This document shows, piece by piece, positions 1 through 64,000 of a DNA stretch of 64,000 nt (positions are counted from its first letter, which is position 1; each line of letters starts with the position of its first letter). The DNA comes from Bacillus pumilus. Lineage in GTDB: Bacteria; Bacillota; Bacilli; Bacillales; Bacillaceae. The position numbers and the translations under genes are program-made. The stretch covers positions 2,089,001-2,153,000 of the forward strand of contig NZ_CP101833.1 in assembly GCF_024498355.1 (NCBI RefSeq). The letters run 5' to 3'. Below the pieces are notes generated by a model. The model had not been told where the DNA came from, did not search any database, and was given only the letters and a program-made list of their open reading frames with translations.

Positions 1-273
1 TTCTTGAAGATCTGTAATTCCCATGCCTTCGTCACGGATGGTGAGGTAAACGACATGGTCATCTAGTGTGACATGAATATGCACCTTGCCATCTGGATTC
101 CCATCATAGCCGTGGATAATGGAGTTTGTCACGGCCTCTGATACAACGGTTTTGATTTCTGTTAATTCATCTAATGTTGGATCAAGCTGGGCGATGAACG
201 CCGCGACTGTTACCCTTGCGAAAGATTCATTTTGACTCAATGCAGAGAAGGTCAGGTTCATTTCATTTGTCAT
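1..273 (-). CDS. spoIIAB: anti-sigma F factor SpoIIAB, 3' end outside window
   Basis: SpoIIAB is the serine kinase and anti-sigma factor that holds sigma F inactive and phosphorylates SpoIIAA in the forespore. Only the first 91 codons are inside the window. The visible part begins [16 protein letters not shown] and carries the N box of the GHKL-type ATPase fold ([11 protein letters not shown]) and the start of the next motif (RDEGMGI). The ATG overlaps the TGA of spoIIAA as ATGA, so the two are translationally coupled. sigF should follow beyond the left edge, as in B. subtilis (inference). Confidence 0.95.
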
Positions 274-623
274 GATGCCACCCCCAATGTTTGCAAAGCT
301 GTTTGCTCTGAAGGCTCCATACGGATAATTTTAAATAAGCCAGACATATCAAATAAACGGTTCACCGCTGGCGAAATCGCGCAGACGACCATTTCACCGC
401 CAAGCTGCTTGATTTCTTTATATCTCCCTAAAATCACCCCGAGTCCAGAGCTGTCCATAAACGATAAATCAGCCAAATTCAGCACGATGTGGCGAATGTC
501 CTCTGTTTCCAAATAATTCGTCACCTTTTGTCTCAATGTTTCTGCGGAGTGATGATCGAGCTCTCCTGTCAACCGAATGCAAAGTACGCTCTCTTTTACT
601 TGAAAATCAATACTAAGGCTCAT
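270..623 (-). CDS. spoIIAA: anti-anti-sigma F factor SpoIIAA
   Basis: A 117-residue STAS-domain protein. Dephosphorylated SpoIIAA binds SpoIIAB and frees sigma F. The phospho-acceptor serine is in the motif [16 protein letters not shown]. The reading frame stays open for 30 more codons upstream, but the start was placed at the ATG of [10 protein letters not shown] because an AAGGAGGAA ribosome site lies about 7 bases before it, and this gives the family length. First gene of the spoIIA operon and coupled to spoIIAB. Confidence 0.95.
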
Positions 624-662
624 CTTTTTCTTCCTCCTTGCTCTCATTTCGGATAAAGAATG

Positions 663-688
663 TTTCTCTTTTAAACAAAGTAAATCCT
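663..688 (-). promoter_or_regulatory. possible sigma-H type promoter of spoIIAA
   Basis: On the minus strand AGGATTT (688-682) fits the sigma-H -35 element and AAAGAGAAA (671-663) is a partial match to the -10, about 10 bases apart. The spoIIA operon of B. subtilis is sigma-H dependent and Spo0A activated. The -10 match is imperfect, so this is tentative. Confidence 0.4.
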
Positions 689-753
689 TCACCATGACAA
701 AACTAGTGATCATTCGTCATATTTAGATGTTCTTTTCTTCTCGCTCATAGCAA

Positions 754-779
754 AAAGACTGCCAATCGCAGCAGTCTTT
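754..779 (-). terminator. hairpin terminator after dacF
   Basis: Inverted repeat AAAGACTGC / GCAGTCTTT with an 8-base loop, followed on the minus strand by a run of T. It lies 6 bases after the dacF stop. In B. subtilis some late transcripts read from dacF into spoIIA, so it may be leaky. Confidence 0.75.
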
Positions 780-784
780 ATCCT

Positions 785-1972
785 TTATTTCCATTTTATA
801 AATTCGGCCATGGCCCGTTTGAAGAAAGTCCAAACCCCTGCTTTTTCCATTCCTTCTTTTGCTTCTACAGGGCTTTCATGCAGTACTTTACCGTCTTTTT
901 TCAAGACAATGGTGCCAAGTTCCGTCCCTTTTGAAAATGGGGCCTTGACATCATGAGTCAATTTGATTTCTTTTTTAATCTGATCCACATTTTCGCCTTT
1001 TTTCGTTAAAAGGGAGATCGGTTCAGAAGTGACAAGCTGAATTTTCTTCTTTTTCCCTTTGCTCACTTTGATCTCTGCCACGTCTTGTCCTCGTTTGTAA
1101 AGTGGATGGGTTGTATATTGACTAAATGCATAGTCTAACATTTTGACCACTTGGGCGTTTCTGTCCTTCGGTGTACTTGCGCCAAATACGACAGCAATGA
1201 CGCGCATGTTGCCTTTTTTAGCTGATGCGGTTAAACAGTATTTTGCCTCGCCTGTAAAACCTGTTTTCAATCCATCGACGCCTGGATAAAATTTAATTAG
1301 TCGGTTCGTGTTCACAAGCCAGAATTTTTTATCCGTGTTTTGACGAAGATAGTCTTCATAGACACCTGTGAATTTGGTGATTTGTTCATATTTCAACAAC
1401 TCTTTCGCCATTTTTGCCATATCATGAGCTGTGCTGTAATGATCTTTTTCAGGAAGTCCCGTTGGGTTTTGAAAGACTGTTGAGGTGAGCCCGAGTTCTT
1501 TTGCCTTTTTGTTCATCTGCTCAACGAACTGTTCTTCAGATCCAGCAATATGTTCTGCCATGGCAACAGATGCATCATTTCCTGAAGCAATTGCAATGCC
1601 TTTCAGCATTTCTTTCACAGTCATTTCTTCTCCTGGTTCAAGGAAAATTTGTGAGCCTCCCATGGATGCCGCATAGTCGCTCGTTCTGACCTTGTCTGTC
1701 ATTTTCAGCTTTCCTTGGTCCATTGCTTCCATAATGAGAAGCATGGTCATGATTTTGGTCATACTTGCAGGTGCAAGCTTTTCATCGCTGTTTTTGTTGT
1801 AAAGCACCTTCCCCGTGTCACGTTCAATTAAGATGGCTGATTTGGCTTCATGCGCCAATTCTGATGTTTGTTTTTCTCCTGGTTTTTCTATCTTTTCTTT
1901 TGCTATCGCTGATGGTGAAACCATTGAGATAAGAATCATTAAAATAAACAATGCACATATATGACGTTTCAA
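785..1972 (-). CDS. dacF: D-alanyl-D-alanine carboxypeptidase DacF (penicillin-binding protein)
   Basis: Low-molecular-weight PBP that trims peptidoglycan stem peptides, made in the forespore in B. subtilis. Peptidase S11 motifs are all present: SMTK (about residues 70-73), SGN (130-132) and KTG (236-238), after a signal peptide ending near SAIA. The frame is open from an ATG five codons upstream, but a GGAGGT site lies inside those codons and is spaced 7 bases from a TTG, so the TTG at 1972 is taken as the start (395 residues). It sits upstream of spoIIAA, as in B. subtilis. Confidence 0.93.
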   Translation of the reverse strand: MKRHICALFILMILISMVSPSAIAKEKIEKPGEKQTSELAHEAKSAILIERDTGKVLYNKNSDEKLAPASMTKIMTMLLIMEAMDQGKLKMTDKVRTSDYAASMGGSQIFLEPGEEMTVKEMLKGIAIASGNDASVAMAEHIAGSEEQFVEQMNKKAKELGLTSTVFQNPTGLPEKDHYSTAHDMAKMAKELLKYEQITKFTGVYEDYLRQNTDKKFWLVNTNRLIKFYPGVDGLKTGFTGEAKYCLTASAKKGNMRVIAVVFGASTPKDRNAQVVKMLDYAFSQYTTHPLYKRGQDVAEIKVSKGKKKKIQLVTSEPISLLTKKGENVDQIKKEIKLTHDVKAPFSKGTELGTIVLKKDGKVLHESPVEAKEGMEKAGVWTFFKRAMAEFIKWK

Positions 1973-2055
1973 GTGGCAGACCTCCATTATCGTAATCCTT
2001 TCTATTTTTTCCTCATACAGGCTGTTTTATTCAGAGATCGTTTGATTACATATAA

Positions 2056-2088
2056 AAAAGTCTTCTGTTTAATGAACAGAAGACTTTT
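2056..2088 (-). terminator. terminator of drm-pupG
   Basis: A perfect 14-bp inverted repeat, AAAAGTCTTCTGTT with a TAATG loop, 9 bases after the pupG stop. On the minus strand it is followed by TTTTATA. Confidence 0.8.
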
Positions 2089-2097
2089 GGAAACATA

Positions 2098-2910
2098 TTA
2101 TGAGAGTTGCTCCACAACATCTTTTACTAAATCAAGGAAACTTGCTTTCACTTTTTCCGTCACTTCAATGACTTCATCATGAGAAAGCGGCTGATCTAAA
2201 ATACCTGATGCGGCATTGGAGATACATGAAATACCAAGCACTTTCATTCCTGCATGACGCGCAACAATCACTTCTGGGACAGTCGACATTCCCACTGCAT
2301 CTGCTCCAAGCGTTCTAAGGAAACGAACTTCAGCTGGTGTTTCATATGAAGGACCTGTCATCCCGGCATATACTCCCTGCTGTACAGATATGCCTAAGTG
2401 TTGAGCCGTTTTTTCTGCAAGTGCCAGCAAATCTTTATCGTATGGTGCAGACATGTCAGGGAAACGAACGCCTTGACTGTCATTTGGTCCGATTAATGGA
2501 TTGGTCCCCATCATATTGATATGATCCGTAATCAGCATCAGATCACCTGGATGAAAGGACGTATTCACGCCGCCGGCTGCATTTGTCACAATACATGTCT
2601 CAATGCCAATTTCTTTCATCACACGAACAGGAAACGTTACTTGCTTCATATCATATCCTTCATAGAAATGAAAACGTCCTTGCATTGCACATACGACGGT
2701 GCCTTTCAGCGTCCCGATGACGAGCTGTCCTGCATGTCCCTCTACTGTTGAAACAGGGAATCCAGGGATATCTTCATATTTCAATTTGATTGGATTTTCA
2801 ATCTCATCTGCTAAAATGCCAAGCCCTGAACCTAAGATCAATCCAACTGTTGGTACGTATGACGATGCTTGTTTAATGTATGCCGCCGCTTCTGAAAACT
2901 GTGCTCCCAC
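2098..2910 (-). CDS. pupG: purine nucleoside phosphorylase
   Basis: 270-residue trimeric-type purine nucleoside phosphorylase (PNP family with GLILGSGLG, GRFHFYEGY, TNAAGG and the GMSTVPEV motif). It splits inosine, guanosine and deoxy forms with phosphate, giving base and (deoxy)ribose-1-phosphate, the substrate of the phosphopentomutase encoded just upstream. The start is a GTG with AGGGGG in front. The gap to drm is 11 bases, so they form a drm-pupG operon. Close to the B. subtilis protein over its whole length. Confidence 0.95.
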   Translation of the reverse strand: MGAQFSEAAAYIKQASSYVPTVGLILGSGLGILADEIENPIKLKYEDIPGFPVSTVEGHAGQLVIGTLKGTVVCAMQGRFHFYEGYDMKQVTFPVRVMKEIGIETCIVTNAAGGVNTSFHPGDLMLITDHINMMGTNPLIGPNDSQGVRFPDMSAPYDKDLLALAEKTAQHLGISVQQGVYAGMTGPSYETPAEVRFLRTLGADAVGMSTVPEVIVARHAGMKVLGISCISNAASGILDQPLSHDEVIEVTEKVKASFLDLVKDVVEQLS

Positions 2911-2921
2911 GAGATTTCCCC

Positions 2922-4106
2922 CTATTTGAGTTTAGATAAAAAGCTTGTACCGTATTTTGGCATCGCTGACTTGAAATTATCTGCTACCGTTGCCCCAAGA
3001 TCAGCAAAGGTTTTTGCTGTTGGCAGTTCATTTGCTTCCTGATGCTTTTTACTGTAAGCAATAAGTGGAACGTATTCTCTTGTATGGTCTGTTCCGTGAT
3101 GAACTGGGTCATTTCCGTGATCTGCTGTGATCACAAGGAGATCATCCTCTTTTAACAGGTCAAACACTTCAGGAAGACGTGCGTCATATTCCTCTAGTGC
3201 TTTTCCGTAGCCCTCTGGGTCTCTTCTGTGCCCATAAAGAGCGTCAAAATCAACAAGGTTTAAAAAGCTGAGTCCTGTAAAGTCTGTTTTAAGTGTCTCG
3301 ACGAGCTTGTCCATTCCATCCATATTTGATTTCGTTCTGAGAGAAGATGTAATTCCTTCACCGTCATAAATATCAGAGATTTTTCCAATGGCAATGACAT
3401 CAAGCCCATCATCTTTCAGCTCATTCATAACGGTACGGTCAAATGGTTTTAAAGCATAGTCATGACGGTTTGGCGTTCTGACAAATGCCCCAGGCTCCCC
3501 GACAAACGGACGAGCAATAATGCGTCCTACCATATATTTTTCATCTAAAGTCAGTTCTCGTGCAATTTCACAAATGCGGTAGAGCTCTTCCAGTGGCACA
3601 ACTTCTTCGTGCGCAGCAATTTGCAAAACAGAATCCGCAGATGTATAAACGATTAAATCACCTGTTTTCATGTGCTCTTCGCCAAGCTCATCCAGAATTT
3701 CTGTCCCAGATGCTGGTTTATTCCCAATGATGCCCCGTCCTGTTTTTTCTTTTAGTTCATTTAATAGTTCATCTGGGAATCCGTCTGGAAAGACTTTAAA
3801 CGGTGTGTCTATGTAAAGACCCATGATTTCCCAGTGTCCTGTCATTGTGTCTTTCCCATTTGATGCTTCTTGCATCTTTCCATAATACGCAAGCGGTTTT
3901 TCGTCCGCTGGAATTCCTTTGATTTCTTTAATATGACTCAGCCCAAGCTTCGCCATATTCGGCATATGAAGCCCGTTCATTTTTTCAGCAATATGTCCAA
4001 GTGTATCTGCACCTACATCATTAAAATCAGCAGCATCTGGTGCTTCACCAATCCCTACTGAATCCATCACAATGAGGAAAATGCGTTTATACTGATAATC
4101 AGGCAT
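2922..4106 (-). CDS. drm: phosphopentomutase (DeoB)
   Basis: 394-residue alkaline-phosphatase-superfamily enzyme that interconverts (deoxy)ribose-1- and -5-phosphate. Visible metal and catalytic motifs: [12 protein letters not shown] near the N terminus, the [10 protein letters not shown] threonine segment, and [17 protein letters not shown] near the C terminus. ATG start with GGAGGCG 8-10 bases upstream. It feeds nucleoside-derived pentose into the pentose phosphate pathway together with pupG. Confidence 0.95.
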
Positions 4107-4172
4107 TAAAAAGCGCCTCCTTCAATATTCTTGTCCTTTGACCTTTCAAATATAGAGAGGTCAGACATCTCA

Positions 4173-4202
4173 AGTATAAACCGTTTACAAGTCAATTGAC
4201 AA
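4173..4202 (-). promoter_or_regulatory. sigma-A promoter of drm-pupG with a cre-like site in the spacer
   Basis: Minus strand: -35 TTGTCA (4202-4197), 18-base spacer, -10 TATACT (4178-4173). The spacer holds TGTAAACGGTTTAT, which fits the CcpA cre consensus except at its 3' end. The -35 lies in a dyad: ACCGTTTA (4180-4187) and TAAACGGT (4205-4212) flank the palindrome GTCAATTGAC (4191-4200). The B. subtilis operon is known to be under catabolite repression and nucleoside induction. Confidence 0.65.
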
Positions 4203-4224
4203 CTATAAACGGTACAAACAACAA

Positions 4225-4257
4225 AAAGCATGGTACACGTTCACCGTGCCATGCTTT
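4225..4257 (-). terminator. terminator after xerD
   Basis: Near-perfect 12-bp stem (AAAGCATGGTAC paired with GTGCCATGCTTT), directly after the xerD stop, then TTTTGTTGTTTG on the minus strand. Confidence 0.75.
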
Positions 4258-4259
4258 AC

Positions 4260-5150
4260 TTATGCCCTTGGATGGAATTTGTGATACACATCTTTCAGTC
4301 TTGTTTTCGTCACATGTGTATAAATTTGTGTTGTTGATATATCCGCATGCCCGAGCATCTCCTGTACGGCTCTTAGATCAGCACCGTTTTCAAGCAGATG
4401 TGTAGCAAATGAATGTCTGAGCGTATGAGGCGTCAATTCCTTTTGAATGCCTGCTTCGATGGCTCGTTTTTTTAAGTTCTTCCAGAAGCCTTGCCGCGAC
4501 ATCTTTTTCCCGTGATGATTGAGGAATAAGGCATCGGCTGGCTGTTTTTTTAGCAGCTTGCTTCTTCCTTTTTCTATATATTCTTCAATCGCACTTGCAG
4601 CGGCTTCGCCAATTGGCACAATTCGCTCTTTTCTTCCTTTTCCAAAGCAGCGGATAAAGCCCATTGTAAGATGAACATCTGCAAGGGTCAGATCCAGCAT
4701 TTCACTCACGCGAATGCCTGTTGCATATAAAAGCTCCAGCATAGCTTTGTCCCGGTAGTCAAATGGTGTGTGCTGCTTTGGTGTATCGAGCAGCTTTTCG
4801 ACCTCACCGAGTGATAGAACTTTCGGTAATTTCCGCTCTGTTTTTTGCGTTTCAATGTTCCATGACGGGTCATCTGTTGTCACTTTTTCCCGTAGCAGAA
4901 ATTGGTGAAAGGAGCGAATCGATGATAGATGCCTTACGGACGTTTTGCTCGATTTCCCTTCCTCTTTTAGCTGCTTTAAATAATGAATGATATGAAGACG
5001 CGTGACGTCTTTGATATCGGCTAGTTGCTCGTCTGTCATTAAAAAAGACAAGTAGTTCTGTAAATCTCTTTTATAAGAGACAATGGTATTTTCAGAGAGT
5101 CCTCTCTCTACCGTCATAAAATGAATAAAGTCGGATAATTGATCGTTCAA
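4260..5150 (-). CDS. xerD: tyrosine recombinase XerD (RipX)
   Basis: 296-residue site-specific recombinase that with a XerC-type partner resolves chromosome dimers at dif. N-terminal SAM-like core-binding domain, then the catalytic domain with Arg in ATGIRVSEM, Lys in [12 protein letters not shown], His/Arg in [14 protein letters not shown] and the nucleophile Tyr in [12 protein letters not shown] start, with GGGGAG supplied by the end of yqzK 9 bases before it. Housekeeping enzyme, same place as in B. subtilis, so not evidence of a mobile element. Confidence 0.94.
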
Positions 5151-5156
5151 TGGTTT

Positions 5157-5384
5157 CTACTCCCCGTTTTGATAAAAATAAATCAATCGGTCTTGCCAGT
5201 TGTCTTGATTCGGCTGATCCATTTCCATCACTTTAATCGCTGCACCCTCTGGTTTATCATAACGATGGTAGCTTTCATATTCTGAATTTATCCATATCAT
5301 AGCATAATAGAACAGGACGGTAAAACCAGTGAACAAGATAAATACTTTCATCACTTCACCTGTTGTTTTGAGCCATTTTCGCAT
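5157..5384 (-). CDS. yqzK: YqzK-like small membrane protein (DUF4227)
   Basis: About 75 residues with one membrane segment (VFILFTGFTVLFYYAMIWI) followed by an acidic tail; function unknown. Position between fur and xerD matches B. subtilis yqzK. An ATG seven codons upstream is in frame, but AAAGGA lies inside that stretch, 10 bases before the ATG at 5384, so the shorter start was chosen. Its last codons supply the ribosome site of xerD. Confidence 0.75.
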   Translation of the reverse strand: MRKWLKTTGEVMKVFILFTGFTVLFYYAMIWINSEYESYHRYDKPEGAAIKVMEMDQPNQDNWQDRLIYFYQNGE

Positions 5385-5464
5385 GATCTTCATGTCCTTT
5401 CTCATCTTCTCATTACTTCAGCATATGCCAGGTGGGACAAGGAATATACAGCGAAAATGCAAAA

Positions 5465-5491
5465 AACCTCTTCATATGAAATGAAAAGGTT
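5465..5491 (-). terminator. terminator after fur
   Basis: Stem of 11 bp with one mismatch (AACCTCTTCAT / ATGAAAAGGTT), 10 bases after the fur stop, followed by TTTTTT on the minus strand. Confidence 0.7.
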
Positions 5492-5501
5492 CCAATTCGG
5501 A

Positions 5502-5954
5502 TTATTGGCCGGATTCATCATCATGACAGCGATGGCAAATACCATGGAATGTCAATCTATGATCCTTAATTTTAAATTTCCAGTCGCGTTCAATAATCTC
5601 TTCAACATCTTCTAATAAATCATCTTCTATCTCATCGACTGTCCCGCATTCCATGCAGACAAGATGGTGATGGAAGTGGGCGGCTCCTTCTTTGCGAAGA
5701 TCATATCGCGAAACGCCGTCTCCAAAGTTAATTTTATCAACAACTTTCAGTTCAGTTAGCAATTCTAACGTCCGATAAACAGTAGCAAGACCAATTTCAG
5801 GAGACTTCTCTTTTACGAGGAGGTATACATCTTCTGCACTTAAATGGTCTTCTTCATTCTCAAGCAGTACTCTGACTGTTGCTTCACGCTGTGGCGTGAG
5901 CTTATAGCTGGAAGAATGAAGCTGTTTCTTAATTCGATCAATCCGATTTTCCAT
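5502..5954 (-). CDS. fur: ferric uptake regulator Fur
   Basis: 150-residue Fur-family repressor. N-terminal winged helix (KLTPQREATVRVLLE, then GLATVYRTLELL as recognition helix) and C-terminal metal domain with AHFHHHLVCMECGTV and CHRCH, the structural-zinc CxxC pairs. Fe(II)-Fur represses siderophore and iron-uptake genes. Among the three Bacillus paralogues (Fur, PerR, Zur), the sequence and place between yqzK and spoIIM fit Fur (YqkL). Strong promoter and PerR-type boxes lie just upstream. Confidence 0.94.
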   Translation of the reverse strand: MENRIDRIKKQLHSSSYKLTPQREATVRVLLENEEDHLSAEDVYLLVKEKSPEIGLATVYRTLELLTELKVVDKINFGDGVSRYDLRKEGAAHFHHHLVCMECGTVDEIEDDLLEDVEEIIERDWKFKIKDHRLTFHGICHRCHDDESGQ

Positions 5955-5986
5955 TGACTTTCCCTCCTACGCCACATTACTTGATC

Positions 5987-6015
5987 ATTATATCAAATGA
6001 TGTGCAGAGAGCCAA
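5987..6015 (-). promoter_or_regulatory. sigma-A promoter of fur
   Basis: Minus strand: -35 TTGGCT (6015-6010), 17-base spacer, consensus -10 TATAAT (5992-5987), about 30 bases before the fur start region. Confidence 0.75.
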
Positions 6016-6030
6016 CTATAATCATTTTAA
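6016..6030 (-). promoter_or_regulatory. PerR/Fur-type box at the fur promoter
   Basis: CTATAATCATTTTAA matches the Per-box consensus TTATAATNATTATAA at 12 of 14 defined bases and abuts the -35 of fur. A second box-like sequence with the same score, TAATAACGATTATAA, lies at 6056-6070. In B. subtilis fur is repressed by PerR, so PerR binding is the likely function. Confidence 0.6.
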
Positions 6031-6076
6031 AATGATAAATAAATTGATTATTATTTAATAACGATTATAAAAAATA

Positions 6077-6721
6077 TTAAAACAGGACACCGGCTAGCTT
6101 TTTCATCAGCATGAATGATAAGTACGATTCAAAAAAGGATGAGAGTGCAGCAAGCGCTAATATCATCAGCAGAACAGATGCATACCGTCCAAACCACTGG
6201 ACTGGCGCTTGACTGATCGTTTTTTTCATGAAAAGCTGTCCAATGAGACGGATGGAAAACGCAATCGCACATGTTCCGATGACTAAATATGCTGGAATGA
6301 GCAAAATATTTTGCGGAAGAACCGATACGAAAGAAAGAAAAAATCCACTGAGCCCCATTTGATTCACTAGAAAACCAACAGTAAAGCCAACGACAATCCC
6401 TTTTAAAAAGATCATGAGAAAGATGAGCGGCAGACCAATGATGGAAATTCCTAGTATCCACATGAGGCCTAAATATTTCATATGATGCAGGAAGCTTTGC
6501 AAAAACATTTCTTTTGATTCTGCCGCTTTCTCATTCGTCAGCTGACCAAAAAATTGATTTAAATAATAGAATAAATCCTCTTTCTGACTGATTGTCATGC
6601 TGTTGACGATAATAGCCCCAAAGATGACGCCCATTAAAAAGAGTACCGAGACAAACAAATAAATCGATAGATGATCTTTTACGTGCTGAAGAAGATGTTC
6701 CTTCCAAGACTTTTTCCGCAT
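6077..6721 (-). CDS. spoIIM: stage II sporulation protein M
   Basis: 214-residue integral membrane protein with about five hydrophobic segments (for example [19 protein letters not shown]). It is part of the mother-cell DMP complex (SpoIID, M, P) that drives peptidoglycan remodelling in engulfment. An open frame runs 39 codons further upstream; the start at [10 protein letters not shown] was chosen because GGGAGGAAG lies 6 bases before it and the length equals the B. subtilis protein. A sigma-E-like promoter precedes it. Confidence 0.93.
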
Positions 6722-6753
6722 GCGTCTTCCTCCCAAATAGTAAAGGTTACTAG

Positions 6754-6781
6754 ATTCTATGAGAGAGAATACGAAACATGA
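6754..6781 (-). promoter_or_regulatory. sigma-E type promoter of spoIIM
   Basis: Minus strand: -35 TCATGTT (6781-6775), 13-base spacer, -10 CATAGAAT (6761-6754), close to the sigma-E consensus (KMATATT, 13-14 bases, CATACAAT). spoIIM of B. subtilis is transcribed by sigma E. Confidence 0.65.
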
Positions 6782-6797
6782 CAGTTTTATCGAAAGA

Positions 6798-6835
6798 AAA
6801 AAGAGAAAGCAGTGTACAGGCTGCTTTCTCTTTTT
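6798..6835 (-). terminator. terminator after the subtilisin gene
   Basis: Perfect 15-bp stem AAAAAGAGAAAGCAG / CTGCTTTCTCTTTTT with an 8-base loop, directly after the protease stop. A/T runs on both sides let it act in either direction. Confidence 0.8.
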
Positions 6836-6838
6836 CAT

Positions 6839-7969
6839 TTATCGTGACGCTTTTTGTACGTTCACAAGCCCGGCACCATAATAAAAAGGATCTCCAAGCT
6901 TTGTTGCTGTTTTTGAAAGTCTTTCGCGCACTTCTTCGTTTGTCAGATTAGGATGTTTTGATAGAATCACAGCCGCAGCACCCGTAACATGAGGTGATGC
7001 CATTGACGTACCGCTTTTGTAGCCATATTCGTTATGAGGAATCGTGCTTAGCGTTGAAACGCCTGGTGCTGATACTTCCACCTCTTCGCCAACAGAGGAA
7101 TCAAAGGCTCTTTGCTTCCTTTGGTCAACAGATGCGACAGCCATCACTGAGCTGTATTTGGCCGGGTAGTCAATCGTATTGAGTGAGCCATAACTCCCAG
7201 CATTCCCGGCAGAAGCCACAATGAGAATCCCTTTGTCATACGCTTTATCTACCGCTTCTTTCAGCGCCTCAGATTCACTTGCTCCCCCCATACTAATATT
7301 GATGACATCCATGTCATTTTCGATCGCCCACTCAATGCCTTTAATGATCCAGCTATAGTAGCCGTCACCATTTTGATCTGCCACCTTGATAGCATAGATA
7401 GAAGCTTTTGGCGCGACACCAATGACGCCCACTTTATTATCTAATGCTGCGATCGTGCCTGCCACATGGGTTCCGTGTTCATGCGGGTCAACGAGTGGAT
7501 CGGACTCTGTTGGAACAAAGCTGACTCCGCCGGTTACGTGTAAATCTTCATGTTTGCCATCGATGCCGCTATCAAGAACAGCTACTTTGACATTCTGTCC
7601 GGCATATCCTCGTTTATGTACCTTTTGTGCTTTGATGCTTTTAATGCCATATGGGACGGTTTGACCGCTTGTTTTTGCTTTTTGGTCCTCCTCAATAAAG
7701 GTAACTTCTTTTGCTTGATTCAGTTTCTCTTTCGAGGTCTCATTCAACGAAACTTTCATCATATCTATTTGGTCTATGGATTCTTTCACATGTCCACCAG
7801 CTTCTTCTACAAGCTGTTTTTGTGCTTTGTCTTGAACGGAAGAAGAAAAGCCGATCATATACTCTTTTTTTGCTTGCTCCTTTGCAGTTATATCTGACGC
7901 ACCGAACGTGGTTGATGCCAGCAGCATACTTGCCATACAAAGCCCTGCTCCAAATGACTTGACGTTCAC
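6839..7969 (-). CDS. secreted subtilisin-like serine protease (S8)
   Basis: Pre-pro-subtilisin of about 376 residues. Signal peptide ([20 protein letters not shown]), I9 propeptide (YMIGFSSS to [10 protein letters not shown]), then mature enzyme from about [12 protein letters not shown] with the triad Asp in AVLDSGIDG, His in HEHGTHVAG and Ser in [13 protein letters not shown]; oxyanion Asn in ASAGNAGS. The GTG at 7969 was taken as start because AAAGGGAG lies 10 bases before it; an ATG seven codons upstream has no ribosome site. Related to but clearly different from the main pumilus alkaline protease. Not present at this locus in B. subtilis, so an insertion or a loss there. Confidence 0.88.
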
Positions 7970-8080
7970 GATACTCACTCTCCCTTTCATTGCTTTTTGT
8001 CATTTAACTACATTTTTAGACAAAAAGAAACGACCGTTTGTCCTATTTTTTAAAATTTTTCCATTTATTTGATCTACTTG

Positions 8081-8302
8081 TCACAAAAAAGCAAAATAAA
8101 AATGCTTATGATCCTCTTGATAGCGATCATAAGCATTCCTTCCTTTATGTTTCTTCATCATATGCTGCATGGCTTCTTGTTTTGTTTTAGTCTTTCTTTC
8201 ATGTGTGCTAAAATGCGGCACGAATCCTCTTGACAGTTCTGGATTTCGGCTGTGCTGCCTTTGAATATGTTCTCGTTTTTTCTTTTCTTTGCTTTTTCCC
8301 AT
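8081..8302 (-). CDS. brfA: ribosome-rescue factor BrfA (YqkK)
   Basis: 73 residues, very basic (KSKEKKKREH, KTKTKQEAMQHMMKKHKGR). It occupies the place of B. subtilis yqkK, later shown to be BrfA, which recruits RF2 to ribosomes stalled on mRNA without a stop codon when trans-translation fails. As in that gene, an intrinsic terminator lies inside the coding sequence, so most transcripts should lack the TGA and the product should be tagged and degraded while tmRNA works. Assignment rests on position, size, composition and the internal terminator together. Confidence 0.85.
   Translation of the reverse strand: MGKSKEKKKREHIQRQHSRNPELSRGFVPHFSTHERKTKTKQEAMQHMMKKHKGRNAYDRYQEDHKHFYFAFL
8087..8137 (-). 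terminator. intragenic terminator at the 3' end of brfA
   Basis: 13-bp perfect stem (AATGCTTATGATC 8101-8113, GATCATAAGCATT 8125-8137) then TTTATTTTGCTTTTTT on the minus strand. The T tract encodes the last residues, HFYFAFL, and the stop codon (8083-8081) lies beyond it. Termination here gives a nonstop mRNA. Confidence 0.85.
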
Positions 8303-8350
8303 TTGGCAAAACCCCTTTCGTTGTCGTTATGATACACGAAAGCACATAAA

Positions 8351-8378
8351 AAAGATAGACGTATACACGCCTATCTTT
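8351..8378 (-). terminator. terminator of the nudF-EndoQ-acetyltransferase operon
   Basis: 11-bp stem with one mismatch (AAAGATAGACG / CGCCTATCTTT), overlapping the stop of the acetyltransferase gene; TTTTTTATG follows on the minus strand. Confidence 0.7.
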
Positions 8379-8823
8379 CTGTTTTCACCATATCAAGATG
8401 CGGGATCCCATCTTCATCATAACAATCTGAGACGGCTTTGAAACCAAACGATTCGTAAAACGATTTCAGGTAGGCTTGCGCCTGAATTTTGACACTTGTT
8501 TCACCTAAATCACTAAGCTTTTCCAACGCCTTGCTAAGCAGCATTTTCCCATAGCCTTTTTTCCGGCCAGCCTCCGTCACAAGGACACGGCCAATGGATG
8601 CCTCATGGTACATGATCCCGCTTTGGAATATTCGGCAATAAGCTACAATGATGCCGTTCTCTTTTGCAATGATATGAAGTGCCTCTTGGTCTCGATGATC
8701 GATTTCAGGATAAGGGCACCTTTGTTCTACGACAAACACGTTGACTCTTTCCATTAAAATAAGGTAAAGATCCTCTTTCGGCAGTTGTTCAAATGTTTGA
8801 CATGTCCATTTAAGTTGACTCAT
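8371..8823 (-). CDS. ElaA-like GNAT acetyltransferase
   Basis: About 150 residues. The N-terminal pattern LMERVNVFVVEQRCPYPEIDHRD and the acetyl-CoA loop GRVLVTEAGRKKGYGKML are those of the ElaA branch of GNAT N-acetyltransferases, whose substrate is unknown. A longer frame begins 12 codons upstream; the ATG at 8823 was chosen because AAGGTGG lies 9 bases before it. It overlaps the end of the EndoQ gene by 14 bases, so the two are co-translated. Confidence 0.82.
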   Translation of the reverse strand: MSQLKWTCQTFEQLPKEDLYLILMERVNVFVVEQRCPYPEIDHRDQEALHIIAKENGIIVAYCRIFQSGIMYHEASIGRVLVTEAGRKKGYGKMLLSKALEKLSDLGETSVKIQAQAYLKSFYESFGFKAVSDCYDEDGIPHLDMVKTER

Positions 8824-9991
8824 GATTAATATCCACCTTGCCGTAGACTCCGCCTCCACCAGCGATCAGTCCGACTTCACCTTTTCTTGCTTTAATGATG
8901 TAATTGGCTGTTTTTTCTGGCAGAACAGCTTTTAGTTCTTGTTCTGTTGCTTGATGAAGAATATTCATTTCTGTGTGAAACACGGCTTTTAGCTTGTCTA
9001 ACGTTTTGGCTCCGACTCCCGGAATAAATTGAAGAGGGAGCTGGTGAACATAAGGAGGTCTGGTCCCTTTGTCACTTTCTTGGTCAGCAAGCTCCTTTAA
9101 ACGCTCACTCACCCCTTTTATCATCCGGGTATGTCCGCATGCGTGGCACTTTTCTTGGTCTGGGCTGTCAGGTCTTACCCCGCATTTCTCGCAGGTCGTA
9201 TGATAATACTTTCCAAGCCGCGGGGCGAGTCCATAATTTCCTGTGATGTTTCTGCCATCTTTTCCTTGAAGGGCTAGTTTGAATTCGGCAAAAGAGGCAT
9301 GATCCATTTTGATTTTTGTATATTCTCGCGCAATTTTTCCTAAGGAATGAGCATCTGAATTCGTTAAAAAAGGATAACGGTTCAGCTCACTTAGCTGGGA
9401 GGCCATTGACGTATCGCAGCTAAGGCCAAGCTCAACCGCATCAATGAGTTCTGGATCGAATACTTCTGTTAAAGAAGTGTTTACTCCTTTACCGTATAAA
9501 CTTTTGTGCGGCGTGAAAATATGGGCAGGAATAAATAATCCTCCAAGCTCCTTGACCTTGTGCTGAAGTGTTCTCCCATCAACATATAGGCGCTGTGAAC
9601 TCAAATGCACATTTTTCATATGAAGTGAGAGCCATGCGGAGAACTTAGACATTTTGTGTAATGTGGGCATAAACGCAAGCACATGAATCGGACCCTTTGA
9701 ATGGCCGTCATTGATTTCTAATTCACTGCCTAAAAGTAAAACTGTCTGTCCAAATGATAGACCTCCATCATTCAGTTCAGTGTACTTTTCTTCCTCTACA
9801 CCCTCTATTAACTCTTCTAGGACTTCAGGAGATTGTGCATCAATCACACCAATCATCCCCATCCCTTTATTTTGTGACGCTTCTATTAAAATTTGGTCAA
9901 TTGTGAGCGACCTTGCACCTGTAATTTTGACAGCCCTGCCTGTTCTCGTTCTGCCTATATGAATATGGATGTCGGCAAAAAACTCCCTCAT
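8810..9991 (-). CDS. endonuclease Q (EndoQ), PHP/zinc-finger/HhH DNA repair nuclease
   Basis: 393 residues. N-terminal PHP phosphoesterase domain (H9xH11 in ADIHIHIG, E90 in LGSELEIND, NSDAH at 211-215), a C4 zinc finger (C267, C270, C282, C285) and a helix-hairpin-helix (IPGVGAKTLDKL, 323-334). This is the architecture of EndoQ, which nicks DNA 5' of deaminated bases (uracil, hypoxanthine) and abasic sites; a bacterial EndoQ was characterised from B. pumilus. Its ATG overlaps the nudF TGA as ATGA. Confidence 0.9.
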   Translation of the reverse strand: MREFFADIHIHIGRTRTGRAVKITGARSLTIDQILIEASQNKGMGMIGVIDAQSPEVLEELIEGVEEEKYTELNDGGLSFGQTVLLLGSELEINDGHSKGPIHVLAFMPTLHKMSKFSAWLSLHMKNVHLSSQRLYVDGRTLQHKVKELGGLFIPAHIFTPHKSLYGKGVNTSLTEVFDPELIDAVELGLSCDTSMASQLSELNRYPFLTNSDAHSLGKIAREYTKIKMDHASFAEFKLALQGKDGRNITGNYGLAPRLGKYYHTTCEKCGVRPDSPDQEKCHACGHTRMIKGVSERLKELADQESDKGTRPPYVHQLPLQFIPGVGAKTLDKLKAVFHTEMNILHQATEQELKAVLPEKTANYIIKARKGEVGLIAGGGGVYGKVDINHEST

Positions 9992-10545
9992 TTTGTAGAC
10001 TCAAGTACCTCTTGCAGTTGTAAATACTGAATGGCATAGGCTGTTTTTGCATCATAAATATGCTGTTTTTCAATGAGGTGCAGTGCTTCTTCTAATGAAA
10101 CTTCCATCACTTCTACAAATTCATCTTCATCCAGCTCTCTTTTTTCTTCAAGCGGAACCAACTGATCTGCAAGATAGATGTGGACAAGTTCATCTGCAAA
10201 CCCAGGCGATGTATAAAAAGCAGTCAGTTTTTTAAGCTGCTGAGCTGTATACCCTGTTTCTTCTTCTAATTCTCTCAGTGCTGTATGTGCCGGCTCTTCC
10301 CCTTGTTCTAATTTCCCAGCCGGAATTTCAACGATGGCTCTCTCTAGTGCTTTACGGTATTGCTTGACCAAAATGATTTTATTTTCGTCCGTACGTGCAA
10401 TGACTGCTACTGCACCTGGATGTTTGATGATTTCTCGTTTGCCCTGTTTTCCGTTTGGCAATTCTACATCTTCAAGAACCAAATCAATGATTTTTCCGTT
10501 GTATAATTCTTTAGATGATAATGTTTTTTCTTCAAAGTCCTTCAA
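9988..10545 (-). CDS. nudF: ADP-ribose pyrophosphatase NudF
   Basis: 185-residue Nudix hydrolase that splits ADP-ribose to AMP and ribose-5-phosphate. The Nudix box runs from GKLEQGEEP to RELEEETGY, followed by the ADP-ribose-type SPGFADELVH. TTG start with GAGGAG 8-9 bases upstream. First gene of a three-gene operon with EndoQ and the acetyltransferase, each overlapping the next. Confidence 0.93.
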   Translation of the reverse strand: MKDFEEKTLSSKELYNGKIIDLVLEDVELPNGKQGKREIIKHPGAVAVIARTDENKIILVKQYRKALERAIVEIPAGKLEQGEEPAHTALRELEEETGYTAQQLKKLTAFYTSPGFADELVHIYLADQLVPLEEKRELDEDEFVEVMEVSLEEALHLIEKQHIYDAKTAYAIQYLQLQEVLESTK

Positions 10546-10633
10546 TTTTGTCAGCTCCTCGTTCTACTTTCACTTTTTACTTCATTCATTTTAACATAGA
10601 TGATTTAGGAGAAGCGAAGAGCGAACGCTCGCT

Positions 10634-10650
10634 TCAAATGCGCCATTTGA
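10634..10650. promoter_or_regulatory. palindrome between nudF and yqkF
   Basis: Perfect dyad TCAAATG-CGC-CATTTGA in the 162-base region between divergent nudF and yqkF; just left of it GAGCG-AA-CGCTC (10618-10629) is a second short dyad. Could be an operator or a stem in the leader. No regulator is identified. Confidence 0.35.
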
Positions 10651-10707
10651 AATCACCTAGCTTGAATTCCAAATTTTTTTCACTTAATGTGAAAGGATAG
10701 GAGTGTG

Positions 10708-11643
10708 ATGAAATTGAAAAAAAGACGAATTGGTACCTCTGATCTCTTGGTGAGCGAGTCTGCACTAGGATGTATGTCCCTTGGGACTGAAAAAGAAAAA
10801 GCGCTCTCTTTATTAGATGAAGCCATTGATCTTGGGATTAACTATTTGGATACAGCCGATTTATATGATTTTGGGACAAATGAGGAAATTGTCGGGGAAG
10901 CCATTAAGAACAGACGGCAAGATTTGATTTTGGCCACAAAAGGCGGGAACCGCTTTGAAAAAGGCAAACCGGGCTGGGACTGGGACCCTTCAAAGGCGTA
11001 CATAAAAGAGGCAGTAAAACAGAGCCTCAAGCGGCTTCAGACAGATTATATTGATTTATATCAATTGCATGGCGGCACGATTGATGACCCAATTGATGAG
11101 ACCATTGAGGCTTTTGAAGAATTAGTGAAAGAAGGCGTCATTCGATATTACGGCATATCTTCTATCCGTCCTAATGTCATTAAAGAATATGCCAAAAAGT
11201 CGAACATTGTCAGTGTGATGATGCAATATAGTTTACTCGACCGCCGTCCTGAAGAATGGTTTTCTCTTCTTGAAGAACAAGGCATTAGCGTCGTCGCAAG
11301 AGGGCCTTTAGCCAAAGGGCTTTTAACTGAAAAACCACTCTCTCAAGCAAGTGCAGCCATTCAACATAACGGCTATCTTCAATACTCATTTGATGAGCTT
11401 CAGCAGGTCATTCCTTCTTTAAAGAAAGTCGCTTATGACCTATCGCTCACCGAGCTGTCCATTCAATATTTGCTCAAGCATTCTGCTGTCAGTTCCGTTG
11501 TTTTTGGCGCAAGCTCGGTGAAACAGTTAAAAGAAAATGTAGCAGCGGCAAATGCACGTTCTTTAAGCGGCCAAGAAGTAAAAGCATTGACATACTATAC
11601 AAAACCATCTGTGTATGAGGCGCATCGGTTCAATAGAACGTAA
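10708..11643 (+). CDS. yqkF: aldo/keto reductase YqkF
   Basis: About 311 residues, NADPH-dependent TIM-barrel oxidoreductase. Catalytic tetrad visible: Asp and Tyr in YLDTADLYDFG, Lys in LATKGG, His in LYQLHGGT; the C-terminal cofactor region contains VVFGASSVKQL. The physiological substrate is unknown. ATG start after AAAGGATAGGAG. Divergent from nudF; followed by an unusual repeat-containing terminator region. Confidence 0.9.
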   Translation: MKLKKRRIGTSDLLVSESALGCMSLGTEKEKALSLLDEAIDLGINYLDTADLYDFGTNEEIVGEAIKNRRQDLILATKGGNRFEKGKPGWDWDPSKAYIKEAVKQSLKRLQTDYIDLYQLHGGTIDDPIDETIEAFEELVKEGVIRYYGISSIRPNVIKEYAKKSNIVSVMMQYSLLDRRPEEWFSLLEEQGISVVARGPLAKGLLTEKPLSQASAAIQHNGYLQYSFDELQQVIPSLKKVAYDLSLTELSIQYLLKHSAVSSVVFGASSVKQLKENVAAANARSLSGQEVKALTYYTKPSVYEAHRFNRT

Positions 11644-11645
11644 AA

Positions 11646-11860
11646 GAGATCACGTCATGTGATCTGCGTGTAGACAAACCCTCGCATTCGGTGTCAGTCC
11701 TGCGTGCCGGTGCTCACGAATGTCAAATTCGCTCCGCTCCAGTGCTCGTCCTTCCTAGACTTCAAAGGTTTTCTATCACGCTGAAAAGAAGACAAAGGGC
11801 TAAAATAAAGATCATTTTTAGCCCTTTGTCAACATCTGAAGAGATCACGTCTTGTGATCT
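11646..11860. repeat. repeat-like GC-richer element flanked by 20-bp direct repeats
   Basis: Two near-identical 20-base copies (11646-11665 and 11841-11860, one mismatch) of GAGATCACGTC-N-TGTGATCT flank about 175 bases. Inside are a GC-richer block (11670-11760) without an open frame, and a perfect 15-bp hairpin GACAAAGGGCTAAAA (11791-11805) / TTTTAGCCCTTTGTC (11816-11830). The block resembles, from memory, the dispersed ~190-bp intergenic element of B. subtilis. Copy number cannot be seen here. Confidence 0.6.
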
Positions 11861-11867
11861 CTTTTTT
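11839..11867 (+). terminator. terminator of yqkF
   Basis: 10-bp perfect stem AAGAGATCAC / GTGATCTCTT with a 5-base loop, then TTTT. This is the right-hand copy of the flanking repeat; the left copy next to the yqkF stop lacks a T run. Confidence 0.75.
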
Positions 11868-12090
11868 AGCTTTTATATTTTCTCCAGTCTAAATGACTTT
11901 CATCTAGCAGCTCTGAGAAGCTTTTATTTTTCTCTTTTTCTTTCTGCTGTCGAAGGAGATCTTGTCGTTTTTGTTCTTCTCTTTTTCCTGTCTCGACTGC
12001 AAGATTCTGCTTCATTTGAAGGAGTTGCTGTTTGACATCATCATTTATGCCATCTTTTAGTTTTGCTTGATCTTGATTGGTCTTTTTCAT
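11866..12090 (-). CDS. yqkE: YqkE-like small coiled-coil protein
   Basis: 74 residues, highly charged and predicted helical (KREEQKRQDLLRQQKEKEKNKSF), ending SHLDWRKYKS, the signature seen in B. subtilis YqkE. Function unknown. ATG chosen after AAAGGAGAG; the open frame extends 25 codons upstream without a ribosome site. Confidence 0.75.
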   Translation of the reverse strand: MKKTNQDQAKLKDGINDDVKQQLLQMKQNLAVETGKREEQKRQDLLRQQKEKEKNKSFSELLDESHLDWRKYKS

Positions 12091-12112
12091 TGTGCCTCTC
12101 TCCTTTTGCCTT

Positions 12113-12142
12113 AGTGTATCATCCGTTTTATTTGCTGAGCAA
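12113..12142 (-). promoter_or_regulatory. possible sigma-A promoter of yqkE
   Basis: Minus strand TTGCTC (12142-12137), 18-base spacer, TACACT (12118-12113), about 22 bases before the yqkE start. On the plus strand TGGTATGAT (12167-12175) is an extended -10 that could serve yqkD. Confidence 0.4.
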
Positions 12143-12213
12143 GAATCACGCCAATCTCCCAACATGTGGTATGATCATCGTAGGAAAAACTTCGGAAAGG
12201 AAGAATCGGCTTA

Positions 12214-13140
12214 ATGAAGAAATGGATCGCTCTACTTGCCTTTATATTATTTCCACTCGTTGCAATCGGCTTTTTTTTCACCAATAAAATGATGTATATT
12301 CGTAAATTAACGGATGAAGAGCTAATCAAACGAGAATCAGATGAAGGTCATTATCATCACGAGGAATTTAAACAGCTCAAAAAAGAGAAAGTTTGTATTC
12401 CCTCATCCTTTGGTTATGATCTTCATGGCTATTTTGTACCGTTTCCACATACAACTCGCACCATCGTGCTTTGCCACGGCGTTACTGTCAGTCTGATCAA
12501 TTCAGTTAAGTATATGAAATTATTCCAAAAGCTCGGATGGAATGTGATGCTTTATGATCATAGAAGACACGGAATGAGTGGCGGGAAAACCACTAGTTAT
12601 GGATACTATGAAAAAGAAGATTTAGCTCAGGTGGTGAAGTGGCTCAGAAAAAGGTTCGGGGAAAGTGCCATCATTGGTGTACACGGGGAATCGATGGGTG
12701 CAGTCACTACCTTGTTATATGCTGCAAAACCTGAAGCAGCCGCGGATTTTTACATTGCCGATTGTCCCTTCGCTTCTTTTGAGGATCAGCTGGTGTATCG
12801 GTTAAAAACGGATTTTCGCCTTTCAGGTCATTGGATTCTTCCACTGAGTGATCAAGTGTTAAAATGGCGGGACGGATATCGCATCCGGCAAGTTTCCCCG
12901 CTTGATGTGATCGATCAAGTGAAAGAACCTGTGCTCTTTATCCATAGCCTTCATGACGACTATATCCCTTGTGTGCAAAGTCAGCAGTTATATACACGAA
13001 AAAAGGGTGATAAACAGTTATTTATTGCGCCACATGGGGCTCATGCGATGTCTTTTAGCGAAAATAAGGAAGCTTATGAACAAGAGGTCCAAGCATTTCT
13101 TCAAAGATTTGAACTCAATCAAGATGAAAGAGGAGAATGA
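12214..13140 (+). CDS. yqkD: alpha/beta hydrolase YqkD
   Basis: 308 residues: one N-terminal membrane helix (IALLAFILFPLVAIGFFF) anchoring an alpha/beta hydrolase. Nucleophile Ser in GVHGESMGAVT; Asp in HSLHDDYIP and His in GAHAMSF complete the triad. HGVTVS may form the oxyanion hole. Substrate unknown. ATG after AAAGGAAG. Family length. Confidence 0.88.
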   Translation: MKKWIALLAFILFPLVAIGFFFTNKMMYIRKLTDEELIKRESDEGHYHHEEFKQLKKEKVCIPSSFGYDLHGYFVPFPHTTRTIVLCHGVTVSLINSVKYMKLFQKLGWNVMLYDHRRHGMSGGKTTSYGYYEKEDLAQVVKWLRKRFGESAIIGVHGESMGAVTTLLYAAKPEAAADFYIADCPFASFEDQLVYRLKTDFRLSGHWILPLSDQVLKWRDGYRIRQVSPLDVIDQVKEPVLFIHSLHDDYIPCVQSQQLYTRKKGDKQLFIAPHGAHAMSFSENKEAYEQEVQAFLQRFELNQDERGE

Positions 13141-13164
13141 ACAGCAGTTCGCCTCCTCTTTTTT
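13127..13164 (+). terminator. terminator of yqkD
   Basis: Stem AAAGAGGAG (13127-13135) / CTCCTCTTT (13153-13161) then TTT; the left arm and the yqkD stop codon overlap. Confidence 0.75.
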
Positions 13165-13166
13165 AG

Positions 13167-14429
13167 CTAACTTATACGATAGTCACCACTGTTGTATGGT
13201 GTCTGCCCGCCATTTCCATATGACTCTCTTCCGATTGCTGCTGACTCATGACCGATAATCCTGCAGTTGCTGCCAATAAAAGAACTATCAAACTCATTTT
13301 CATATAAATGACCCCCATTTTGGATTTTTGATATAGCTTGAATTTTCCTTTCGTAAAACCGGGTAGATACTTCAAATAGTCCGAGCTCATTATAATAATG
13401 AGCCGCATCAAGTGCCAATTCCTCAATATCTGGGTATAAGCGCTTGTCCTCCAACAGGTCTAATGTATCGTCTATGATCTTTATTTCTGCATCAACGTAT
13501 AGTGCTTTTAGAAACTGAAATTTGCAAATGTAAATTTCATCTTCTAATTCACAGGCTTTCATAATACCTTGTTGATAGAGTGATAACGACTCTTCTATCT
13601 TTTTTTGTTTAAACAGGATTTGGGTCAGCATAAATAGTGGGTCTAGAGAGCGATTTAGATGGGTTAAATTCTCCTTTTCAAACACTTCAAGAGAGTCTTT
13701 CAGATAACGACTTGCTTCCGGAAGATCATTCATTTGGTAATAACAGTTACCTAAGTTGAAAAGGGCCGAACCTATGACTCGAGGGTTTCCAATTGAGCGT
13801 GCTCGCTTTAGAGCATTTTTAAAGTAGGGCAATGCATGTTCATAGCATTTCAAATCATCATAGTTTGCACCGATGACAAATTCACAGTGGATGATTCTCA
13901 GCGTGTACGTTCTATAGGCAGAGTACGTATCTAACGCTTGCAAGGCATAGTGCATCGAAAAGTGGGTTTGTTTCATGTGGTAATATATTTCTGCTAATTT
14001 AAAGTAAAATTCTGCTCTTTCTATATCATCTGATATGAGATTGAGCTTTTTTTCTGCTGAACGGTAATAAGCAATGGCGCTCAAATAGTTTCTCTGCTCA
14101 AATTCAAACATTCCTGTGAAAAAATGAACATAGTATTCAAGCATATCCGTTAATTTCGTTTGCGAATGTTCAATCGTTTCAAGGAGATTCTTAATTTCTT
14201 CATCATTCGAGGCTTTTTTTGCCGGTTCAAAATATTCAAGCATTACCTTATGGCGAAAATCCATCAGCTGGTAAAACAATAACAAGTTTTGATCCTGCTC
14301 CATCTCAAGGATTTCCTGCTCGATCTCGGCCTTCAGCTTCTCTGCTTTCATGACATGAAATCCGCAAATCTGTCTATACCATTCGTTTATTTTGATTCCA
14401 ACCTGAGGCGATGACAACTTGAGCTTCAA
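13167..14429 (-). CDS. Rap-family response-regulator aspartate phosphatase or inhibitor, C-terminally extended
   Basis: 420 residues with the Rap layout: N-terminal helical bundle (VGIKINEWYRQI, MEQDQNLLLFYQLMDFRH) and TPR repeats (for example GSALFNLGNCYYQMNDLPEASRYLKDSL). Rap proteins dephosphorylate Spo0F or block ComA and are inhibited by Phr peptides. Family members normally end near KIQxGxxLYE; here the frame runs about 37 codons further because no stop is met, covering the whole phr gene in another frame. TTG start after GGGAGGTG. An upstream ComA-type box suggests feedback on competence. Confidence 0.88.
   Translation of the reverse strand: MKLKLSSPQVGIKINEWYRQICGFHVMKAEKLKAEIEQEILEMEQDQNLLLFYQLMDFRHKVMLEYFEPAKKASNDEEIKNLLETIEHSQTKLTDMLEYYVHFFTGMFEFEQRNYLSAIAYYRSAEKKLNLISDDIERAEFYFKLAEIYYHMKQTHFSMHYALQALDTYSAYRTYTLRIIHCEFVIGANYDDLKCYEHALPYFKNALKRARSIGNPRVIGSALFNLGNCYYQMNDLPEASRYLKDSLEVFEKENLTHLNRSLDPLFMLTQILFKQKKIEESLSLYQQGIMKACELEDEIYICKFQFLKALYVDAEIKIIDDTLDLLEDKRLYPDIEELALDAAHYYNELGLFEVSTRFYERKIQAISKIQNGGHLYENEFDSSFIGSNCRIIGHESAAIGRESYGNGGQTPYNSGDYRIS
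13172..13303 (-). CDS. Phr pheromone precursor nested in rap
   Basis: 43-residue secreted peptide precursor read in a different frame from rap. It starts MKMSLIVLLLAATAGLSV, a signal peptide, with GGGGGT 7 bases before the ATG, and continues through an acidic region to MAGRHHTTVVTIV. GRHHT (33-37) fits the xRxxT pattern of Phr pentapeptides such as ARNQT and SRNVT; this is inferred, and the C-terminal six residues (TVVTIV from T38) would have to be removed. phr genes usually overlap rap by only a few codons. Confidence 0.8.
   Translation of the reverse strand: MKMSLIVLLLAATAGLSVMSQQQSEESHMEMAGRHHTTVVTIV
13322..13351 (-). promoter_or_regulatory. possible sigma-H promoter of phr inside rap
   Basis: Minus strand AAAGGAAAA (13351-13343) matches the sigma-H -35 (RNAGGAWWW); 12 bases on, CAAAAATCC (13330-13322) is a weak -10. 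Several B. subtilis phr genes have their own sigma-H promoter inside rap. Confidence 0.35.
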
Positions 14430-14525
14430 TTCACTTTAGCACCTCCCTTCTCATATACGATACATGTTGTATTCTATCACATTTCCTCGAATGGAAGAAA
14501 TATGAAATGTCATTTTTCGCAAAGT

Positions 14526-14541
14526 TTTCGGTATCCCGCAA
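14526..14541 (-). promoter_or_regulatory. ComA-type box upstream of rap
   Basis: Minus strand TTGCGG-GATA-CCGAAA; the ComA box is TTGCGG-N4-CCGCAA, so 11 of 12 bases match. A -10 TAGAAT lies about 50 bases downstream (14476-14471), with no good -35, as is usual for ComA-activated promoters. The rest of the 300-base gap 14430-14729 shows only AT-rich sequence and the yqkC terminator. Confidence 0.7.
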
Positions 14542-14700
14542 TAAACGCTTCCATTGCCTATTTTTCGGCATTTACAGCCACTATTTTTTCATTTTCATTT
14601 TTCTCGTTTTGTCGAATCTTTTGTTAAAAACTGCTTTTTTCCGTTTAAAAAGAGCATTTTTCAGATTAGACAGCCCTGTTGTTTGATGAGATGATGGCAG

Positions 14701-14728
14701 AAAAAAAAGCCCCTTCAGCAAAGGACTC
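14701..14728 (-). terminator. terminator of yqkB-yqkC
   Basis: Imperfect stem AGTCCTTT-GCTG-AAGGGGCT followed by eight T on the minus strand, directly after the yqkC stop. Confidence 0.7.
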
Positions 14729-14729
14729 T

Positions 14730-14969
14730 TCATAAGACATCTGTTACTTGATCCATATTCTCTTTAATCCAATTGACAGCTAATTCAAGCGTTGGAAATT
14801 CTTCCGTTTCAAATGTGACTTCATCTTGAAGAAGCCAAACGTCCTTTTTCACCGAATCCATTCCACCTATTGACCAGTGCAAAAGGCTATAGGGATGATT
14901 GTTATTTAAAAACGACACCCATGTTTTATTTTGTGCCGTGTTTTGTATCACTCTAAGCTTCTGATCCAC
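14730..14969 (-). CDS. yqkC: YqkC-like protein (DUF2552)
   Basis: 79 residues, soluble, rich in aromatic residues ([21 protein letters not shown]), ending in an acidic helix. Same size and place as B. subtilis yqkC; no function known. GTG start with AAGGTGG 7 bases upstream. Twelve bases after yqkB, so probably co-transcribed with it. Confidence 0.8.
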
Positions 14970-14981
14970 TACGTTTCCACC

Positions 14982-15308
14982 TTACTTTACAAGTATGCCC
15001 ATTCTTGGACTGAGTATTTGCTGAGGACTTTTCAGCATCAATGTATTGGCTTTTTCATTAAAATCGATGGTCATTTCCTCATCAAAGAATACCTTCTGTG
15101 CAATGTGTATATATAGTTTTAAATGTTGGCTATTATTCAGTTGTTCCCATTCACCTGTTCTTTCACTTGTTAACCAAAGCATTGGTACGCCACTCACTGC
15201 ACAGCCACAACCTTCTGAATCGTAGCGAAGCAGTAATTCCTTCGTTTCGTTTCCTGTTTGCTGTTTTTCTATATATGTTTTAGCCAGTTCTGTGATGTGA
15301 ATATACAT
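14982..15308 (-). CDS. yqkB: YqkB, HesB/IscA-like iron-sulfur domain protein
   Basis: 108 residues starting MYIHITELAKTYIEKQ. Fits the HesB/IscA-like fold (DSEGCGCAVSGVP), but only one GCGC cluster is present and the C-terminal CxC of true A-type carriers is missing, so it may not carry Fe-S. Start chosen at the ATG after AAAAGGA rather than the longer open frame. A -10-like TACAAT with upstream TG lies at 15344-15339. Confidence 0.75.
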   Translation of the reverse strand: MYIHITELAKTYIEKQQTGNETKELLLRYDSEGCGCAVSGVPMLWLTSERTGEWEQLNNSQHLKLYIHIAQKVFFDEEMTIDFNEKANTLMLKSPQQILSPRMGILVK

Positions 15309-15520
15309 GGCGAACATCCTTTTTAAATTGATGCTTACATTGTAACACATAAAACACCATAAAACATGACACACGACTAAATCCGAAAGTCATATTCTTT
15401 GAAATACACGCTCTTCTCACTAGGATTATATCTATCTATTGGCTCTTTTCGCTTCTTATTTTTTAGAATTATACTTATGACGCTACCAATTTCAAAAGAA
15501 TAAACAGGAGGTTTTAGATC

Positions 15521-16228
15521 GTGAAAAAAAGATTATCTCTCTGCTTCATCGGGGCACTGATATTGATGTTGAGTTTCGCTGTGCCAAACATGAAAGCGGC
15601 ATCTGTCCTTGATGAAGTACGAGAAAGCTATGCGACTTATACGGGATCTGGTTACTCAGGGGGCGCCGCATTATTAGATCCTATTCCATCTGACATGAAA
15701 ATTACGGCTTTAAATCCCCATGACTATAACTATAAAGGGATAAATGCAGCACTTGCAGGGGCTTACCTTGAAGTAAAGGGTCCAAAAGGAAAAACCGTTG
15801 TGTATGTAACCGATAAATATCCAGAAGGAGCAAAAGGAGCTTTTGATCTTTCTCCTAATGCCTTTGCCAAAATCGGCAATATGGCAGACGGGAAAATCCC
15901 AATTAGTTGGAAAATTATAAAAGCACCGATTAGCGGAAATGTAGCTTACAGAATAAAAGAAGGTAGCAGTAAGTGGTGGGCTGCGATTCAAGTGCGCAAT
16001 CATAAATATCCGATTATGAAAATGGAATATTACAAAGATGGACAATGGGTGAACATGGAAAAGACAGACTACAACCATTTCCTTGGATTTAATATGGGGT
16101 CTACATCTCTTCCTGTTCGAATCACAGACATCCGCGGGGTCATAGTAAAGGATAAATTACCCGCTCTTCCATCTACTGCTGCTTCACAGGCCTATATTGT
16201 AAAAGGCCATGTTCAGCTTCCTAATTAA
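15521..16228 (+). CDS. yoaJ: secreted bacterial expansin (EXLX1/YoaJ type)
   Basis: 235 residues: signal peptide (to about MKAA), then a double-psi beta-barrel domain (YATYTGSGYSGGAALLDP, VTDKYPEGAKGAFDLS) and a family-63 carbohydrate-binding domain with the exposed tryptophan pair in SSKWWAAIQVRNHKYP. Close to B. subtilis EXLX1, which binds cellulose and peptidoglycan, loosens plant wall and aids root colonisation. GTG start after AGGAGG. In B. subtilis yoaJ lies elsewhere, so the location differs. Confidence 0.92.
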   Translation: MKKRLSLCFIGALILMLSFAVPNMKAASVLDEVRESYATYTGSGYSGGAALLDPIPSDMKITALNPHDYNYKGINAALAGAYLEVKGPKGKTVVYVTDKYPEGAKGAFDLSPNAFAKIGNMADGKIPISWKIIKAPISGNVAYRIKEGSSKWWAAIQVRNHKYPIMKMEYYKDGQWVNMEKTDYNHFLGFNMGSTSLPVRITDIRGVIVKDKLPALPSTAASQAYIVKGHVQLPN

Positions 16229-16234
16229 CGAGGA

Positions 16235-16266
16235 AAAGAGGTAGCTTATTTATGAGCTTCCTCTCT
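16235..16266. terminator. weak hairpin between convergent yoaJ and yqkA
   Basis: AAAGAGGTAGCT pairs with AGCTTCCTCTCT with mismatches across the yqkA stop codon. No clear T run on either side, so its terminator role is uncertain. Confidence 0.35.
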
Positions 16267-17220
16267 TCCTTCTCTATCCCAGTGATATGCCTCATTTTTT
16301 ATTTCTTTTATGATTTCATTCTTTCCCGCCATATAGCTTTGTATATCTTCCGGATACTGATTTGCTAATTGTTCCTTGACAGACGCATACGATGCAGCTC
16401 GTTCTGGGTGGACTCTTAAGTAATCTCGAAACAATAAATGTCTTTTCACATCAGGATGATTTCTCTCATAAACATGGACATGATGCGTACGATTCAAGCC
16501 ACCCTTTTGAAAAAAACGTCTCCCTTTTACGCCATTTTCACCTAGCGCTTGATATCCAAGATGTTCAAAGCTCTCTCTTTTTCTATCGATCTCTTTTATA
16601 TGACTTACTTCTATTAATATATCAATAATTGGTTTGGCAACAAGTCCTTCAACTGACGTACTACCAATATGATGTCCTTCTATCCAGCTCTTTTGAATGA
16701 TTTGCTTGAGTCGCTGCTTTTCTTGATGGAATTCTTCATGCCATTCTTTTTTGAATTCGACAACCTCAACCTTTCGCCTCGGTGTCCATTTCATTTTTGA
16801 TAAGGTGAGCTCTTTTGCAACATGAATCACATTTGTTTCAAGAAATCCTAACTTTTCGTATAGCCTTTTTGCAGGGGTGTTTTTTTGTCCTGTGGTCAGT
16901 TCTATAGGAACATTTTTCTCCATAATTGTAGACATAAGTCTTGTTCCAATACCCTGTTTTAGCGCTTTGGGATGCACAGCCAATCGACTAATGATCAAAT
17001 AATCTTTCTGCTCTTCATAAGAGGCAACACCTAGTAAGATTCCCTTTTGCTCAAAACCAATAAATTGCTCTTTTGCTTTCATTACATCTTGAATGGTCTC
17101 TTTTAATGGTGGAAGATCGGCATAGCCAATTTGTTCAGCTTCTTGTTGGTATGCAGCTAGTTGAATATGTAAGATCTGCTTTGCTACCTCTCCTTTTGTT
17201 TGATCTAAATTGACAATCAT
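16246..17220 (-). CDS. yqkA: YqkA, GNAT acetyltransferase fused to a GrpB-type nucleotidyltransferase-like domain
   Basis: 324 residues in two domains. Residues 1-140: GNAT fold with acetyl-CoA loop [18 protein letters not shown]. Residues about 148-324: GrpB/UPF0157 domain with [23 protein letters not shown] and a [17 protein letters not shown] tail. The same fusion occurs in B. subtilis YqkA; substrates unknown. Its ATG overlaps the stop of yqjY as ATGA, so both are expressed together. Confidence 0.85.
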
Positions 17221-17696
17221 GACATCGCCTCTAACTTTTTCACAAATAACACACGGTCTTCATGCATACCATCATAATCTGAAAAAACCGAAATGCCATC
17301 TACTGTTTTATCTCCCTTTTCTATCTGAAATCCGAGCCTTGTATGGTACGCAATGGAGACTTTATTGACAGGAGCTGTGACGGCCTTAATCGTCGTTCTT
17401 CCTTCCTTTTCAGCCGCTTCATAAAACGCTTGATAGAGAATTTTGCCGATCTTTAATTTGCGATGGTCTGGATGTACCCCAACAAAGTGAATATACGCTT
17501 CATCTGAATGGGATTGCGATAAAAAACCGACTAAAAAGCCGATCAGTTCACCCTTTTCAACGACAACAAAACTTGTTTGCTGAAAATGTTCAAAAAATAG
17601 CTTTGGCAATTTTGCGCGTAAATCTCTGCCTCCCCACCAGCTTTGGATGACGGATGTGACGGCGTAAAAATCTGACGGCTTCACTTGACGTATCAT
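17217..17696 (-). CDS. yqjY: GNAT acetyltransferase YqjY
   Basis: 159 residues, single GNAT domain: [23 protein letters not shown] at the N terminus and the acetyl-CoA loop [17 protein letters not shown]. Substrate not known. The frame is open to a TTG seven codons upstream; the ATG at 17696 after GGGGCGAGG was preferred. Upstream of and overlapping yqkA. Confidence 0.82.
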
Positions 17697-17975
17697 AACG
17701 ACCTCGCCCCTTTTCAATTTCGGCTTTATTTGATCTTTCTTTTTTACAAAAAAACTGTTGTTTCAATAGTCTACCTGTCAGGTGAATTATTTGTAAAGGT
17801 CACGTGTCCGCCTTTTTTCGTTTCAGCTTTTTTCATCTTCTTTCAGCCGCCATCTCCTTTTAAATTTTCACACTTATTTCATAAAGTTCACTTTTCGTGC
17901 GAAAGTTTCATTCTTTTGTTATGTTAAGATGGTTCATATAGGAAATGTAACAAATGTTTATTGGAGATGATGATA

Positions 17976-18425
17976 TTGGTTTGGATTGTTACTTCGCTTG
18001 TTGTGTTTAGTCTGTTAAAGTTGCTTGTCACTTCGCTGCCTTCTGGTGTTGTTGAACGCCTTTTTAGTCGTTATGCGGTGCATGCAAAAGTAACAAGTGA
18101 TCAAACAAATATGACTTTTCAAGGTCGTCCGCTCGATGATCAGCAAAAATCTGAAATCATTCAACATTTTAATGATGCGATCTTTATTGAACGCTATTAT
18201 ATTTATCCTGGTGACGAAGAGCGTTTTCTTCATCCGAATGAAGGGCCGGCGCCGCTTACAATGCAAACAAAGCTTGGCAAGCAGGATGTGACCCTTTATT
18301 TGTTTCATTATGATGACCACGTGGATGTGGTGCGGCAGTTTACACATAAGCCAAAGAAAAAGCTGACGGCCTATCGTTTGCGCTCTGAACCGCTCCAAAC
18401 ATCCCACAACATGGCACATGCATGA
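17976..18425 (+). CDS. YfmQ-like protein of unknown function
   Basis: 149 residues: N-terminal membrane segment (VWIVTSLVVFSLLKLLVTSLP), then a soluble part (FIERYYIYPGDEERFLHPNEG, TLYLFHYDDHVDVVRQF). The pattern resembles B. subtilis YfmQ. TTG at 17976 was chosen because GGAG lies 9 bases before it and the product then starts like YfmQ; in-frame ATGs at 17967 and 17970 sit on the ribosome site itself. Confidence 0.7.
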   Translation: MVWIVTSLVVFSLLKLLVTSLPSGVVERLFSRYAVHAKVTSDQTNMTFQGRPLDDQQKSEIIQHFNDAIFIERYYIYPGDEERFLHPNEGPAPLTMQTKLGKQDVTLYLFHYDDHVDVVRQFTHKPKKKLTAYRLRSEPLQTSHNMAHA

Positions 18426-18450
18426 AAACATGCTCATTTTGCATCAGATT

Positions 18451-18480
18451 AGACGAAGTGTCTTCCACTTCGTCTTTTTT
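18451..18480 (+). terminator. terminator after the YfmQ-like gene
   Basis: Perfect 10-bp stem AGACGAAGTG / CACTTCGTCT with a 5-base loop, then TTTTT. Confidence 0.85.
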
Positions 18481-18548
18481 GTATGGATATACACTCTTTT
18501 CTTTGAATGATTTACCAGTATGAATTTCGCCTCCTGACGGTTACAATA

Positions 18549-18562
18549 AGAACATATGTTCT
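18549..18562 (+). promoter_or_regulatory. LexA (SOS) box of polY2
   Basis: AGAACATATGTTCT is a perfect 14-bp dyad matching the Bacillus LexA box CGAACNNNNGTTCG except at the outer bases. It overlaps the start region just after a -10-like TACAAT (18542-18547), 15 bases before the polY2 ATG. Confidence 0.8.
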
Positions 18563-18576
18563 AAGAGGTGAAAACA

Positions 18577-19809
18577 ATGAATGAACGAGCGATTCTGCTT
18601 GTGGATATGCAGTCATTTTATGCGTCAGTAGAAAAAGTGGAGGCTCCTCATTTGGAGGATGTGCCGCTCATTGTCTCAGGAGATCCAGAGCGGCGAAGCG
18701 GGGTCGTACTTGCAGCCTGCCCTCTCGCCAAGAAACGAGGCGTACAAAATGCATCAAGATTATGGGAAGCACGGGAGAAATGTCCCGAAGCAGTGGTCGT
18801 ACGTCCACGTATGCAGCGCTATCTTGATGTCTCTGTCATGATGACAGAACTGCTTGAACAATACACAGACCTTGTCGAACCGTATTCAATTGATGAACAG
18901 TTTCTCGATATTACAGGCAGTCTGACACTACTCGGCTCTCCGCGCGAGATCGCTGAAAATATACAAACCACCATCATGAACCAGACTGGCATTTACGCCC
19001 GTATTGGCATCGGTCCTAATAAAGTGCTCGCTAAAATGGCCTGTGACCACTTTGCTAAACAAAACACATCTGGCATCTATGAACTTCGTGCAGACCGGGT
19101 TGCTGCTGATTTATGGCCGCTTCCGATTGGGAAATTATTTGGCGTCGGCAAACGAATGGAGCATCATTTAAAACGAATGGGCATCAGTACCATTGGGACG
19201 CTTGCTACTTATCCATTAGACCGGCTACAAAAACGCTGGGGAATCAATGGGGAGCTCTTGCAGCGAACAGCTTTAGGGATCGATCCCTCACCGGTCACCG
19301 TTCACACACATGATCAGCAAAAAGCCGTTGGGCATCATATGACCCTTCCCCATGATTATGCGTCTTTTGAGGACATCAAAGTCGCCATTATTGAATTGAG
19401 TGAAGAAGTGGCAAGGCGTGCACGTTTTAAGCATTATCTTGGGCAAACGGTGTCTGTCGGCGTGAGAGGCGCTGATTTTTCACATCCGACAGGATTTCAT
19501 AGACAAATCAAGCTTCATTCACCCACACAGTACGGCACAGATATTGCAGAAGCAGCCATACAGCTATTCCAGCAGCACTGGGATGGTCAGCCCATCCGCA
19601 GTGTGGGCATTACTCTCTCACAGCTGCAGTCTGACAGCCAATATCAGCTGACTTTATTTGATCACCATCTTAAGAAAGACAAACTCAGCAAAGTATTCGA
19701 TGCGATTCATATGAAGTATGGTCCTGCTGCATTACTGCACGCTTCGTCACTCACAAGCGCAGGGCAGGCATATCACCGCGCCGAAAAAATTGGCGGACAT
19801 TATAAATAA
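18577..19809 (+). CDS. polY2: Y-family DNA polymerase PolY2 (YqjW/UvrX type)
   Basis: 410-residue lesion-bypass polymerase of the UmuC/UvrX branch. Catalytic acidic residues in LLVDMQSFYASVE and EPYSIDEQFLDITGS; helix-hairpin-helix FGVGKRMEHHLKRMGI; C-terminal little-finger domain and a clamp-type motif QLTLFDHH. ATG after AGAGGTG (an upstream in-frame GTG overlaps the ribosome site). A LexA box precedes it, so SOS-induced, as in B. subtilis. Followed 15 bases later by a YolD-like gene. Confidence 0.93.
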   Translation: MNERAILLVDMQSFYASVEKVEAPHLEDVPLIVSGDPERRSGVVLAACPLAKKRGVQNASRLWEAREKCPEAVVVRPRMQRYLDVSVMMTELLEQYTDLVEPYSIDEQFLDITGSLTLLGSPREIAENIQTTIMNQTGIYARIGIGPNKVLAKMACDHFAKQNTSGIYELRADRVAADLWPLPIGKLFGVGKRMEHHLKRMGISTIGTLATYPLDRLQKRWGINGELLQRTALGIDPSPVTVHTHDQQKAVGHHMTLPHDYASFEDIKVAIIELSEEVARRARFKHYLGQTVSVGVRGADFSHPTGFHRQIKLHSPTQYGTDIAEAAIQLFQQHWDGQPIRSVGITLSQLQSDSQYQLTLFDHHLKKDKLSKVFDAIHMKYGPAALLHASSLTSAGQAYHRAEKIGGHYK

Positions 19810-19824
19810 CGGAGGCAAACAACC

Positions 19825-20169
19825 ATGAATCCCAATAAATTAACACCTGGATACAACATCATGTGGGAATCGAGCCGAATGATGCTGCCAGAGCACCGGG
19901 AGCAGCTTCTTGCTCAAAAACGGAAGAAAAAAGAATATACGCCTCCCCCGCTGAGCACCGATCAGCTAGAGGAAATGAATTTTTTGATCACACAGTCGAT
20001 TACCGAGGATCAAGCCATTTGCATCACGTATGTCTCCTCAGGTGTGAAAGAGCAGTTTTGGGGCTGGGTCAAAGCCATTCATTATGAAACGCAGCGCATG
20101 AAAATCGTCAATGATGAAGATGTTCTAAACCTGTCCTTGCAGCAAATTGTCGCCATTGATCTCGATTGA
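19825..20169 (+). CDS. YolD-like protein
   Basis: 114 residues with the YolD-like pattern: KLTPGYNIMWESSRMMLPEHREQLL at the N terminus and a beta-rich C-terminal half (ICITYVSSGVKEQFWGWVKAIHYE). YolD-like genes are usually paired with UvrX/YqjW polymerases and share SOS control; the molecular role is unknown. ATG after GGAGG, 15 bases behind polY2, so one operon. Confidence 0.82.
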   Translation: MNPNKLTPGYNIMWESSRMMLPEHREQLLAQKRKKKEYTPPPLSTDQLEEMNFLITQSITEDQAICITYVSSGVKEQFWGWVKAIHYETQRMKIVNDEDVLNLSLQQIVAIDLD

Positions 20170-20192
20170 TTGTCGTCAAATGACAGTGCGAA

Positions 20193-20348
20193 TCAGCGGA
20201 AAGTCACCCACTTCCTTTTTCTGACAATATCCATCAAGGCCTCAAATGCATCGTCAACAAGAAGCACGCTCTCCGAATTTGTGACCAGTTCAAGCTTCTC
20301 TGCCAGGCGGATGTCTCCTCCATCAAATTGTGTATTTAATTTGCACAA
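20193..20348 (-). CDS. possible small minus-strand gene or remnant
   Basis: An open frame convergent to the YolD-like gene would encode about 51 residues (from LCKLNTQFDGGDIRLAEKLEL to RKRKWVTFR) with gene-like codon use. In frame it can be extended to a TAA at 20375, but no ATG or good ribosome site is seen; the TTG used here is a guess. B. subtilis has a small gene, yqzH, between the polymerase and yqjV, so this may be its counterpart, perhaps decayed at the 5' end. Confidence 0.35.
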   Translation of the reverse strand: MCKLNTQFDGGDIRLAEKLELVTNSESVLLVDDAFEALMDIVRKRKWVTFR

Positions 20349-20396
20349 TTTTTCATGTATGATTGGAACATCTTACAATCTCAGGGGAGAAACAGC

Positions 20397-21653
20397 ATGA
20401 AAAATAACTTACGTACTTTACATCCACTTAGTTGGACGATCATCATCGGCACAATATTTGGCCGAATGGCGACGTCCATGAGTATTCCTTTTTTAGCCGT
20501 TTATTTGACTCAAGTCAAAGGAGCCTCAGCCTCTTCAGCTGGGTTAATCATTGCCGTTAGCTCTCTTATTGGGATCGTTGCGAGTTTTTACGGAGGCTAT
20601 ATTTCTGATCGAATCGGCAGAAAAAAGGTCATGCTTCTATCCATCTTCGGTTGGGCACTTGTTTTTGTTGGCTTTGCATTTGCAGATGCCATTTGGGTCT
20701 TCTTTATCATGAACGCTTTAAATGGGCTGTGCCGTGCACTTTTTGAGCCAACATCTAAGGCGCTCTTATCAGATGTCACCCCGTCAAGCATACGATTATT
20801 TGTTTTTAATTTACGGTATACAGCCATTAACATTGGTGTGATCTTCGGCCCGCTGCTCGGCTTATATCTCGGGTCATCGAAAACAACCTTTCCGTTTCTC
20901 GTCGCTGCCTTTATTTACTTTTTATACGGATTAATGCTGGCATGGCAATTTCAGAAACATCCAGTTGCTGCTCCAGAAAGCATCAAACAAATCAGCGTCA
21001 AAAAAGCCCTTTCTATTATCCAAAAAGATACGGTCTTTAGCATTATCCTCATCGGCGTTACCTTATGTTCGTTTGGCTATTCACATCTAAGCTCAACGCT
21101 GCCTCAATATTTATCAGCGTCTCCTGTTATTGAGGATGGCCCTAAGCTGTTTGGATATCTTTTATCCTTAAATGCAGTCGTTGTCATTGTCGTGCAATAT
21201 CCGCTCATCATGATCGCCAAGCGCTACTCAACCATTTTGTCGTTGACCACTGGGAATATTCTTCTTGCCGGTAGTTTGTTTGCCATTTCTTTTTCACAAA
21301 GTCTTGGCATGCTTGCTTTCATCATTGTCGTATTTACGATTGGTGAAGTACTGCTGTTTGCAATGATGGATCTCTTTGTGGACAATATTGCAAAGCCTGA
21401 AGTGAAGGGATCGTACTTTGGCGCAATGGGATTTTCTCAGCTTGGCAGCGTCATCGGACCGTGGGCCGGCGGATTGTGTATTGACTATTTTGGCGCAGCA
21501 CATCCCCTTTCTATTTTTTCAGTGCTGTCCATTGTCACGATTGCGGGTGTACCGTTCTTACTCATCGGATACTACCGCCTGAAAAAACGATCGGCGGCTG
21601 CCGTGGCTGTTAAAGTAAGTGGAGGTCATAAAGAAAACCGCTCTCATGTGTGA
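20397..21653 (+). CDS. yqjV: major facilitator superfamily transporter YqjV
   Basis: 418 residues, 12 predicted membrane helices. MFS loop 2-3 motif GGYISDRIGRKKVM and helix 5 motif GPLLGLYLG suggest a proton-driven drug or metabolite exporter; substrate unknown. The ATG at 20397 follows AGGGGAG; the frame is open 14 codons further up. Its last codons and stop lie in a terminator shared with coaA. Confidence 0.88.
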   Translation: MKNNLRTLHPLSWTIIIGTIFGRMATSMSIPFLAVYLTQVKGASASSAGLIIAVSSLIGIVASFYGGYISDRIGRKKVMLLSIFGWALVFVGFAFADAIWVFFIMNALNGLCRALFEPTSKALLSDVTPSSIRLFVFNLRYTAINIGVIFGPLLGLYLGSSKTTFPFLVAAFIYFLYGLMLAWQFQKHPVAAPESIKQISVKKALSIIQKDTVFSIILIGVTLCSFGYSHLSSTLPQYLSASPVIEDGPKLFGYLLSLNAVVVIVVQYPLIMIAKRYSTILSLTTGNILLAGSLFAISFSQSLGMLAFIIVVFTIGEVLLFAMMDLFVDNIAKPEVKGSYFGAMGFSQLGSVIGPWAGGLCIDYFGAAHPLSIFSVLSIVTIAGVPFLLIGYYRLKKRSAAAVAVKVSGGHKENRSHV

Positions 21654-21667
21654 GCGGTTTTCTTTAT
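21628..21667. terminator. bidirectional terminator of yqjV and coaA
   Basis: Perfect 16-bp stem from ATAAAGAAAACCGCTC (21628-21643) to GAGCGGTTTTCTTTAT (21652-21667). The right arm contains part of the stops of both convergent genes. Confidence 0.85.
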
Positions 21668-22623
21668 ACCCGGCGGATGGCGATCTCTTCCACCTTATGG
21701 TGATCGCCTTTTTTCAAAATCAAATCAGCTCGATATTTTGTCGGCAAAATATTTTGATATAAGTTAGGGCGATTCACTGTATTCCAAATCGTGCTTGCCA
21801 TCTGATCCGCCTCTTTATCCGTCAAATCTTTGTATTGATGAAAGAAGGATTCAGGGTCTTGGAAGGCTGTTTCCCGCAGCAAACGGAACCGCTCTTTATA
21901 CCAAGATTGTATTTGCGTTTCAGCCGCATCCACATAAATCGAAAAATCAAAGAAATCTGATACAAACACGCGCGGTTCATCCTTCAGACCTTCAAGTGCT
22001 GGTGATTGCAGCACATTGATCCCTTCGATGATCACAATATCTGCATCCTCCACTGTTTCATACACCCCATCAAGCCGGTCATAGGTAAGATGCGAATACA
22101 CCGGGGCATGCACAGTTTGTTTACCTGACTTCAATTCATTTAAAAAAGAAAGAAGGGCTTTGACATCATAGCTTTCTGGGAAGCCTTTCTTTTCCATCAG
22201 CCCTCGATCTTTTAACTCTTTTTGGGGATACAAAAAGCCATCAGTTGTCACAAGACTCACCTTCAGCCCATCTCCAAGCCTCGATAAAAGAGTCTCAATG
22301 ATACGCGCAGTCGTGCTTTTCCCAACAGCCACACTTCCAGCAATCCCAATTAAAAAGGGGATTTTGGCATGATGTGGGTAGTTTAAAAAAGCATTCACAT
22401 GCTGGTTTTTTTGTTTTTCTGCAAAGACATGTAATGTCAGAAAACGAATAAGTGGTATGTAAATATCTCGAACTTCTTCAAGCGATAAATAGTCGTTTAA
22501 CCCTTGAAGCGCTCTTGCTTCCTCTTCTGAAACAGATACCGGCATATATTCCCCAAGAGCTGCCCAGGCCTCTCTCGTATGGCGTGTATATAGTGTATTA
22601 AAATCCAGTCGTTCGTCACTCAA
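21664..22623 (-). CDS. coaA: type I pantothenate kinase
   Basis: 319 residues; first step of CoA synthesis, pantothenate to 4'-phosphopantothenate. P-loop GIAGSVAVGKSTTA, TTDGFLYP, PVYSHLTYDR and FFDFSIYVDA are CoaA signatures. Start at TTG 22623, 7 bases after GGTGGG, gives SDERLDFNTLYT, which aligns with the B. subtilis N terminus and its 319-residue length; another TTG five codons upstream is less likely. Confidence 0.94.
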   Translation of the reverse strand: MSDERLDFNTLYTRHTREAWAALGEYMPVSVSEEEARALQGLNDYLSLEEVRDIYIPLIRFLTLHVFAEKQKNQHVNAFLNYPHHAKIPFLIGIAGSVAVGKSTTARIIETLLSRLGDGLKVSLVTTDGFLYPQKELKDRGLMEKKGFPESYDVKALLSFLNELKSGKQTVHAPVYSHLTYDRLDGVYETVEDADIVIIEGINVLQSPALEGLKDEPRVFVSDFFDFSIYVDAAETQIQSWYKERFRLLRETAFQDPESFFHQYKDLTDKEADQMASTIWNTVNRPNLYQNILPTKYRADLILKKGDHHKVEEIAIRRV

Positions 22624-22810
22624 AGTCTTTCCCACCAATCTTCACTAAACTCATAACCAAAAAGACGATAATCCGATTGTAGCCTAAAATGAAGGCGCTG
22701 TCTTTATTTTTCAACTAAAGTTTGCTTCTTTTGCGAAAAAAAGCATTAAAAAAAGGAAAATGAGGGTAAATAAGAGTATTCAGTTTGATAGATAGAAGGG
22801 AGCACACCAA

Positions 22811-24139
22811 ATGAAATATGTGATGATTGGCGGAGATGCAGCAGGAATGAGCTGCGCTATGCAAATATATAGAGAGGATCCAGACGCACACATTGTGGCT
22901 TTTGAAAAAGGAGAGATTTTCTCATATGGACAGTGCGGACTCCCCTACTTGATCGGCGGTCTCATTGATCATCACAAAAAGCTCATCGCACGCAGCGCTG
23001 AAACCTTTCGCGACAAATATGGAATTGACGCCAGATGCTTACACGAAGTGACATCCATTGACCCAGAGCAAAAAACGGTGTCGGGCATTCACACCAAAAC
23101 AAAAGAACCATTTACAGAAACGTATGACAGGCTGTTAATTGCGACAGGAGCAAGCCCCGTTACACTGGATCTAGATAGCCATCCATTAGAAGGCGTACAC
23201 GTATTAAAAACAATCCCGCATGCCCTGTCGATTTTAGACCATTTAAAAAAAGACGTCACACATATCACCATCATCGGTGGAGGATATATCGGCTTAGAAA
23301 TGGCAGAAAATTTAAAAGCGCTAGGAAAAGACGTTCACATCATTCAACGAGGAACAACACTTGGTCCAGGCTTTGACCCCGATATGGCAAAATATCTTAA
23401 AGAAGAAGCAGACGATCAAGGCATTCACGTGGTGCTTGGAGAAACAGTGCAGAAATTAGAGGGCAGGACACATGTAACAGCTGTTCAAACAGACAAACAG
23501 ACCATTGCAACGGATATGGTCATCATCGCCATTGGTGTCACTCCGCAAACAGCCTTTTTAGACGGCATAGAGATCAATCGTCTTCAAAATGGAGCAATTG
23601 CGGTGAATGAATACATGCAGACCAATGTAAAAGACATCTATGCTGCCGGGGATTGCGCAGCGACCTATCACCGCATAAAAAAAGCACTGGATTATATTCC
23701 ACTCGGCACGACAGCGAATAAACAAGGGAGAATCGCAGGCTTTCATATGACGGGGACACACCGGGCGTTTCAAGGCGTGACCGGAACAGCGGTGATGAAA
23801 TTTATGGACATGACAGCGGGACGAACGGGCTTATCAGAAAAAGAAGCAAAAGAAGCGAGCATCCCTTTCTCCACCATCACCATTGACAGTACTGATCACG
23901 CTGGATATTACCCAGATGCGCAGAAAATGAAAGTAAAACTGGTTTATAGAAGCGATGACCACACCTTGCTTGGTGCCCAAATCATCGGCAGAAACGGTGT
24001 AGATAAACGAATCGATGTCATGGCAGCTGCCCTTTACCAAGAGCTGACCATGACAGACCTTGAAGATTTAGATATTAGCTATGCACCGCCTTTTAACAGT
24101 GTATGGGACCCGCTTCAGCAAGCTGCAAGGCGAATATAG
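22811..24139 (+). CDS. CoA-disulfide reductase-like flavoprotein
   Basis: 442-residue FAD/NAD(P)H pyridine nucleotide-disulfide oxidoreductase. N-terminal FAD site VMIGGDAAGMSCA, single redox Cys42 in YGQCGLPYLIGG, NAD(P)H site IIGGGYIGLEMAE, second FAD motif IYAAGDCA, and the C-terminal YAPPFNSVWDP typical of CoADR/NADH oxidase. It may reduce CoA disulfide or a related thiol; cofactor preference cannot be read. ATG after AAGGGAG. Confidence 0.85.
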   Translation: MKYVMIGGDAAGMSCAMQIYREDPDAHIVAFEKGEIFSYGQCGLPYLIGGLIDHHKKLIARSAETFRDKYGIDARCLHEVTSIDPEQKTVSGIHTKTKEPFTETYDRLLIATGASPVTLDLDSHPLEGVHVLKTIPHALSILDHLKKDVTHITIIGGGYIGLEMAENLKALGKDVHIIQRGTTLGPGFDPDMAKYLKEEADDQGIHVVLGETVQKLEGRTHVTAVQTDKQTIATDMVIIAIGVTPQTAFLDGIEINRLQNGAIAVNEYMQTNVKDIYAAGDCAATYHRIKKALDYIPLGTTANKQGRIAGFHMTGTHRAFQGVTGTAVMKFMDMTAGRTGLSEKEAKEASIPFSTITIDSTDHAGYYPDAQKMKVKLVYRSDDHTLLGAQIIGRNGVDKRIDVMAAALYQELTMTDLEDLDISYAPPFNSVWDPLQQAARRI

Positions 24140-24180
24140 AAAGACTATCGCACCGATAACATGAAGTCTTATCCAACAGA

Positions 24181-24213
24181 AAAAGAAACCAGTTGATGAT
24201 CGGTTTCTTTTTT
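24181..24213 (+). terminator. terminator after the CoADR-like gene
   Basis: 10-bp stem AAAAGAAACC / GGTTTCTTTT, then TT; between convergent genes. Confidence 0.7.
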
Positions 24214-24216
24214 GAG

Positions 24217-24993
24217 TTATTTTTTCATCATCGCTTTGCGTGCTGCTTTTTCAAATAAAAACGGGAATAATTGATACAATTTACTCCCAGCGTTCATCCA
24301 GCCTGGTAAATTAATTTCTCTTTTTTTCGTCATCATAGCTGATACGACCTTTCCTGCCACTTTGTCTGCACTAAGCATCATAAAATCAACGTTCTTCACA
24401 TATTCACCACTGCGATCTGCGATGGTAAAGAAGTCTGTAGCAATCGGTCCTGGGTTCACTGTCGTGACGTGAATGCCGCAGTCTGCCAGCTCCATTCTGA
24501 GGCTGTTTGAAAATCCGAGGACGGCGTGCTTTGATGCTGAATAAATCGCAGATTTGGGGGTGGCAATTTTACCTGCTTGAGACGCGATATTGATAATATG
24601 CCCCTGCCCTCTTTGTTTCATCTCTGGGATGACCTTTTTCGTGCAGGCAATTAAGCCAAACACATTCACCTCAAACATCGACACCATTTCCTCAATGGAC
24701 GCATCTTCTACGAGATCGAATACACCAAAGCCGGCATTGTTGACCAAAATATCAACAGCACCTACTTCTTGATACGCTCGATCAAAGTCCTCAAGCTGGC
24801 TGACATCAAGCTGAGCGATGTGACACACCCCGCCAGCGCTCATGATCTTTTCTTTCACACCTGTAAGCTTCTCGATTCGTCTTGCTGAAATGATGATTTC
24901 TGCGCCTTCTGCTGCTGCCAAGTACGCCATTTTCTCACCAAGGCCGCCAGATGCGCCTGTAATCCATATTCTCTTTCCTGTTAATCGCCCCAT
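24217..24993 (-). CDS. yqjQ: short-chain dehydrogenase YqjQ
   Basis: 258 residues, classical SDR: TGxxxGxG in [17 protein letters not shown] in VNNAGFG, catalytic Ser-Tyr-Lys in IASQAG / AIYSASKHA. Substrate unknown. ATG at 24993 is 8 bases after AAGGAG; an in-frame GTG three codons upstream overlaps that site. Twelve bases downstream of yqjP, so co-transcribed. Confidence 0.88.
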
Positions 24994-25005
24994 GCATTTC
25001 ACTCC

Positions 25006-25956
25006 TTAATTTGCTCGGTAATAGAGGATTCCGTCTTTTTGCACTTCTTCAATTTGTCCAGCCGCTAAGAGTACATCCAGCTGCCCTACTGTCTCAGACA
25101 TCGTTAAAAATAATGCCTCTTCATACAGCACTGGAAAAAGCGTGCGGCAAAGATGAAAGGCGGTCATTTCTTTTCGTTTGAGCAGCTGATACATCGTATT
25201 TGCCCGTCTTTCTTGTTTCTTAAATCGTTCTTCAATCAATTCGAGATGGGACGTAATCAGCTGACCGTGTCCTGGATAGATGGTCTTGATTGGCAAACCC
25301 AATAATCGATTGAGTGATGCTTTATATTGAAGCAGCGATTTTTGACGTTCCTTGCCTTCATCCGGCGCTTCCATTAATGGGTTTGAGGAAATGGTTGTCA
25401 GCAAAAGGTCTCCACCAATGAAATTCCCCGTTGTTTCATCTAGGAAGGAAAGGTGAGATTGTGCATGTCCGGGTGTTTCCATCACGAAAAAGTGTTCATG
25501 CCCTTTCAAACGATCGCCTTCTTTTATGACGTCATCTACATGTGCAGTACAAGAATATGTATAAGATTGCTTCACGATTCTTTCACATTCACCTTGACGA
25601 AGCGGCACACCTAACTGCTGAAAAAAACGATCCATAAAGTCAATTTGGCGCTGCTTAAACGCTGAATTTTGACTAATATAGGGCTCATTCCACTGGTGTC
25701 CGATCACACGGACATGAGGTTTCATCAGATTTATAAGGCCGACATGATCTGCATGATGATGGGTCAAAACCACTTGATCAATATCGTCTATCGATAAATG
25801 ATGTTCCTTTAATTGCATGACAAAGGCATGCTCCGCCTCTTGTGTCATCGGCCCGCAATCCACTAAGGTCACGGCATCTCCTTTTAATACATATGCATGC
25901 ACATCCCCAACGGCAAACGGTGTAGGGATGGATAATTGAATGATGTCTTCTTTCAC
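25006..25956 (-). CDS. yqjP: metallo-beta-lactamase-fold hydrolase YqjP
   Basis: 316 residues. Zinc motif LTHHHADHVGL, further ligands in TPGHAQSHLSF and GGDLLLT, and PGHGQLI; a C-terminal winged-helix-like domain (ERFKKQERRANTMYQLLKRK) as in LACTB2-type hydrolases. Substrate unknown. GTG start; the upstream AGGAGA is 13 bases away, longer than usual. Confidence 0.85.
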   Translation of the reverse strand: MKEDIIQLSIPTPFAVGDVHAYVLKGDAVTLVDCGPMTQEAEHAFVMQLKEHHLSIDDIDQVVLTHHHADHVGLINLMKPHVRVIGHQWNEPYISQNSAFKQRQIDFMDRFFQQLGVPLRQGECERIVKQSYTYSCTAHVDDVIKEGDRLKGHEHFFVMETPGHAQSHLSFLDETTGNFIGGDLLLTTISSNPLMEAPDEGKERQKSLLQYKASLNRLLGLPIKTIYPGHGQLITSHLELIEERFKKQERRANTMYQLLKRKEMTAFHLCRTLFPVLYEEALFLTMSETVGQLDVLLAAGQIEEVQKDGILYYRAN

Positions 25957-26081
25957 TTTTATACGTCATCTCCTGCTTTTTGACTCATGGATGATTACAA
26001 CTCAGTCTTCTTTATTCATTGTAGCTTGCAAAGGGCAGACTGTCATGCGGTTTGGATGGTCAATTTTTTTATCTGCCCCTA

Positions 26082-26111
26082 TTGACACAAACTTGTCCAT
26101 CGTTGCATAAT
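26082..26111 (+). promoter_or_regulatory. sigma-A promoter of the proI T-box leader
   Basis: Consensus -35 TTGACA (26082-26087), 18-base spacer, -10 CATAAT (26106-26111). The stretch between yqjP and this promoter shows nothing else. Confidence 0.8.
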
Positions 26112-26117
26112 GAACAA

Positions 26118-26358
26118 CAAATATAAGATGCGCGATGACAAGGATTAGTAAGCAAAATAATGATGCAAGAGAGTGAGGTCCGCCGGCTGTAAGACTTCAC
26201 CATCCTCTTATTTGCTGAACCTGCCCTTTGAGCTGTTAGGCAAACCTAAACGTTTCCCGCGTTAAGGGACTAGAGCTGAGTATGCATGTTTGCATGCTAA
26301 TTGAGGGTGGTACCGCGAAAAACCTTTCGTCCTTTTCAGGCGAGAGGTTTTTTTATTT
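26118..26358 (+). promoter_or_regulatory. T-box leader (tRNA-Pro) of proI
   Basis: The canonical T-box AGGGTGGTACCGCG is at 26304-26317, inside the antiterminator, and is followed by a terminator stem AAACCTTTCG (26320-26329) / CGAGAGGTTT (26341-26350) with a T run. Stem I carries AGTA (S-turn) and, on its 3' side, GAA-CCT (26217-26222), so the specifier is CCU, proline. Uncharged tRNA-Pro should turn on proI. B. subtilis proI has the same control. Confidence 0.93.
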
Positions 26359-26378
26359 TCTACAAGGAGGAGCAGCTT

Positions 26379-27206
26379 ATGAGTAAAATTGGATTTATCG
26401 GTGCAGGCTCGATGGCGGAGTCTATGATTAAAGGTTTATTAAAAAGTGGTATCATGTCAAATGAAGATATCATTGTCACAAATAAAACAAACGAAAAACG
26501 ATTAAACGAATTAAAGGTGCGTTATGGGATCAAAACGGATTTCTCTCGTTCCTTTATTTATGAAGAAGCGGATATTTTGGTATTTGCTTTAAAACCGAAA
26601 GATGCGGAAAGCGGGATTTCCGAGGTACGCCCTTACTTAAATGGACAGCTGATCATTTCTATTTTAGCGGGTATCTCCATTGAAACGATTCAACACTATG
26701 CTGGCGGGAAAACTGCGGTGGTTCGCGCGATGCCAAATACATCAGCGGCGATTCAGCAATCAGCAACAGGCATTGCCGTAAGTGATAAAGTCACTGAGGA
26801 GCAAAAGAAAAAGGCGGTCGAGCTGTTTGAAACGATCGGGCATGTGACGGTATTAGACGAATCACAGCTAAATGCTGTCACAGCCATCGCAGGCAGCGGT
26901 CCTGCCTTTATTTATCATTTGATTGAAGGAATGGAGCGAAGCGCTACTGAACTTGGGATGGACCAAGCAACAGCAAAATTGCTCATTTGCCAAATGATTG
27001 CAGGCGCTGCCAATATGCTTCAAGATAGCGGAAAGGAACCTGCTGAACTGCGCAAAGAAATCACAAGCGAAGGCGGAACGACAGAAGCCGGACTGAACAC
27101 ACTAGCTTCCTATCAATTTGAAGAAGCGATTGTCGATTGTGTAAAAACAGCGACAAAACGTGCCGCAGAATTAAACGACATGTTTTCAGCGGGCACGTAT
27201 AAGTGA
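26379..27206 (+). CDS. proI: pyrroline-5-carboxylate reductase
   Basis: 275 residues; reduces pyrroline-5-carboxylate to proline with NAD(P)H. N-terminal Rossmann motif IGFIGAGSMAESM and the C-terminal signature ITSEGGTTEAGL. The ATG at 26379 follows AAGGAGGAG; the frame is open back into the T-box terminator but that is not coding. Anabolic enzyme controlled by the T-box upstream. Confidence 0.95.
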   Translation: MSKIGFIGAGSMAESMIKGLLKSGIMSNEDIIVTNKTNEKRLNELKVRYGIKTDFSRSFIYEEADILVFALKPKDAESGISEVRPYLNGQLIISILAGISIETIQHYAGGKTAVVRAMPNTSAAIQQSATGIAVSDKVTEEQKKKAVELFETIGHVTVLDESQLNAVTAIAGSGPAFIYHLIEGMERSATELGMDQATAKLLICQMIAGAANMLQDSGKEPAELRKEITSEGGTTEAGLNTLASYQFEEAIVDCVKTATKRAAELNDMFSAGTYK

Positions 27207-27210
27207 TATG

Positions 27211-27243
27211 AAAAAGCACCTGTTTTGATGACAGGTGCTTTTT
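27211..27243 (+). terminator. terminator of proI
   Basis: Perfect 13-bp stem AAAAAGCACCTGT / ACAGGTGCTTTTT with a 7-base loop. Confidence 0.85.
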
Positions 27244-27256
27244 CACATATGCCCAT

Positions 27257-27400
27257 CTATTTTTTCTCGCTAGTGACTGGATTTGAACTGTGTGATTCAC
27301 ACTTTGGTTCTTTCTGTTCTTTTTGAGAGAAGGCTTGTTCTAATAGAGAATCACGTGCTTGATAAAAATTCACATCAATTAACAATTCTTGATGCTTCAT
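27257..27400 (-). CDS. small hydrophilic protein of unknown function (47 residues)
   Basis: MKHQELLIDVNFYQARDSLL begins the product; the rest is charged and polar (KEQKEPKCESHSSN) with one Cys. The ATG is preceded by GAGGAGGTG 7 bases upstream, a strong site, placed 15 bases after the DinB-like gene's stop. No family recognised. It has no membrane segment. The good ribosome site, the codon use and the operon place support it as a real gene. Confidence 0.65.
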   Translation of the reverse strand: MKHQELLIDVNFYQARDSLLEQAFSQKEQKEPKCESHSSNPVTSEKK

Positions 27401-27414
27401 TTATTAACACCTCC

Positions 27415-27903
27415 TCATGTAGATGATTCACTCATTGACATGATGGCTTTGATTTGAGCCAGATGATGATTTTCATGTAAAGCGATGGTTTCAGCTAATA
27501 TTTGAACTGTCATCACGCCTTCTTCCGGATGCAAACCTGATTGATCCCATATATCCTTTTCTAATAGCTGAAGCGTTTTGCTTCTTCTCTCTTTCAAACG
27601 ATTGATCATCGAATTGATCTCCTGAGCATTATACAATTCATAAGCTCTTTCCTTCACATAAATTTCAGGATCATACGATTGAAAAGGCGTGTGATCACTT
27701 AATATCGCCTGCTCTATTCGCTCTGACCAGACTTCTTCTGTATCAAACAAATGTCCGGCGATTTGTTTGATCGACCACTTGCCCTCTCCTATAGATTGAT
27801 CTAACGTGTGCTCATCACATGTCTGCATGAGCTCCTCTAGTTCACGAATACTCTCCTGAAGCGATGTGATGATTTCTGTTTTTGTTAATTTTCCAGTTTC
27901 CAT
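27415..27903 (-). CDS. DinB-superfamily metal-dependent protein
   Basis: 162 residues, four-helix DinB/YfiT-like fold. The three metal-ligand histidines are in KQIAGHLFDTE and in the pair within LHENHHLAQI. Some relatives use bacillithiol as cofactor; the substrate here is unknown. Followed by the 47-residue gene on the same transcript. Confidence 0.8.
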   Translation of the reverse strand: METGKLTKTEIITSLQESIRELEELMQTCDEHTLDQSIGEGKWSIKQIAGHLFDTEEVWSERIEQAILSDHTPFQSYDPEIYVKERAYELYNAQEINSMINRLKERRSKTLQLLEKDIWDQSGLHPEEGVMTVQILAETIALHENHHLAQIKAIMSMSESST

Positions 27904-27994
27904 TTATTCTCTCAATCCCCCTTCAAATAAATGTAAGTCTCTTTCAATATCATACTCTATTTATTTAGGCTGAAGGAAGGTTCATTTAAAAGCC

Positions 27995-28020
27995 AAAAAC
28001 CCTATCATCCAGATAGGGCT
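27995..28020 (-). terminator. terminator of yqjN
   Basis: Stem AGCCCTATC-TGGAT-GATAGGG followed by TTTTTGG on the minus strand, 16 bases after the yqjN stop. Confidence 0.7.
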
Positions 28021-28035
28021 CTTCATCACATATGC

Positions 28036-29649
28036 TTAATTCTTTTCTAATAAAGCATGAATCGTTGATTCTAGTAATGACGGCAATATACCGAAAGAGA
28101 ACGGGACATGCAGCCGTTCTGTCCATTTGTGCGGGTCTTTTCCTAATGGACCAACGTTGATGACCGGAACGTAAAGAGCCTCCTTTTCTCCTTGTGGTAA
28201 TGAATAACCTTTTTGGTAAAGCGGCATGTTGGTCGTGTAATCGCCTACATTCTGTTTTTCGAGCTGCAAGTAGCTTAAATCAGACAATCCGGGGAAATAT
28301 TTCACTTCCTCTACTTCAAGCCTATAGACCTCCTTTGCCTTCCTTTGAATCTTCTTTAAGGCTGTCTGGATATGCGGCTCATCCGTTGAGGACACAGAAG
28401 GGTAAAATGGCGGACTATAAAACAGAACAATCAGCGGTCCCTCTTCCTTACAAAGCGTCGTCAGCTCTGATACGATTTTTGTTGAAAAGTCGCGATCTCC
28501 AAGCTCACCTCGGTTCGCGAATGCATAGTTGACAATTCGCTCGACCTCCTGCGTACCTGATCGTTCAGCGGCTTTTTGATACAGCTCTTGATACGTGAGA
28601 ACCGTGATGCTCGTGTCAATCGGGGTGAAATGTTTAAAGCGCTGAAATTCAGCTGTTTTCTGTCTAAGATTGGCCTCGATTTGGACTGCTGCTTGTTTCG
28701 CAGTGTCGTAGAGAAGCCCGTGCAGCTCTTCACTTGAGCGTTTCATCATGAGCACGTTAAATAGAGAAACAGCCGTGTGAGGCGTTTGAACGGAATAGGC
28801 TTCTTTTAAGTCCTTTTGCATCAAATTGGTCGGAGGAGGTGTCACTTCACCATCTACTTCCTCACAATAATCACTATTCAGCTCTAACAACCGGTTTAAT
28901 TCAGATACCATAAAATTTGCATTTAAGCCTGAGAATGGCTCTCCTACATGCGTTTCAATCCCTTTGCAAAAAAATCCGGCAAGCACCTTCCCTATACTGC
29001 CTGTATAGATATATTGGTGCGTATCACCTGGATACTTTTCAAACATCGGCTCACTATTTAAACACGCGGTATAATCAAGGTCATACTCCTCCTTGAGCTC
29101 TTTTAGCTTAGGGACAGCCTCCAGCATTCCCTGTGAATTCACCTCTTCATCCGGGACTGTGACGAGCAGGACATTTCCTTCAAAGCTATCTGTCATCGCT
29201 CTTTCCAGCATAGAAAGCTGCACGGCGAGACCTGCTTTCATATCCATGGCACCTCTTCCAAACAGCCAGTCGCCTGAAGCAAGGTCCTCTCTTGCCCTCT
29301 TTGGAAGAAGCGCACTTTTTTGCGAAAAGGAGGCCATCAGCTCTTCTGGCTTACATGCCATGTTTTGAAATTCTCCGTAATCCTCTGTATCGACTACATC
29401 AAAATGACTAAGAAGCAAAACGGTACGTGGCAGCATGCTGCGCTTCACTAGAGCCGTTAAAAAATACCGGCCATCTTTCATCGGATGCAAAGCCAAATGA
29501 TCAGGGTTCTGCTCAAAATAAGGCCGCTCCTTCAGCAAGTAATATAAATATTCCGCTAACGCTACTTCTCCTGTTGTACCAGATATGCTTTCATACTGCA
29601 TCAGAGCTGTGAGCAGCTCTTTTAGTTCACTCTCTGTTTGCCATTTCAT
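28036..29649 (-). CDS. yqjN: M20-family peptidase YqjN (RocB-like)
   Basis: 537 residues. Zinc-peptidase M20 motifs: LLLSHFDVVDT, GRGAMDMKAGLA, VTVPDEEVNSQGM. The long form with the SPPFYPSVSS segment matches the RocB/YqjN type, linked to arginine catabolism by similarity to RocB; its substrate is unknown. ATG after AAAGGGGGA. Confidence 0.87.
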   Translation of the reverse strand: MKWQTESELKELLTALMQYESISGTTGEVALAEYLYYLLKERPYFEQNPDHLALHPMKDGRYFLTALVKRSMLPRTVLLLSHFDVVDTEDYGEFQNMACKPEELMASFSQKSALLPKRAREDLASGDWLFGRGAMDMKAGLAVQLSMLERAMTDSFEGNVLLVTVPDEEVNSQGMLEAVPKLKELKEEYDLDYTACLNSEPMFEKYPGDTHQYIYTGSIGKVLAGFFCKGIETHVGEPFSGLNANFMVSELNRLLELNSDYCEEVDGEVTPPPTNLMQKDLKEAYSVQTPHTAVSLFNVLMMKRSSEELHGLLYDTAKQAAVQIEANLRQKTAEFQRFKHFTPIDTSITVLTYQELYQKAAERSGTQEVERIVNYAFANRGELGDRDFSTKIVSELTTLCKEEGPLIVLFYSPPFYPSVSSTDEPHIQTALKKIQRKAKEVYRLEVEEVKYFPGLSDLSYLQLEKQNVGDYTTNMPLYQKGYSLPQGEKEALYVPVINVGPLGKDPHKWTERLHVPFSFGILPSLLESTIHALLEKN

Positions 29650-29727
29650 CCGTTTTCCCCCTTTGTTGTCTCTTTCCCTCTATTATACAAAAACGTATAT
29701 AAAAGCTATATTCTTTGAGCACCTTTT

Positions 29728-29756
29728 ATGACGAAAGTTTGAATGGCTGTTATAAT
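29728..29756 (+). promoter_or_regulatory. sigma-A promoter of namA
   Basis: -35 ATGACG (29728-29733), 17-base spacer, consensus -10 TATAAT (29751-29756). Confidence 0.6.
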
Positions 29757-29789
29757 CGGCTATACAATTCAATGAGGAGGCGAAGGTAT

Positions 29790-30806
29790 TTGGAAACAAA
29801 ACTCTTTTCACCTTGGACATTAAAAGGTGTTACGCTCAAAAACCGCATCGTGATGTCCCCGATGTGTATGTATTCATCCTATGACCGCGATGGGAAATTA
29901 CAGCCTTTCCACTTTGCACATTATATTTCCCGCGCGCAAGGTCAGGCTGGGCTGATCATGGTTGAGGCGAGCGCTGTTTCCCCTGAGGGAAGAATTAGTG
30001 ATCAAGACCTCGGGATTTGGAGTGATGAGCACATTGAAGGATTTGCCTCATTAAACGAACAAATCAAAGCATACGGAACAAAAACAGCCATCCAGCTCGC
30101 CCATGCAGGACGTAAAGCTGAACTAGACGGTGACATCCTTGCACCATCCAGCATTCCGTTTGATGAACGGTCTAAAACACCTGTAGAGATGTCTGTCGAT
30201 CAAATCAAAGACACCGTTCAGGCGTTTCAAGATGCGGCTGTCCGGGCAAAAAAAGCTGGCTTTGACATCATTGAAATTCATGGGGCGCATGGCTATTTAA
30301 TTAACGAATTTCTTTCACCGCTTGCGAATCAACGAACAGATGAGTATGGCGGTTCACCAGAAAACCGTTACCGCTTCTTAAGAGAAGTCGTTGATGCGGT
30401 CCATGACGTATGGGATGGACCTTTATTTGTCCGTGTATCCGCTTCTGATTACACGACAAAAGGACTCGATATTGCTGATTATATCGGCATTGCCACATGG
30501 CTGAAAGAACAAGGTGTCGACTTAATCGATGTCAGCTCAGGTGCTGTCGTGCAGGCGAAAATTAGCACATTCCCTGGCTACCAAGTGACCTTCGCAGAGA
30601 AAATAAAAGAAGGTGCCGGCATTCAAACAGGAGCTGTCGGTCTAATCACATCTGGTGTACAGGCAGAAGAAATTTTACAAAATCATCGTGCTGACTTGAT
30701 CTTTATCGGCAGAGAATTTTTACGGGATCCTTATTTCCCAAAAACAGCTGCCAAAGAGCTTCGTACATCCATTGAAGCCCCGCGTCAATACGATCGCGCT
30801 TGGTAA
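29790..30806 (+). CDS. namA: NADPH dehydrogenase, old yellow enzyme family (YqjM)
   Basis: 338 residues, FMN TIM barrel that reduces activated C=C bonds; stress-induced in B. subtilis. Cys and Tyr of [20 protein letters not shown] and the His pair in EIHGAHGYL are present. The TTG at 29790 lies 9 bases after AGGAGG and gives [13 protein letters not shown], aligning with the YqjM start and its exact length; an earlier ATG lies on the ribosome site. Confidence 0.94.
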
Positions 30807-30816
30807 GGTATCTAGG

Positions 30817-30852
30817 AAAAAGGTGTCTATTTTTTGAAATAGGCATCTTTTT
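30817..30852 (+). terminator. terminator of namA
   Basis: Stem AAAGGTGTCTATTT / AAATAGGCATCTTT (with wobble pairs), then TTT. Confidence 0.7.
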
Positions 30853-30924
30853 TGTTTTTAAGAGAAACATCTTTGCCTTTTGTGCCGTCTTTTAGCTAAA
30901 GAACCACTTAGAGGAGATGGAAGA

Positions 30925-31689
30925 ATGAACTCGGTAATGATTGAAAGAACGTATCATATAGATGGACATCACTTTAATACGAAGCATCGTCAAGGCAAAA
31001 GACAAGCGACCATTATCTTTGAAGCAGGCTACGGAATGTCTGGCGATACGTGGACAAATATGGCCCGTGATATTGACCCAGAGCTTGGGGTTTTCTTATA
31101 CGACCGTTTAGGAAATGGAAACAGTAGTCATAGCGATGAAGGAAGAACCCTGCATGACCTTGCAGATGATTTAGATGCGCTTTTAAAGCAAGCCAATATT
31201 CAGCCGCCCTTTCTCATTGTGGCTCACTCATTCGGTTCTCTTGTCAGCAGGTTATGGGCAAGCCGCAGAAGAGAAGATGTCATCGGCATGGTACTGTTAG
31301 ACCCAGCAAGTGAGGAGCAAGAGCAGGTCATTCTGCCGCTTTTATCAAGGGAAGAACGTGCTTCCTATATGGCGCAGTTCACAGCAGAATGTACGCATGA
31401 GGACTTTCAGCAAATGCTGAACACGATCAAAGAGGAACAAACGCATTATGGGATGATGCCGCTTCTTGTCATTTCATCAGGCAAAAGCCGGTTGTTTCAT
31501 CCAGCGCATGAAGCTTGGCTTAGGCTTCATAAACGGATGCTGTCTTTTTCATCCCAAAGCGGATGGATTCAGGCGCAGAACAGTTCGCACTATATTCATC
31601 ATGATGAACCGCACATTGTGCAGCTTGCCATCTATGATGTATGGTGCGCGGCCAAACAACCCGTCTCCTATTATCAAACAGCCAATTAA
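30925..31689 (+). CDS. yqjL: alpha/beta hydrolase YqjL
   Basis: 254 residues. FEAGYGMSGDTW supplies the oxyanion region, nucleophile Ser in VAHSFGSLVS, and His near SSHYIHHDEPH. The B. subtilis homologue has been linked to paraquat tolerance. ATG after GAGGAG; an earlier in-frame ATG lacks a ribosome site. Confidence 0.85.
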   Translation: MNSVMIERTYHIDGHHFNTKHRQGKRQATIIFEAGYGMSGDTWTNMARDIDPELGVFLYDRLGNGNSSHSDEGRTLHDLADDLDALLKQANIQPPFLIVAHSFGSLVSRLWASRRREDVIGMVLLDPASEEQEQVILPLLSREERASYMAQFTAECTHEDFQQMLNTIKEEQTHYGMMPLLVISSGKSRLFHPAHEAWLRLHKRMLSFSSQSGWIQAQNSSHYIHHDEPHIVQLAIYDVWCAAKQPVSYYQTAN

Positions 31690-31695
31690 AATTGA

Positions 31696-31728
31696 AAACT
31701 CCTTGACCGGTCATGAGTCAAGGAGTTT
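31696..31728. terminator. bidirectional terminator between yqjL and the aminotransferase gene
   Basis: Perfect 12-bp stem AAACTCCTTGAC / GTCAAGGAGTTT; T-rich tails on both strands between convergent genes. Confidence 0.8.
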
Positions 31729-31735
31729 CTTTGAT

Positions 31736-33043
31736 TTATGCCGTTGGGGCAGATTGACTTTTTTCAGAAAGCAGCTTTTCAATACTGACAAGCTGAACAC
31801 ATAACGTAAAGATATCAATCGCTTGCTCAAGTTCTTCAAGTGCTGGGAACGTTGGCGCAATGCGAATGTTACGATCAAGCGGGTCTTTTCCATATGGATA
31901 TGTCGCCCCTGCACCTGTCAGTGTGACACCTGCTTCTTTCGCTTTTTGCACAACAGCTTTTGCACAATGATCAAGTGTATTTAAACTAATGAAATATCCG
32001 CCATTTGGCTTGTGCCATTCAGCGATGCCTTTCCCACCAAGCTTTTCGTCAAGGATAGAAAGAACGAGGTCAAACTTCGGCTTAATGATCGCTGCATGCT
32101 TTTTCATATGTTCCTTCAAGCCTTCTGGATTCTGGAAGAAACGAAGGTGTCTTAATTGATTGATTTTATCTGGTCCGATCGTTTGTACTGCTAATTGCTT
32201 CTGAGTGAAGCTCACATTGTTTTGACTAGACGCCATCAGTGCAACACCTGAACCTGGGAATGTAATTTTAGAAGTAGACGCAAACATAAACACACGGTTT
32301 GGGTGCCCTGCTTCCTCTACTGCTTGAAAAATATCTTTTAATGTATCAGGTGTATCTGTTAGATGGTGGACTGCATAGGCATCATCCCAAAAGATACGGA
32401 AGTCGTCTGCTTTTGTTTTCATTGAAGCAAGGCGGTCAACGACCTCATCTGAATACGTTATGCCATCTGGGTTGCTATATTTCGGTACACACCAAATGCC
32501 CTTAATGGCTTCATCTTCTGCGACCCATTTTTCCACCTGATCCATGTCAGGTCCATCAGCCTTCATGTCTACCGTGATCATCTCTATGTTAAATAGCTCA
32601 CAAATGGCAAAATGACGGTCATACCCTGGACTTGGTGCAAGGAATTTTACCTTTGGCAGCTCTCCCCAAGGTGTTTTACTGCCATATACGCCGTGAGTCA
32701 TGGCACGGGCAATCGTATCATGCATCATATTCAGGCTGGAATTACCGCCAATGATGATTTGTTCTGGCGTCAGATTGAGCACATCTGCAAAAAATTTCTT
32801 CGTTTCAGGAAGGCCTGTCAAGCCGCCATAGTTTCGCACATCTGTGCCATCCTCAGCTGTCATCACATCCCTTGATGTCACAACATCGAGCATGCCCATA
32901 GACAAATCAAGCTGTTTTGGCGAAGGCTTACCTCTAGACATGTCTAAGTGTAAGTTTTTACTTTTGTACGTTTCATACTCATTTTGTAGTGCCAAATAAA
33001 GGTCATTCAATTCTGCTTCACTTAACGCTGTAAAACCGCTCAT
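31736..33043 (-). CDS. PLP-dependent aspartate aminotransferase, subgroup Ic (AspT-like)
   Basis: 435 residues. The N-terminal LDMSRGKPSPKQLDLS and the APSPGYDRHF stretch mark the MalY-like/AspT branch (type Ic) rather than AspB. PLP-binding Lys in FASTSKITFPGSG, substrate Arg in RNIRIAPTFP. Likely interconverts aspartate and oxaloacetate with 2-oxoglutarate. ATG with GGAGG 11 bases upstream. I do not recall a B. subtilis gene at this place, so it may be a group-specific insertion. Confidence 0.85.
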   Translation of the reverse strand: MSGFTALSEAELNDLYLALQNEYETYKSKNLHLDMSRGKPSPKQLDLSMGMLDVVTSRDVMTAEDGTDVRNYGGLTGLPETKKFFADVLNLTPEQIIIGGNSSLNMMHDTIARAMTHGVYGSKTPWGELPKVKFLAPSPGYDRHFAICELFNIEMITVDMKADGPDMDQVEKWVAEDEAIKGIWCVPKYSNPDGITYSDEVVDRLASMKTKADDFRIFWDDAYAVHHLTDTPDTLKDIFQAVEEAGHPNRVFMFASTSKITFPGSGVALMASSQNNVSFTQKQLAVQTIGPDKINQLRHLRFFQNPEGLKEHMKKHAAIIKPKFDLVLSILDEKLGGKGIAEWHKPNGGYFISLNTLDHCAKAVVQKAKEAGVTLTGAGATYPYGKDPLDRNIRIAPTFPALEELEQAIDIFTLCVQLVSIEKLLSEKSQSAPTA

Positions 33044-33181
33044 CTTTGATTGTGCCTCCCGTATTCTTCATAGTTTGATATGTCATTTGTTTTTTCTTCA
33101 CCATTTTACCACTACCTGAAAAAGAGCGTCATCATAAATATCAAAAAAATCACACAACTATTTTTAACGATTCATCCAATT

Positions 33182-34111
33182 TTACAGGGTGCGGTCAATA
33201 GTAAAAGAAGAGAAATCATGTGCAGCTTCTGTCAGCGGGAATATATCGCGGGCTTCTTTCAACAGTTGTTTCAGTGCCTCTTCCCCTTGGTACCTTGCAC
33301 TAATATGGGTCAAAATTAGTCTTTTTGCGCCTGCTTCCTGCGCTGTTTTCGCTGCCTGTTCTGTCGTGCTGTGATAATAATTGTAGGCTAATTCTGCATC
33401 TTCTTTACCGAATGTTGCCTCATGGACTAACACATCCGCATTCTTGGCAAGCCTTGTTATATTCTCGCACAAACGAGTATCTCCTGAAAATGCAACAATC
33501 CTCCCTTTTTTAGGGGGTTCCAAATAATCGGTTCCGTCAATGATTCTGCCATCTTCGAGTGTCACGGTTTCCCCGTTTTTTAACTTCTGATACAAAGGTC
33601 CAGGTTTTACTCCGATTTCTTTTAGGTCTTCGGCTTTTAATGCACCAGGTACATCTTTTTCCACTACCCTATAACCGTAAGCTGGAATACCGTGAGATAC
33701 TCGTCTTGCTTCTACTTGAAAGGTATCATCCTCAAATACGACTCCTTCATCTATTTCTATGATATGCAGCGGATATGTCAAATGCGTTTGTGTAGCTGAA
33801 AGTGCAGCGTTTACAAACGCTTTGATCCCCTTAGGCCCATAGATCGTTAGTTCATCCTCTCCGCCTTGAAAGGACCTGCTGCCAAGCAGTCCTGGGAGAC
33901 CGTATACATGATCACCATGCATATGAGTGATAAATATTTTCTCAATCTTTCTCGGTTTAATCGTTGTATGTAATATTTGATGCTGCGTCGCTTCTCCGCA
34001 ATCAAAAAGCCACACTGCTTTTCTCTCTTCTAAGAGCTTTAGCGCTGTGCAAGTGACGTTTCTTGTTTTTGCAGGAATGCCTGCACCTGTTCCTAAAAAG
34101 AGCAGTTCCAT
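33182..34111 (-). CDS. rnz: ribonuclease Z
   Basis: 309 residues; tRNA 3'-end endonuclease for precursors without encoded CCA. Metallo-beta-lactamase motif [16 protein letters not shown], further ligands in FSGDTRLCE and [12 protein letters not shown], and the flexible exosite region [20 protein letters not shown] after AGGAGG. Divergent from zwf, as in B. subtilis. Confidence 0.95.
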
Positions 34112-34240
34112 TACTTTTTCCTCCTACAGCCGGTATACAATATCTTCATTCATATAGAATACATGAAGACAAGGTAAATGTGAATTCAGCGGAATTTTTG
34201 AAAAAAGTCAAACTAGAGCAGAAAAAGTCGAATCAAATGT

Positions 34241-34269
34241 TTGCTTTACGAACAATGAACCTTTAAAAT
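34241..34269 (+). promoter_or_regulatory. probable sigma-A promoter of zwf
   Basis: -35 TTGCTT (34241-34246), 17-base spacer, -10 TAAAAT (34264-34269). The rest of the rnz-zwf gap shows no other clear element. Confidence 0.5.
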
Positions 34270-34333
34270 AAAGAAAATGTACATACATTCTCGGTTTTTA
34301 CTACAATGCTACGAATAAAGTGAGGTACTTTTC

Positions 34334-35809
34334 GTGAATACAGAAACTAACAATCCAAAAGCAGTCATTGTCATTTTTGGCGCAACAGGAGATCTTGCCA
34401 AACGCAAGCTCTACCCTTCTATACATAGACTTTATCATAGCGGAAAGCTTGGAGATCAATTCGCCGTTGTAGGTGTCGGGCGCCGCCCGTGGTCTCATGA
34501 GGACCTCAGAGCTGTGGTAAAAGAATCTGTCCCTTCTGATGATGCAGAAGCGAAAACAGAGGAATTCATTTCTCATTTCTATTATCATGATTTTGACGTA
34601 TCAAGCCCTGCTTCCTACCAGGCACTCAACACGCTTCTTTCCGGTCTTGAAGATACGTACAGTATCCCAAATAACCGTATGTTCTATTTAGCCATGGCAC
34701 CGGAATTCTTTGGAACGATTGCGAAGTTCTTAAAGAGTGAGGGCGTATCAGAAACAACCGGCTGGTCACGTCTTGTCATTGAAAAACCATTTGGACATGA
34801 CCTGCCAAGTGCCAAAACGTTAAATGAAGAAATTCGTGATGCATTTACAGAAGATCAAATTTATCGTATTGACCACTATCTCGGTAAACAAATGGTGCAA
34901 AACATTGAGGTCATCCGTTTTGCGAATGCGATCTTCGAACCACTTTGGACAAACCGCTATATTTCAAACATCCAAATTACATCGAGTGAATCTTTAGGTG
35001 TAGAAGACCGGGCTCGATATTACGAAAGTTCTGGTGCACTAAGAGACATGGTCCAAAACCATATGCTTCAGATGGTTGCACTTTTAGCAATGGAGCCTCC
35101 AATTAAGCTGAATACAGAGGAAATCCGAAGCGAAAAACGGAAAGCATTGCGTGCTCTTCGTCCTTTCTCTAAAGATGAGGTCGATCAATTCTTTGTCCGC
35201 GGGCAGTATGATGCTGGTACGATTGATGGCAGCATGGTTCCTTCCTATCTTGAAGAGCAAAATGTTGACCCGAACTCTAATACGGAAACATTCGTTGCAG
35301 GGAAGCTGCTGATCGATAACTTTAGATGGGCTGGCGTGCCATTTTACATTCGTACAGGAAAACGTTTAGAAAAGAAATCCACTCAAATCGTGGTTCAATT
35401 TAAAGACATTCCAATGAACCTGTACTATGGAAACGGGAATTCTATGCATCCAAACTTACTCGTTATTCACATTCAGCCAGATGAAGGCATTACCCTTCAC
35501 CTGAACGCTCGTAAGCTTGATGGCGGAACGTATGCGAAACCAATTAAGCTCGACTACCAAACGAACTATAATGACATCATGAATACACCAGAAGCATACG
35601 AAAAGCTGATTCATGACTGCTTATTGGGCGATGCTACAAACTTCGCTCACTGGGATGAAGTGGCACTTTCTTGGAACTTTGTTGATCCCATTTCTGAGAA
35701 ATGGGCAGAAAATAAAACCTTAAAACCAAATTACCCTGCTGGTTCTATGGGACCGAAAGAAGCGGATCAGCTTCTAGAGAAAGACGGGTATCATTGGTGG
35801 AATATATAA
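34334..35809 (+). CDS. zwf: glucose-6-phosphate 1-dehydrogenase
   Basis: 491 residues; first step of the oxidative pentose phosphate pathway. NADP site IFGATGDLAKRKLYPS, active-site peptide RIDHYLGKQMVQN, and PFYIRTGKRL. GTG start after TGAGGT. Nearly full identity in length and motifs to B. subtilis Zwf. Here it is separated from gndA by the gmu and glcU-gdh genes. Confidence 0.96.
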   Translation: MNTETNNPKAVIVIFGATGDLAKRKLYPSIHRLYHSGKLGDQFAVVGVGRRPWSHEDLRAVVKESVPSDDAEAKTEEFISHFYYHDFDVSSPASYQALNTLLSGLEDTYSIPNNRMFYLAMAPEFFGTIAKFLKSEGVSETTGWSRLVIEKPFGHDLPSAKTLNEEIRDAFTEDQIYRIDHYLGKQMVQNIEVIRFANAIFEPLWTNRYISNIQITSSESLGVEDRARYYESSGALRDMVQNHMLQMVALLAMEPPIKLNTEEIRSEKRKALRALRPFSKDEVDQFFVRGQYDAGTIDGSMVPSYLEEQNVDPNSNTETFVAGKLLIDNFRWAGVPFYIRTGKRLEKKSTQIVVQFKDIPMNLYYGNGNSMHPNLLVIHIQPDEGITLHLNARKLDGGTYAKPIKLDYQTNYNDIMNTPEAYEKLIHDCLLGDATNFAHWDEVALSWNFVDPISEKWAENKTLKPNYPAGSMGPKEADQLLEKDGYHWWNI

Positions 35810-35820
35810 AAACGATACGA

Positions 35821-35858
35821 AAAAAGAGCAGTCTCCCTAAGGGTTCTGCTCTTTTTTT
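35821..35858. terminator. terminator between zwf and gmuR
   Basis: Perfect 11-bp stem AAAAAGAGCAG / CTGCTCTTTTT with T runs on both strands; overlaps the gmuR stop. Confidence 0.85.
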
Positions 35859-36579
35859 ATCGTCCTGTTTTCGTAATTTCAACAGTTGAAAAGTCAAATT
35901 TATCATAGCGATGATGGCTAAAGGAGTATTCAAAAGGCCGGCCTGTGTTTAAATAAGCAACCTGCTCGACTTCAAGCACCGGATCACTTGGATCACAGCC
36001 TAAATACTGCTGATCAAGCTGATCTGATTTTGCCGCCCTTATTTTCTTGTGCGCCCCTGCCACTTTCAAATGAAGTTTCTTTGATATGTAGTCATAGATA
36101 GAACCCAGCAGAACCTCTTCATCTATTCCCTTAATCACATTTACTGGCATAAACGTTTTTTCTAATACATAAGGTTCTTCATCCACAAGGCGGAGACGGA
36201 TGATGTCATAAACGGGTGTGCTTGAGTCAATCGATAGGTGGGCTGCCACCTCTTCACTTGGGAAATGTACATCAAAGCGAATGATTTGGCTCGTCACGTT
36301 TTTATCTGCCATGACTTTCGTGAATCCTTTATTTTCATGGCCTGAGACGTTGATTGCACCTTGATTTAGCGCTGCCTTCACAATAAATGTGCCGTGACCT
36401 CTTTTTCTAAAGAGCAGACCTTCTGCCACGAGAAGATCGAGCGCACGCTTCATCGTCATTCTGCTACATTGAAATTCAGCGGCAAGCGAGTTTTCATCTG
36501 GAATGGGTTGATCTTCTGGATAATATGCTGTTCCTATTCGTTTTCTGATTTCTTCTGAAATGAGTTCGTACTTTTTCAT
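35857..36579 (-). CDS. gmuR: GntR/HutC-family repressor of the gmu operon (GmuR-like)
   Basis: 240 residues: N-terminal winged helix (YELISEEIRKRI, SRMTMKRALDLLVAEGLLFRKRGHGTFI) and C-terminal UTRA ligand domain (YDIIRLRLVDEEPYVLEKTFMP). Same order as gmuB-A-C-D-R of B. subtilis, where GmuR represses the operon until glucomannan oligosaccharides appear. ATG after GGTGGTG; a longer frame upstream was rejected. A likely operator lies in front of gmuB. Confidence 0.85.
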   Translation of the reverse strand: MKKYELISEEIRKRIGTAYYPEDQPIPDENSLAAEFQCSRMTMKRALDLLVAEGLLFRKRGHGTFIVKAALNQGAINVSGHENKGFTKVMADKNVTSQIIRFDVHFPSEEVAAHLSIDSSTPVYDIIRLRLVDEEPYVLEKTFMPVNVIKGIDEEVLLGSIYDYISKKLHLKVAGAHKKIRAAKSDQLDQQYLGCDPSDPVLEVEQVAYLNTGRPFEYSFSHHRYDKFDFSTVEITKTGR

Positions 36580-36614
36580 CTCACACCACCAACTGACTTG
36601 TTTTTTCATATCAT

Positions 36615-36630
36615 ATTATAGCGCTTTCTT
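36615..36630 (-). promoter_or_regulatory. -10 and cre-like site before gmuR
   Basis: Minus strand AAGAAAGCGCTATAA (36630-36616) fits the CcpA cre consensus with two mismatches and overlaps a consensus -10 TATAAT (36620-36615). No clear -35. Confidence 0.4.
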
Positions 36631-36729
36631 TATGGCGTTTTTTAGCCTTCCTCTCATTCTACACTAAGCCTAGTGAGCTTAAAAGCTTCCAGCGATTTTT
36701 GTTTGATTCTCTGCACCGTGCCATAAGAA

Positions 36730-36764
36730 AAATACTTGCCCTTTTTAAGAAAAGAGCAAGTATC
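36730..36764 (-). terminator. hairpin between gmuD and gmuR
   Basis: ATACTTGC (36732-36739) pairs with GCAAGTAT (36756-36763), with a further inner CTTTT/GAAAAG pairing; ATTTTTCTT follows on the minus strand. It would lower transcription into gmuR, which may have its own promoter. Confidence 0.65.
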
Positions 36765-36768
36765 TTCA

Positions 36769-38175
36769 TTAAAAACCGTTATTCTCTGAAACAGATTGAA
36801 ACCAGTATCCGCTTTTTTTAATGGTTCGCTTCCCGTCTTCTTGAAGGTCAACTGAGACAAATCCATAACGATTCTTATACGCATTCGACCATGACCAGTT
36901 ATCCATAAACGTCCACAGGTGATAGCCTTTCACATTGCTACCTTCTTGAATGGCTTGATGCACCCATTTGAGATGCTCAGAAATAAAGTCAATGCGGTAA
37001 TCGTCATGAATCATGCCTTCCTCATCCTTAAACCGCTCTTCTCCTTCGACACCCATTCCATTTTCAGAAATAAAGCATTCAATATTATCATAGTCTTTTT
37101 GGACTTTTTTCAATATATCGTAAATGCCTTTTTCATAGATTTCCCAGCCTCGATACACATTCATTTTTCTGCCTGGCATATCAAAAGAATCAAAGTAATG
37201 GTCTGGCATAAATGGTGCTTGAGGATGCGGCATATGCTCCTTTGCTTTCACTCTTCTTGGCTGATAATAGTTGATACCGAGAAGATCAATCGTATTCTCT
37301 TGAATGAGCGCGAGGTCTCCTTCCTCCATACGAGGCATAAAACCTTCTTTCTTTAACACTTCTACTAGTTTTTCAGGGAAGTGTCCTTTGACCGCAGGGT
37401 CTAGGAAGGATCGGTTAAAGAAAGTGTCAGCCATCTCAGCTGCTTCTACATCCCGAGGATTCTGGCTTCGCGGATACGAAGGGGTGAGATTCAGGATGAT
37501 GCCGATTTTCCCGTCCTGCTGCATCTCTTTGTAAGCCGCAATTGCCTTAGCGTTTGATAAAATTTCATGAAAACCGACTTGCACTGCCTTTTGGAAATCG
37601 ACTTCGTTTGGATAATGAAAGCTATACATATATCCGCCCTCTACAGGAACAATCGGTTCGTTATGGGTAAACCATTTTTTCACCCGGTCGCCAAATAACT
37701 GAAAGCACAATGCCGCATAGCTGACATAATCGTCTACCACCTGCCTGTTCACCCATCCGCCCTTCTCCTGCAGCGCCATTGGCATATCAAAATGGTAAAG
37801 GTTCACAAACGGTTCGATATCGTGTGCAATGAGTTCATTGATCACATCATTGTAAAAAGACACAGCTTCCTCATTGACCGCTCCTTTTCCTTCAGGTAAA
37901 AGGCGTGACCATGAAATTGATAGCCGAAACGAATTGTGGCCAATTTCTTTCATAAGGCGGATATCCTCTTTATACTTTCGGTAAAATTGAGATGTCACGC
38001 TCGGCCCTACACCATTAAAAAAACGTGTCGGCTCTTTTTCAAACCAGTGATCCCAAATGTTCGGTCCCTTTCCATCTCCAAGGACACTGCCTTCTGTTTG
38101 CGTGGCAGAGGCAGAAGATCCCCACCAGAAACCTTCTGGAAATGTATATGATTGCTTGTTATTTTCCATCGACAT
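36769..38175 (-). CDS. gmuD: GH1 phospho-beta-glucosidase/beta-mannosidase (GmuD-like)
   Basis: 468 residues, glycoside hydrolase family 1. Acid/base Glu in WFTHNEPIVP and nucleophile Glu in FISENGMGVEG; N-terminal signature PEGFWWGSSASATQTEG. Hydrolyses beta-glucosides or mannosides brought in and phosphorylated by the adjacent PTS. ATG after AAGGAGA; overlaps the end of gmuC by 17 bases. Confidence 0.88.
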   Translation of the reverse strand: MSMENNKQSYTFPEGFWWGSSASATQTEGSVLGDGKGPNIWDHWFEKEPTRFFNGVGPSVTSQFYRKYKEDIRLMKEIGHNSFRLSISWSRLLPEGKGAVNEEAVSFYNDVINELIAHDIEPFVNLYHFDMPMALQEKGGWVNRQVVDDYVSYAALCFQLFGDRVKKWFTHNEPIVPVEGGYMYSFHYPNEVDFQKAVQVGFHEILSNAKAIAAYKEMQQDGKIGIILNLTPSYPRSQNPRDVEAAEMADTFFNRSFLDPAVKGHFPEKLVEVLKKEGFMPRMEEGDLALIQENTIDLLGINYYQPRRVKAKEHMPHPQAPFMPDHYFDSFDMPGRKMNVYRGWEIYEKGIYDILKKVQKDYDNIECFISENGMGVEGEERFKDEEGMIHDDYRIDFISEHLKWVHQAIQEGSNVKGYHLWTFMDNWSWSNAYKNRYGFVSVDLQEDGKRTIKKSGYWFQSVSENNGF

Positions 38176-39505
38176 GTATTGAGTCTCCTTCGCCTTTGAT
38201 GTTTGTTGTCTTCGTTTTTTCCGTTGTGGTTATTTTTTCATTCTTCACATTCATACGGTCAATAAACTTCAGGAACGGGAACCAAATGACAAACACAATC
38301 ATTAAATTAAACAGCTGAAGCAGACCGCCTGCTAATGAATTTGTTGCCATGATCCCGCTAATAAAGATCGGCACCGTCCATGGAATATTCACGCCTGTCG
38401 GCGGCGGTACAATGCCTGTTGCCATCGCAAAATAAGAAATACATGTAATGACCATTGGCGCCAAAATCCACGGAATCAAAATAAGCGGATTCATCACAAT
38501 TGGTAAACCGAAGATAATCGGTTCATTGACGTTAAATAATCCTGGTCCTAAGCCGAGCTTTGCGACTTGTTTTAATTGCTTACTTTTCAGGAAAATTAAA
38601 ATCGTAAACACAACAGCCAGCGTCATACCGGTTCCACCCATGCCAACCGTATAGATTTCGATAAACTGCTTGCTGATGATGTTAGGAACCTCACCTGTTT
38701 TTGTATAGCTTTCAAGGTTTTGAATGGACAACGTATTCCAAATCGGGTCCATGACAGAATTAATAATAATTTGGCCGTGCAATCCAAAAAACCAAAGAAT
38801 TTGTATAAAGAAAACGGCGATCAGCGTCGGAATGATACCGCTTCCAAGACCAACAAGCGGGGCCTGAACTGCATGATAAATCAGGTCATGCATATTTGTG
38901 TGAAAGCCTTGTGTAATGATGATATTGATCAGCAAAAAGGCTGTTAATGTAAGGGTAGCCGGAATCAGTGCAGCAAAAGACTTTGAAACAGCTGGCGGAA
39001 CCCCTTGAGGCATATTGATGACGAATTTCTTTTGCACAAAATAACGATAAATCTCAGCTGATAAAAAGCCTGTAATCATTCCAAGGAACATACCCTTTGC
39101 ACCTAAGCGGTCGACCGGGATCACTCCTGCAATGGAAGCAGCGCCCTCTTGTTCTAGTAAAAATGGCGTCAGTAGTAAAAATGATGCTAAAGCGATGACA
39201 CCGCCAAATACAGCTTCCACTTCATAGCTTTTCGATAAATAGTAGCCAATCCCAAATACAACAAACACACTCATAATGCTGATGGTCGCACTTGGCGCGA
39301 TATTCAGTGCAGACTGAAACCCTTCCAGTGCTGTTTGACTCATGATTTTATCTAAAAATGGCAAATTCATTAACACAACCATAATGGATCCAAAGATGGT
39401 GAGCGGGAACGCAAGCATAAAGGCATCCCGTAATACGCCTAAATAGCGGTTGTTGTTCAATCTCCCAGCAATCGGAACCAAAATGGCACTTATTTTATCA
39501 AACAT
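38159..39505 (-). CDS. gmuC: PTS lactose/cellobiose-family permease, EIIC (GmuC-like)
   Basis: 448 residues with about ten membrane helices. Lac-family EIIC features: MFDKISAILVPIAGRLNNNRYLGVLRDAFMLAFP at the N terminus and the substrate-site segment NVNEPIIFGLPIVMNP. Transports cellobiose-, lichenan- or glucomannan-type oligosaccharides. ATG after GGGGGGAA. Confidence 0.9.
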   Translation of the reverse strand: MFDKISAILVPIAGRLNNNRYLGVLRDAFMLAFPLTIFGSIMVVLMNLPFLDKIMSQTALEGFQSALNIAPSATISIMSVFVVFGIGYYLSKSYEVEAVFGGVIALASFLLLTPFLLEQEGAASIAGVIPVDRLGAKGMFLGMITGFLSAEIYRYFVQKKFVINMPQGVPPAVSKSFAALIPATLTLTAFLLINIIITQGFHTNMHDLIYHAVQAPLVGLGSGIIPTLIAVFFIQILWFFGLHGQIIINSVMDPIWNTLSIQNLESYTKTGEVPNIISKQFIEIYTVGMGGTGMTLAVVFTILIFLKSKQLKQVAKLGLGPGLFNVNEPIIFGLPIVMNPLILIPWILAPMVITCISYFAMATGIVPPPTGVNIPWTVPIFISGIMATNSLAGGLLQLFNLMIVFVIWFPFLKFIDRMNVKNEKITTTEKTKTTNIKGEGDSIHVDGK

Positions 39506-39530
39506 TGGTTTCCCCCCTTGTTTACACCCT

Positions 39531-39863
39531 TTATTGTTTTAGCGATTGGAATATCGGCAGAAGCTCTCCCACAAGCTCCTTGATGGTAATGGTCGACATT
39601 AAGTGATCTTCAGCGTGCATGAGCAGTAAGGAGAATGATGTGGTTTTCCCGCTTGCCTCCTGCTGTACGAGCTGAAAATGGATTTCATGTGCATTCCGCA
39701 AATCTTCTTCAGCTTCTTTCATGAGGTCAAACGCTTCTTCTTCTTGACCTTCTCTAAATTGTTTAAGAGATTGAAGCAATTTGCTTCGTGCATTGCCGCT
39801 GTGTAAGATCAATTGAAAACTGACTTGTTCCTCGGTGAGTCCTTCGAGCGTTTTCTTTTCCAT
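39531..39863 (-). CDS. gmuA: PTS EIIA, lactose/cellobiose family (GmuA-like)
   Basis: 110 residues, all-helical trimeric EIIA. The phosphorylated His is in LLLMHAEDHLMSTI. Hands phosphate from HPr to EIIB. ATG three bases after the gmuB stop. Confidence 0.9.
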   Translation of the reverse strand: MEKKTLEGLTEEQVSFQLILHSGNARSKLLQSLKQFREGQEEEAFDLMKEAEEDLRNAHEIHFQLVQQEASGKTTSFSLLLMHAEDHLMSTITIKELVGELLPIFQSLKQ

Positions 39864-39866
39864 CCT

Positions 39867-40178
39867 TTAAGATTCCTCCATCAATGCAACCGCTTGTTCA
39901 TACGCTTTTTGTCCATCTGCAAGCCCATAGGCCTGCATATCAATGACCTCTACCTCAATCCCGTATTTTTTTGCTTCTTTTTGAAGGTCGCCTTTTAAAA
40001 AGCTCATTTGCGGTCCAATTAACACCACATCCGCATTCGCCATTTCTTTTCTCGCTTGATCTTGCCCGACTGCCCAAATCTCTGCTTCGTCCCCAATCGA
40101 ATCGGCATGGGCTTTCATCTTCGTGACTAGTAAACTCGTAGACATTCCTGAACTGCATGCTAATAAAATACGTTTCAT
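39867..40178 (-). CDS. gmuB: PTS EIIB, lactose/cellobiose family (GmuB-like)
   Basis: 103 residues; phospho-Cys in MKRILLACSSGMSTSLLV. Passes phosphate to sugar bound by EIIC. ATG chosen after GGGGTGAGAG; the frame is open 25 codons upstream, through the promoter. First gene of the operon. Confidence 0.9.
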   Translation of the reverse strand: MKRILLACSSGMSTSLLVTKMKAHADSIGDEAEIWAVGQDQARKEMANADVVLIGPQMSFLKGDLQKEAKKYGIEVEVIDMQAYGLADGQKAYEQAVALMEES

Positions 40179-40200
40179 TTCTCTCACCCCATTGTTGTAA

Positions 40201-40255
40201 TAAAAGCGCTTCCAAATAATATTATATATTTTTATTTTTAAATGTCTAGACATTT
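40201..40255 (-). promoter_or_regulatory. gmu promoter with GmuR-type operator and cre site
   Basis: Minus strand: perfect 16-bp palindrome AAATGTCTAGACATTT (40255-40240), typical of HutC-type GntR operators (GTCTAGAC core). It overlaps a -35 TAGACA (40248-40243); 16-base spacer; -10 TATAAT (40226-40221). TTGGAAGCGCTTTTA (40215-40201), a 14-of-15 cre match, lies at the start site. Confidence 0.75.
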
Positions 40256-40281
40256 CATTTTATTTGTCTGTATTTTATAAA

Positions 40282-40309
40282 AAAAGAGCATATCTATGTA
40301 TACTCTTTT
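40282..40309 (-). terminator. terminator of glcU-gdh
   Basis: AAAAGAGCATA (40282-40292) pairs with TATACTCTTTT (40299-40309), one wobble, then TTTATAAAATA on the minus strand. Closer to gdh, 40319-40355 carries a degenerate copy of the GACAAAGGG hairpin seen at 11791. Confidence 0.55.
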
Positions 40310-40363
40310 CAGATGATTGACAAAGGGTAAAATGATCTTTGCTTTAGCTTTTTGTCTCTCTCT

Positions 40364-41161
<798 letters not shown>

Positions 41162-42037
41162 CTATTTTGTAAAGCCTAATAGCACGCCGCCTGCAATGAT
41201 CATCAAGCAGCCTGCAATCACAAAGCTTGTTTTAGATGCTTTCTCTTTTAATAAGTAAATGCCGCCCAATGTTGAGATGACAATCCCTGTCTGTGACATC
41301 GAAAAGCTCACGGCTACGCCAATTAGCGGAATGGCTAAAAGAAGCCCTAGATTTCCTGTCGACCAAACAAGCCCTGCAATGATATTTCTGAACGTATATT
41401 TGCTAAACGGATCTTGCTTTAGACTAATGGCCAGGGATGAAAGCAGCATGCCGACGGATTGTGGGACGAGGGCAGACCATCCATCAATATCAAACCATCT
41501 TAAAATGACGACATATCCGACGTAGCCAACGGTTGAAATGAGTAGAATGATGATCCCTTTTTTAAAATTGCCTCCGCCATTCCCGCCATTCTTTTTTTGA
41601 CCGAGTGATGTCATCACAACGCCTGCAATGATCAGTAAAATGGCACAAGAACCAATAAGTATGACCGTCATCGTTTGCCATTCTTTGAAGACCATGACGC
41701 CAAATAATGTTGTGCTCACAAGCTGCATGCCCGTTGATAAAGGAACTGCCTTAGACACTCCGAGAAAGGCGACACTTGAGAGCTGATTCATTTGGCCAAT
41801 GCTCCAAAAAATCCCTGAAATGACTGAAACCGCAAAAATAAGCGGTGTGAGCTCTGGCATTTTGATCAAAAAGGCGCCAATTGAAAATAAAAAGGCGCCA
41901 AGGGTAATGCCAAGTGTTTGCTGGTATGCATTCCCGCCAAGTTTGACACTGATGAGAACAATACTTCCCCAAAATATCGCTGGGAGAAGTGCATATAAAA
42001 TGCCCACTTCTATCCCTACTTTCATTCTTTTTTTCAT
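41162..42037 (-). CDS. glcU: glucose uptake protein GlcU
   Basis: 291 residues, ten membrane helices of the DMT type, starting about EVGILYALLPAIFWGSIVL. GlcU is a proton-linked glucose/ribose permease that supplies Gdh. ATG after AGAGGG; the 33 upstream open codons would run through the gndA terminator. No convincing sigma-G promoter could be picked out in the short leader. Confidence 0.9.
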   Translation of the reverse strand: MKKRMKVGIEVGILYALLPAIFWGSIVLISVKLGGNAYQQTLGITLGAFLFSIGAFLIKMPELTPLIFAVSVISGIFWSIGQMNQLSSVAFLGVSKAVPLSTGMQLVSTTLFGVMVFKEWQTMTVILIGSCAILLIIAGVVMTSLGQKKNGGNGGGNFKKGIIILLISTVGYVGYVVILRWFDIDGWSALVPQSVGMLLSSLAISLKQDPFSKYTFRNIIAGLVWSTGNLGLLLAIPLIGVAVSFSMSQTGIVISTLGGIYLLKEKASKTSFVIAGCLMIIAGGVLLGFTK

Positions 42038-42084
42038 AGCATCCCTCTTTTTCGCATTTTTAGCCGAAAATATGAAAAAACAAA

Positions 42085-42109
42085 AAAACCTTACCAAAGG
42101 TAAGGTTTT
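42085..42109 (-). terminator. terminator of gndA
   Basis: Perfect 11-bp stem AAAACCTTACC-AAA-GGTAAGGTTTT, 15 bases after the gndA stop, then TTTT on the minus strand. Confidence 0.85.
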
Positions 42110-42123
42110 CTGCCGCTTTATGC

Positions 42124-43533
42124 TTATTTCATCCATTCAGTATGGAATACGCCTTCTTTATCTGTTCGCTCGTACGTATGTGCACCGAAGTAGTCACGTT
42201 GTGCTTGAATTAAGTTCGCTGGAAGCACAGCTGTGCGATAGCTATCAAAGTAAGCAAGTGCACTTGAGAATGAAGGAACAGGAACTCCTTGTTCAACAGC
42301 AAGTGAAATGACTTTACGAAGTGATGATTGATAGCTTTCGGCGATATCCTTGAAGTAAGGATCAAGCAATAGGTTTTTCAGTTCAGGGTTACGGTCATAT
42401 GCTTCTTTAATTTGTTGCAAGAAGGCTGCACGAATGATACATCCACCGCGGAAGATCATCGCAATTTCACCGTATTTTAAATCCCAGTTATATTCATCAG
42501 ATGCTGCTTTCATTTGCGCAAAACCTTGAGCGTAAGAACAAATTTTACTCATGAATAGAGCTTTTCTGACAGCTTCGATCAGCGCTTGTTTATCATCAGC
42601 TGATTGAGTCGGCTCAGGGCCTTGGATTAATTTGCTTGCTTCAACACGCTCATCTTTCATCGCTGAAATAAAGCGCGCAAAAACAGACTCCGTAATGATT
42701 GGAAGCGGGACACCTAGATCAAGTGAGCTTTGGCTTGTCCATTTTCCAGTTCCTTTTTGTCCAGCTTTATCTAAGATGACATCCACAAGCGGCTGGTTTG
42801 TTTCTTCATCCACTTTTGTGAAAATATCAGCTGTAATTTCGATTAAGTAGCTGTCAAGCTCGCCTTTATTCCACTCTGAGAATACTTCATGAAGCTCTTG
42901 TGCTGATAATCCAGCGACATGCTTCAATATAAAGTATGACTCAGAGATCAATTGCATGTCTCCGTACTCAATGCCGTTATGGACCATTTTGACATAATGA
43001 CCTGCTCCATCTGGACCGATATACGTTGTACAAGGCTCGCCGTCTACTTTTGCAGAGATCGCTTCTAAAATTGGTTTCACTAGCTCATGCGCTTCTTTTT
43101 GACCGCCAGGCATGATAGATGGGCCTTTTAGTGCGCCTTCTTCACCGCCAGAAACACCCGTTCCAATGAAGTGAATGCCACTTTCCGCAAGCTCTTGATT
43201 ACGTCTTTGTGTATCCTTGTAATATGTATTTCCACCATCAATTAAAATGTCACCTTTCTCTAGGTGAGGAAGTAATGATTGAATGGTTGCATCCGTTGCT
43301 GCACCAGCTTTCACCATTAAAAGAATTTTACGCGGTGTTTCAAGCGACTGAACAAATTCTTCGATGCTGTATGTGCCTACAACGTTTTTCCCTTTTGATT
43401 CTTGAAGAAATTCTTCTGTTTTGCTGCTAGATCTGTTATAAACAGACACGGAGAAACCGCGGCTTTCAATATTAAGGGCAAGGTTTTTCCCCATAACGGC
43501 TAGTCCAACCACACCGATTTGTTGTTTTGACAT
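42124..43533 (-). CDS. gndA: 6-phosphogluconate dehydrogenase, decarboxylating
   Basis: 469 residues; third step of the oxidative pentose phosphate pathway. Cofactor motif [15 protein letters not shown], substrate motif [19 protein letters not shown], catalytic Lys in [19 protein letters not shown] after AGAAGGGA. B. subtilis has GndA here (NADP type) and GntZ elsewhere. Confidence 0.95.
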
Positions 43534-43631
43534 AATTCTGACGTCCCTTCTAACACACTATATTGATTACTGCTGAAATGATGTACCCTTTGAAATTACC
43601 ACAACATCACCTCTTTTATCAAGTTTTCAGG

Positions 43632-44870
43632 CTAGTCATTTCCTCTTTCGTCCTGAAAAAAGTCTTTATTAAAACTTGTACCGCTTGTTTTGCTCTCTTT
43701 TTCCTTAATGGTCATCCCTCTTTGAATCAATGGCTTTCCATACTTTTCTTTGAGGTCGTCTAAAATGGATTGGAGCGGCTCTTCTTTTGCATCTTCTGTA
43801 TAAGAAAATAAATCAAGCTGCTTGACGGCTGATTTTCGTTCTACAAGATCTGTCCCCGTCACACCTAAGAGCCTTACTGGCTGGTCATTCCAATGCTTAA
43901 GGAATAACTGCTTTGCCGCCTCAAATAGATCTTCCTTTCGATCGGTTGGATTCGTGAGCATGACGCTTCGTGTGATATTTTTCCAGCTAGCATACCGAAT
44001 CATAATGAGCAGCCGATTCGCCATCACTTCTTTTCTCCTTAATCTTGCGCTCACGGATTGTGACAGTTTTTCGATTAAAGTGACGAGCTCATCTGTATCG
44101 TCAGAATCATGCGGAAGGGTTGAAGAATTGCCGACGGATTTAAATTCATATATCCTGTCAGGATCAACGATACCGTCATGCTCACCATTCGCCTTTTGTT
44201 TTAATCTCGGCCCATTGATACCTAACAATTCTTTTAACGCATACTCATTTGCTTTCGCTAAATCTTCAATGGTATGAATTCCGATCGTTTTCAATTTATC
44301 TGCCGTTTTTTGCCCAACACCATGCATGTCACCTGCTGGCAGCGGCCAGAGCATTTGCGGGACATCTCGTTTACGCAAAATGGTGATACCCATTGGCTTT
44401 TTCCAATTAGACGCCATTTTGGCTAAAAATTTATTCGGTGCAATGCCGATACTTGAAGGAAGCATGAGCTCTTCTACTAGCCTCGTTTGAATATCATGAG
44501 CGGTTTTCACTGCATGTTCGGCATATGGCGTATGCGTTAAATCAATATAGCCTTCATCAATCGATACTGGTTCAACTAAATCGCTATATTCTCTTAGTAT
44601 CGTAAACATTTCTTGTGAGGAGCTGCGATATCGGTCAAAGTTTGGCGTACGGACAATCAGTCCAGGACAAAGCCGCTTCGCTTCCCACAATGGCATCGGC
44701 GGCTTCACACCTAATGCCCTTGCCTCGTAGCTGCACGTCACAACAATCCCTTTACGCTCTTTCGCATTTCCGCTAATGGCTAAAGGTTTCCCTCTCAGAG
44801 AAGAGTCATACGCCATTTCTACATTGGCATAAAAAGCATTCATGTCTATGTGAAAAATAATATTTGACAT
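43632..44870 (-). CDS. polY1: Y-family DNA polymerase PolY1 (YqjH, DinB/Pol IV type)
   Basis: 412 residues, error-prone polymerase IV type. Catalytic residues in IFHIDMNAFYANVE and PVSIDEGYIDL; HhH in HGVGQKTADKLKTIGI; little finger; beta-clamp motif QLDLFSY; ending SFNKDFFQDE like B. subtilis YqjH. ATG at 44870 chosen after GGGG. Unlike polY2 no LexA box is seen in front. Confidence 0.93.
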   Translation of the reverse strand: MSNIIFHIDMNAFYANVEMAYDSSLRGKPLAISGNAKERKGIVVTCSYEARALGVKPPMPLWEAKRLCPGLIVRTPNFDRYRSSSQEMFTILREYSDLVEPVSIDEGYIDLTHTPYAEHAVKTAHDIQTRLVEELMLPSSIGIAPNKFLAKMASNWKKPMGITILRKRDVPQMLWPLPAGDMHGVGQKTADKLKTIGIHTIEDLAKANEYALKELLGINGPRLKQKANGEHDGIVDPDRIYEFKSVGNSSTLPHDSDDTDELVTLIEKLSQSVSARLRRKEVMANRLLIMIRYASWKNITRSVMLTNPTDRKEDLFEAAKQLFLKHWNDQPVRLLGVTGTDLVERKSAVKQLDLFSYTEDAKEEPLQSILDDLKEKYGKPLIQRGMTIKEKESKTSGTSFNKDFFQDERGND

Positions 44871-44983
44871 TGGCATAACCCCATTCTCTTGTCTACCTAT
44901 ATTTTGAATCAGTTCAGAATGAATCAATCATTGCAGATTCCCTTTTATACTCAATTATACATTGATTTGATTCACCTTTCCTC

Positions 44984-45015
44984 AAAAAAAACCTTCTCCT
45001 AAGAAAGAGAAGGCT
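44984..45015 (-). terminator. terminator of cynD
   Basis: Stem AGCCTTCTC / GAGAAGGTT followed by TTTTTTT on the minus strand, 10 bases after the cynD stop. Confidence 0.8.
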
Positions 45016-45025
45016 CCACGTTCAT

Positions 45026-46018
45026 TTAAACTTTTTCTTCAAGTATACCATTTTGATATTGAATATCCTCATATGTTAACACTTCATTTTGACTATGGTA
45101 GAAATGTTTAACAACCGGCGTGGGCTGTTGATTAAAATTCATACTCAAACTTTGATTAGAGTAGTGTCCAGCCGGATCAATATAATATTTAAAATCAATC
45201 ACTCTTTCCACATCAATTTCAGCGTAAGCAATCCCCTCTGTTTCAGCTGGAACCATATCACTGATCGGTTCTCCATCCGGACCGTAAATGCACGTATGCC
45301 CACTCTTAAATGTTTCAAAGTAATCTCTTTGCTCCTGTGTTAAACAAATCTTCTCTTTCATTTCCTCAGTATAGATAGATGAAGTCATCAGCACAAATGT
45401 CTGTGTCGCGATGGCATAATATCTGCTTGAAATTTCATCATCAAAATAGCCTGGCCAAGATGCAACATGTACCTGTTCATTTTGAGCATTCATCGCCATA
45501 AGATCTAACGGCACTTGATGCTCCCAACACATCAACCCACCAAGATTTCCAATCTCCGTTTGAAAAACCGGCATCATACTTCCGCTTCCATCACCCCAAA
45601 TGAGTCTTTCTGCTACAGAAGCTCTCATTTTTCGATGTTTTCCTATTAAATCTCCATTTGGATTAAACCAAAGCTGTGCTAAATAGAGAGAGCCTCCATC
45701 TTTTTCACTGCACGATATACAAACGTACGTTTCATTTCTTTTCGCTGCCTCACTTATTTTTTGAATGGCTAAGCTGGGGATTTCCACTGCGTTTTTATAC
45801 AATTCATGATAGAACTTTCTTGTATATTCTGGATGACCAATAAAAGCAAACCAAGGATAACCAGGCAAAAATGCTTCTGGGAATGCCACAAGCTTTGCAC
45901 CATTTGAAGCTGCCTCGTCAATCATTTCACATGATTTGTCAACTGTTGCCTCCAAATTTAAATAGATGGGTGCTGCTTGTACCGCAGCTGCTCGAAATTT
46001 AGGGTAAATGCTTGTCAT
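45026..46018 (-). CDS. cynD: cyanide dihydratase (nitrilase superfamily)
   Basis: 330 residues, essentially the CynD of B. pumilus. Converts HCN to formate and ammonia; forms short or long helical filaments. Catalytic E48 (AFPEAFLPGYPW), K130 (GKHRKMR) and C164 with E166 (LMCWEHQ). The C-terminal tail, important for oligomerisation, is present. ATG after GGAGG. Absent from B. subtilis; diagnostic of the pumilus group. Stands alone between polY1 and mifM. Confidence 0.95.
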   Translation of the reverse strand: MTSIYPKFRAAAVQAAPIYLNLEATVDKSCEMIDEAASNGAKLVAFPEAFLPGYPWFAFIGHPEYTRKFYHELYKNAVEIPSLAIQKISEAAKRNETYVCISCSEKDGGSLYLAQLWFNPNGDLIGKHRKMRASVAERLIWGDGSGSMMPVFQTEIGNLGGLMCWEHQVPLDLMAMNAQNEQVHVASWPGYFDDEISSRYYAIATQTFVLMTSSIYTEEMKEKICLTQEQRDYFETFKSGHTCIYGPDGEPISDMVPAETEGIAYAEIDVERVIDFKYYIDPAGHYSNQSLSMNFNQQPTPVVKHFYHSQNEVLTYEDIQYQNGILEEKV

Positions 46019-46199
46019 ATTTCAAAACCTCCATTTCTTCTATTCCACTTAATTATAAGATAGGAATTATGAAGTTTGGATGACAATTACCATTTTAGTT
46101 AAAATAAGGATTTTTATTCAATGAAACAAACACGTGGTTCTGTTAGACATTTAACAATGTGTATAGTACACTGTGAGTAATGAAATGGATGTGATAATC

Positions 46200-46481
46200 A
46201 TGATTATTGATACATTCAATGAAGTCTTTTTCCTTGTTGAATTCTTTACGATTATTCTTCCAGCACTGACGGCCATCGGCATTGCGTTTTTATTAAAAGA
46301 TTGCCGAATGAACGAGCACCTTGGTGGACATCGTTTGGAAGAGTTGGACGCATCTTGCTTGAATCGAACAGACTTTCTGTTTATCATATATGATCGCATT
46401 ACAACTTGGATTAGTAAAGTCATTCGAATGAAAAGATCATCAAATGATGATGAAGACCATTCGCTTCCTCTCTCTAATTAA
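46200..46481 (+). CDS. mifM: MifM, arrest peptide that senses membrane insertion
   Basis: 93 residues. One N-terminal membrane helix (FFLVEFFTIILPALTAIGIAFLL) and a C-terminal arrest region RITTWISKVIRM...NDDED (66-86) that lines up with B. subtilis MifM (RITTWIRKVFRMN, DEED). When the main YidC (SpoIIIJ) is short, MifM stalls on the ribosome, opens the hairpin before yqjG and induces it. ATG at 46200 chosen after GGATGTGA; a GTG nine codons upstream is in frame. Confidence 0.9.
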   Translation: MIIDTFNEVFFLVEFFTIILPALTAIGIAFLLKDCRMNEHLGGHRLEELDASCLNRTDFLFIIYDRITTWISKVIRMKRSSNDDEDHSLPLSN

Positions 46482-46508
46482 TTTTTTAAAAAATGAGGAG
46501 GAAACGAA
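46460..46508 (+). promoter_or_regulatory. SD-sequestering hairpin between mifM and yqjG
   Basis: TTCG-C-TTCCTC (46460-46470, last codons of mifM) pairs with GAGGAA-A-CGAA (46498-46508), hiding the yqjG ribosome site GAGGAGG. A ribosome stalled near the end of mifM would keep the left arm unpaired. Confidence 0.85.
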
Positions 46509-47327
46509 TTGAAACGTTTATTGACTATTTGTACGACTTTATGTTTAATGATGATTGCCTCACCTGCATTTGCGGCAAGTGCGCAAACGAATACGAGCTC
46601 TGATGGGTTTTTCCATCATTATTTTGTCCAGCCTTTTTCTGAGTTGATCATTTGGCTTGCGAACTTCTTTCATGATGATTATGGCTTATCCATTATGTTT
46701 GTAACACTCATTGTACGCCTGCTCATTTTCCCGCTTTTTGCGAATCAATTTAAGAAACAAAAAGTCATGCAGGAGAAAATGGCATTGATCAAACCTCAGA
46801 TTGACCAAATACAAAGCAAATTGAAGAAAACGAAAGAACCTGAGAAACAAAAAGAACTGCAAATGGAAATGATGAATATTTACAAAGAGAACAACGTGAA
46901 CCCGCTGGCGATGGGCTGTCTGCCTATGCTGATTCAAATTCCAATTGTTCTCGGCTTTTACTCGGCTATCCGCTCAACACCAGAGATCGCAACGCATTCG
47001 TTCTTATGGTTTAACTTAGGACAAACTGATGTATTCGTAGCGATCTTTGCAGGCGCTATGTATTTCTTACAATTTTATGTCACGCAAAGATATGCGAAGC
47101 AATCAGGCACCCAAACAGAGGCTGCGCTCAAGCAGGCCAAAATCATGGGCATGATTTTTCCTATCATGATGCTATTTATTTCAATCAATGCCCCTGCTGC
47201 TCTTCCTTTATACTGGATGACAAGCGGACTATTACTCACGATTCAAACGATTATTTTAAATGTGATGTACCAAAAGTCAAAAACGAAAGCTGAGGCAAAC
47301 GATCAAGTCAAGCCCGCTGCTGAATAA
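46509..47327 (+). CDS. yqjG: membrane protein insertase YqjG (YidC2/OxaA2)
   Basis: 272 residues: lipoprotein-like signal region without a cysteine at the usual place (SPAFAASAQ), then the YidC/Oxa1 core with five membrane helices, the positively charged coiled loop (KKQKVMQEKMALIKPQ...KKTKEPEKQKELQ) and NPLAMGCLPMLIQIP. Back-up to SpoIIIJ for membrane insertion. TTG start after GAGGAGG, controlled by MifM. Confidence 0.93.
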   Translation: MKRLLTICTTLCLMMIASPAFAASAQTNTSSDGFFHHYFVQPFSELIIWLANFFHDDYGLSIMFVTLIVRLLIFPLFANQFKKQKVMQEKMALIKPQIDQIQSKLKKTKEPEKQKELQMEMMNIYKENNVNPLAMGCLPMLIQIPIVLGFYSAIRSTPEIATHSFLWFNLGQTDVFVAIFAGAMYFLQFYVTQRYAKQSGTQTEAALKQAKIMGMIFPIMMLFISINAPAALPLYWMTSGLLLTIQTIILNVMYQKSKTKAEANDQVKPAAE

Positions 47328-47332
47328 AAATA

Positions 47333-47366
47333 GGCCCCTTATCCTTTGATAAGGGGCTTTTCTTTA
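47333..47366 (+). terminator. terminator of mifM-yqjG
   Basis: Perfect 10-bp stem GCCCCTTATC-CTTT-GATAAGGGGC then TTTTCTTT; overlaps the stop of the convergent CheW-like gene. Confidence 0.85.
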
Positions 47367-47828
47367 AGCCAATTCTTCTTTCATTCGCTCTGGCAATTGA
47401 TCGAGGTCCTCAATTTTCCCAAGAAACTTACTTGGGTCGACTTGTAAAATCATCTTGTTCTCTCTCTCCACAACGCCGAAGAAATATTCAGATGCTTTTG
47501 TGTTCATATGAAATGGCTTGATCTCGCTTAGCTCGATATCAATGATATCTTTTGCATCTGAGACAAGGCAGCCAATCATTTGATCGTTTAATTCAAATAG
47601 TAAAACCTTGGACTGTTCGTTCACATCAAGAGACTTTCCGTGAAGCATCACACCTGTGTCGCTGACTGGAATAACCTCTCCTCTTAATGACATGAGTCCT
47701 TTAATCTCTTTTGGAAGGTTCGATACTTCTTGTAAATAAGGGACCTTCTCAATCGAACGAATATGCTCTACACTGATGCCAAAATCCTCTTGTCCCACCT
47801 GGAAAATAATGATCTTTTGCGTGCTCAC
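47364..47828 (-). CDS. CheW-like chemotaxis coupling protein
   Basis: 154 residues, a single CheW domain (IIIFQVGQEDFGISVEHIRSIEK, IKGLMSLRGEVIPVSDTG, IGCLVSDAKDIIDI). It is not the CheW of the main che operon, from which it differs clearly, and no CheV receiver domain follows. May link a separate receptor set to CheA. GTG start after AGGAGA. Lies downstream of yqjE. Confidence 0.82.
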   Translation of the reverse strand: MSTQKIIIFQVGQEDFGISVEHIRSIEKVPYLQEVSNLPKEIKGLMSLRGEVIPVSDTGVMLHGKSLDVNEQSKVLLFELNDQMIGCLVSDAKDIIDIELSEIKPFHMNTKASEYFFGVVERENKMILQVDPSKFLGKIEDLDQLPERMKEELA

Positions 47829-47842
47829 AGAGTCTCCTGCCT

Positions 47843-48964
47843 TTACGATGGATTTGTCGTTTCTTCGATAATGGCGAGAACCATTTCAGCTGTTTTGACT
47901 AATTCTTCAATCGGCATTTTCTCATTTTTCGTATGAATATCTTCATATCCAACAGCTAGGTTGACGGTTGGGACGCCGTTCCCGGCAATGACGTTTGCAT
48001 CACTGCCTCCACCGCTTGTCTGTAGTTCTGAAGGACGGCCAATTTTCGCAGCCGCTTTTTTCGCCACTTCTACGACTTGATCGCCGTGAGAGAATTTGAA
48101 GCCTGGATACATGATGTCAATTTGTACATCGGCACTTCCGCCCATTTCTTTAGCGGTTTTTTCAAAGGCTTCTTTCATCTTTGCTACTTGTGTTTCCATT
48201 TTTGCAGGTTCTAAAGAGCGTGCCTCAGCAAGAATATCGACTTGATCGCAGACAATATTCGTTTGCGTTCCGCCTTCAAAACGGCCGATATTCGCCGTTG
48301 TTTCTTCATCAATGCGGCCAAGCGGCATGCTGGCAATCGCTTTTGATGCAATCGTAATCGCAGACACGCCTTTTTCAGGTGCTACACCTGCGTGAGCTGT
48401 TTTTCCATAAATGGTTGCGCGTACTTTTGCCTGTGTTGGCGCAGCCACGATAATCGTACCGACCTTTCCATCTGAATCAAGAGCATAGCCATATTTCGCT
48501 GTCATTCGTTTTGGATCTAACGCTTTTGCTCCAACAAGTCCTGATTCTTCACCTGCCGTGATGACAAATTCAATCGTACCATGAGGCAAATTCTTCTCTT
48601 TCAGCACGCGGATGGCTTCAAACATAGCAGCAAGTCCTGTTTTATCGTCAGCACCAAGAATGGTTGTTCCATCTGTTTTCACATATCCGTCTTCAATGAC
48701 TGGTTTTACGCCATTCCCTGGAACAACAGTGTCCATATGAGAAGTGAAATAGATCGTATCCGCCTGTTGATTTCCTTCCAGTGTGCAGATCAGGTTACCT
48801 GCACCGTGGCCAGTTGTCGCTTTTGAATCGTCTTCAACCACTTTAAGACCAAGCTGCGTGAATTTTTCTTTTAATACTTCAACAATTTTTTCTTCGTGTT
48901 TTGTTTCCGAATCAACCTGAACAAGTTCTAAAAATTCGTCTAGTAAGCGTTTCTCATTGATCAT
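47843..48964 (-). CDS. yqjE: M20/M42-like peptidase YqjE (PepT-type)
   Basis: 373 residues. Zinc-peptidase motifs TSHMDTVVPG, TILGADDKTGLAA, TAGEESGLVGA, and TSGGGSDANV. Similar to tripeptidase T-like enzymes; substrate not known. ATG after GAGGAGGAG. The 16-base gap to yqjD suggests one operon yqjC-yqjD-yqjE. Confidence 0.88.
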   Translation of the reverse strand: MINEKRLLDEFLELVQVDSETKHEEKIVEVLKEKFTQLGLKVVEDDSKATTGHGAGNLICTLEGNQQADTIYFTSHMDTVVPGNGVKPVIEDGYVKTDGTTILGADDKTGLAAMFEAIRVLKEKNLPHGTIEFVITAGEESGLVGAKALDPKRMTAKYGYALDSDGKVGTIIVAAPTQAKVRATIYGKTAHAGVAPEKGVSAITIASKAIASMPLGRIDEETTANIGRFEGGTQTNIVCDQVDILAEARSLEPAKMETQVAKMKEAFEKTAKEMGGSADVQIDIMYPGFKFSHGDQVVEVAKKAAAKIGRPSELQTSGGGSDANVIAGNGVPTVNLAVGYEDIHTKNEKMPIEELVKTAEMVLAIIEETTNPS

Positions 48965-48980
48965 GATGGTGCTCCTCCTC

Positions 48981-50450
48981 TTATAGCGGCATGTTGCCAT
49001 GCTTTTTTAACGGTCTATCTTCTTCTTTACTGCGAAGCAGGTCAAATGAGCGAATCAATCGCTCTCTCGTTTCAGCTGGCGTTAAAATATCGTCTACCAG
49101 TCCTGACTGAGCCGCTTTCAATACACTCGGTTCTTTGTCAAACTCCCGCGAAGCAGGATGAACAATTTCGTCTGCGAACGTTTTTCCCATGACATCAATT
49201 TCTGCCTCTGGCCATGCATAAACAAAGTCAGCGCCTAAGCCCTTACTATTCATAGCGACATATGCACCGCCAAACGCCTTTCTTAAAATCACGGTGATTT
49301 TTGGAACTGTCGCCTCTGCGTACGCATATAAAAGCTTCGCGCCGTGCCGGATAATTCCCGCATGCTCGGCTTTCTCCCCTGGTAAAAACCCAGGAACGTC
49401 CACAAGAGTTAAGATGGGAATATGGAACGCATCGCAAAACCGAATAAACCTGGCCGCTTTATCAGCAGCATCAAGATCAAGGCTTCCTGCCAGCACCTTT
49501 GGCTGATTGGCGACAAGACCAATCGAAGACCCTTGTAATCTGGCAAAACCTGTGACGATATTTTTCGAGAAACAAGGCTGCGTTTCAAAGAATGAGCCGT
49601 GATCCGTTATCGCTGTCACCACTTGTTTGGCATCATAGGTGCGTGATGGATCCTTTGGCAAGATGTCGCCTGGATCGATGGCATCATACTTTCGTGCCTC
49701 TCTATGAATGACAGCCTGTTGTTTCGTTGGTATGTACGTTAAAAGAGTTCGAACCGCTTTTAACACGTCTCTCTCATCTTTCCCAGTATAGTGCACATTC
49801 CCGCTTGTCTGATGCTGAACACTTGCACCGCCAAGCCGGTCAGGACAGACCGTTTCTCCTGTTGCCTTTTCTAAGACTTTCGGACCAGTTAAAAACATAT
49901 GGGCTGTTTGCTCCGTCATGAAGACAAAATCAGTCAATGCAGGAGAATAAACTGCACCTCCAGCACATGCGCCTAAAATAACGGATATTTGCGGGATTTG
50001 ACCAGAGTACAACACGTTTCGTTTAAAAATCTGACCGTATCCTTCTAATGATACCACACCCTCTTGAATTCTCGCACCACCTGAGTCTTTTAGACCGATG
50101 ATAGGCATTTGATTTTTAGCCGCCAGATCCATTAAAGAGGCAATTTTTTTGGCATGCATTTCGCCTAACGAGCCCCCATATACGGTCGCATCTTGTGCAT
50201 AAACACATACGGGCCTTCCATGAATGAGTCCCGTTCCAATGACGACGCCGTCACCTACATGCTCTGACCTGTGACCTTTTGCAAATGGCTGAATTTCCAT
50301 CAAGCTGTGCTGGTCAAGAAGGTCATGCAGCCGCTGACGAACAGTCAGCTTTCCTTTGTTTCGGTGGGCCGCTAATCGTTTTTCACCACCGCCCTTTAAA
50401 GCCTTCTCTCGCCATTCGGACAAGTCATTGAACGATTCATTCATCGCCAT
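48981..50450 (-). CDS. yqjD: acyl-CoA carboxylase carboxyltransferase subunit YqjD
   Basis: 489 residues, PccB/MmdA-type carboxyltransferase: DSGGARIQEGVVSLEGYG, GACAGGAVYSPALTDF, and LVDVPGFLPG in the second half. Transfers CO2 from biotin to propionyl- or another acyl-CoA, or decarboxylates methylmalonyl-CoA. No biotin carboxylase or biotin carrier gene lies next to it. ATG after AAAGGAG; overlaps yqjC by 14 bases. Confidence 0.88.
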   Translation of the reverse strand: MAMNESFNDLSEWREKALKGGGEKRLAAHRNKGKLTVRQRLHDLLDQHSLMEIQPFAKGHRSEHVGDGVVIGTGLIHGRPVCVYAQDATVYGGSLGEMHAKKIASLMDLAAKNQMPIIGLKDSGGARIQEGVVSLEGYGQIFKRNVLYSGQIPQISVILGACAGGAVYSPALTDFVFMTEQTAHMFLTGPKVLEKATGETVCPDRLGGASVQHQTSGNVHYTGKDERDVLKAVRTLLTYIPTKQQAVIHREARKYDAIDPGDILPKDPSRTYDAKQVVTAITDHGSFFETQPCFSKNIVTGFARLQGSSIGLVANQPKVLAGSLDLDAADKAARFIRFCDAFHIPILTLVDVPGFLPGEKAEHAGIIRHGAKLLYAYAEATVPKITVILRKAFGGAYVAMNSKGLGADFVYAWPEAEIDVMGKTFADEIVHPASREFDKEPSVLKAAQSGLVDDILTPAETRERLIRSFDLLRSKEEDRPLKKHGNMPL

Positions 50451-50859
50451 ATTTCTCTCCTTTCAAGGGCTCACACAATTCAACTAACACACCGGATGTT
50501 TCTTTTGGTGAAATAAACGCGATACGCTTTCCGCTGGCACCCATTTGTGCTGTTTTTTGAAAAAGCTGCACGTCTAAGTGATCAAGATGGCTAAGATCAG
50601 CCTGAATGTCATCTGACTTTAATGCGATATGATGAAGACCCTCTCCTCTTTTTGTTAAGAAGGTATGTAATTTGCTATGATCTGCCATCGGTTCAATCAA
50701 TTCAATGTGCAGGTCACCAAGTGAAGCGAAGGACGCCTTAATCTCTTGTTCAGGAATTTCTTGTATGTCTGAAAATTTCCAGTTAAACAGCTGATGAAGC
50801 GTTTGACTTGTTTCTTTAATAGAAAAGACAGCAATGGCGATATGATCGATTTGGTTCAT
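50437..50859 (-). CDS. yqjC: methylmalonyl-CoA epimerase-like protein YqjC
   Basis: 140 residues, glyoxalase/VOC fold, starting MNQIDHIAIAVFSIKE; metal ligands His in QIDHIAIAV, in EGLHHIALK and Glu in VLVELCEP. Fits methylmalonyl-CoA epimerase and matches the adjacent carboxyltransferase. ATG after AAAGGAAG. First gene of the yqjCDE operon. Confidence 0.85.
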   Translation of the reverse strand: MNQIDHIAIAVFSIKETSQTLHQLFNWKFSDIQEIPEQEIKASFASLGDLHIELIEPMADHSKLHTFLTKRGEGLHHIALKSDDIQADLSHLDHLDVQLFQKTAQMGASGKRIAFISPKETSGVLVELCEPLKGEKYGDE

Positions 50860-50883
50860 TTGTTCACTTCCTTTGTTGATCAC

Positions 50884-50912
50884 TTGTCGCGTACGAAAAA
50901 ACGAGCTAGAAT
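50884..50912 (+). promoter_or_regulatory. sigma-A promoter of prli42
   Basis: -35 TTGTCG (50884-50889), 17-base spacer, -10 TAGAAT (50907-50912), 48 bases before the small ORF. Confidence 0.6.
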
Positions 50913-50960
50913 AAAGAAAGGTGCGCTCGTCGCAAAAATCTTCCGTAATAGGGGTGCGAT

Positions 50961-51053
50961 ATGTCTCAGAAATTCATGAAATTTATGGTATTGCTCATGA
51001 TTAGCTTGCTGTTAATTTCTTCACTATTAGCAGGAGCGGCAACCTTTTTATAA
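50961..51053 (+). CDS. prli42: Prli42-like stressosome-anchoring miniprotein
   Basis: 30 residues: MSQKFMKFMVLLMISLLLIS then SLLAGAATFL. A short basic N terminus, one membrane helix and the LL-G end match the Prli42 family, described in Listeria as the membrane anchor that connects RsbR stressosomes to oxidative-stress signals. GGGGTG lies 4 bases before the ATG, and a good promoter precedes it. Monocistronic and divergent from yqjC. Too short for routine gene calling. Confidence 0.8.
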   Translation: MSQKFMKFMVLLMISLLLISSLLAGAATFL

Positions 51054-51069
51054 GGTTTTGATAAAAGCA

Positions 51070-51112
51070 GACAAGCAGGTGATTCGTTCGATCAACGAAT
51101 GGCCTGTTTGTC
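51070..51112 (-). terminator. terminator of the L,D-transpeptidase gene
   Basis: 19-bp stem (51070-51088 with 51094-51112, two mismatches) overlapping the last codons and stop of the gene, followed by TGCTTTTAT on the minus strand. Confidence 0.7.
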
Positions 51113-51601
51113 TTTGGCTAGCTTTTCAAATGAATCGCTTGATTTTGTAATCCACACCTTTGTTCCAATTGGAAGCTGGTCAAACAGTCGTTCTACATCT
51201 TGATTATGAAGTCTCACACAGCCTGCCGTGATAAATTTCCCTATCGATGTTTCGTCGCTTGTTCCATGAATCCCATAGGTTCTTCCATCTGTCCCTCGTG
51301 CATCAAATCCAATCCACCTTCGGCCAAGAGGGTTATTCTTCGCACCGCCTTCAATATTCTTTCTTCTGTAATAAGGATCTTTCGCTTTAATCATAATGGT
51401 AAATTCACCTTCTGGCGTTAACTCAACTGTTTTCCCTGTAGAGGCAGGATATACGTTTTGGATTTTTCCTTGATCAATAAAGGCAAGTTCATTCGTTTGT
51501 TTATTAATAATGACAAATGGGTCTCCGGGAAGCGGGTTCTGTCCAAGCGGCCAAATAGGCGAAAGGGACATGGTCAGCACGATATAAAATAAAAGACGCA
51601 T
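51092..51601 (-). CDS. L,D-transpeptidase (YkuD domain)
   Basis: 169 residues: N-terminal signal segment (LLFYIVLTMSLSPIW) and a YkuD domain with the catalytic motif IHGTSDETSIGKFITAGCVRLHN (His, then Cys). Makes 3-3 cross-links or attaches proteins in peptidoglycan, probably outside the membrane or in the spore envelope. ATG after GAGGAG, a site that a hairpin can hide. It lies downstream of yqjA. Confidence 0.88.
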   Translation of the reverse strand: MRLLFYIVLTMSLSPIWPLGQNPLPGDPFVIINKQTNELAFIDQGKIQNVYPASTGKTVELTPEGEFTIMIKAKDPYYRRKNIEGGAKNNPLGRRWIGFDARGTDGRTYGIHGTSDETSIGKFITAGCVRLHNQDVERLFDQLPIGTKVWITKSSDSFEKLAKDKQAIR

Positions 51602-51605
51602 AGGC

Positions 51606-51642
51606 TCCTCCTTTTTTCATTAGATTGACCAATGAAGGAGGA
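51606..51642 (-). promoter_or_regulatory. hairpin covering the ribosome site of the L,D-transpeptidase
   Basis: In the transcript TCCTCC-TTCATT (51642-51631) can pair with AATGAA-AAAA-GGAGGA (51621-51606): 12 bp with a 4-base bulge. The right arm is the ribosome site. No T run, so not a terminator. Confidence 0.45.
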
Positions 51643-51654
51643 ACTCATGCGTCT

Positions 51655-52608
51655 CTATTCTTTCATGCCTTTAAAATAGCTTTTCAGCACTAAATATTGT
51701 TCCATTTCCCCGAGGAAATGAAAGAGTGCGGCTCTTGCCTCAAATTCTTCTCGTGTTTGCGGAAGCGGGAGGGCATCGAACTCTTCTTTCATATCAACCA
51801 AGCGTCTTAAAAACTTATGCGCCGTGTTACCTGGGTGAATATGTTCGCGCAAGTCTCTGACGTATTCTGCAATAATTTGCCCATGCTCCGTTGTGATGGA
51901 AATAGACGTAATTTTCGGAAGTACGCGCTCAATGATTTCAAATTGCTTTTGTCTCATGTTGAAATAATGATAATACAGATTTTCATGCCTTAGCACATGG
52001 TTTTCAACATCACGATATGCGAGAGCTTTCGCTTCTTTGATCAATTGGTGTGTCTCTGGTATTTCTTTCCCTGTCCAGTCTTGTTTCCCTGTCATTAAGT
52101 ATTGCTCGATTTCTTCAAAGATTTTCGCAAAATTGGCTTCAATTTGTTCACTGTATCGTTTGAGCTTTTTATCGACACTTGGCATATACAGGTTCATAAT
52201 GAGGGCTACCCCAACACCAATTGTGATCAGCAGCAGCTCATTCCAGATGAGCTGAAGGGTAATCCCGCCGGACATGTACAAATGAAGAATGATCACAGAG
52301 CTTGTGACAATCCCTTCTTTCATTCTGAGCAAAACGGTTGTCGGAATAAAGACGAGCAGCATTAGACCAATAACGAAAGGATGATAACCAATCAGATCGA
52401 AAAATAAATAAGAAAATAAGATGGCGAGACTGCATGCGGCAAACCGGGCGCCTGATGCTATCAGTGACCTTTTTTTCGTCACTTGAATGCAAAGGATCGT
52501 AATAATCCCGGCAGCTGAATAATTTTCCAAGCCAAGCATTTGTGCAATATAAATGGCTATAGCTGTTCCTAATGCTGTTTTCAGCGTTCGGTAGCCGATT
52601 TTAAACAT
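51655..52608 (-). CDS. yqjA: YqjA, aromatic-acid exporter-family membrane protein (DUF939)
   Basis: 317 residues: about five N-terminal membrane helices (TALGTAIAIYIAQMLGLENYSAAGIITIL and following) and a cytoplasmic helical C-terminal half. ArAE/FUSC-like; function unknown. ATG at 52608 with GAGTGA upstream was preferred to an ATG 11 codons earlier that has no ribosome site. Confidence 0.85.
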   Translation of the reverse strand: MFKIGYRTLKTALGTAIAIYIAQMLGLENYSAAGIITILCIQVTKKRSLIASGARFAACSLAILFSYLFFDLIGYHPFVIGLMLLVFIPTTVLLRMKEGIVTSSVIILHLYMSGGITLQLIWNELLLITIGVGVALIMNLYMPSVDKKLKRYSEQIEANFAKIFEEIEQYLMTGKQDWTGKEIPETHQLIKEAKALAYRDVENHVLRHENLYYHYFNMRQKQFEIIERVLPKITSISITTEHGQIIAEYVRDLREHIHPGNTAHKFLRRLVDMKEEFDALPLPQTREEFEARAALFHFLGEMEQYLVLKSYFKGMKE

Positions 52609-52688
52609 GATGTGATTCACTCTTTTCTGTCTTGTTTCCATTCACTTTTGTGAAATGATGAACTTTTTTTACTTTCCCCATTATAATC

Positions 52689-52720
52689 AAAAAAAGAAGA
52701 AGATGTTAAGTCTCCTTCTC
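52689..52720 (-). terminator. terminator of artPQM
   Basis: Stem GAAGGAGA / TCTTCTTC (one wobble) followed by TTTTTTTGAT on the minus strand, 9 bases after artM. Confidence 0.7.
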
Positions 52721-52728
52721 TTTTTTCT

Positions 52729-53451
52729 TTATAATATTTTTTGCAGAAAGTCTTGCGCACGCTGTGAAGACGGTGATTCAAAAAATTGCACAGGGTTCGC
52801 ATCCTCCACAATTTTCCCGTCATCCATAAAGATGACGCGGTCAGCCACTTCTTTTGCAAAGCCCATTTCATGTGTGACGATCATGAGCGTCATTCCTGAT
52901 TGAGCCAGCTCTTTCATGACCTCTAATACTTCCTTCACCATTTCAGGATCAAGTGCAGAAGTTGGTTCGTCAAACAGCATAATGTCTGGTGTCATCGCAA
53001 GCGCACGTGCAATGGCCACACGCTGCTTTTGACCACCGGACAAGCGGTTCGGGAAATCATCTTTTTTCTCTAAAAGCCCTACCTTTTTTAACAGATCCTC
53101 GGCTTGTTTGATACTGTCTTCCTTCGATTGATTCTTCACGTTCATTGGTGCATACGTAATATTTTCCAGCACGGTTTTATGCGGGAACAGGTGGAAATGC
53201 TGAAACACCATTCCAATGTTCTCACGTACTTTTAGCGCATTTGTTTTTGGATTTGTAATCTCCGTATCCTTAATCGTAATGACACCGGAAGTCGGCTTTT
53301 CAAGTAAGTTGATGCAGCGAAGAAACGTCGATTTTCCTGAACCAGATGGTCCAATGACCGCGACTACTTCCCCTTCTTTAATGGTGGTGTCGATTCCTTT
53401 TAATACTTCATTTTTGCCAAAAGATTTTGTGAGCTTCTCTATTTTAATCAT
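52729..53451 (-). CDS. artM: arginine ABC transporter ATP-binding protein ArtM
   Basis: 240 residues; polar amino-acid type ATPase. Walker [11 protein letters not shown]-loop [11 protein letters not shown], signature [15 protein letters not shown], Walker [13 protein letters not shown]. Overlaps artQ by 8 bases. Equivalent to B. subtilis YqiZ. Confidence 0.93.
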
Positions 53452-54100
53452 TAGATTTTAACTTCCTTTCCACCGATTTGCCGACAAAGGTGAGAACAAG
53501 CACGATGACATAATAGATGAGACCCGCAAAAATAAGCGGTTCAAGATAATTATACGTGACAGCACCTGCTTGGTAGGCTCGTCTCATGACATCGCCCAGT
53601 CCAATGACTGTGACAATCGCTGATTCTTTTGTCAGTGTAATCGTTTCGTTCACAAGTGCAGGTGAAATATTTTTGAATGCTTGCGGAAGCAATAAGTCCT
53701 TCATCATTTTAGCATAAGGGATGCCTAAAGCAACGGCCGCTTCTTTTTGACCTTTATCAATGGCATTAATACCAGCTCGAATAATTTCAGATACGTATGC
53801 CGCCGAGTTGAGTGAAAATGCCGCTACAGCAGCCCAGTATTGATCGATTTGAAAGCCAAGTAGCTGAGGCAGACCAAAATAGATAATCAGAAGCTGAAGC
53901 ACAAGCGGTGTGCCTCGGAAGATTGACGTATAAAAATCTGCAAGCCAAATGAGCGGCTTAAATACACTAATTTTGCAGAGTGTTAATAAAATTCCTAAGA
54001 TAAAACCAAGAAAAAGTGACACCACTACAATAGAAAGCGTGACCTTAAGACCTTCTAAAATAAAGGGCATTTGAGGTATTACATCTTTAAAATCCATCAT
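53444..54100 (-). CDS. artQ: arginine ABC transporter permease ArtQ
   Basis: 218 residues, HisM/GlnP-type permease with about five helices and the EAA loop [28 protein letters not shown] after AAAGGAG. Equivalent to B. subtilis YqiY. Confidence 0.93.
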
Positions 54101-54148
54101 GATATTCTCCTTTTTTTGCCTTCATACGAAATCAAAGAATAAACAGGA

Positions 54149-54174
54149 AAAAGTTCAACACATGTTGAACTTTT
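54149..54174 (-). terminator. attenuating terminator between artP and artQ
   Basis: Perfect 12-bp stem AAAAGTTCAACA / TGTTGAACTTTT with a 2-base centre, then T residues on the minus strand. Placed in the 123-base gap so that more binding protein than permease would be made. Confidence 0.75.
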
Positions 54175-54223
54175 CAGCGCTTACTACTTGATTTTCATGA
54201 ATGACGCTGATCCTTTTCCTGCA

Positions 54224-54988
54224 TTATTTTTCATCAGCAAACCATTTTTTAATCAATTGATCAAGTTCGCCATTATCCTTCATTTCTTTTAAAGATTTAT
54301 TGAATTTCGCTGTTAAGTCACTATTTTTTTTGAATGCAATGGCTGACCCTTCGTTTGAGCTATTCAATCCAAATGCTTGAAATTCTTTTTCCTTTTTTAA
54401 GTAACCAGCAGCTACTTTATCTTCAATAATCGCTGCATCAAAGCGGCCTGCTTTGATCTCCTGAATGATATCAGAGATTTTATTACGATCTTCCACTGTT
54501 AAGTTATATTTCTTTTGCAAACCGTTTGCTTCATCCTGTTGAATAGAACCTAATTGAACGCCGACTGTTTTGTCTTTTAAATCTTTCTCTGCTTTCATTC
54601 CGCTAGATTTCTTTGATACAACCAAGTTTTCAGCATTGTAATAGACATCAGAGAAATCAACTTGTTTTTTACGTTTTTCTGTAGGTGTCATTCCTGCAAG
54701 GACAATATCAGCTTTGTTTGTTTTAAGTGCTGATACAAGGCTTGCAAAGTCCATATCTTGAATTTCTAGCTTGTAGCCGTTCTTTTTCGCTAGTGCTGTT
54801 GCAAGATCTACATCGAAACCGACAACTTTATCGCCATCTTTTGATTCAAATGGCGGATAATCTGCTGATGTCGCCATGATGAGTGTTTTGTCGTCTCCTG
54901 ATGCGTTTGAATTATTAGAAGAAGTTCCGCATGCTGCTAGGGCAGCTGCAAGACCAGCTGTCATAAGTAATAATAACCACTTTTTCAT
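54224..54988 (-). CDS. artP: arginine-binding lipoprotein ArtP
   Basis: 254 residues: lipoprotein signal with lipobox LAAC (Cys20) and a type II periplasmic-binding fold (ATSADYPPFESKDGDKVVGFDVDLA). Extracytoplasmic receptor of the arginine transporter (YqiX). ATG after GGGAGG; the 18 upstream codons are not needed. An ARG-type operator precedes it. Confidence 0.92.
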   Translation of the reverse strand: MKKWLLLLMTAGLAAALAACGTSSNNSNASGDDKTLIMATSADYPPFESKDGDKVVGFDVDLATALAKKNGYKLEIQDMDFASLVSALKTNKADIVLAGMTPTEKRKKQVDFSDVYYNAENLVVSKKSSGMKAEKDLKDKTVGVQLGSIQQDEANGLQKKYNLTVEDRNKISDIIQEIKAGRFDAAIIEDKVAAGYLKKEKEFQAFGLNSSNEGSAIAFKKNSDLTAKFNKSLKEMKDNGELDQLIKKWFADEK

Positions 54989-55027
54989 ATGATGATGCCT
55001 CCCAGTATTTAAACTCATGTGTAGATT

Positions 55028-55041
55028 TGAATATTTATTCA
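55028..55041 (-). promoter_or_regulatory. ARG box (AhrC operator) at the artP promoter
   Basis: Perfect dyad TGAAT-AAAT-ATTCA, the core of ArgR/AhrC boxes, touching a -10-like TATAGT (55046-55041). An alternative promoter TTGCAT-17-TAAAAT lies just upstream. It suggests repression by arginine. Confidence 0.65.
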
Positions 55042-55122
55042 CTATAATGTATTTTAAACACTTTCTTTTTAAGATGCAATAGTATTTTGCTAAAATTGTT
55101 TTGATTCAATTGTCTTATAAAA

Positions 55123-55155
55123 CAAAAAAACAGACCGATCAAAAGACCGACCTGC
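55123..55155 (-). terminator. terminator of brxB
   Basis: Stem CAGGTCGGTC-TTTT-GATCGGTCTG with wobble pairs, then TTTTTTT on the minus strand. Confidence 0.75.
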
Positions 55156-55184
55156 TTCATATTTATTCATTCAAAAGGTACATT

Positions 55185-55622
55185 TTATATTTCTTCGCAA
55201 TGCTCATCGAAAGCGGCTTGAAGTTTTGACACAACTTCCATTGGTTCGTGTCCCTCAATTTCATGACGCTCTACCATTTTGATGATCTTACCATCCTTTA
55301 GTAGTGCAAATGATGGTGAAGATGGCGGGAAGCCTTCAAAGTATTCACGTGCTCTTGCCGTTGCCTCTTTGTCCTGTCCAGCAAACACTGTGAGCAATTG
55401 ATCTGGACGCTTATCGTAATGAACAGAATAGCCAGCAGCTGGCCTTGCAATACCGCCAGCACAGCCGCATACTGAATTCACCATCACAAGTGCCGTGCCT
55501 TTTTTCGTTAGTGCTTCGTCTACTTCTTCAGCTGTTGTCAGTTCCGTGTACCCTGCCTGCTTGATCTCTTCTCTCGCTTGTTTCACAATATCATTCATAA
55601 ATAAATTAAAATCAATATTCAT
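55185..55622 (-). CDS. brxB: bacilliredoxin BrxB (YqiW)
   Basis: 145 residues, thioredoxin-like DUF1094 protein with the CGC active site in [16 protein letters not shown]. Removes bacillithiol from mixed disulfides on proteins after oxidative stress. ATG after AAGGAG. Very close to B. subtilis YqiW over full length. Confidence 0.94.
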
Positions 55623-55789
55623 TTCCGTCCACTCCTTCTACGTACCAAACCATTTTAACTACATCATATCAAGGAAAACGCCGGCGGGCAAATGTGTTGT
55701 CTCTCCCCATTCACTTTTTCCAAACATCGTTTATGAGCTGTGAAGTTGGGGAAAAGTGATGATAAAGAAATGAAAGGGAGAACTGCGTG

Positions 55790-56683
55790 ATGGCACAATT
55801 CAAAAAAGCGATGCTTATTTATAATGGAAATGCTGGACAAAAAAACATGGAAAAAACGCTAGGTCAAACAGTGCCCCTTCTTTCTCTACATATTGATGAG
55901 CTCATCCTTAAACCGACAAAACAACCAAATGATGCGTATCATTTCTGCCGCAGGATAGATGAAACGGTTGAATTGCTGATTATATTAGGAGGGGATGGAA
56001 CCGTCCATGAATGTATAAACGGAATCGGCGGTTTAGCAAAAAGACCTGCTGTAGCGATATTGCCTGGCGGGACATGCAATGATTTTTCTAGAACGCTAGG
56101 CATACCTCAACAAATGCCAAAAGCTGCTCAAATGATTGTAGATGGCGCCCGAAAAAAGGTCGACTTAATCAAAGCAGAAGATCGATACCTTTTAAACTTT
56201 TGGGGAATCGGGCTTATTGCAGATACCTCTAATAATATTAATGACAAGGAAAAAGCCGTACTCGGCAAAATCAGCTACTTCACAAGCGCTCTTCGAACCC
56301 TTCAGCAAACAGACCCTTTTCACGTACGCATTGAAACCGAAGAGGAAAACTGGGAAGAGGAAGCTGTGATCGTGCTTGTGATGAACGGACAATTTATCGG
56401 TACAAATAAAATTGATTTGCCAAATGCAGCATTTGATGATGGAAAAGCCGAAATTTTAATTTGCAGAAGTACTAGTTTCTCTGCTTTAAAAGAGATATTT
56501 TCAATGAACCGAGAAGAGCTAGAGGATTTTACAGGCGACCTGTCTCTCATACAAGCGTCCCGCGTTCATATCCATACAAAACAGGAAATGGATGCAGATA
56601 CAGATGGTGAAGTATACATGACAGCCCCCACTTCCCTCGAAGTATTAAAGCAGCATTTGACCTTTATTGTTCCAGCAGAATAA
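55790..56683 (+). CDS. bmrU: diacylglycerol kinase-family lipid kinase BmrU
   Basis: 297 residues. NAD-kinase/DagK fold with ILGGDGTVHECINGI and ILPGGTCNDFSRTLGI; lipid kinase of unknown substrate. In B. subtilis bmrU is followed by the drug exporter bmr and its regulator bmrR; here a terminator follows directly and both are missing. ATG after GGGAG; the preceding in-frame GTG is an alternative. Confidence 0.87.
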   Translation: MAQFKKAMLIYNGNAGQKNMEKTLGQTVPLLSLHIDELILKPTKQPNDAYHFCRRIDETVELLIILGGDGTVHECINGIGGLAKRPAVAILPGGTCNDFSRTLGIPQQMPKAAQMIVDGARKKVDLIKAEDRYLLNFWGIGLIADTSNNINDKEKAVLGKISYFTSALRTLQQTDPFHVRIETEEENWEEEAVIVLVMNGQFIGTNKIDLPNAAFDDGKAEILICRSTSFSALKEIFSMNREELEDFTGDLSLIQASRVHIHTKQEMDADTDGEVYMTAPTSLEVLKQHLTFIVPAE

Positions 56684-56689
56684 AGAAAG

Positions 56690-56720
56690 CGCCCGAGATC
56701 ATTTAGATTCGGGCGTTTTT
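56690..56720 (+). terminator. terminator of bmrU
   Basis: Stem CGCCCGA / TCGGGCG with a 12-base loop, then TTTTT; lies between convergent genes. Confidence 0.75.
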
Positions 56721-56992
56721 TTAATGTAGCGTCTGTATAAATATTCAAGTGCATACCCAAGCAGTGTGCCTAAAAGAAGTGAAAACCCTAAAAAGCTATT
56801 TGCTGCTCCTTTAAATCCACCTACAAGTAGCAAGCAGTACGCAATTTGAATGATCGAAACAATGGATATGATGAGTAGTAATCTTTCAGGATGATTCCGT
56901 GATTTGGAAATATACCGAAGAAAAGTGAACGCAATCGCTGTAATAAACATGAGGCCAATCGTTAAAAAAGCAAAAAAATCTAGTCCGGACAT
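56699..56992 (-). CDS. small membrane protein of unknown function
   Basis: 97 residues with three hydrophobic helices (LDFFAFLTIGLMFITAIAFTFL, LLLIISIVSIIQIAYCLLLV, SFLGFSLLLGTLLGYALEYL) and a basic end (YRRYIKKTPESK). Size and layout recall YesK-type proteins, but I cannot assign it. The ATG (56992) has the possible site GGAGCGATGAT directly before it. Stands alone between bmrU and bkdB. Confidence 0.65.
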   Translation of the reverse strand: MSGLDFFAFLTIGLMFITAIAFTFLRYISKSRNHPERLLLIISIVSIIQIAYCLLLVGGFKGAANSFLGFSLLLGTLLGYALEYLYRRYIKKTPESK

Positions 56993-57022
56993 ATCATCGC
57001 TCCTTTCTCATTGATGTGGAAA

Positions 57023-57048
57023 TCCCCCTCTCATGATCGGGAGGGGGA
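57023..57048 (-). terminator. possible terminator of the bkd operon
   Basis: Perfect 8-bp stem TCCCCCTC / GAGGGGGA, 14 bases after bkdB. The tail is only TTTCC on the minus strand, so weak. Confidence 0.45.
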
Positions 57049-57062
57049 AATTAGAATGGGTT

Positions 57063-58319
57063 TTAATAGACTGATGTCTGCTCGTCGATGCCTTCAAGGA
57101 TTTGTTTAATTCTTTGAAGGAATCTGCCGCACACAAGACCATCAAGTACTCTGTGATCTAATGAGAGACAAAGGTTCACCATGTCTCTTGCCGCAATCAT
57201 TCCACTCACAATCATTGGACGCTTCACGATCGATTCTACTTGCAAAATGGCCGCTTGCGGGTAATTAATGATTCCCATTGATTGTATGGAACCAAATGAT
57301 CCCGTATTGTTTACGGTGAAGGTGCCACCTTCCATGTCACTTTGCTTCAGCGTTCCTTTTCTTACCTTGGAAGCAAGCTCATGAATTTCTTTGGCGATGC
57401 CCTTAATGGTCTTTTCATCAGCATCCTTAATCACTGGAACAAAAAGAGCGTCATCTGTAGCGACAGCAATCGAAACATTGATCGCTTTCTTTTGAACAAT
57501 TTTATCTCCAGCCCACATGCTGTTCATTTCAGGGAATTCCTTTAAGCCCTGAGCCACTGCTTTGACAAAGAATGCAAAGAACGTCAAATTAAAGCCTTCT
57601 TTTGCTTTAAATTGATCCTTTAGCTGATTTCTTCTTGTCACAAGGTTTGTCACATCAACTTCCATCATCGTCCATGCATGCGGAATTTCATGTTTGCTTC
57701 TCAGCATATTTGCTGCAATCGCCTGCCGGATCGGCGTGACGGGCAGCTCGACATCACCAGGCATTGAAGAGATGGAAGGAGCATCTTTTGCTTTTGACGG
57801 CTGCGGAGGCTCCGTTTGGACCACTCCTGCACTGACAGGTGCTGCCTTTTCTTTTACGCCTCCACCCTCGATGAGCTGAAGCAAATCTTTTCTTGTGATT
57901 CGGCCGCCTGCTCCTGTTCCTTGAACAGCCGCTAAATCAATTCCATGCTCATCTGCTAAACGAAGGACTGCTGGAGAGTAACGCTTCTTTTGACTTTGAT
58001 CCGCTTTTGTTTGATCCGCTTCAGGCGCTTCGCTTTGCTCAGGTGCCGCTTCTTCTTTTGCACTCTGCTGCGTGCTGCCTTCTACTTCAATTTCACAAAA
58101 CACTTCTCCTACTTGAAGTGTTTCTCCTTCCTCAGCCGATAGCTTTGTAATCGTTCCTGTAAAGGATGACGGGACCTCTGCGTTCACTTTATCCGTCATC
58201 ACTTCCGCAATAGGATCGTATTTATTCACTTGATCGCCAGGTGAAACGAGCCATTTGCTAATGGTTCCTTCTGTTACACTTTCACCTAGCTGAGGCATTT
58301 TCATTTGTTCAATTGCCAC
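57063..58319 (-). CDS. bkdB: branched-chain alpha-keto acid dehydrogenase E2 (lipoamide acyltransferase)
   Basis: 418 residues: lipoyl domain (lipoyl Lys in VMTDKVNAEV), linker rich in Ala/Glu/Gln, peripheral subunit-binding domain (YSPAVLRLADEHGIDLAAV), and the catalytic domain with SLDHRVLDG. Core of the complex that turns Leu/Ile/Val keto acids into isovaleryl-, 2-methylbutyryl- and isobutyryl-CoA, the primers of branched fatty acids. Last gene of the operon, 18 bases after bkdAB. Confidence 0.95.
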   Translation of the reverse strand: MAIEQMKMPQLGESVTEGTISKWLVSPGDQVNKYDPIAEVMTDKVNAEVPSSFTGTITKLSAEEGETLQVGEVFCEIEVEGSTQQSAKEEAAPEQSEAPEADQTKADQSQKKRYSPAVLRLADEHGIDLAAVQGTGAGGRITRKDLLQLIEGGGVKEKAAPVSAGVVQTEPPQPSKAKDAPSISSMPGDVELPVTPIRQAIAANMLRSKHEIPHAWTMMEVDVTNLVTRRNQLKDQFKAKEGFNLTFFAFFVKAVAQGLKEFPEMNSMWAGDKIVQKKAINVSIAVATDDALFVPVIKDADEKTIKGIAKEIHELASKVRKGTLKQSDMEGGTFTVNNTGSFGSIQSMGIINYPQAAILQVESIVKRPMIVSGMIAARDMVNLCLSLDHRVLDGLVCGRFLQRIKQILEGIDEQTSVY

Positions 58320-58337
58320 TTGGAACCCTCCTCTTTC

Positions 58338-59321
58338 TTAAAACGCTGCTAGCTCTCTCATTTCAGCTTCTACCTTATCCGGATTGACCATGAAGAATTT
58401 CTCCATTGTCGGGGCATATGGCATTGGCGGGATATCAGGTCCTGCTAGACGTTTAATAGGTGCATCTAAATCAAACAAGCAATGCTCCGAAATGATCGCC
58501 GCAACCTCACTCATAATGCTTCCCTCTTTTGTATCTTCCGTTAAAAGAAGAACTTTGCCCGTTTTTGATGCCGCTTCAATAATCGCTTCCTGATCAAGCG
58601 GGTATACTGTTCGCAAATCGAGAATATGAGCGGAAATTCCGTCTTTTGCAAGGCGGTCTGCTGCTTGCAGCGCAAAATGAACACATAGGCCATATGTAAT
58701 GACCGTGATATCATCGCCTTCACGTTTCACATCTGCTTTTCCAATAGGAAGTGTATAATCTTCTTCAGGCACTTCTCCTTTAATGAGACGGTATGCACGT
58801 TTGTGTTCAAAGAACAATACAGGATCTGGATCACGCACTGCGGCCTTTAAAAGACCTTTTACATCATAAGGTGTAGAAGGCATCACAATCTTTAAGCCCG
58901 GCTGATTGGCAAAAATCGCTTCGACCGATTGTGAATGATAAAGCGCCCCATGAACACCGCCGCCATAAGGTGCACGGATGACCATTGGACAGCTCCAATC
59001 ATTATTTGAGCGGTATCTAATTTTTGCAGCCTCAGAAATGATTTGGTTGATAGCAGGCATAATGAAATCCGCAAATTGCATCTCTGCAATCGGGCGCATT
59101 CCATACATCGCTGCCCCAATACCTACACCAGCAATGGCTGATTCTGCAAGTGGTGTATCCATCACGCGCGCTTCTCCAAATTGCTCGTAAAGACCCGCTG
59201 TCGCTTTAAATACGCCGCCTTTTTTCCCGACATCCTCTCCGAGCACAAACACTTTCGGGTCTCGCTGCATTTCTTCTTTCATCGCCAGTGTAATGGCGTC
59301 TATATATGACATAACAGGCAT
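58338..59321 (-). CDS. bkdAB: branched-chain alpha-keto acid dehydrogenase E1 beta
   Basis: 327 residues, transketolase-type pyrimidine-binding domain (ITLAMKEEMQRDPKVFVLGEDVG, EMQFADFIMPAINQI) and C-terminal domain (DLRTVYPLDQEAI). Pairs with bkdAA to form the thiamine-diphosphate E1 heterotetramer. Twelve bases after bkdAA. Confidence 0.95.
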   Translation of the reverse strand: MPVMSYIDAITLAMKEEMQRDPKVFVLGEDVGKKGGVFKATAGLYEQFGEARVMDTPLAESAIAGVGIGAAMYGMRPIAEMQFADFIMPAINQIISEAAKIRYRSNNDWSCPMVIRAPYGGGVHGALYHSQSVEAIFANQPGLKIVMPSTPYDVKGLLKAAVRDPDPVLFFEHKRAYRLIKGEVPEEDYTLPIGKADVKREGDDITVITYGLCVHFALQAADRLAKDGISAHILDLRTVYPLDQEAIIEAASKTGKVLLLTEDTKEGSIMSEVAAIISEHCLFDLDAPIKRLAGPDIPPMPYAPTMEKFFMVNPDKVEAEMRELAAF

Positions 59322-59333
59322 TTTTCTTCCCCC

Positions 59334-60326
59334 TTACTCCGCATACACGTAACGAAGTGCGCTTTCTGCTTCAGCATAAGCTGCGTTTTCCGCTTCATCA
59401 GTGGCTTCGTTTACGATTTGCATGATTTCTTTTGTCATCTCTTCTTTCATTTCAGAAGTCATGACGTTACCTTCGATTAAATACGTTTCATATTGGATGA
59501 GCGGATCTTTCTTTCTCGCTTCGAGCACTTCTTCTTTTTCTCGATAGCTTGAATCATCGTCATCACTTGAATGCGCAGTTAAACGGTAAGAAATAGCTTC
59601 AATCAATGTTGGCCCTTCGCCTCTCGCCGCACGATCTCTCGCTTCTTTGACAGCTGCATATACTTCAAGCGGATCATTTCCGTCTACGGTGATGCCAGGC
59701 ATTCCGTATCCAATCGCACGATCTGAAATGCGTTCACATGCCACTTGTTTGTCGTATGGAACGGAAATTGCGTACTTATTGTTTTCACACATGAAAATAA
59801 CAGGCAGTTTATGCACAGCAGCAAAGTTGGCTCCTTCGTGAAAATCACCTTGGTTTGAAGAGCCTTCACCGAACGTGACAAAGCTGACAAAGTTTTTCTT
59901 CTCTAAACGTCCAGCAAGTGCGATCCCCACCGCATGAGGAACCTGAGTTGTGACAGGTGAAGATCCGGTCACAATTCGGTTTGATTTTTGTCCAAAATGA
60001 CCCGGCATCTGTCTTCCGCCTGAGTTTGGATCGTCTTTTTTTGCGAAACCAGACATCATTAAATCTTTCGCTGTCATCCCAAATGCCAGGACAATCCCCA
60101 TATCGCGATAGTAAGGTAATACATAATCTTCTTCTCTATTGAGCGCAAAGGCTGCTCCGACTTGCTGCGCTTCCTGCCCTTGACAAGAAATCACGAATGG
60201 AATTTTCCCAGAACGGTTTAACAGCCACATCCGTTCATCGATTTTTCTTGCTAGCAGCATTGTTTTATATATGTCAATTGCTTGTTCATCTGATAATCCT
60301 AATTCCTGATGACGCATGTTACTCAT
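59334..60326 (-). CDS. bkdAA: branched-chain alpha-keto acid dehydrogenase E1 alpha
   Basis: 330 residues. Thiamine-diphosphate motif GEGSSNQGDFHEGANFAAVHKLPVIFMCENN (read as GDG-like GEGSSNQ to NN), phosphorylation-loop-like YRLTAHSSDDDDSSYR. Start taken at the second of two adjacent ATGs after GGAGGGA, which matches the B. subtilis length; the first is possible. Seventeen bases after lpdV. Confidence 0.95.
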   Translation of the reverse strand: MSNMRHQELGLSDEQAIDIYKTMLLARKIDERMWLLNRSGKIPFVISCQGQEAQQVGAAFALNREEDYVLPYYRDMGIVLAFGMTAKDLMMSGFAKKDDPNSGGRQMPGHFGQKSNRIVTGSSPVTTQVPHAVGIALAGRLEKKNFVSFVTFGEGSSNQGDFHEGANFAAVHKLPVIFMCENNKYAISVPYDKQVACERISDRAIGYGMPGITVDGNDPLEVYAAVKEARDRAARGEGPTLIEAISYRLTAHSSDDDDSSYREKEEVLEARKKDPLIQYETYLIEGNVMTSEMKEEMTKEIMQIVNEATDEAENAAYAEAESALRYVYAE

Positions 60327-60343
60327 CATGTTTCCCTCCTTGA

Positions 60344-61768
60344 TTAAAAATGGATCGCCTTACCGTCAACAGCAAGTGCTGCCTCGCCAATCGCCTCTGA
60401 CAAGGTTGGATGCGGGTGAATTGTTTGCCCCACTTCCCACGGCGTTGCATCAAGTACTTTGGCTAATCCAGCTTCAGATATCATATCTGTTACATGAGGA
60501 CCAATCATATGAATCCCTAAGATATCATCTGTTTTTTGATCGGCAATGATTTTGACAAATCCATCAGACTCCCCAAACACAAGAGCTTTTCCAATCGCCA
60601 TGAAAGGGAATTTCCCAATCTTCACTTCATACCCTTGGTCTTTTGCCGATTGTTCAGTGAGTCCAACACTAGCGGTTTCTGGGTGAGAGTAAACACATTT
60701 AGACACGAGCGTTTCATCGAGCGGCTTCGGTTCTTTTCCGGCCATATGTTCCACGGCAATCATGCCTTCGTGTGAAGCCACATGTGCCAGCTGAAGCCCG
60801 CCAATGACATCTCCTATCGCATAAATATGTGATTCCTTCGTTTGATAATGTTCATTCACGACAATGCCATGCTTTTCTGTTTGGATCTCCGTATTTTCGA
60901 GCCCTATACCTTCAATATTTGGTACTCGACCGACTGAAAGAAGGAGTTTTTCCGCTTCAAACAACTGAATGTCTCCGTCCTTTTCCGCTTGAATCTTGAC
61001 GAAATTCTCTTGCTTTTCTATTGTATCTGGCAGTACCTTCGCATTTGTGACAAAGGTGATACCTTTTTTAGATAAAAGCTTTTCCATTTCTTTAGAAATG
61101 TCTTGATCTTCTGTTGGCAAAATGCGATCTGCATACTCGATTACAGTGACTTTCACCCCAAAATCATTCAGCATGGATGCCCACTCGATCCCGATCACCC
61201 CGCCGCCGACAATCAGTATCGACTGAGGCAGCTCTTGCAGTTCAAGTGCATCATCTGATGTCAGGATGTGCGTTCCGTCTGCTTCAAGCCCAGGCAGCAC
61301 GCGCGGTCTTGAACCTGTCGCAATGATGACCTGCTTTGGAATCAGCATTTCATTTTCATCCCCATTCGCCATTTCTACAGAGATGGTTCCTGGCATTGGC
61401 GAAAAGATAGATGGGCCAAGTATACGACCAAGCCCTTCGTATACATCAATTTTTCCTTGCTTCATTAAGTGTTTAACGCCGCCTGCTAGCTTTTCTACAA
61501 TCTCTGCTTTTCTTTTCTGCACATTTGCAAATTGTAAGGCGATACCACTTGCCTCCACGCCGAAATCGGCCGCACGTTTAACCGTTTGATAAACTTCTGC
61601 ACTTCTGAGCAGCGCTTTAGACGGAATACAGCCTTTATGAAGACATGTTCCTCCAAGCTGTGATTTTTCTACGACTGCTGTTTTCAATCCAAGCTGCGAG
61701 GCACGGATGGCCGCTACATAGCCGCCTGTGCCTCCACCAAGAATGACGAGGTCATATTCAGTTGCCAT
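60344..61768 (-). CDS. lpdV: dihydrolipoyl dehydrogenase of the branched-chain complex (E3)
   Basis: 474 residues, FAD disulfide reductase. Redox pair in [19 protein letters not shown] motif [17 protein letters not shown] motif [12 protein letters not shown]-terminal His-Glu in [13 protein letters not shown]. Re-oxidises the lipoyl group of BkdB. ATG after AAAGGAG; overlaps buk by 11 bases. Confidence 0.95.
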
Positions 61769-62879
61769 GACTTGTCACTCCTTTCTTTGTCCTTTGATCA
61801 TTTGGGTATTCTTTCGGTGATTCTTCTTCTTTTAAAATACGAAGTGCACCTTCTGCTAAGGATTGCAATTCGTTTTCACCTGGATAGACAACGACATCTG
61901 AAATCCAGTCAATGTACCCTCTAATACTTGACGTAATTTGTTTGCTGTACGCAAGGCCGCCTGTTAACACAATGACGTCAACTGCTCCTTTCAAAACCGC
62001 ACTAGCTGCACCAATTTCCTTTGCGATTTGATAGCACATCGCTTCATAAATAAGCGCTGCACGTTCATCTCCTGCTTCAATGATGCGCTCTACTTTGACA
62101 GCATCTGTCGTGCCGAGATAGCCCGCAAGACCACCTTCACCAATAATGCGCTTGAGCATTTCCTCTTGCGAGTATTCACCAGAAAAGCAAAGGTTGACGA
62201 GGTCACCGGTTGGAAGCGTACCTGCCCGCTCTGGGCTAAAAGGGCCTTCGCCATGAAGCCCGTTATTGACATCAATGACCTTTCCTTTTTCATGTACACC
62301 AATTGTGATACCGCCGCCCATATGCGTAATGATCATGTTCAAATCTTCGTAACGCTTTCCAAACGAAGCGGCTGTTTTTCTTGCGACCGCCTTTTGATTC
62401 AAGGCATGAAAAATGCTTTTTCTCTCAATCGTTGGCAGCCCTGAAATACGAGCAATTGGCTTTAGTTCATCCACTACAACTGGATCGACAATAAAAGCTG
62501 GGATATTCAGGCCGAGTGCAATTTCTCGTGCAATGATACCGCCTAGGTTGGACGCATGCTGTCCGGCATACCCTGCTTTTAGGTCCTCGACCATTTGCTC
62601 ATTTACTTCATATGTGCCTCCTTCAATTGGGCGAAGAAGACCGCCGCGTGCACAAACTGCATCAAACTTTGAGATGTTCATCCCCTGTTCATGCAGGGTT
62701 TTCAGAATTGTTTCCTTACGAAATGAAAATTGATCAATGATATGAGGAAACTGCTTTAATTCCTCATCTGTATGTCTTAGTGTCGTTTCAAAGATGGACC
62801 GTTCATTATGAAACACACCGATTTTTGTTGAAGTAGAGCCAGGATTAATCGTGAGAATACGCCATTCTTTTGTTTGCAA
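61758..62879 (-). CDS. buk: butyrate kinase
   Basis: 373 residues, acetate/butyrate kinase (ASKHA) fold: [45 protein letters not shown]. Works with a phosphotransbutyrylase (ptb, expected upstream of bcd) on branched acyl-CoA. Two TTG codons are possible; the one at 62879 is 8 bases from GGAGG, the one at 62885 only 2, so the shorter start was chosen. Confidence 0.92.
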
Positions 62880-62912
62880 AAACAAAACCTCCGTTTCAAC
62901 TCATTCTTCAAA

Positions 62913-64000
62913 TTAGCGACGACTTAAAATATGTTGACCATTTTGCAAGAATTGACTTCTTGATTTGCGCATTCTTTCAATTCGCTCTTCAGCCAATCGG
63001 TCTGCCGCTTTATAGGTTGGAATGGCATCACGGTTTGAAATTTCAATGACACGCTCAATATTTTGGTAAATGCCTTCGACTTTTTTCATTGCACGATCAG
63101 CATTATAACCGTAAAGCTCATCAGCAACGTTAATCACACCACCTGCATTGATGACATAATCAGGTGCATACACAATGCCCATTTCATGAATAAGATCCCC
63201 GTGATGAGTTTCTCTTAGCTGATTATTCGCTGCACCTGCAATGACTTTTGCCTTTAGTTTAGGAATCGTCATATCGTTAATGGTTGCACCTAGTGCACAC
63301 GGCGCATAAATATCACATGCTTGATCATAAATATCGTCAGGGTCTACAGCTTTTGCACCGAAGTCTTCTACCGCTCGCTGAACAGAGTCTTTGTTGATAT
63401 CTGTCACAATCAGCTGTGCGCCTTCTTCATGTAGATGTTTACACAGATTGTAGGCCACATTTCCAACACCTTGGACGGCAATCGTTTTTCCTTCTAATGA
63501 ATCCGTCCCGAAAGCAGCTTTAGCAGCTGCTTTCATCCCTTTATATACACCATAAGCTGTGACAGGAGATGGGTTCCCGGAAGAACCAAACGCAGGAGAG
63601 ATGCCTGTAACAAAGTCTGTTTCTTCATGGATAAGATCCATATCTTCAACAGTTGTTCCGACATCTTCAGCTGTGATATAGCGGCCATTCAGCCCTTGAA
63701 TGTAACGTCCAAACGCACGGAACATTTCTTCATTCTTGTCTTTTCTCGGATCACCGATGATGACTGTTTTCCCGCCGCCAAGATTAAGCCCTGCTGCCGC
63801 ATTTTTATAAGTCATCCCTCTTGCTAGACGCAAAGCATCTTCGATGGCTGCTTCTTCGTTTTCATACGTCCACATTCTCGTTCCGCCTAGTGCCGGCCCA
63901 AGTGTTGTATCATGAATCGCAATAATGGCCTTTAAGCCCGACTGCTCATCCTGACAAAATACAAGCTGTTCATAATCGTATCGTTCCATATATTTAAAAA
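62913..64000 (-). CDS. bcd: leucine dehydrogenase, 5' end outside window
   Basis: Deaminates Leu, Val and Ile to keto acids, feeding the Bkd complex. Motifs: LGGTRMW, the catalytic-Lys region [11 protein letters not shown], and [18 protein letters not shown] for NAD. An ATG at 63989 exists, but the frame stays open to the edge as F-K-Y-M-E-R-Y-D-Y, which matches the B. subtilis start MELFKYMEKYDY, so the true start is probably a few codons beyond the window. No ribosome site is seen before 63989. Confidence 0.94.

Follow-up and report, generated by a model that had tools for sequence, protein, structure and literature searches.

A phr pheromone gene lying wholly within its rap receptor gene in the Bacillus pumilus clade

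We analyzed a window of 64,000 nucleotides of Bacillus pumilus DNA and confirmed that a phr gene lies wholly within rap, the gene for its presumed receptor. Such complete nesting is unusual, whereas the core of the system is ordinary. In our judgment the two genes probably form a Rap-Phr quorum-sensing cassette of the common kind that lacks the stop usually supplied to rap by phr codons 3 and 4, so that rap reads through all of phr. The locus offers a complete overlap of a receptor gene over its signal gene that has been kept across a species group, and with it a natural experiment that shows cleanly which of the two frames is under selection. The following features are referred to below.

13167 to 14429, minus strand: rap, a Rap-family receptor/phosphatase; TTG start at 14429, TAG stop at 13167, 420 codons
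13172 to 13303, minus strand: phr, the pre-pheromone gene, 43 codons, in the +1 frame inside rap; ATG at 13303, TAA at 13172
13170 to 13298, minus strand: C-terminal tail of Rap, codons 378 to 420, past the usual LYE end (from frame reading, orthologues, and AlphaFold2)
13170 to 13259, minus strand: distal Rap tail, codons 391 to 420, evolving as if unconstrained (from substitution rates)
13260 to 13295, minus strand: 36-base stretch invariant in 16 orthologues, encoding Rap residues 379 to 390 (EFDSSFIGSNCR) and Phr codons 4 to 14 together with flanking bases from codons 3 and 15
13230 to 13232, minus strand: rap codon 400, TGA in orthologue L060 through a Phr-silent difference (from sequence comparison)
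13193 to 13207, minus strand: candidate mature pheromone GRHHT, Phr residues 33 to 37, followed by TVVTIV; amino acids invariant in 16/16
13311 to 13316, minus strand: ribosome-binding-site-like GGGGGT inside rap, 7 nt upstream of the phr ATG; GGAGGT in 5/16 and GGRGGT in 16/16 orthologues

A pheromone gene enclosed by the receptor frame

The phr frame is shifted by one base relative to rap and translates as MKMSLIVLLLAATAGLSVMSQQQSEESHMEMAGRHHTTVVTIV. Its ATG sits at the TATGAA of the rap YE codons, on the same strand in the +1 frame, which is the canonical position in this family. The exceptional part is the other end. The start of phr is at −137 bp relative to the end of rap, i.e., rap ends 137 nt past the phr start, and its stop ends 5 bases beyond that of phr. 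The initial annotation of this DNA had described a Rap frame continuing past HLYE to 13167; the read-through and the position of its stop hold, while the tail comprises 43 codons (378 to 420), not about 37. That Rap gains a tail after HLYE was likewise correct. In the window phr does not extend past the end of rap, a departure from a family habit rather than from a definition, and in L060 it does extend past its shortened rap.

A scan of contigs of named species found 9 orthologues at 95 to 98%, and 16 of 44 genomes of the genus, the source genome included, carry the orthologue at 94 to 100%. The 26 entries (the window, the source genome's own copy L001, and 9 plus 15 further loci) reduce to 16 distinct orthologous sequences, in all of which phr is intact. 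The 420-codon rap frame is kept in 15 of them, the exception being L060, from one species, with a Rap of 399 codons. The initial annotation had considered that other strains might stop directly after HLYE. The comparison of Rap C termini speaks against this, and a sequencing error or strain oddity is ruled out by the shared long frame. One genome (G020) is uninformative, with neither an orthologue nor a match to the neighboring hydrolase gene in its assembly of 280 contigs. The source genome has 16 matches at E values up to 0.001, including the rap studied here.

The pair adjoins that hydrolase gene (12214 to 13140) in 16/16 loci of the clade. Both neighbor genes, which we take to be yqkB-yqkE, are adjacent with no rap between them in 14/14 outgroup loci examined, in a survey that covers loci from 30/43 genomes with a match. 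In the simplest reading of these gene orders, the rap-phr pair would have been gained on the stem of the clade.

How unusual the geometry is was judged from 127 other loci, a set that excludes the orthologues of this gene and the neighbor-gene loci L123 to L152. It contained 73 rap genes with an ATG-started phr, 41 without phr, and 13 that were not parsed. The 73 loci carry 57 distinct phr sequences, many of them mutually orthologous and therefore not 57 independent cases. The phr start precedes the end of the rap stop by 11 nt in 46 of the 57 and by 17 nt in 4. None of the 73 loci has its assigned phr wholly inside rap; at L158 another candidate open reading frame (ORF) inside rap passed our filter and is not the assigned phr. 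In all 46 distinct phr sequences with the 11-nt geometry, codons 3 and 4 provide the stop of rap, as NNT AAR or NNT AGA. Here these codons are ATG or ACG, then AGT, and rap reads on because they make no stop. By this comparison, the pair would descend from a cassette with the usual geometry through loss of the stop. In usual cassettes, rap ending 11 nt after the phr start may allow coupled re-initiation. Since rap translation ends beyond phr in the nested pair, its phr start could not use termination-coupled re-initiation and would depend on the GGRGGT site that phr itself has within rap.

Several known systems share individual traits with this pair. L153 and L063 to L074, which we take to be RapA-PhrA from their ARNQT peptide, show about 49% Rap identity and have an xRxxT pheromone, but the overlap is 11 nt, and pre-Phr ends with the pheromone in 11 of the 12 loci L063 to L074 (L070 has one extra Arg). 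L156, presumably RapE-PhrE with SRNVT as the mature form, has C-terminal residues after the pheromone (SRNVT LAPTHEFLV), again with an 11-nt overlap. The largest overlap in the survey, 44 nt, belongs to L160, which we named RapI-PhrI of Bacillus subtilis from its ADRVGA peptide, described as the PhrI peptide in the context of ICEBs1 (PMC3601965). RapI-PhrI is a partial precedent: phr begins further inside rap than usual, and the RapI tail (...DENQPDSIGSSDFK) is read from phr DNA, but the overlap does not take in an entire gene, as with the 132-nt phr here, and the PhrI stop lies outside rap. Rap3T-Phr3T of phage phi3T is the closest solved receptor and has RGHT-type pheromones, and among its relatives are pro-peptides with a single internal pheromone and 6 to 18 further residues (PMC11343458). 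It differs in that Phr3T carries tandem pheromones, and in L034, a relative from B. mojavensis that shares the RRGHTA and SRGHTS peptides, the overlap is the usual 11 nt. Overlap and overprinting of rap and phr were not found together in the open-licence papers searched by whole-word matching.

The position of phr also bears on how the pair would be annotated. In one survey the search for phr ORFs began 100 bp before the end of rap (PMC5199041), and another used a default of −60 to +400 bp, its reference cases ranging from −50 to 191 (PMC10075063). Going by these descriptions, such surveys would probably list this Rap as an orphan, because the phr start lies outside both search ranges.

Selection and reading frame

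Substitutions were counted as parsimony steps on a tree of the 16 distinct sequences. Before phr, steps at rap codon positions 1/2/3 number 55/22/295. Within the overlap the steps at phr positions 1/2/3 are 1/7/25, which in the rap frame read 25/1/7. In phr codons 15 to 43, steps that are silent in Phr and change Rap occur at 24 per 203.8 opportunities (0.118), plus one Phr-silent step to a stop. The rap body has a silent rate of 312/2696.4 (0.1157) and a non-silent rate of 0.0088. Phr-changing, Rap-silent steps in the same codons amount to 6/215.1 (0.028), and steps changing both proteins amount to 1/285.1 (0.004). We do not read the rarity of the last class as a hint of constraint on Rap; 5 of the 6 Phr-changing, Rap-silent steps sit on the last Phr codon.

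By this pattern of substitution, phr clearly behaves as a real gene under purifying selection in its own frame. A chance open frame, with Rap merely having a long variable tail, is hardly credible. Such a reading can draw on the fact that phr is mostly unannotated: searching protein records with the Phr frame, by a method that needed shared five-residue words, gave 1 record (67 amino acids, hypothetical), compared with a cluster of 248 members for the long Rap of 420 amino acids. However, it is already contradicted by the codon-position pattern, in which substitutions track the phr frame and not the rap frame, and the ATG has the canonical position, a GGRGGT site accompanies it, and the xRxxT motif is invariant in 16/16 orthologues.

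The distal Rap tail looks unconstrained, evolving in a neutral-like manner, because its Rap-changing rate matches the silent rate of the rap body. The initial annotation had held that phr cannot mutate without changing the tail. That the tail thereby restrains phr is not supported: distal phr changes freely at its silent sites, and of the 25 Phr-silent steps 24 alter the Rap tail and 1 truncates Rap. The dependence runs in the opposite direction, with the sequence of the tail dictated by phr. A function of the whole tail is rejected for the distal part by the substitution rates and by the AlphaFold2 model, in which the tail is unstructured. Most of the extra tail looks like a tolerated by-product of phr, and a two-way constraint is possible at most within the 36-base stretch near the phr start.

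The openness of the rap frame needs no selection either. Among random synonymous codings of this Phr with the codon usage of the window, the rap frame stays open through phr with a probability of 0.51. The same probability is 0.08 to 17% for nine other Phr sequences, lower partly because their codons 3 and 4 favor the usual rap stop. Only 2 to 3 of the 81 to 87 possible Phr-silent single changes create a rap stop, and 1 of the 25 observed steps did so. An open frame is not by itself a sign that the tail is selected, because this Phr sequence predicts one about half of the time, and the long persistence of the frame needs no selection.

The invariant bases near the phr start

The invariant run of 36 nt is the longest of the ORF (the next is 31), and none of the 1,090 overlapping 36-nt windows before phr is invariant, although the stretch was chosen after seeing the data. 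Phr codons 5 to 14 show no silent step in 92.4 opportunities, at a body rate of 0.1049, and no non-silent step in 163.6 opportunities. Three rap-phr groups with the usual rap stop served as controls: group B (15 of 16 loci; L079 was left out as its phr length differs), phrA of 8 genomes, and group E (9 of 10 loci; L180 was left out as its rap was not parsed). Groups C and D were unusable as phr controls. Silent steps in codons 5 to 14 were 6/56.4 (0.1064) in B, 1/73.0 (0.0137) in phrA, and 9/51.3 (0.1754) in E, at body silent rates of 0.1842, 0.0689, and 0.2715, respectively; non-silent steps were 6, 4, and 19. Taken together, the controls show 16 silent steps where their body rates would give about 29; by hand calculation, this predicts about 5 silent steps in our gene. 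A third phrA set, of 11 genomes, overlaps the 8-genome set, is far more divergent (5/37.6 silent steps in codons 5 to 14, body rate 0.342), and was kept out of the pooled figure.

Slow silent sites at phr starts thus appear to be general, as judged from the substitution counts, and to be more pronounced in this gene. General conservation of phr starts might account for the 36 bases in full; the controls explain part of the effect. The counts suggest that phr codons 5 to 14 are under an extra constraint, perhaps on Rap residues 379 to 390.

Two explanations of this constraint, both tentative, were weighed. The first refines the cassette reading: signal and receptor would share DNA under two-way selection, the start of Phr encoding a functional extension of Rap at residues 379 to 390, with the remaining tail as a by-product and with nesting removing the coupling of phr to the termination of rap. 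We consider this unlikely on balance, both for the segment itself and for the wider picture of two-way selection. It would account for the length of the run, for the absence of steps where the controls predict some, and for the truncated orthologue L060, whose 399-codon Rap keeps residues 379 to 390. Yet silent sites near the phr start are slow in the controls too, and against the 8-genome phrA control alone, which leads one to expect about 2 silent steps, observing none is not significant. The segment has no confidently predicted structure in AlphaFold2, though few alignment rows cover it. Moreover, steps that change Phr and are silent in Rap are rare there as well (1 per 93.4 opportunities), which would fit freezing at the DNA or RNA level, and the stretch was picked post hoc. 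If dual coding were true, receptor and signal would be unable to diverge independently at Rap residues 379 to 390.

The second explanation, compatible with the cassette reading and to us slightly less likely still than dual coding, is that the 36 bases serve the start of phr translation or another nucleic-acid signal and neither protein. Slow bases beside the phr start are also seen in other rap-phr pairs, and the group D locus (described below) is frozen across its entire micro-ORF. On the other side, the predicted RNA fold of 13243 to 13363 is no better than that of shuffled sequences (z = −0.17), Rfam gave no match in 12900 to 14700 at E values up to 1, and the control groups are not frozen, with 12, 5, and 28 total steps in codons 5 to 14 of B, phrA, and E.

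The receptor, the pheromone, and related loci

The Rap protein has the domains expected of its family, a three-helix RapH_N domain and a TPR domain (Pfam: RapH_N, PF18801, 2.7e−24; TPR_12, PF13424, 4.4e−17). The closest solved proteins are Rap3T, RapJ, RapF, RapH, and RapI, with Rap3T the best (3e−109). The AlphaFold2 model is almost all-helical with a mean pLDDT of 81.6; pLDDT falls below 50 from residue 374, and there is no secondary structure past 378, in a region for which the alignment holds few tail sequences. The tail is thus predicted to be unstructured. Phr peptides are exported, cut to a penta- or hexapeptide, and imported; they bind the TPR groove and switch Rap off. The pocket for such a peptide is recognizable in this Rap: N225, invariant in 62 aligned sequences, and D192 align with N226 and D193 of Rap3T, and these residues anchor the peptide backbone (Asn) and bind the pheromone Arg (Asp) (PMC11343458, PMC3601957). 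Two other Rap3T contact residues differ conservatively, Y225 being Phe and D338, the second Arg-binding Asp, being Glu. Q47 is present and nearly invariant and matches the glutamine called catalytic in RapH and RapJ (PMC3601965). With Q47 in place, Spo0F would by analogy be a plausible target of this Rap. A separate B. pumilus Rap record of 419 amino acids (P0002) is divergent in its N-terminal part (to about residue 130, by eye) and nearly identical in the rest, including the full tail; from the sequence, this looks like a swap of the N-terminal (output) domain in a Rap.

Phr has a Lys at residue 2 followed by a hydrophobic stretch, and a home-made hydropathy filter passed it in L052, L056, and L060, the orthologues in which the scan chose it. 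GRHHT, an xRxxT-like pentapeptide, is conserved across species in 16/16 sequences. As in the family at large, pre-Phr would leave the cell, lose residues at both ends to give roughly GRHHT(T), and be re-imported, and the trimmed peptide would inhibit this Rap, which in turn would act on Spo0F and/or ComA. The initial annotation rightly noted that GRHHT would need C-terminal trimming. The six residues that follow it are no obstacle, because single-pheromone pro-peptides with 6 to 18 extra residues have been described (PMC11343458). GRHHT as a pheromone was not found in the open-licence papers searched, where the sole text match is an 1892 misprint of "greeting."

Two candidate expression signals were noted.

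13389 to 13418, minus strand: promoter-like TTGGCA-18-TATAAT inside rap, about 85 nt upstream of phr, with 11/12 matches; a weak lead
14526 to 14541, no strand assigned: ComA-box-like TTGCGGGATACCGAAA (minus-strand reading) upstream of rap, with 1 mismatch to the consensus used

The promoter scan returned 5 sites against 4.8 in shuffled sequences, and the −10 element of the listed site reads TACAAT in 8/16 orthologues. The ComA-box-like site has 0 to 1 mismatch in 16/16 orthologues, at −110 to −112, but with the same consensus the window holds 2 sites at up to 2 mismatches against 2.43 expected by chance. The ComA box gave no match in the open-licence papers searched. Two sigma-H-like patterns were absent from the window copy of the rap ORF and from the 150 nt flanking either end, and no terminator-like site was found in 13000 to 14700. 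At the start of rap lies a two-codon ORF, GTG-AAT-TGA (14426 to 14434, minus strand; ATG in L060), whose stop overlaps the rap TTG in 16/16 orthologues and which, by eye, is better spaced from the GGAGG site than the rap TTG. It may throttle rap via re-initiation.

Other Rap groups yielded Phr-like ORFs of a different kind. In group D (L108 to L122; in the source genome at G000:C1:2290497-2291615), a leaderless 15-codon ORF, MNSKQRSTVEERNQT, begins exactly where phr should start and lies between rap and a hairpin that is terminator-like by eye. It is present in 15/15 species fetched, identical in 14 and with Arg6Cys in 1, amounting to 1 step in its 45 bases, and the group D Rap retains the pocket Asn and Asp. 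From its sequence it looks like a phr that has lost its secretion signal while its start remains, along with a pheromone of the xRxxT type, ERNQT, similar to the ARNQT of PhrA.

A second leaderless mini-phr, MRTKHNMSAAQVDERLHT, occurs in group C (L091 to L107; in the source genome at G000:C1:1677117-1678259). The pattern is found in 16/17 species examined, unchanged in 8 and with a single substitution in the other 8, the 17th, L093, having the variant MKMKRNLSTTQLEERLHT, and conservation stops sharply at its stop codon. The criteria given in PMC5199041 demand a signal sequence and a length of at least 35 residues, and the group C Rap would therefore score as an orphan. Such a leaderless peptide might act in intracellular self-inhibition or leave by another export route. 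ERLHT does not occur in the open-licence papers searched; ERNQT and NRNHT occur in three papers each, and the NRNHT papers look unrelated by title, one occurrence being within a spore protein (PMC4196992). In the part of PMC10075063 searched for leaderless Phr peptides, the word "leaderless" appears only within a cited title. The source genome also holds a rap-phr pair (L005; G000:C1:1178809-1180020) with three repeats of the RNT type in its Phr, namely SNRNTT, SNRNTT, and DRNTA.
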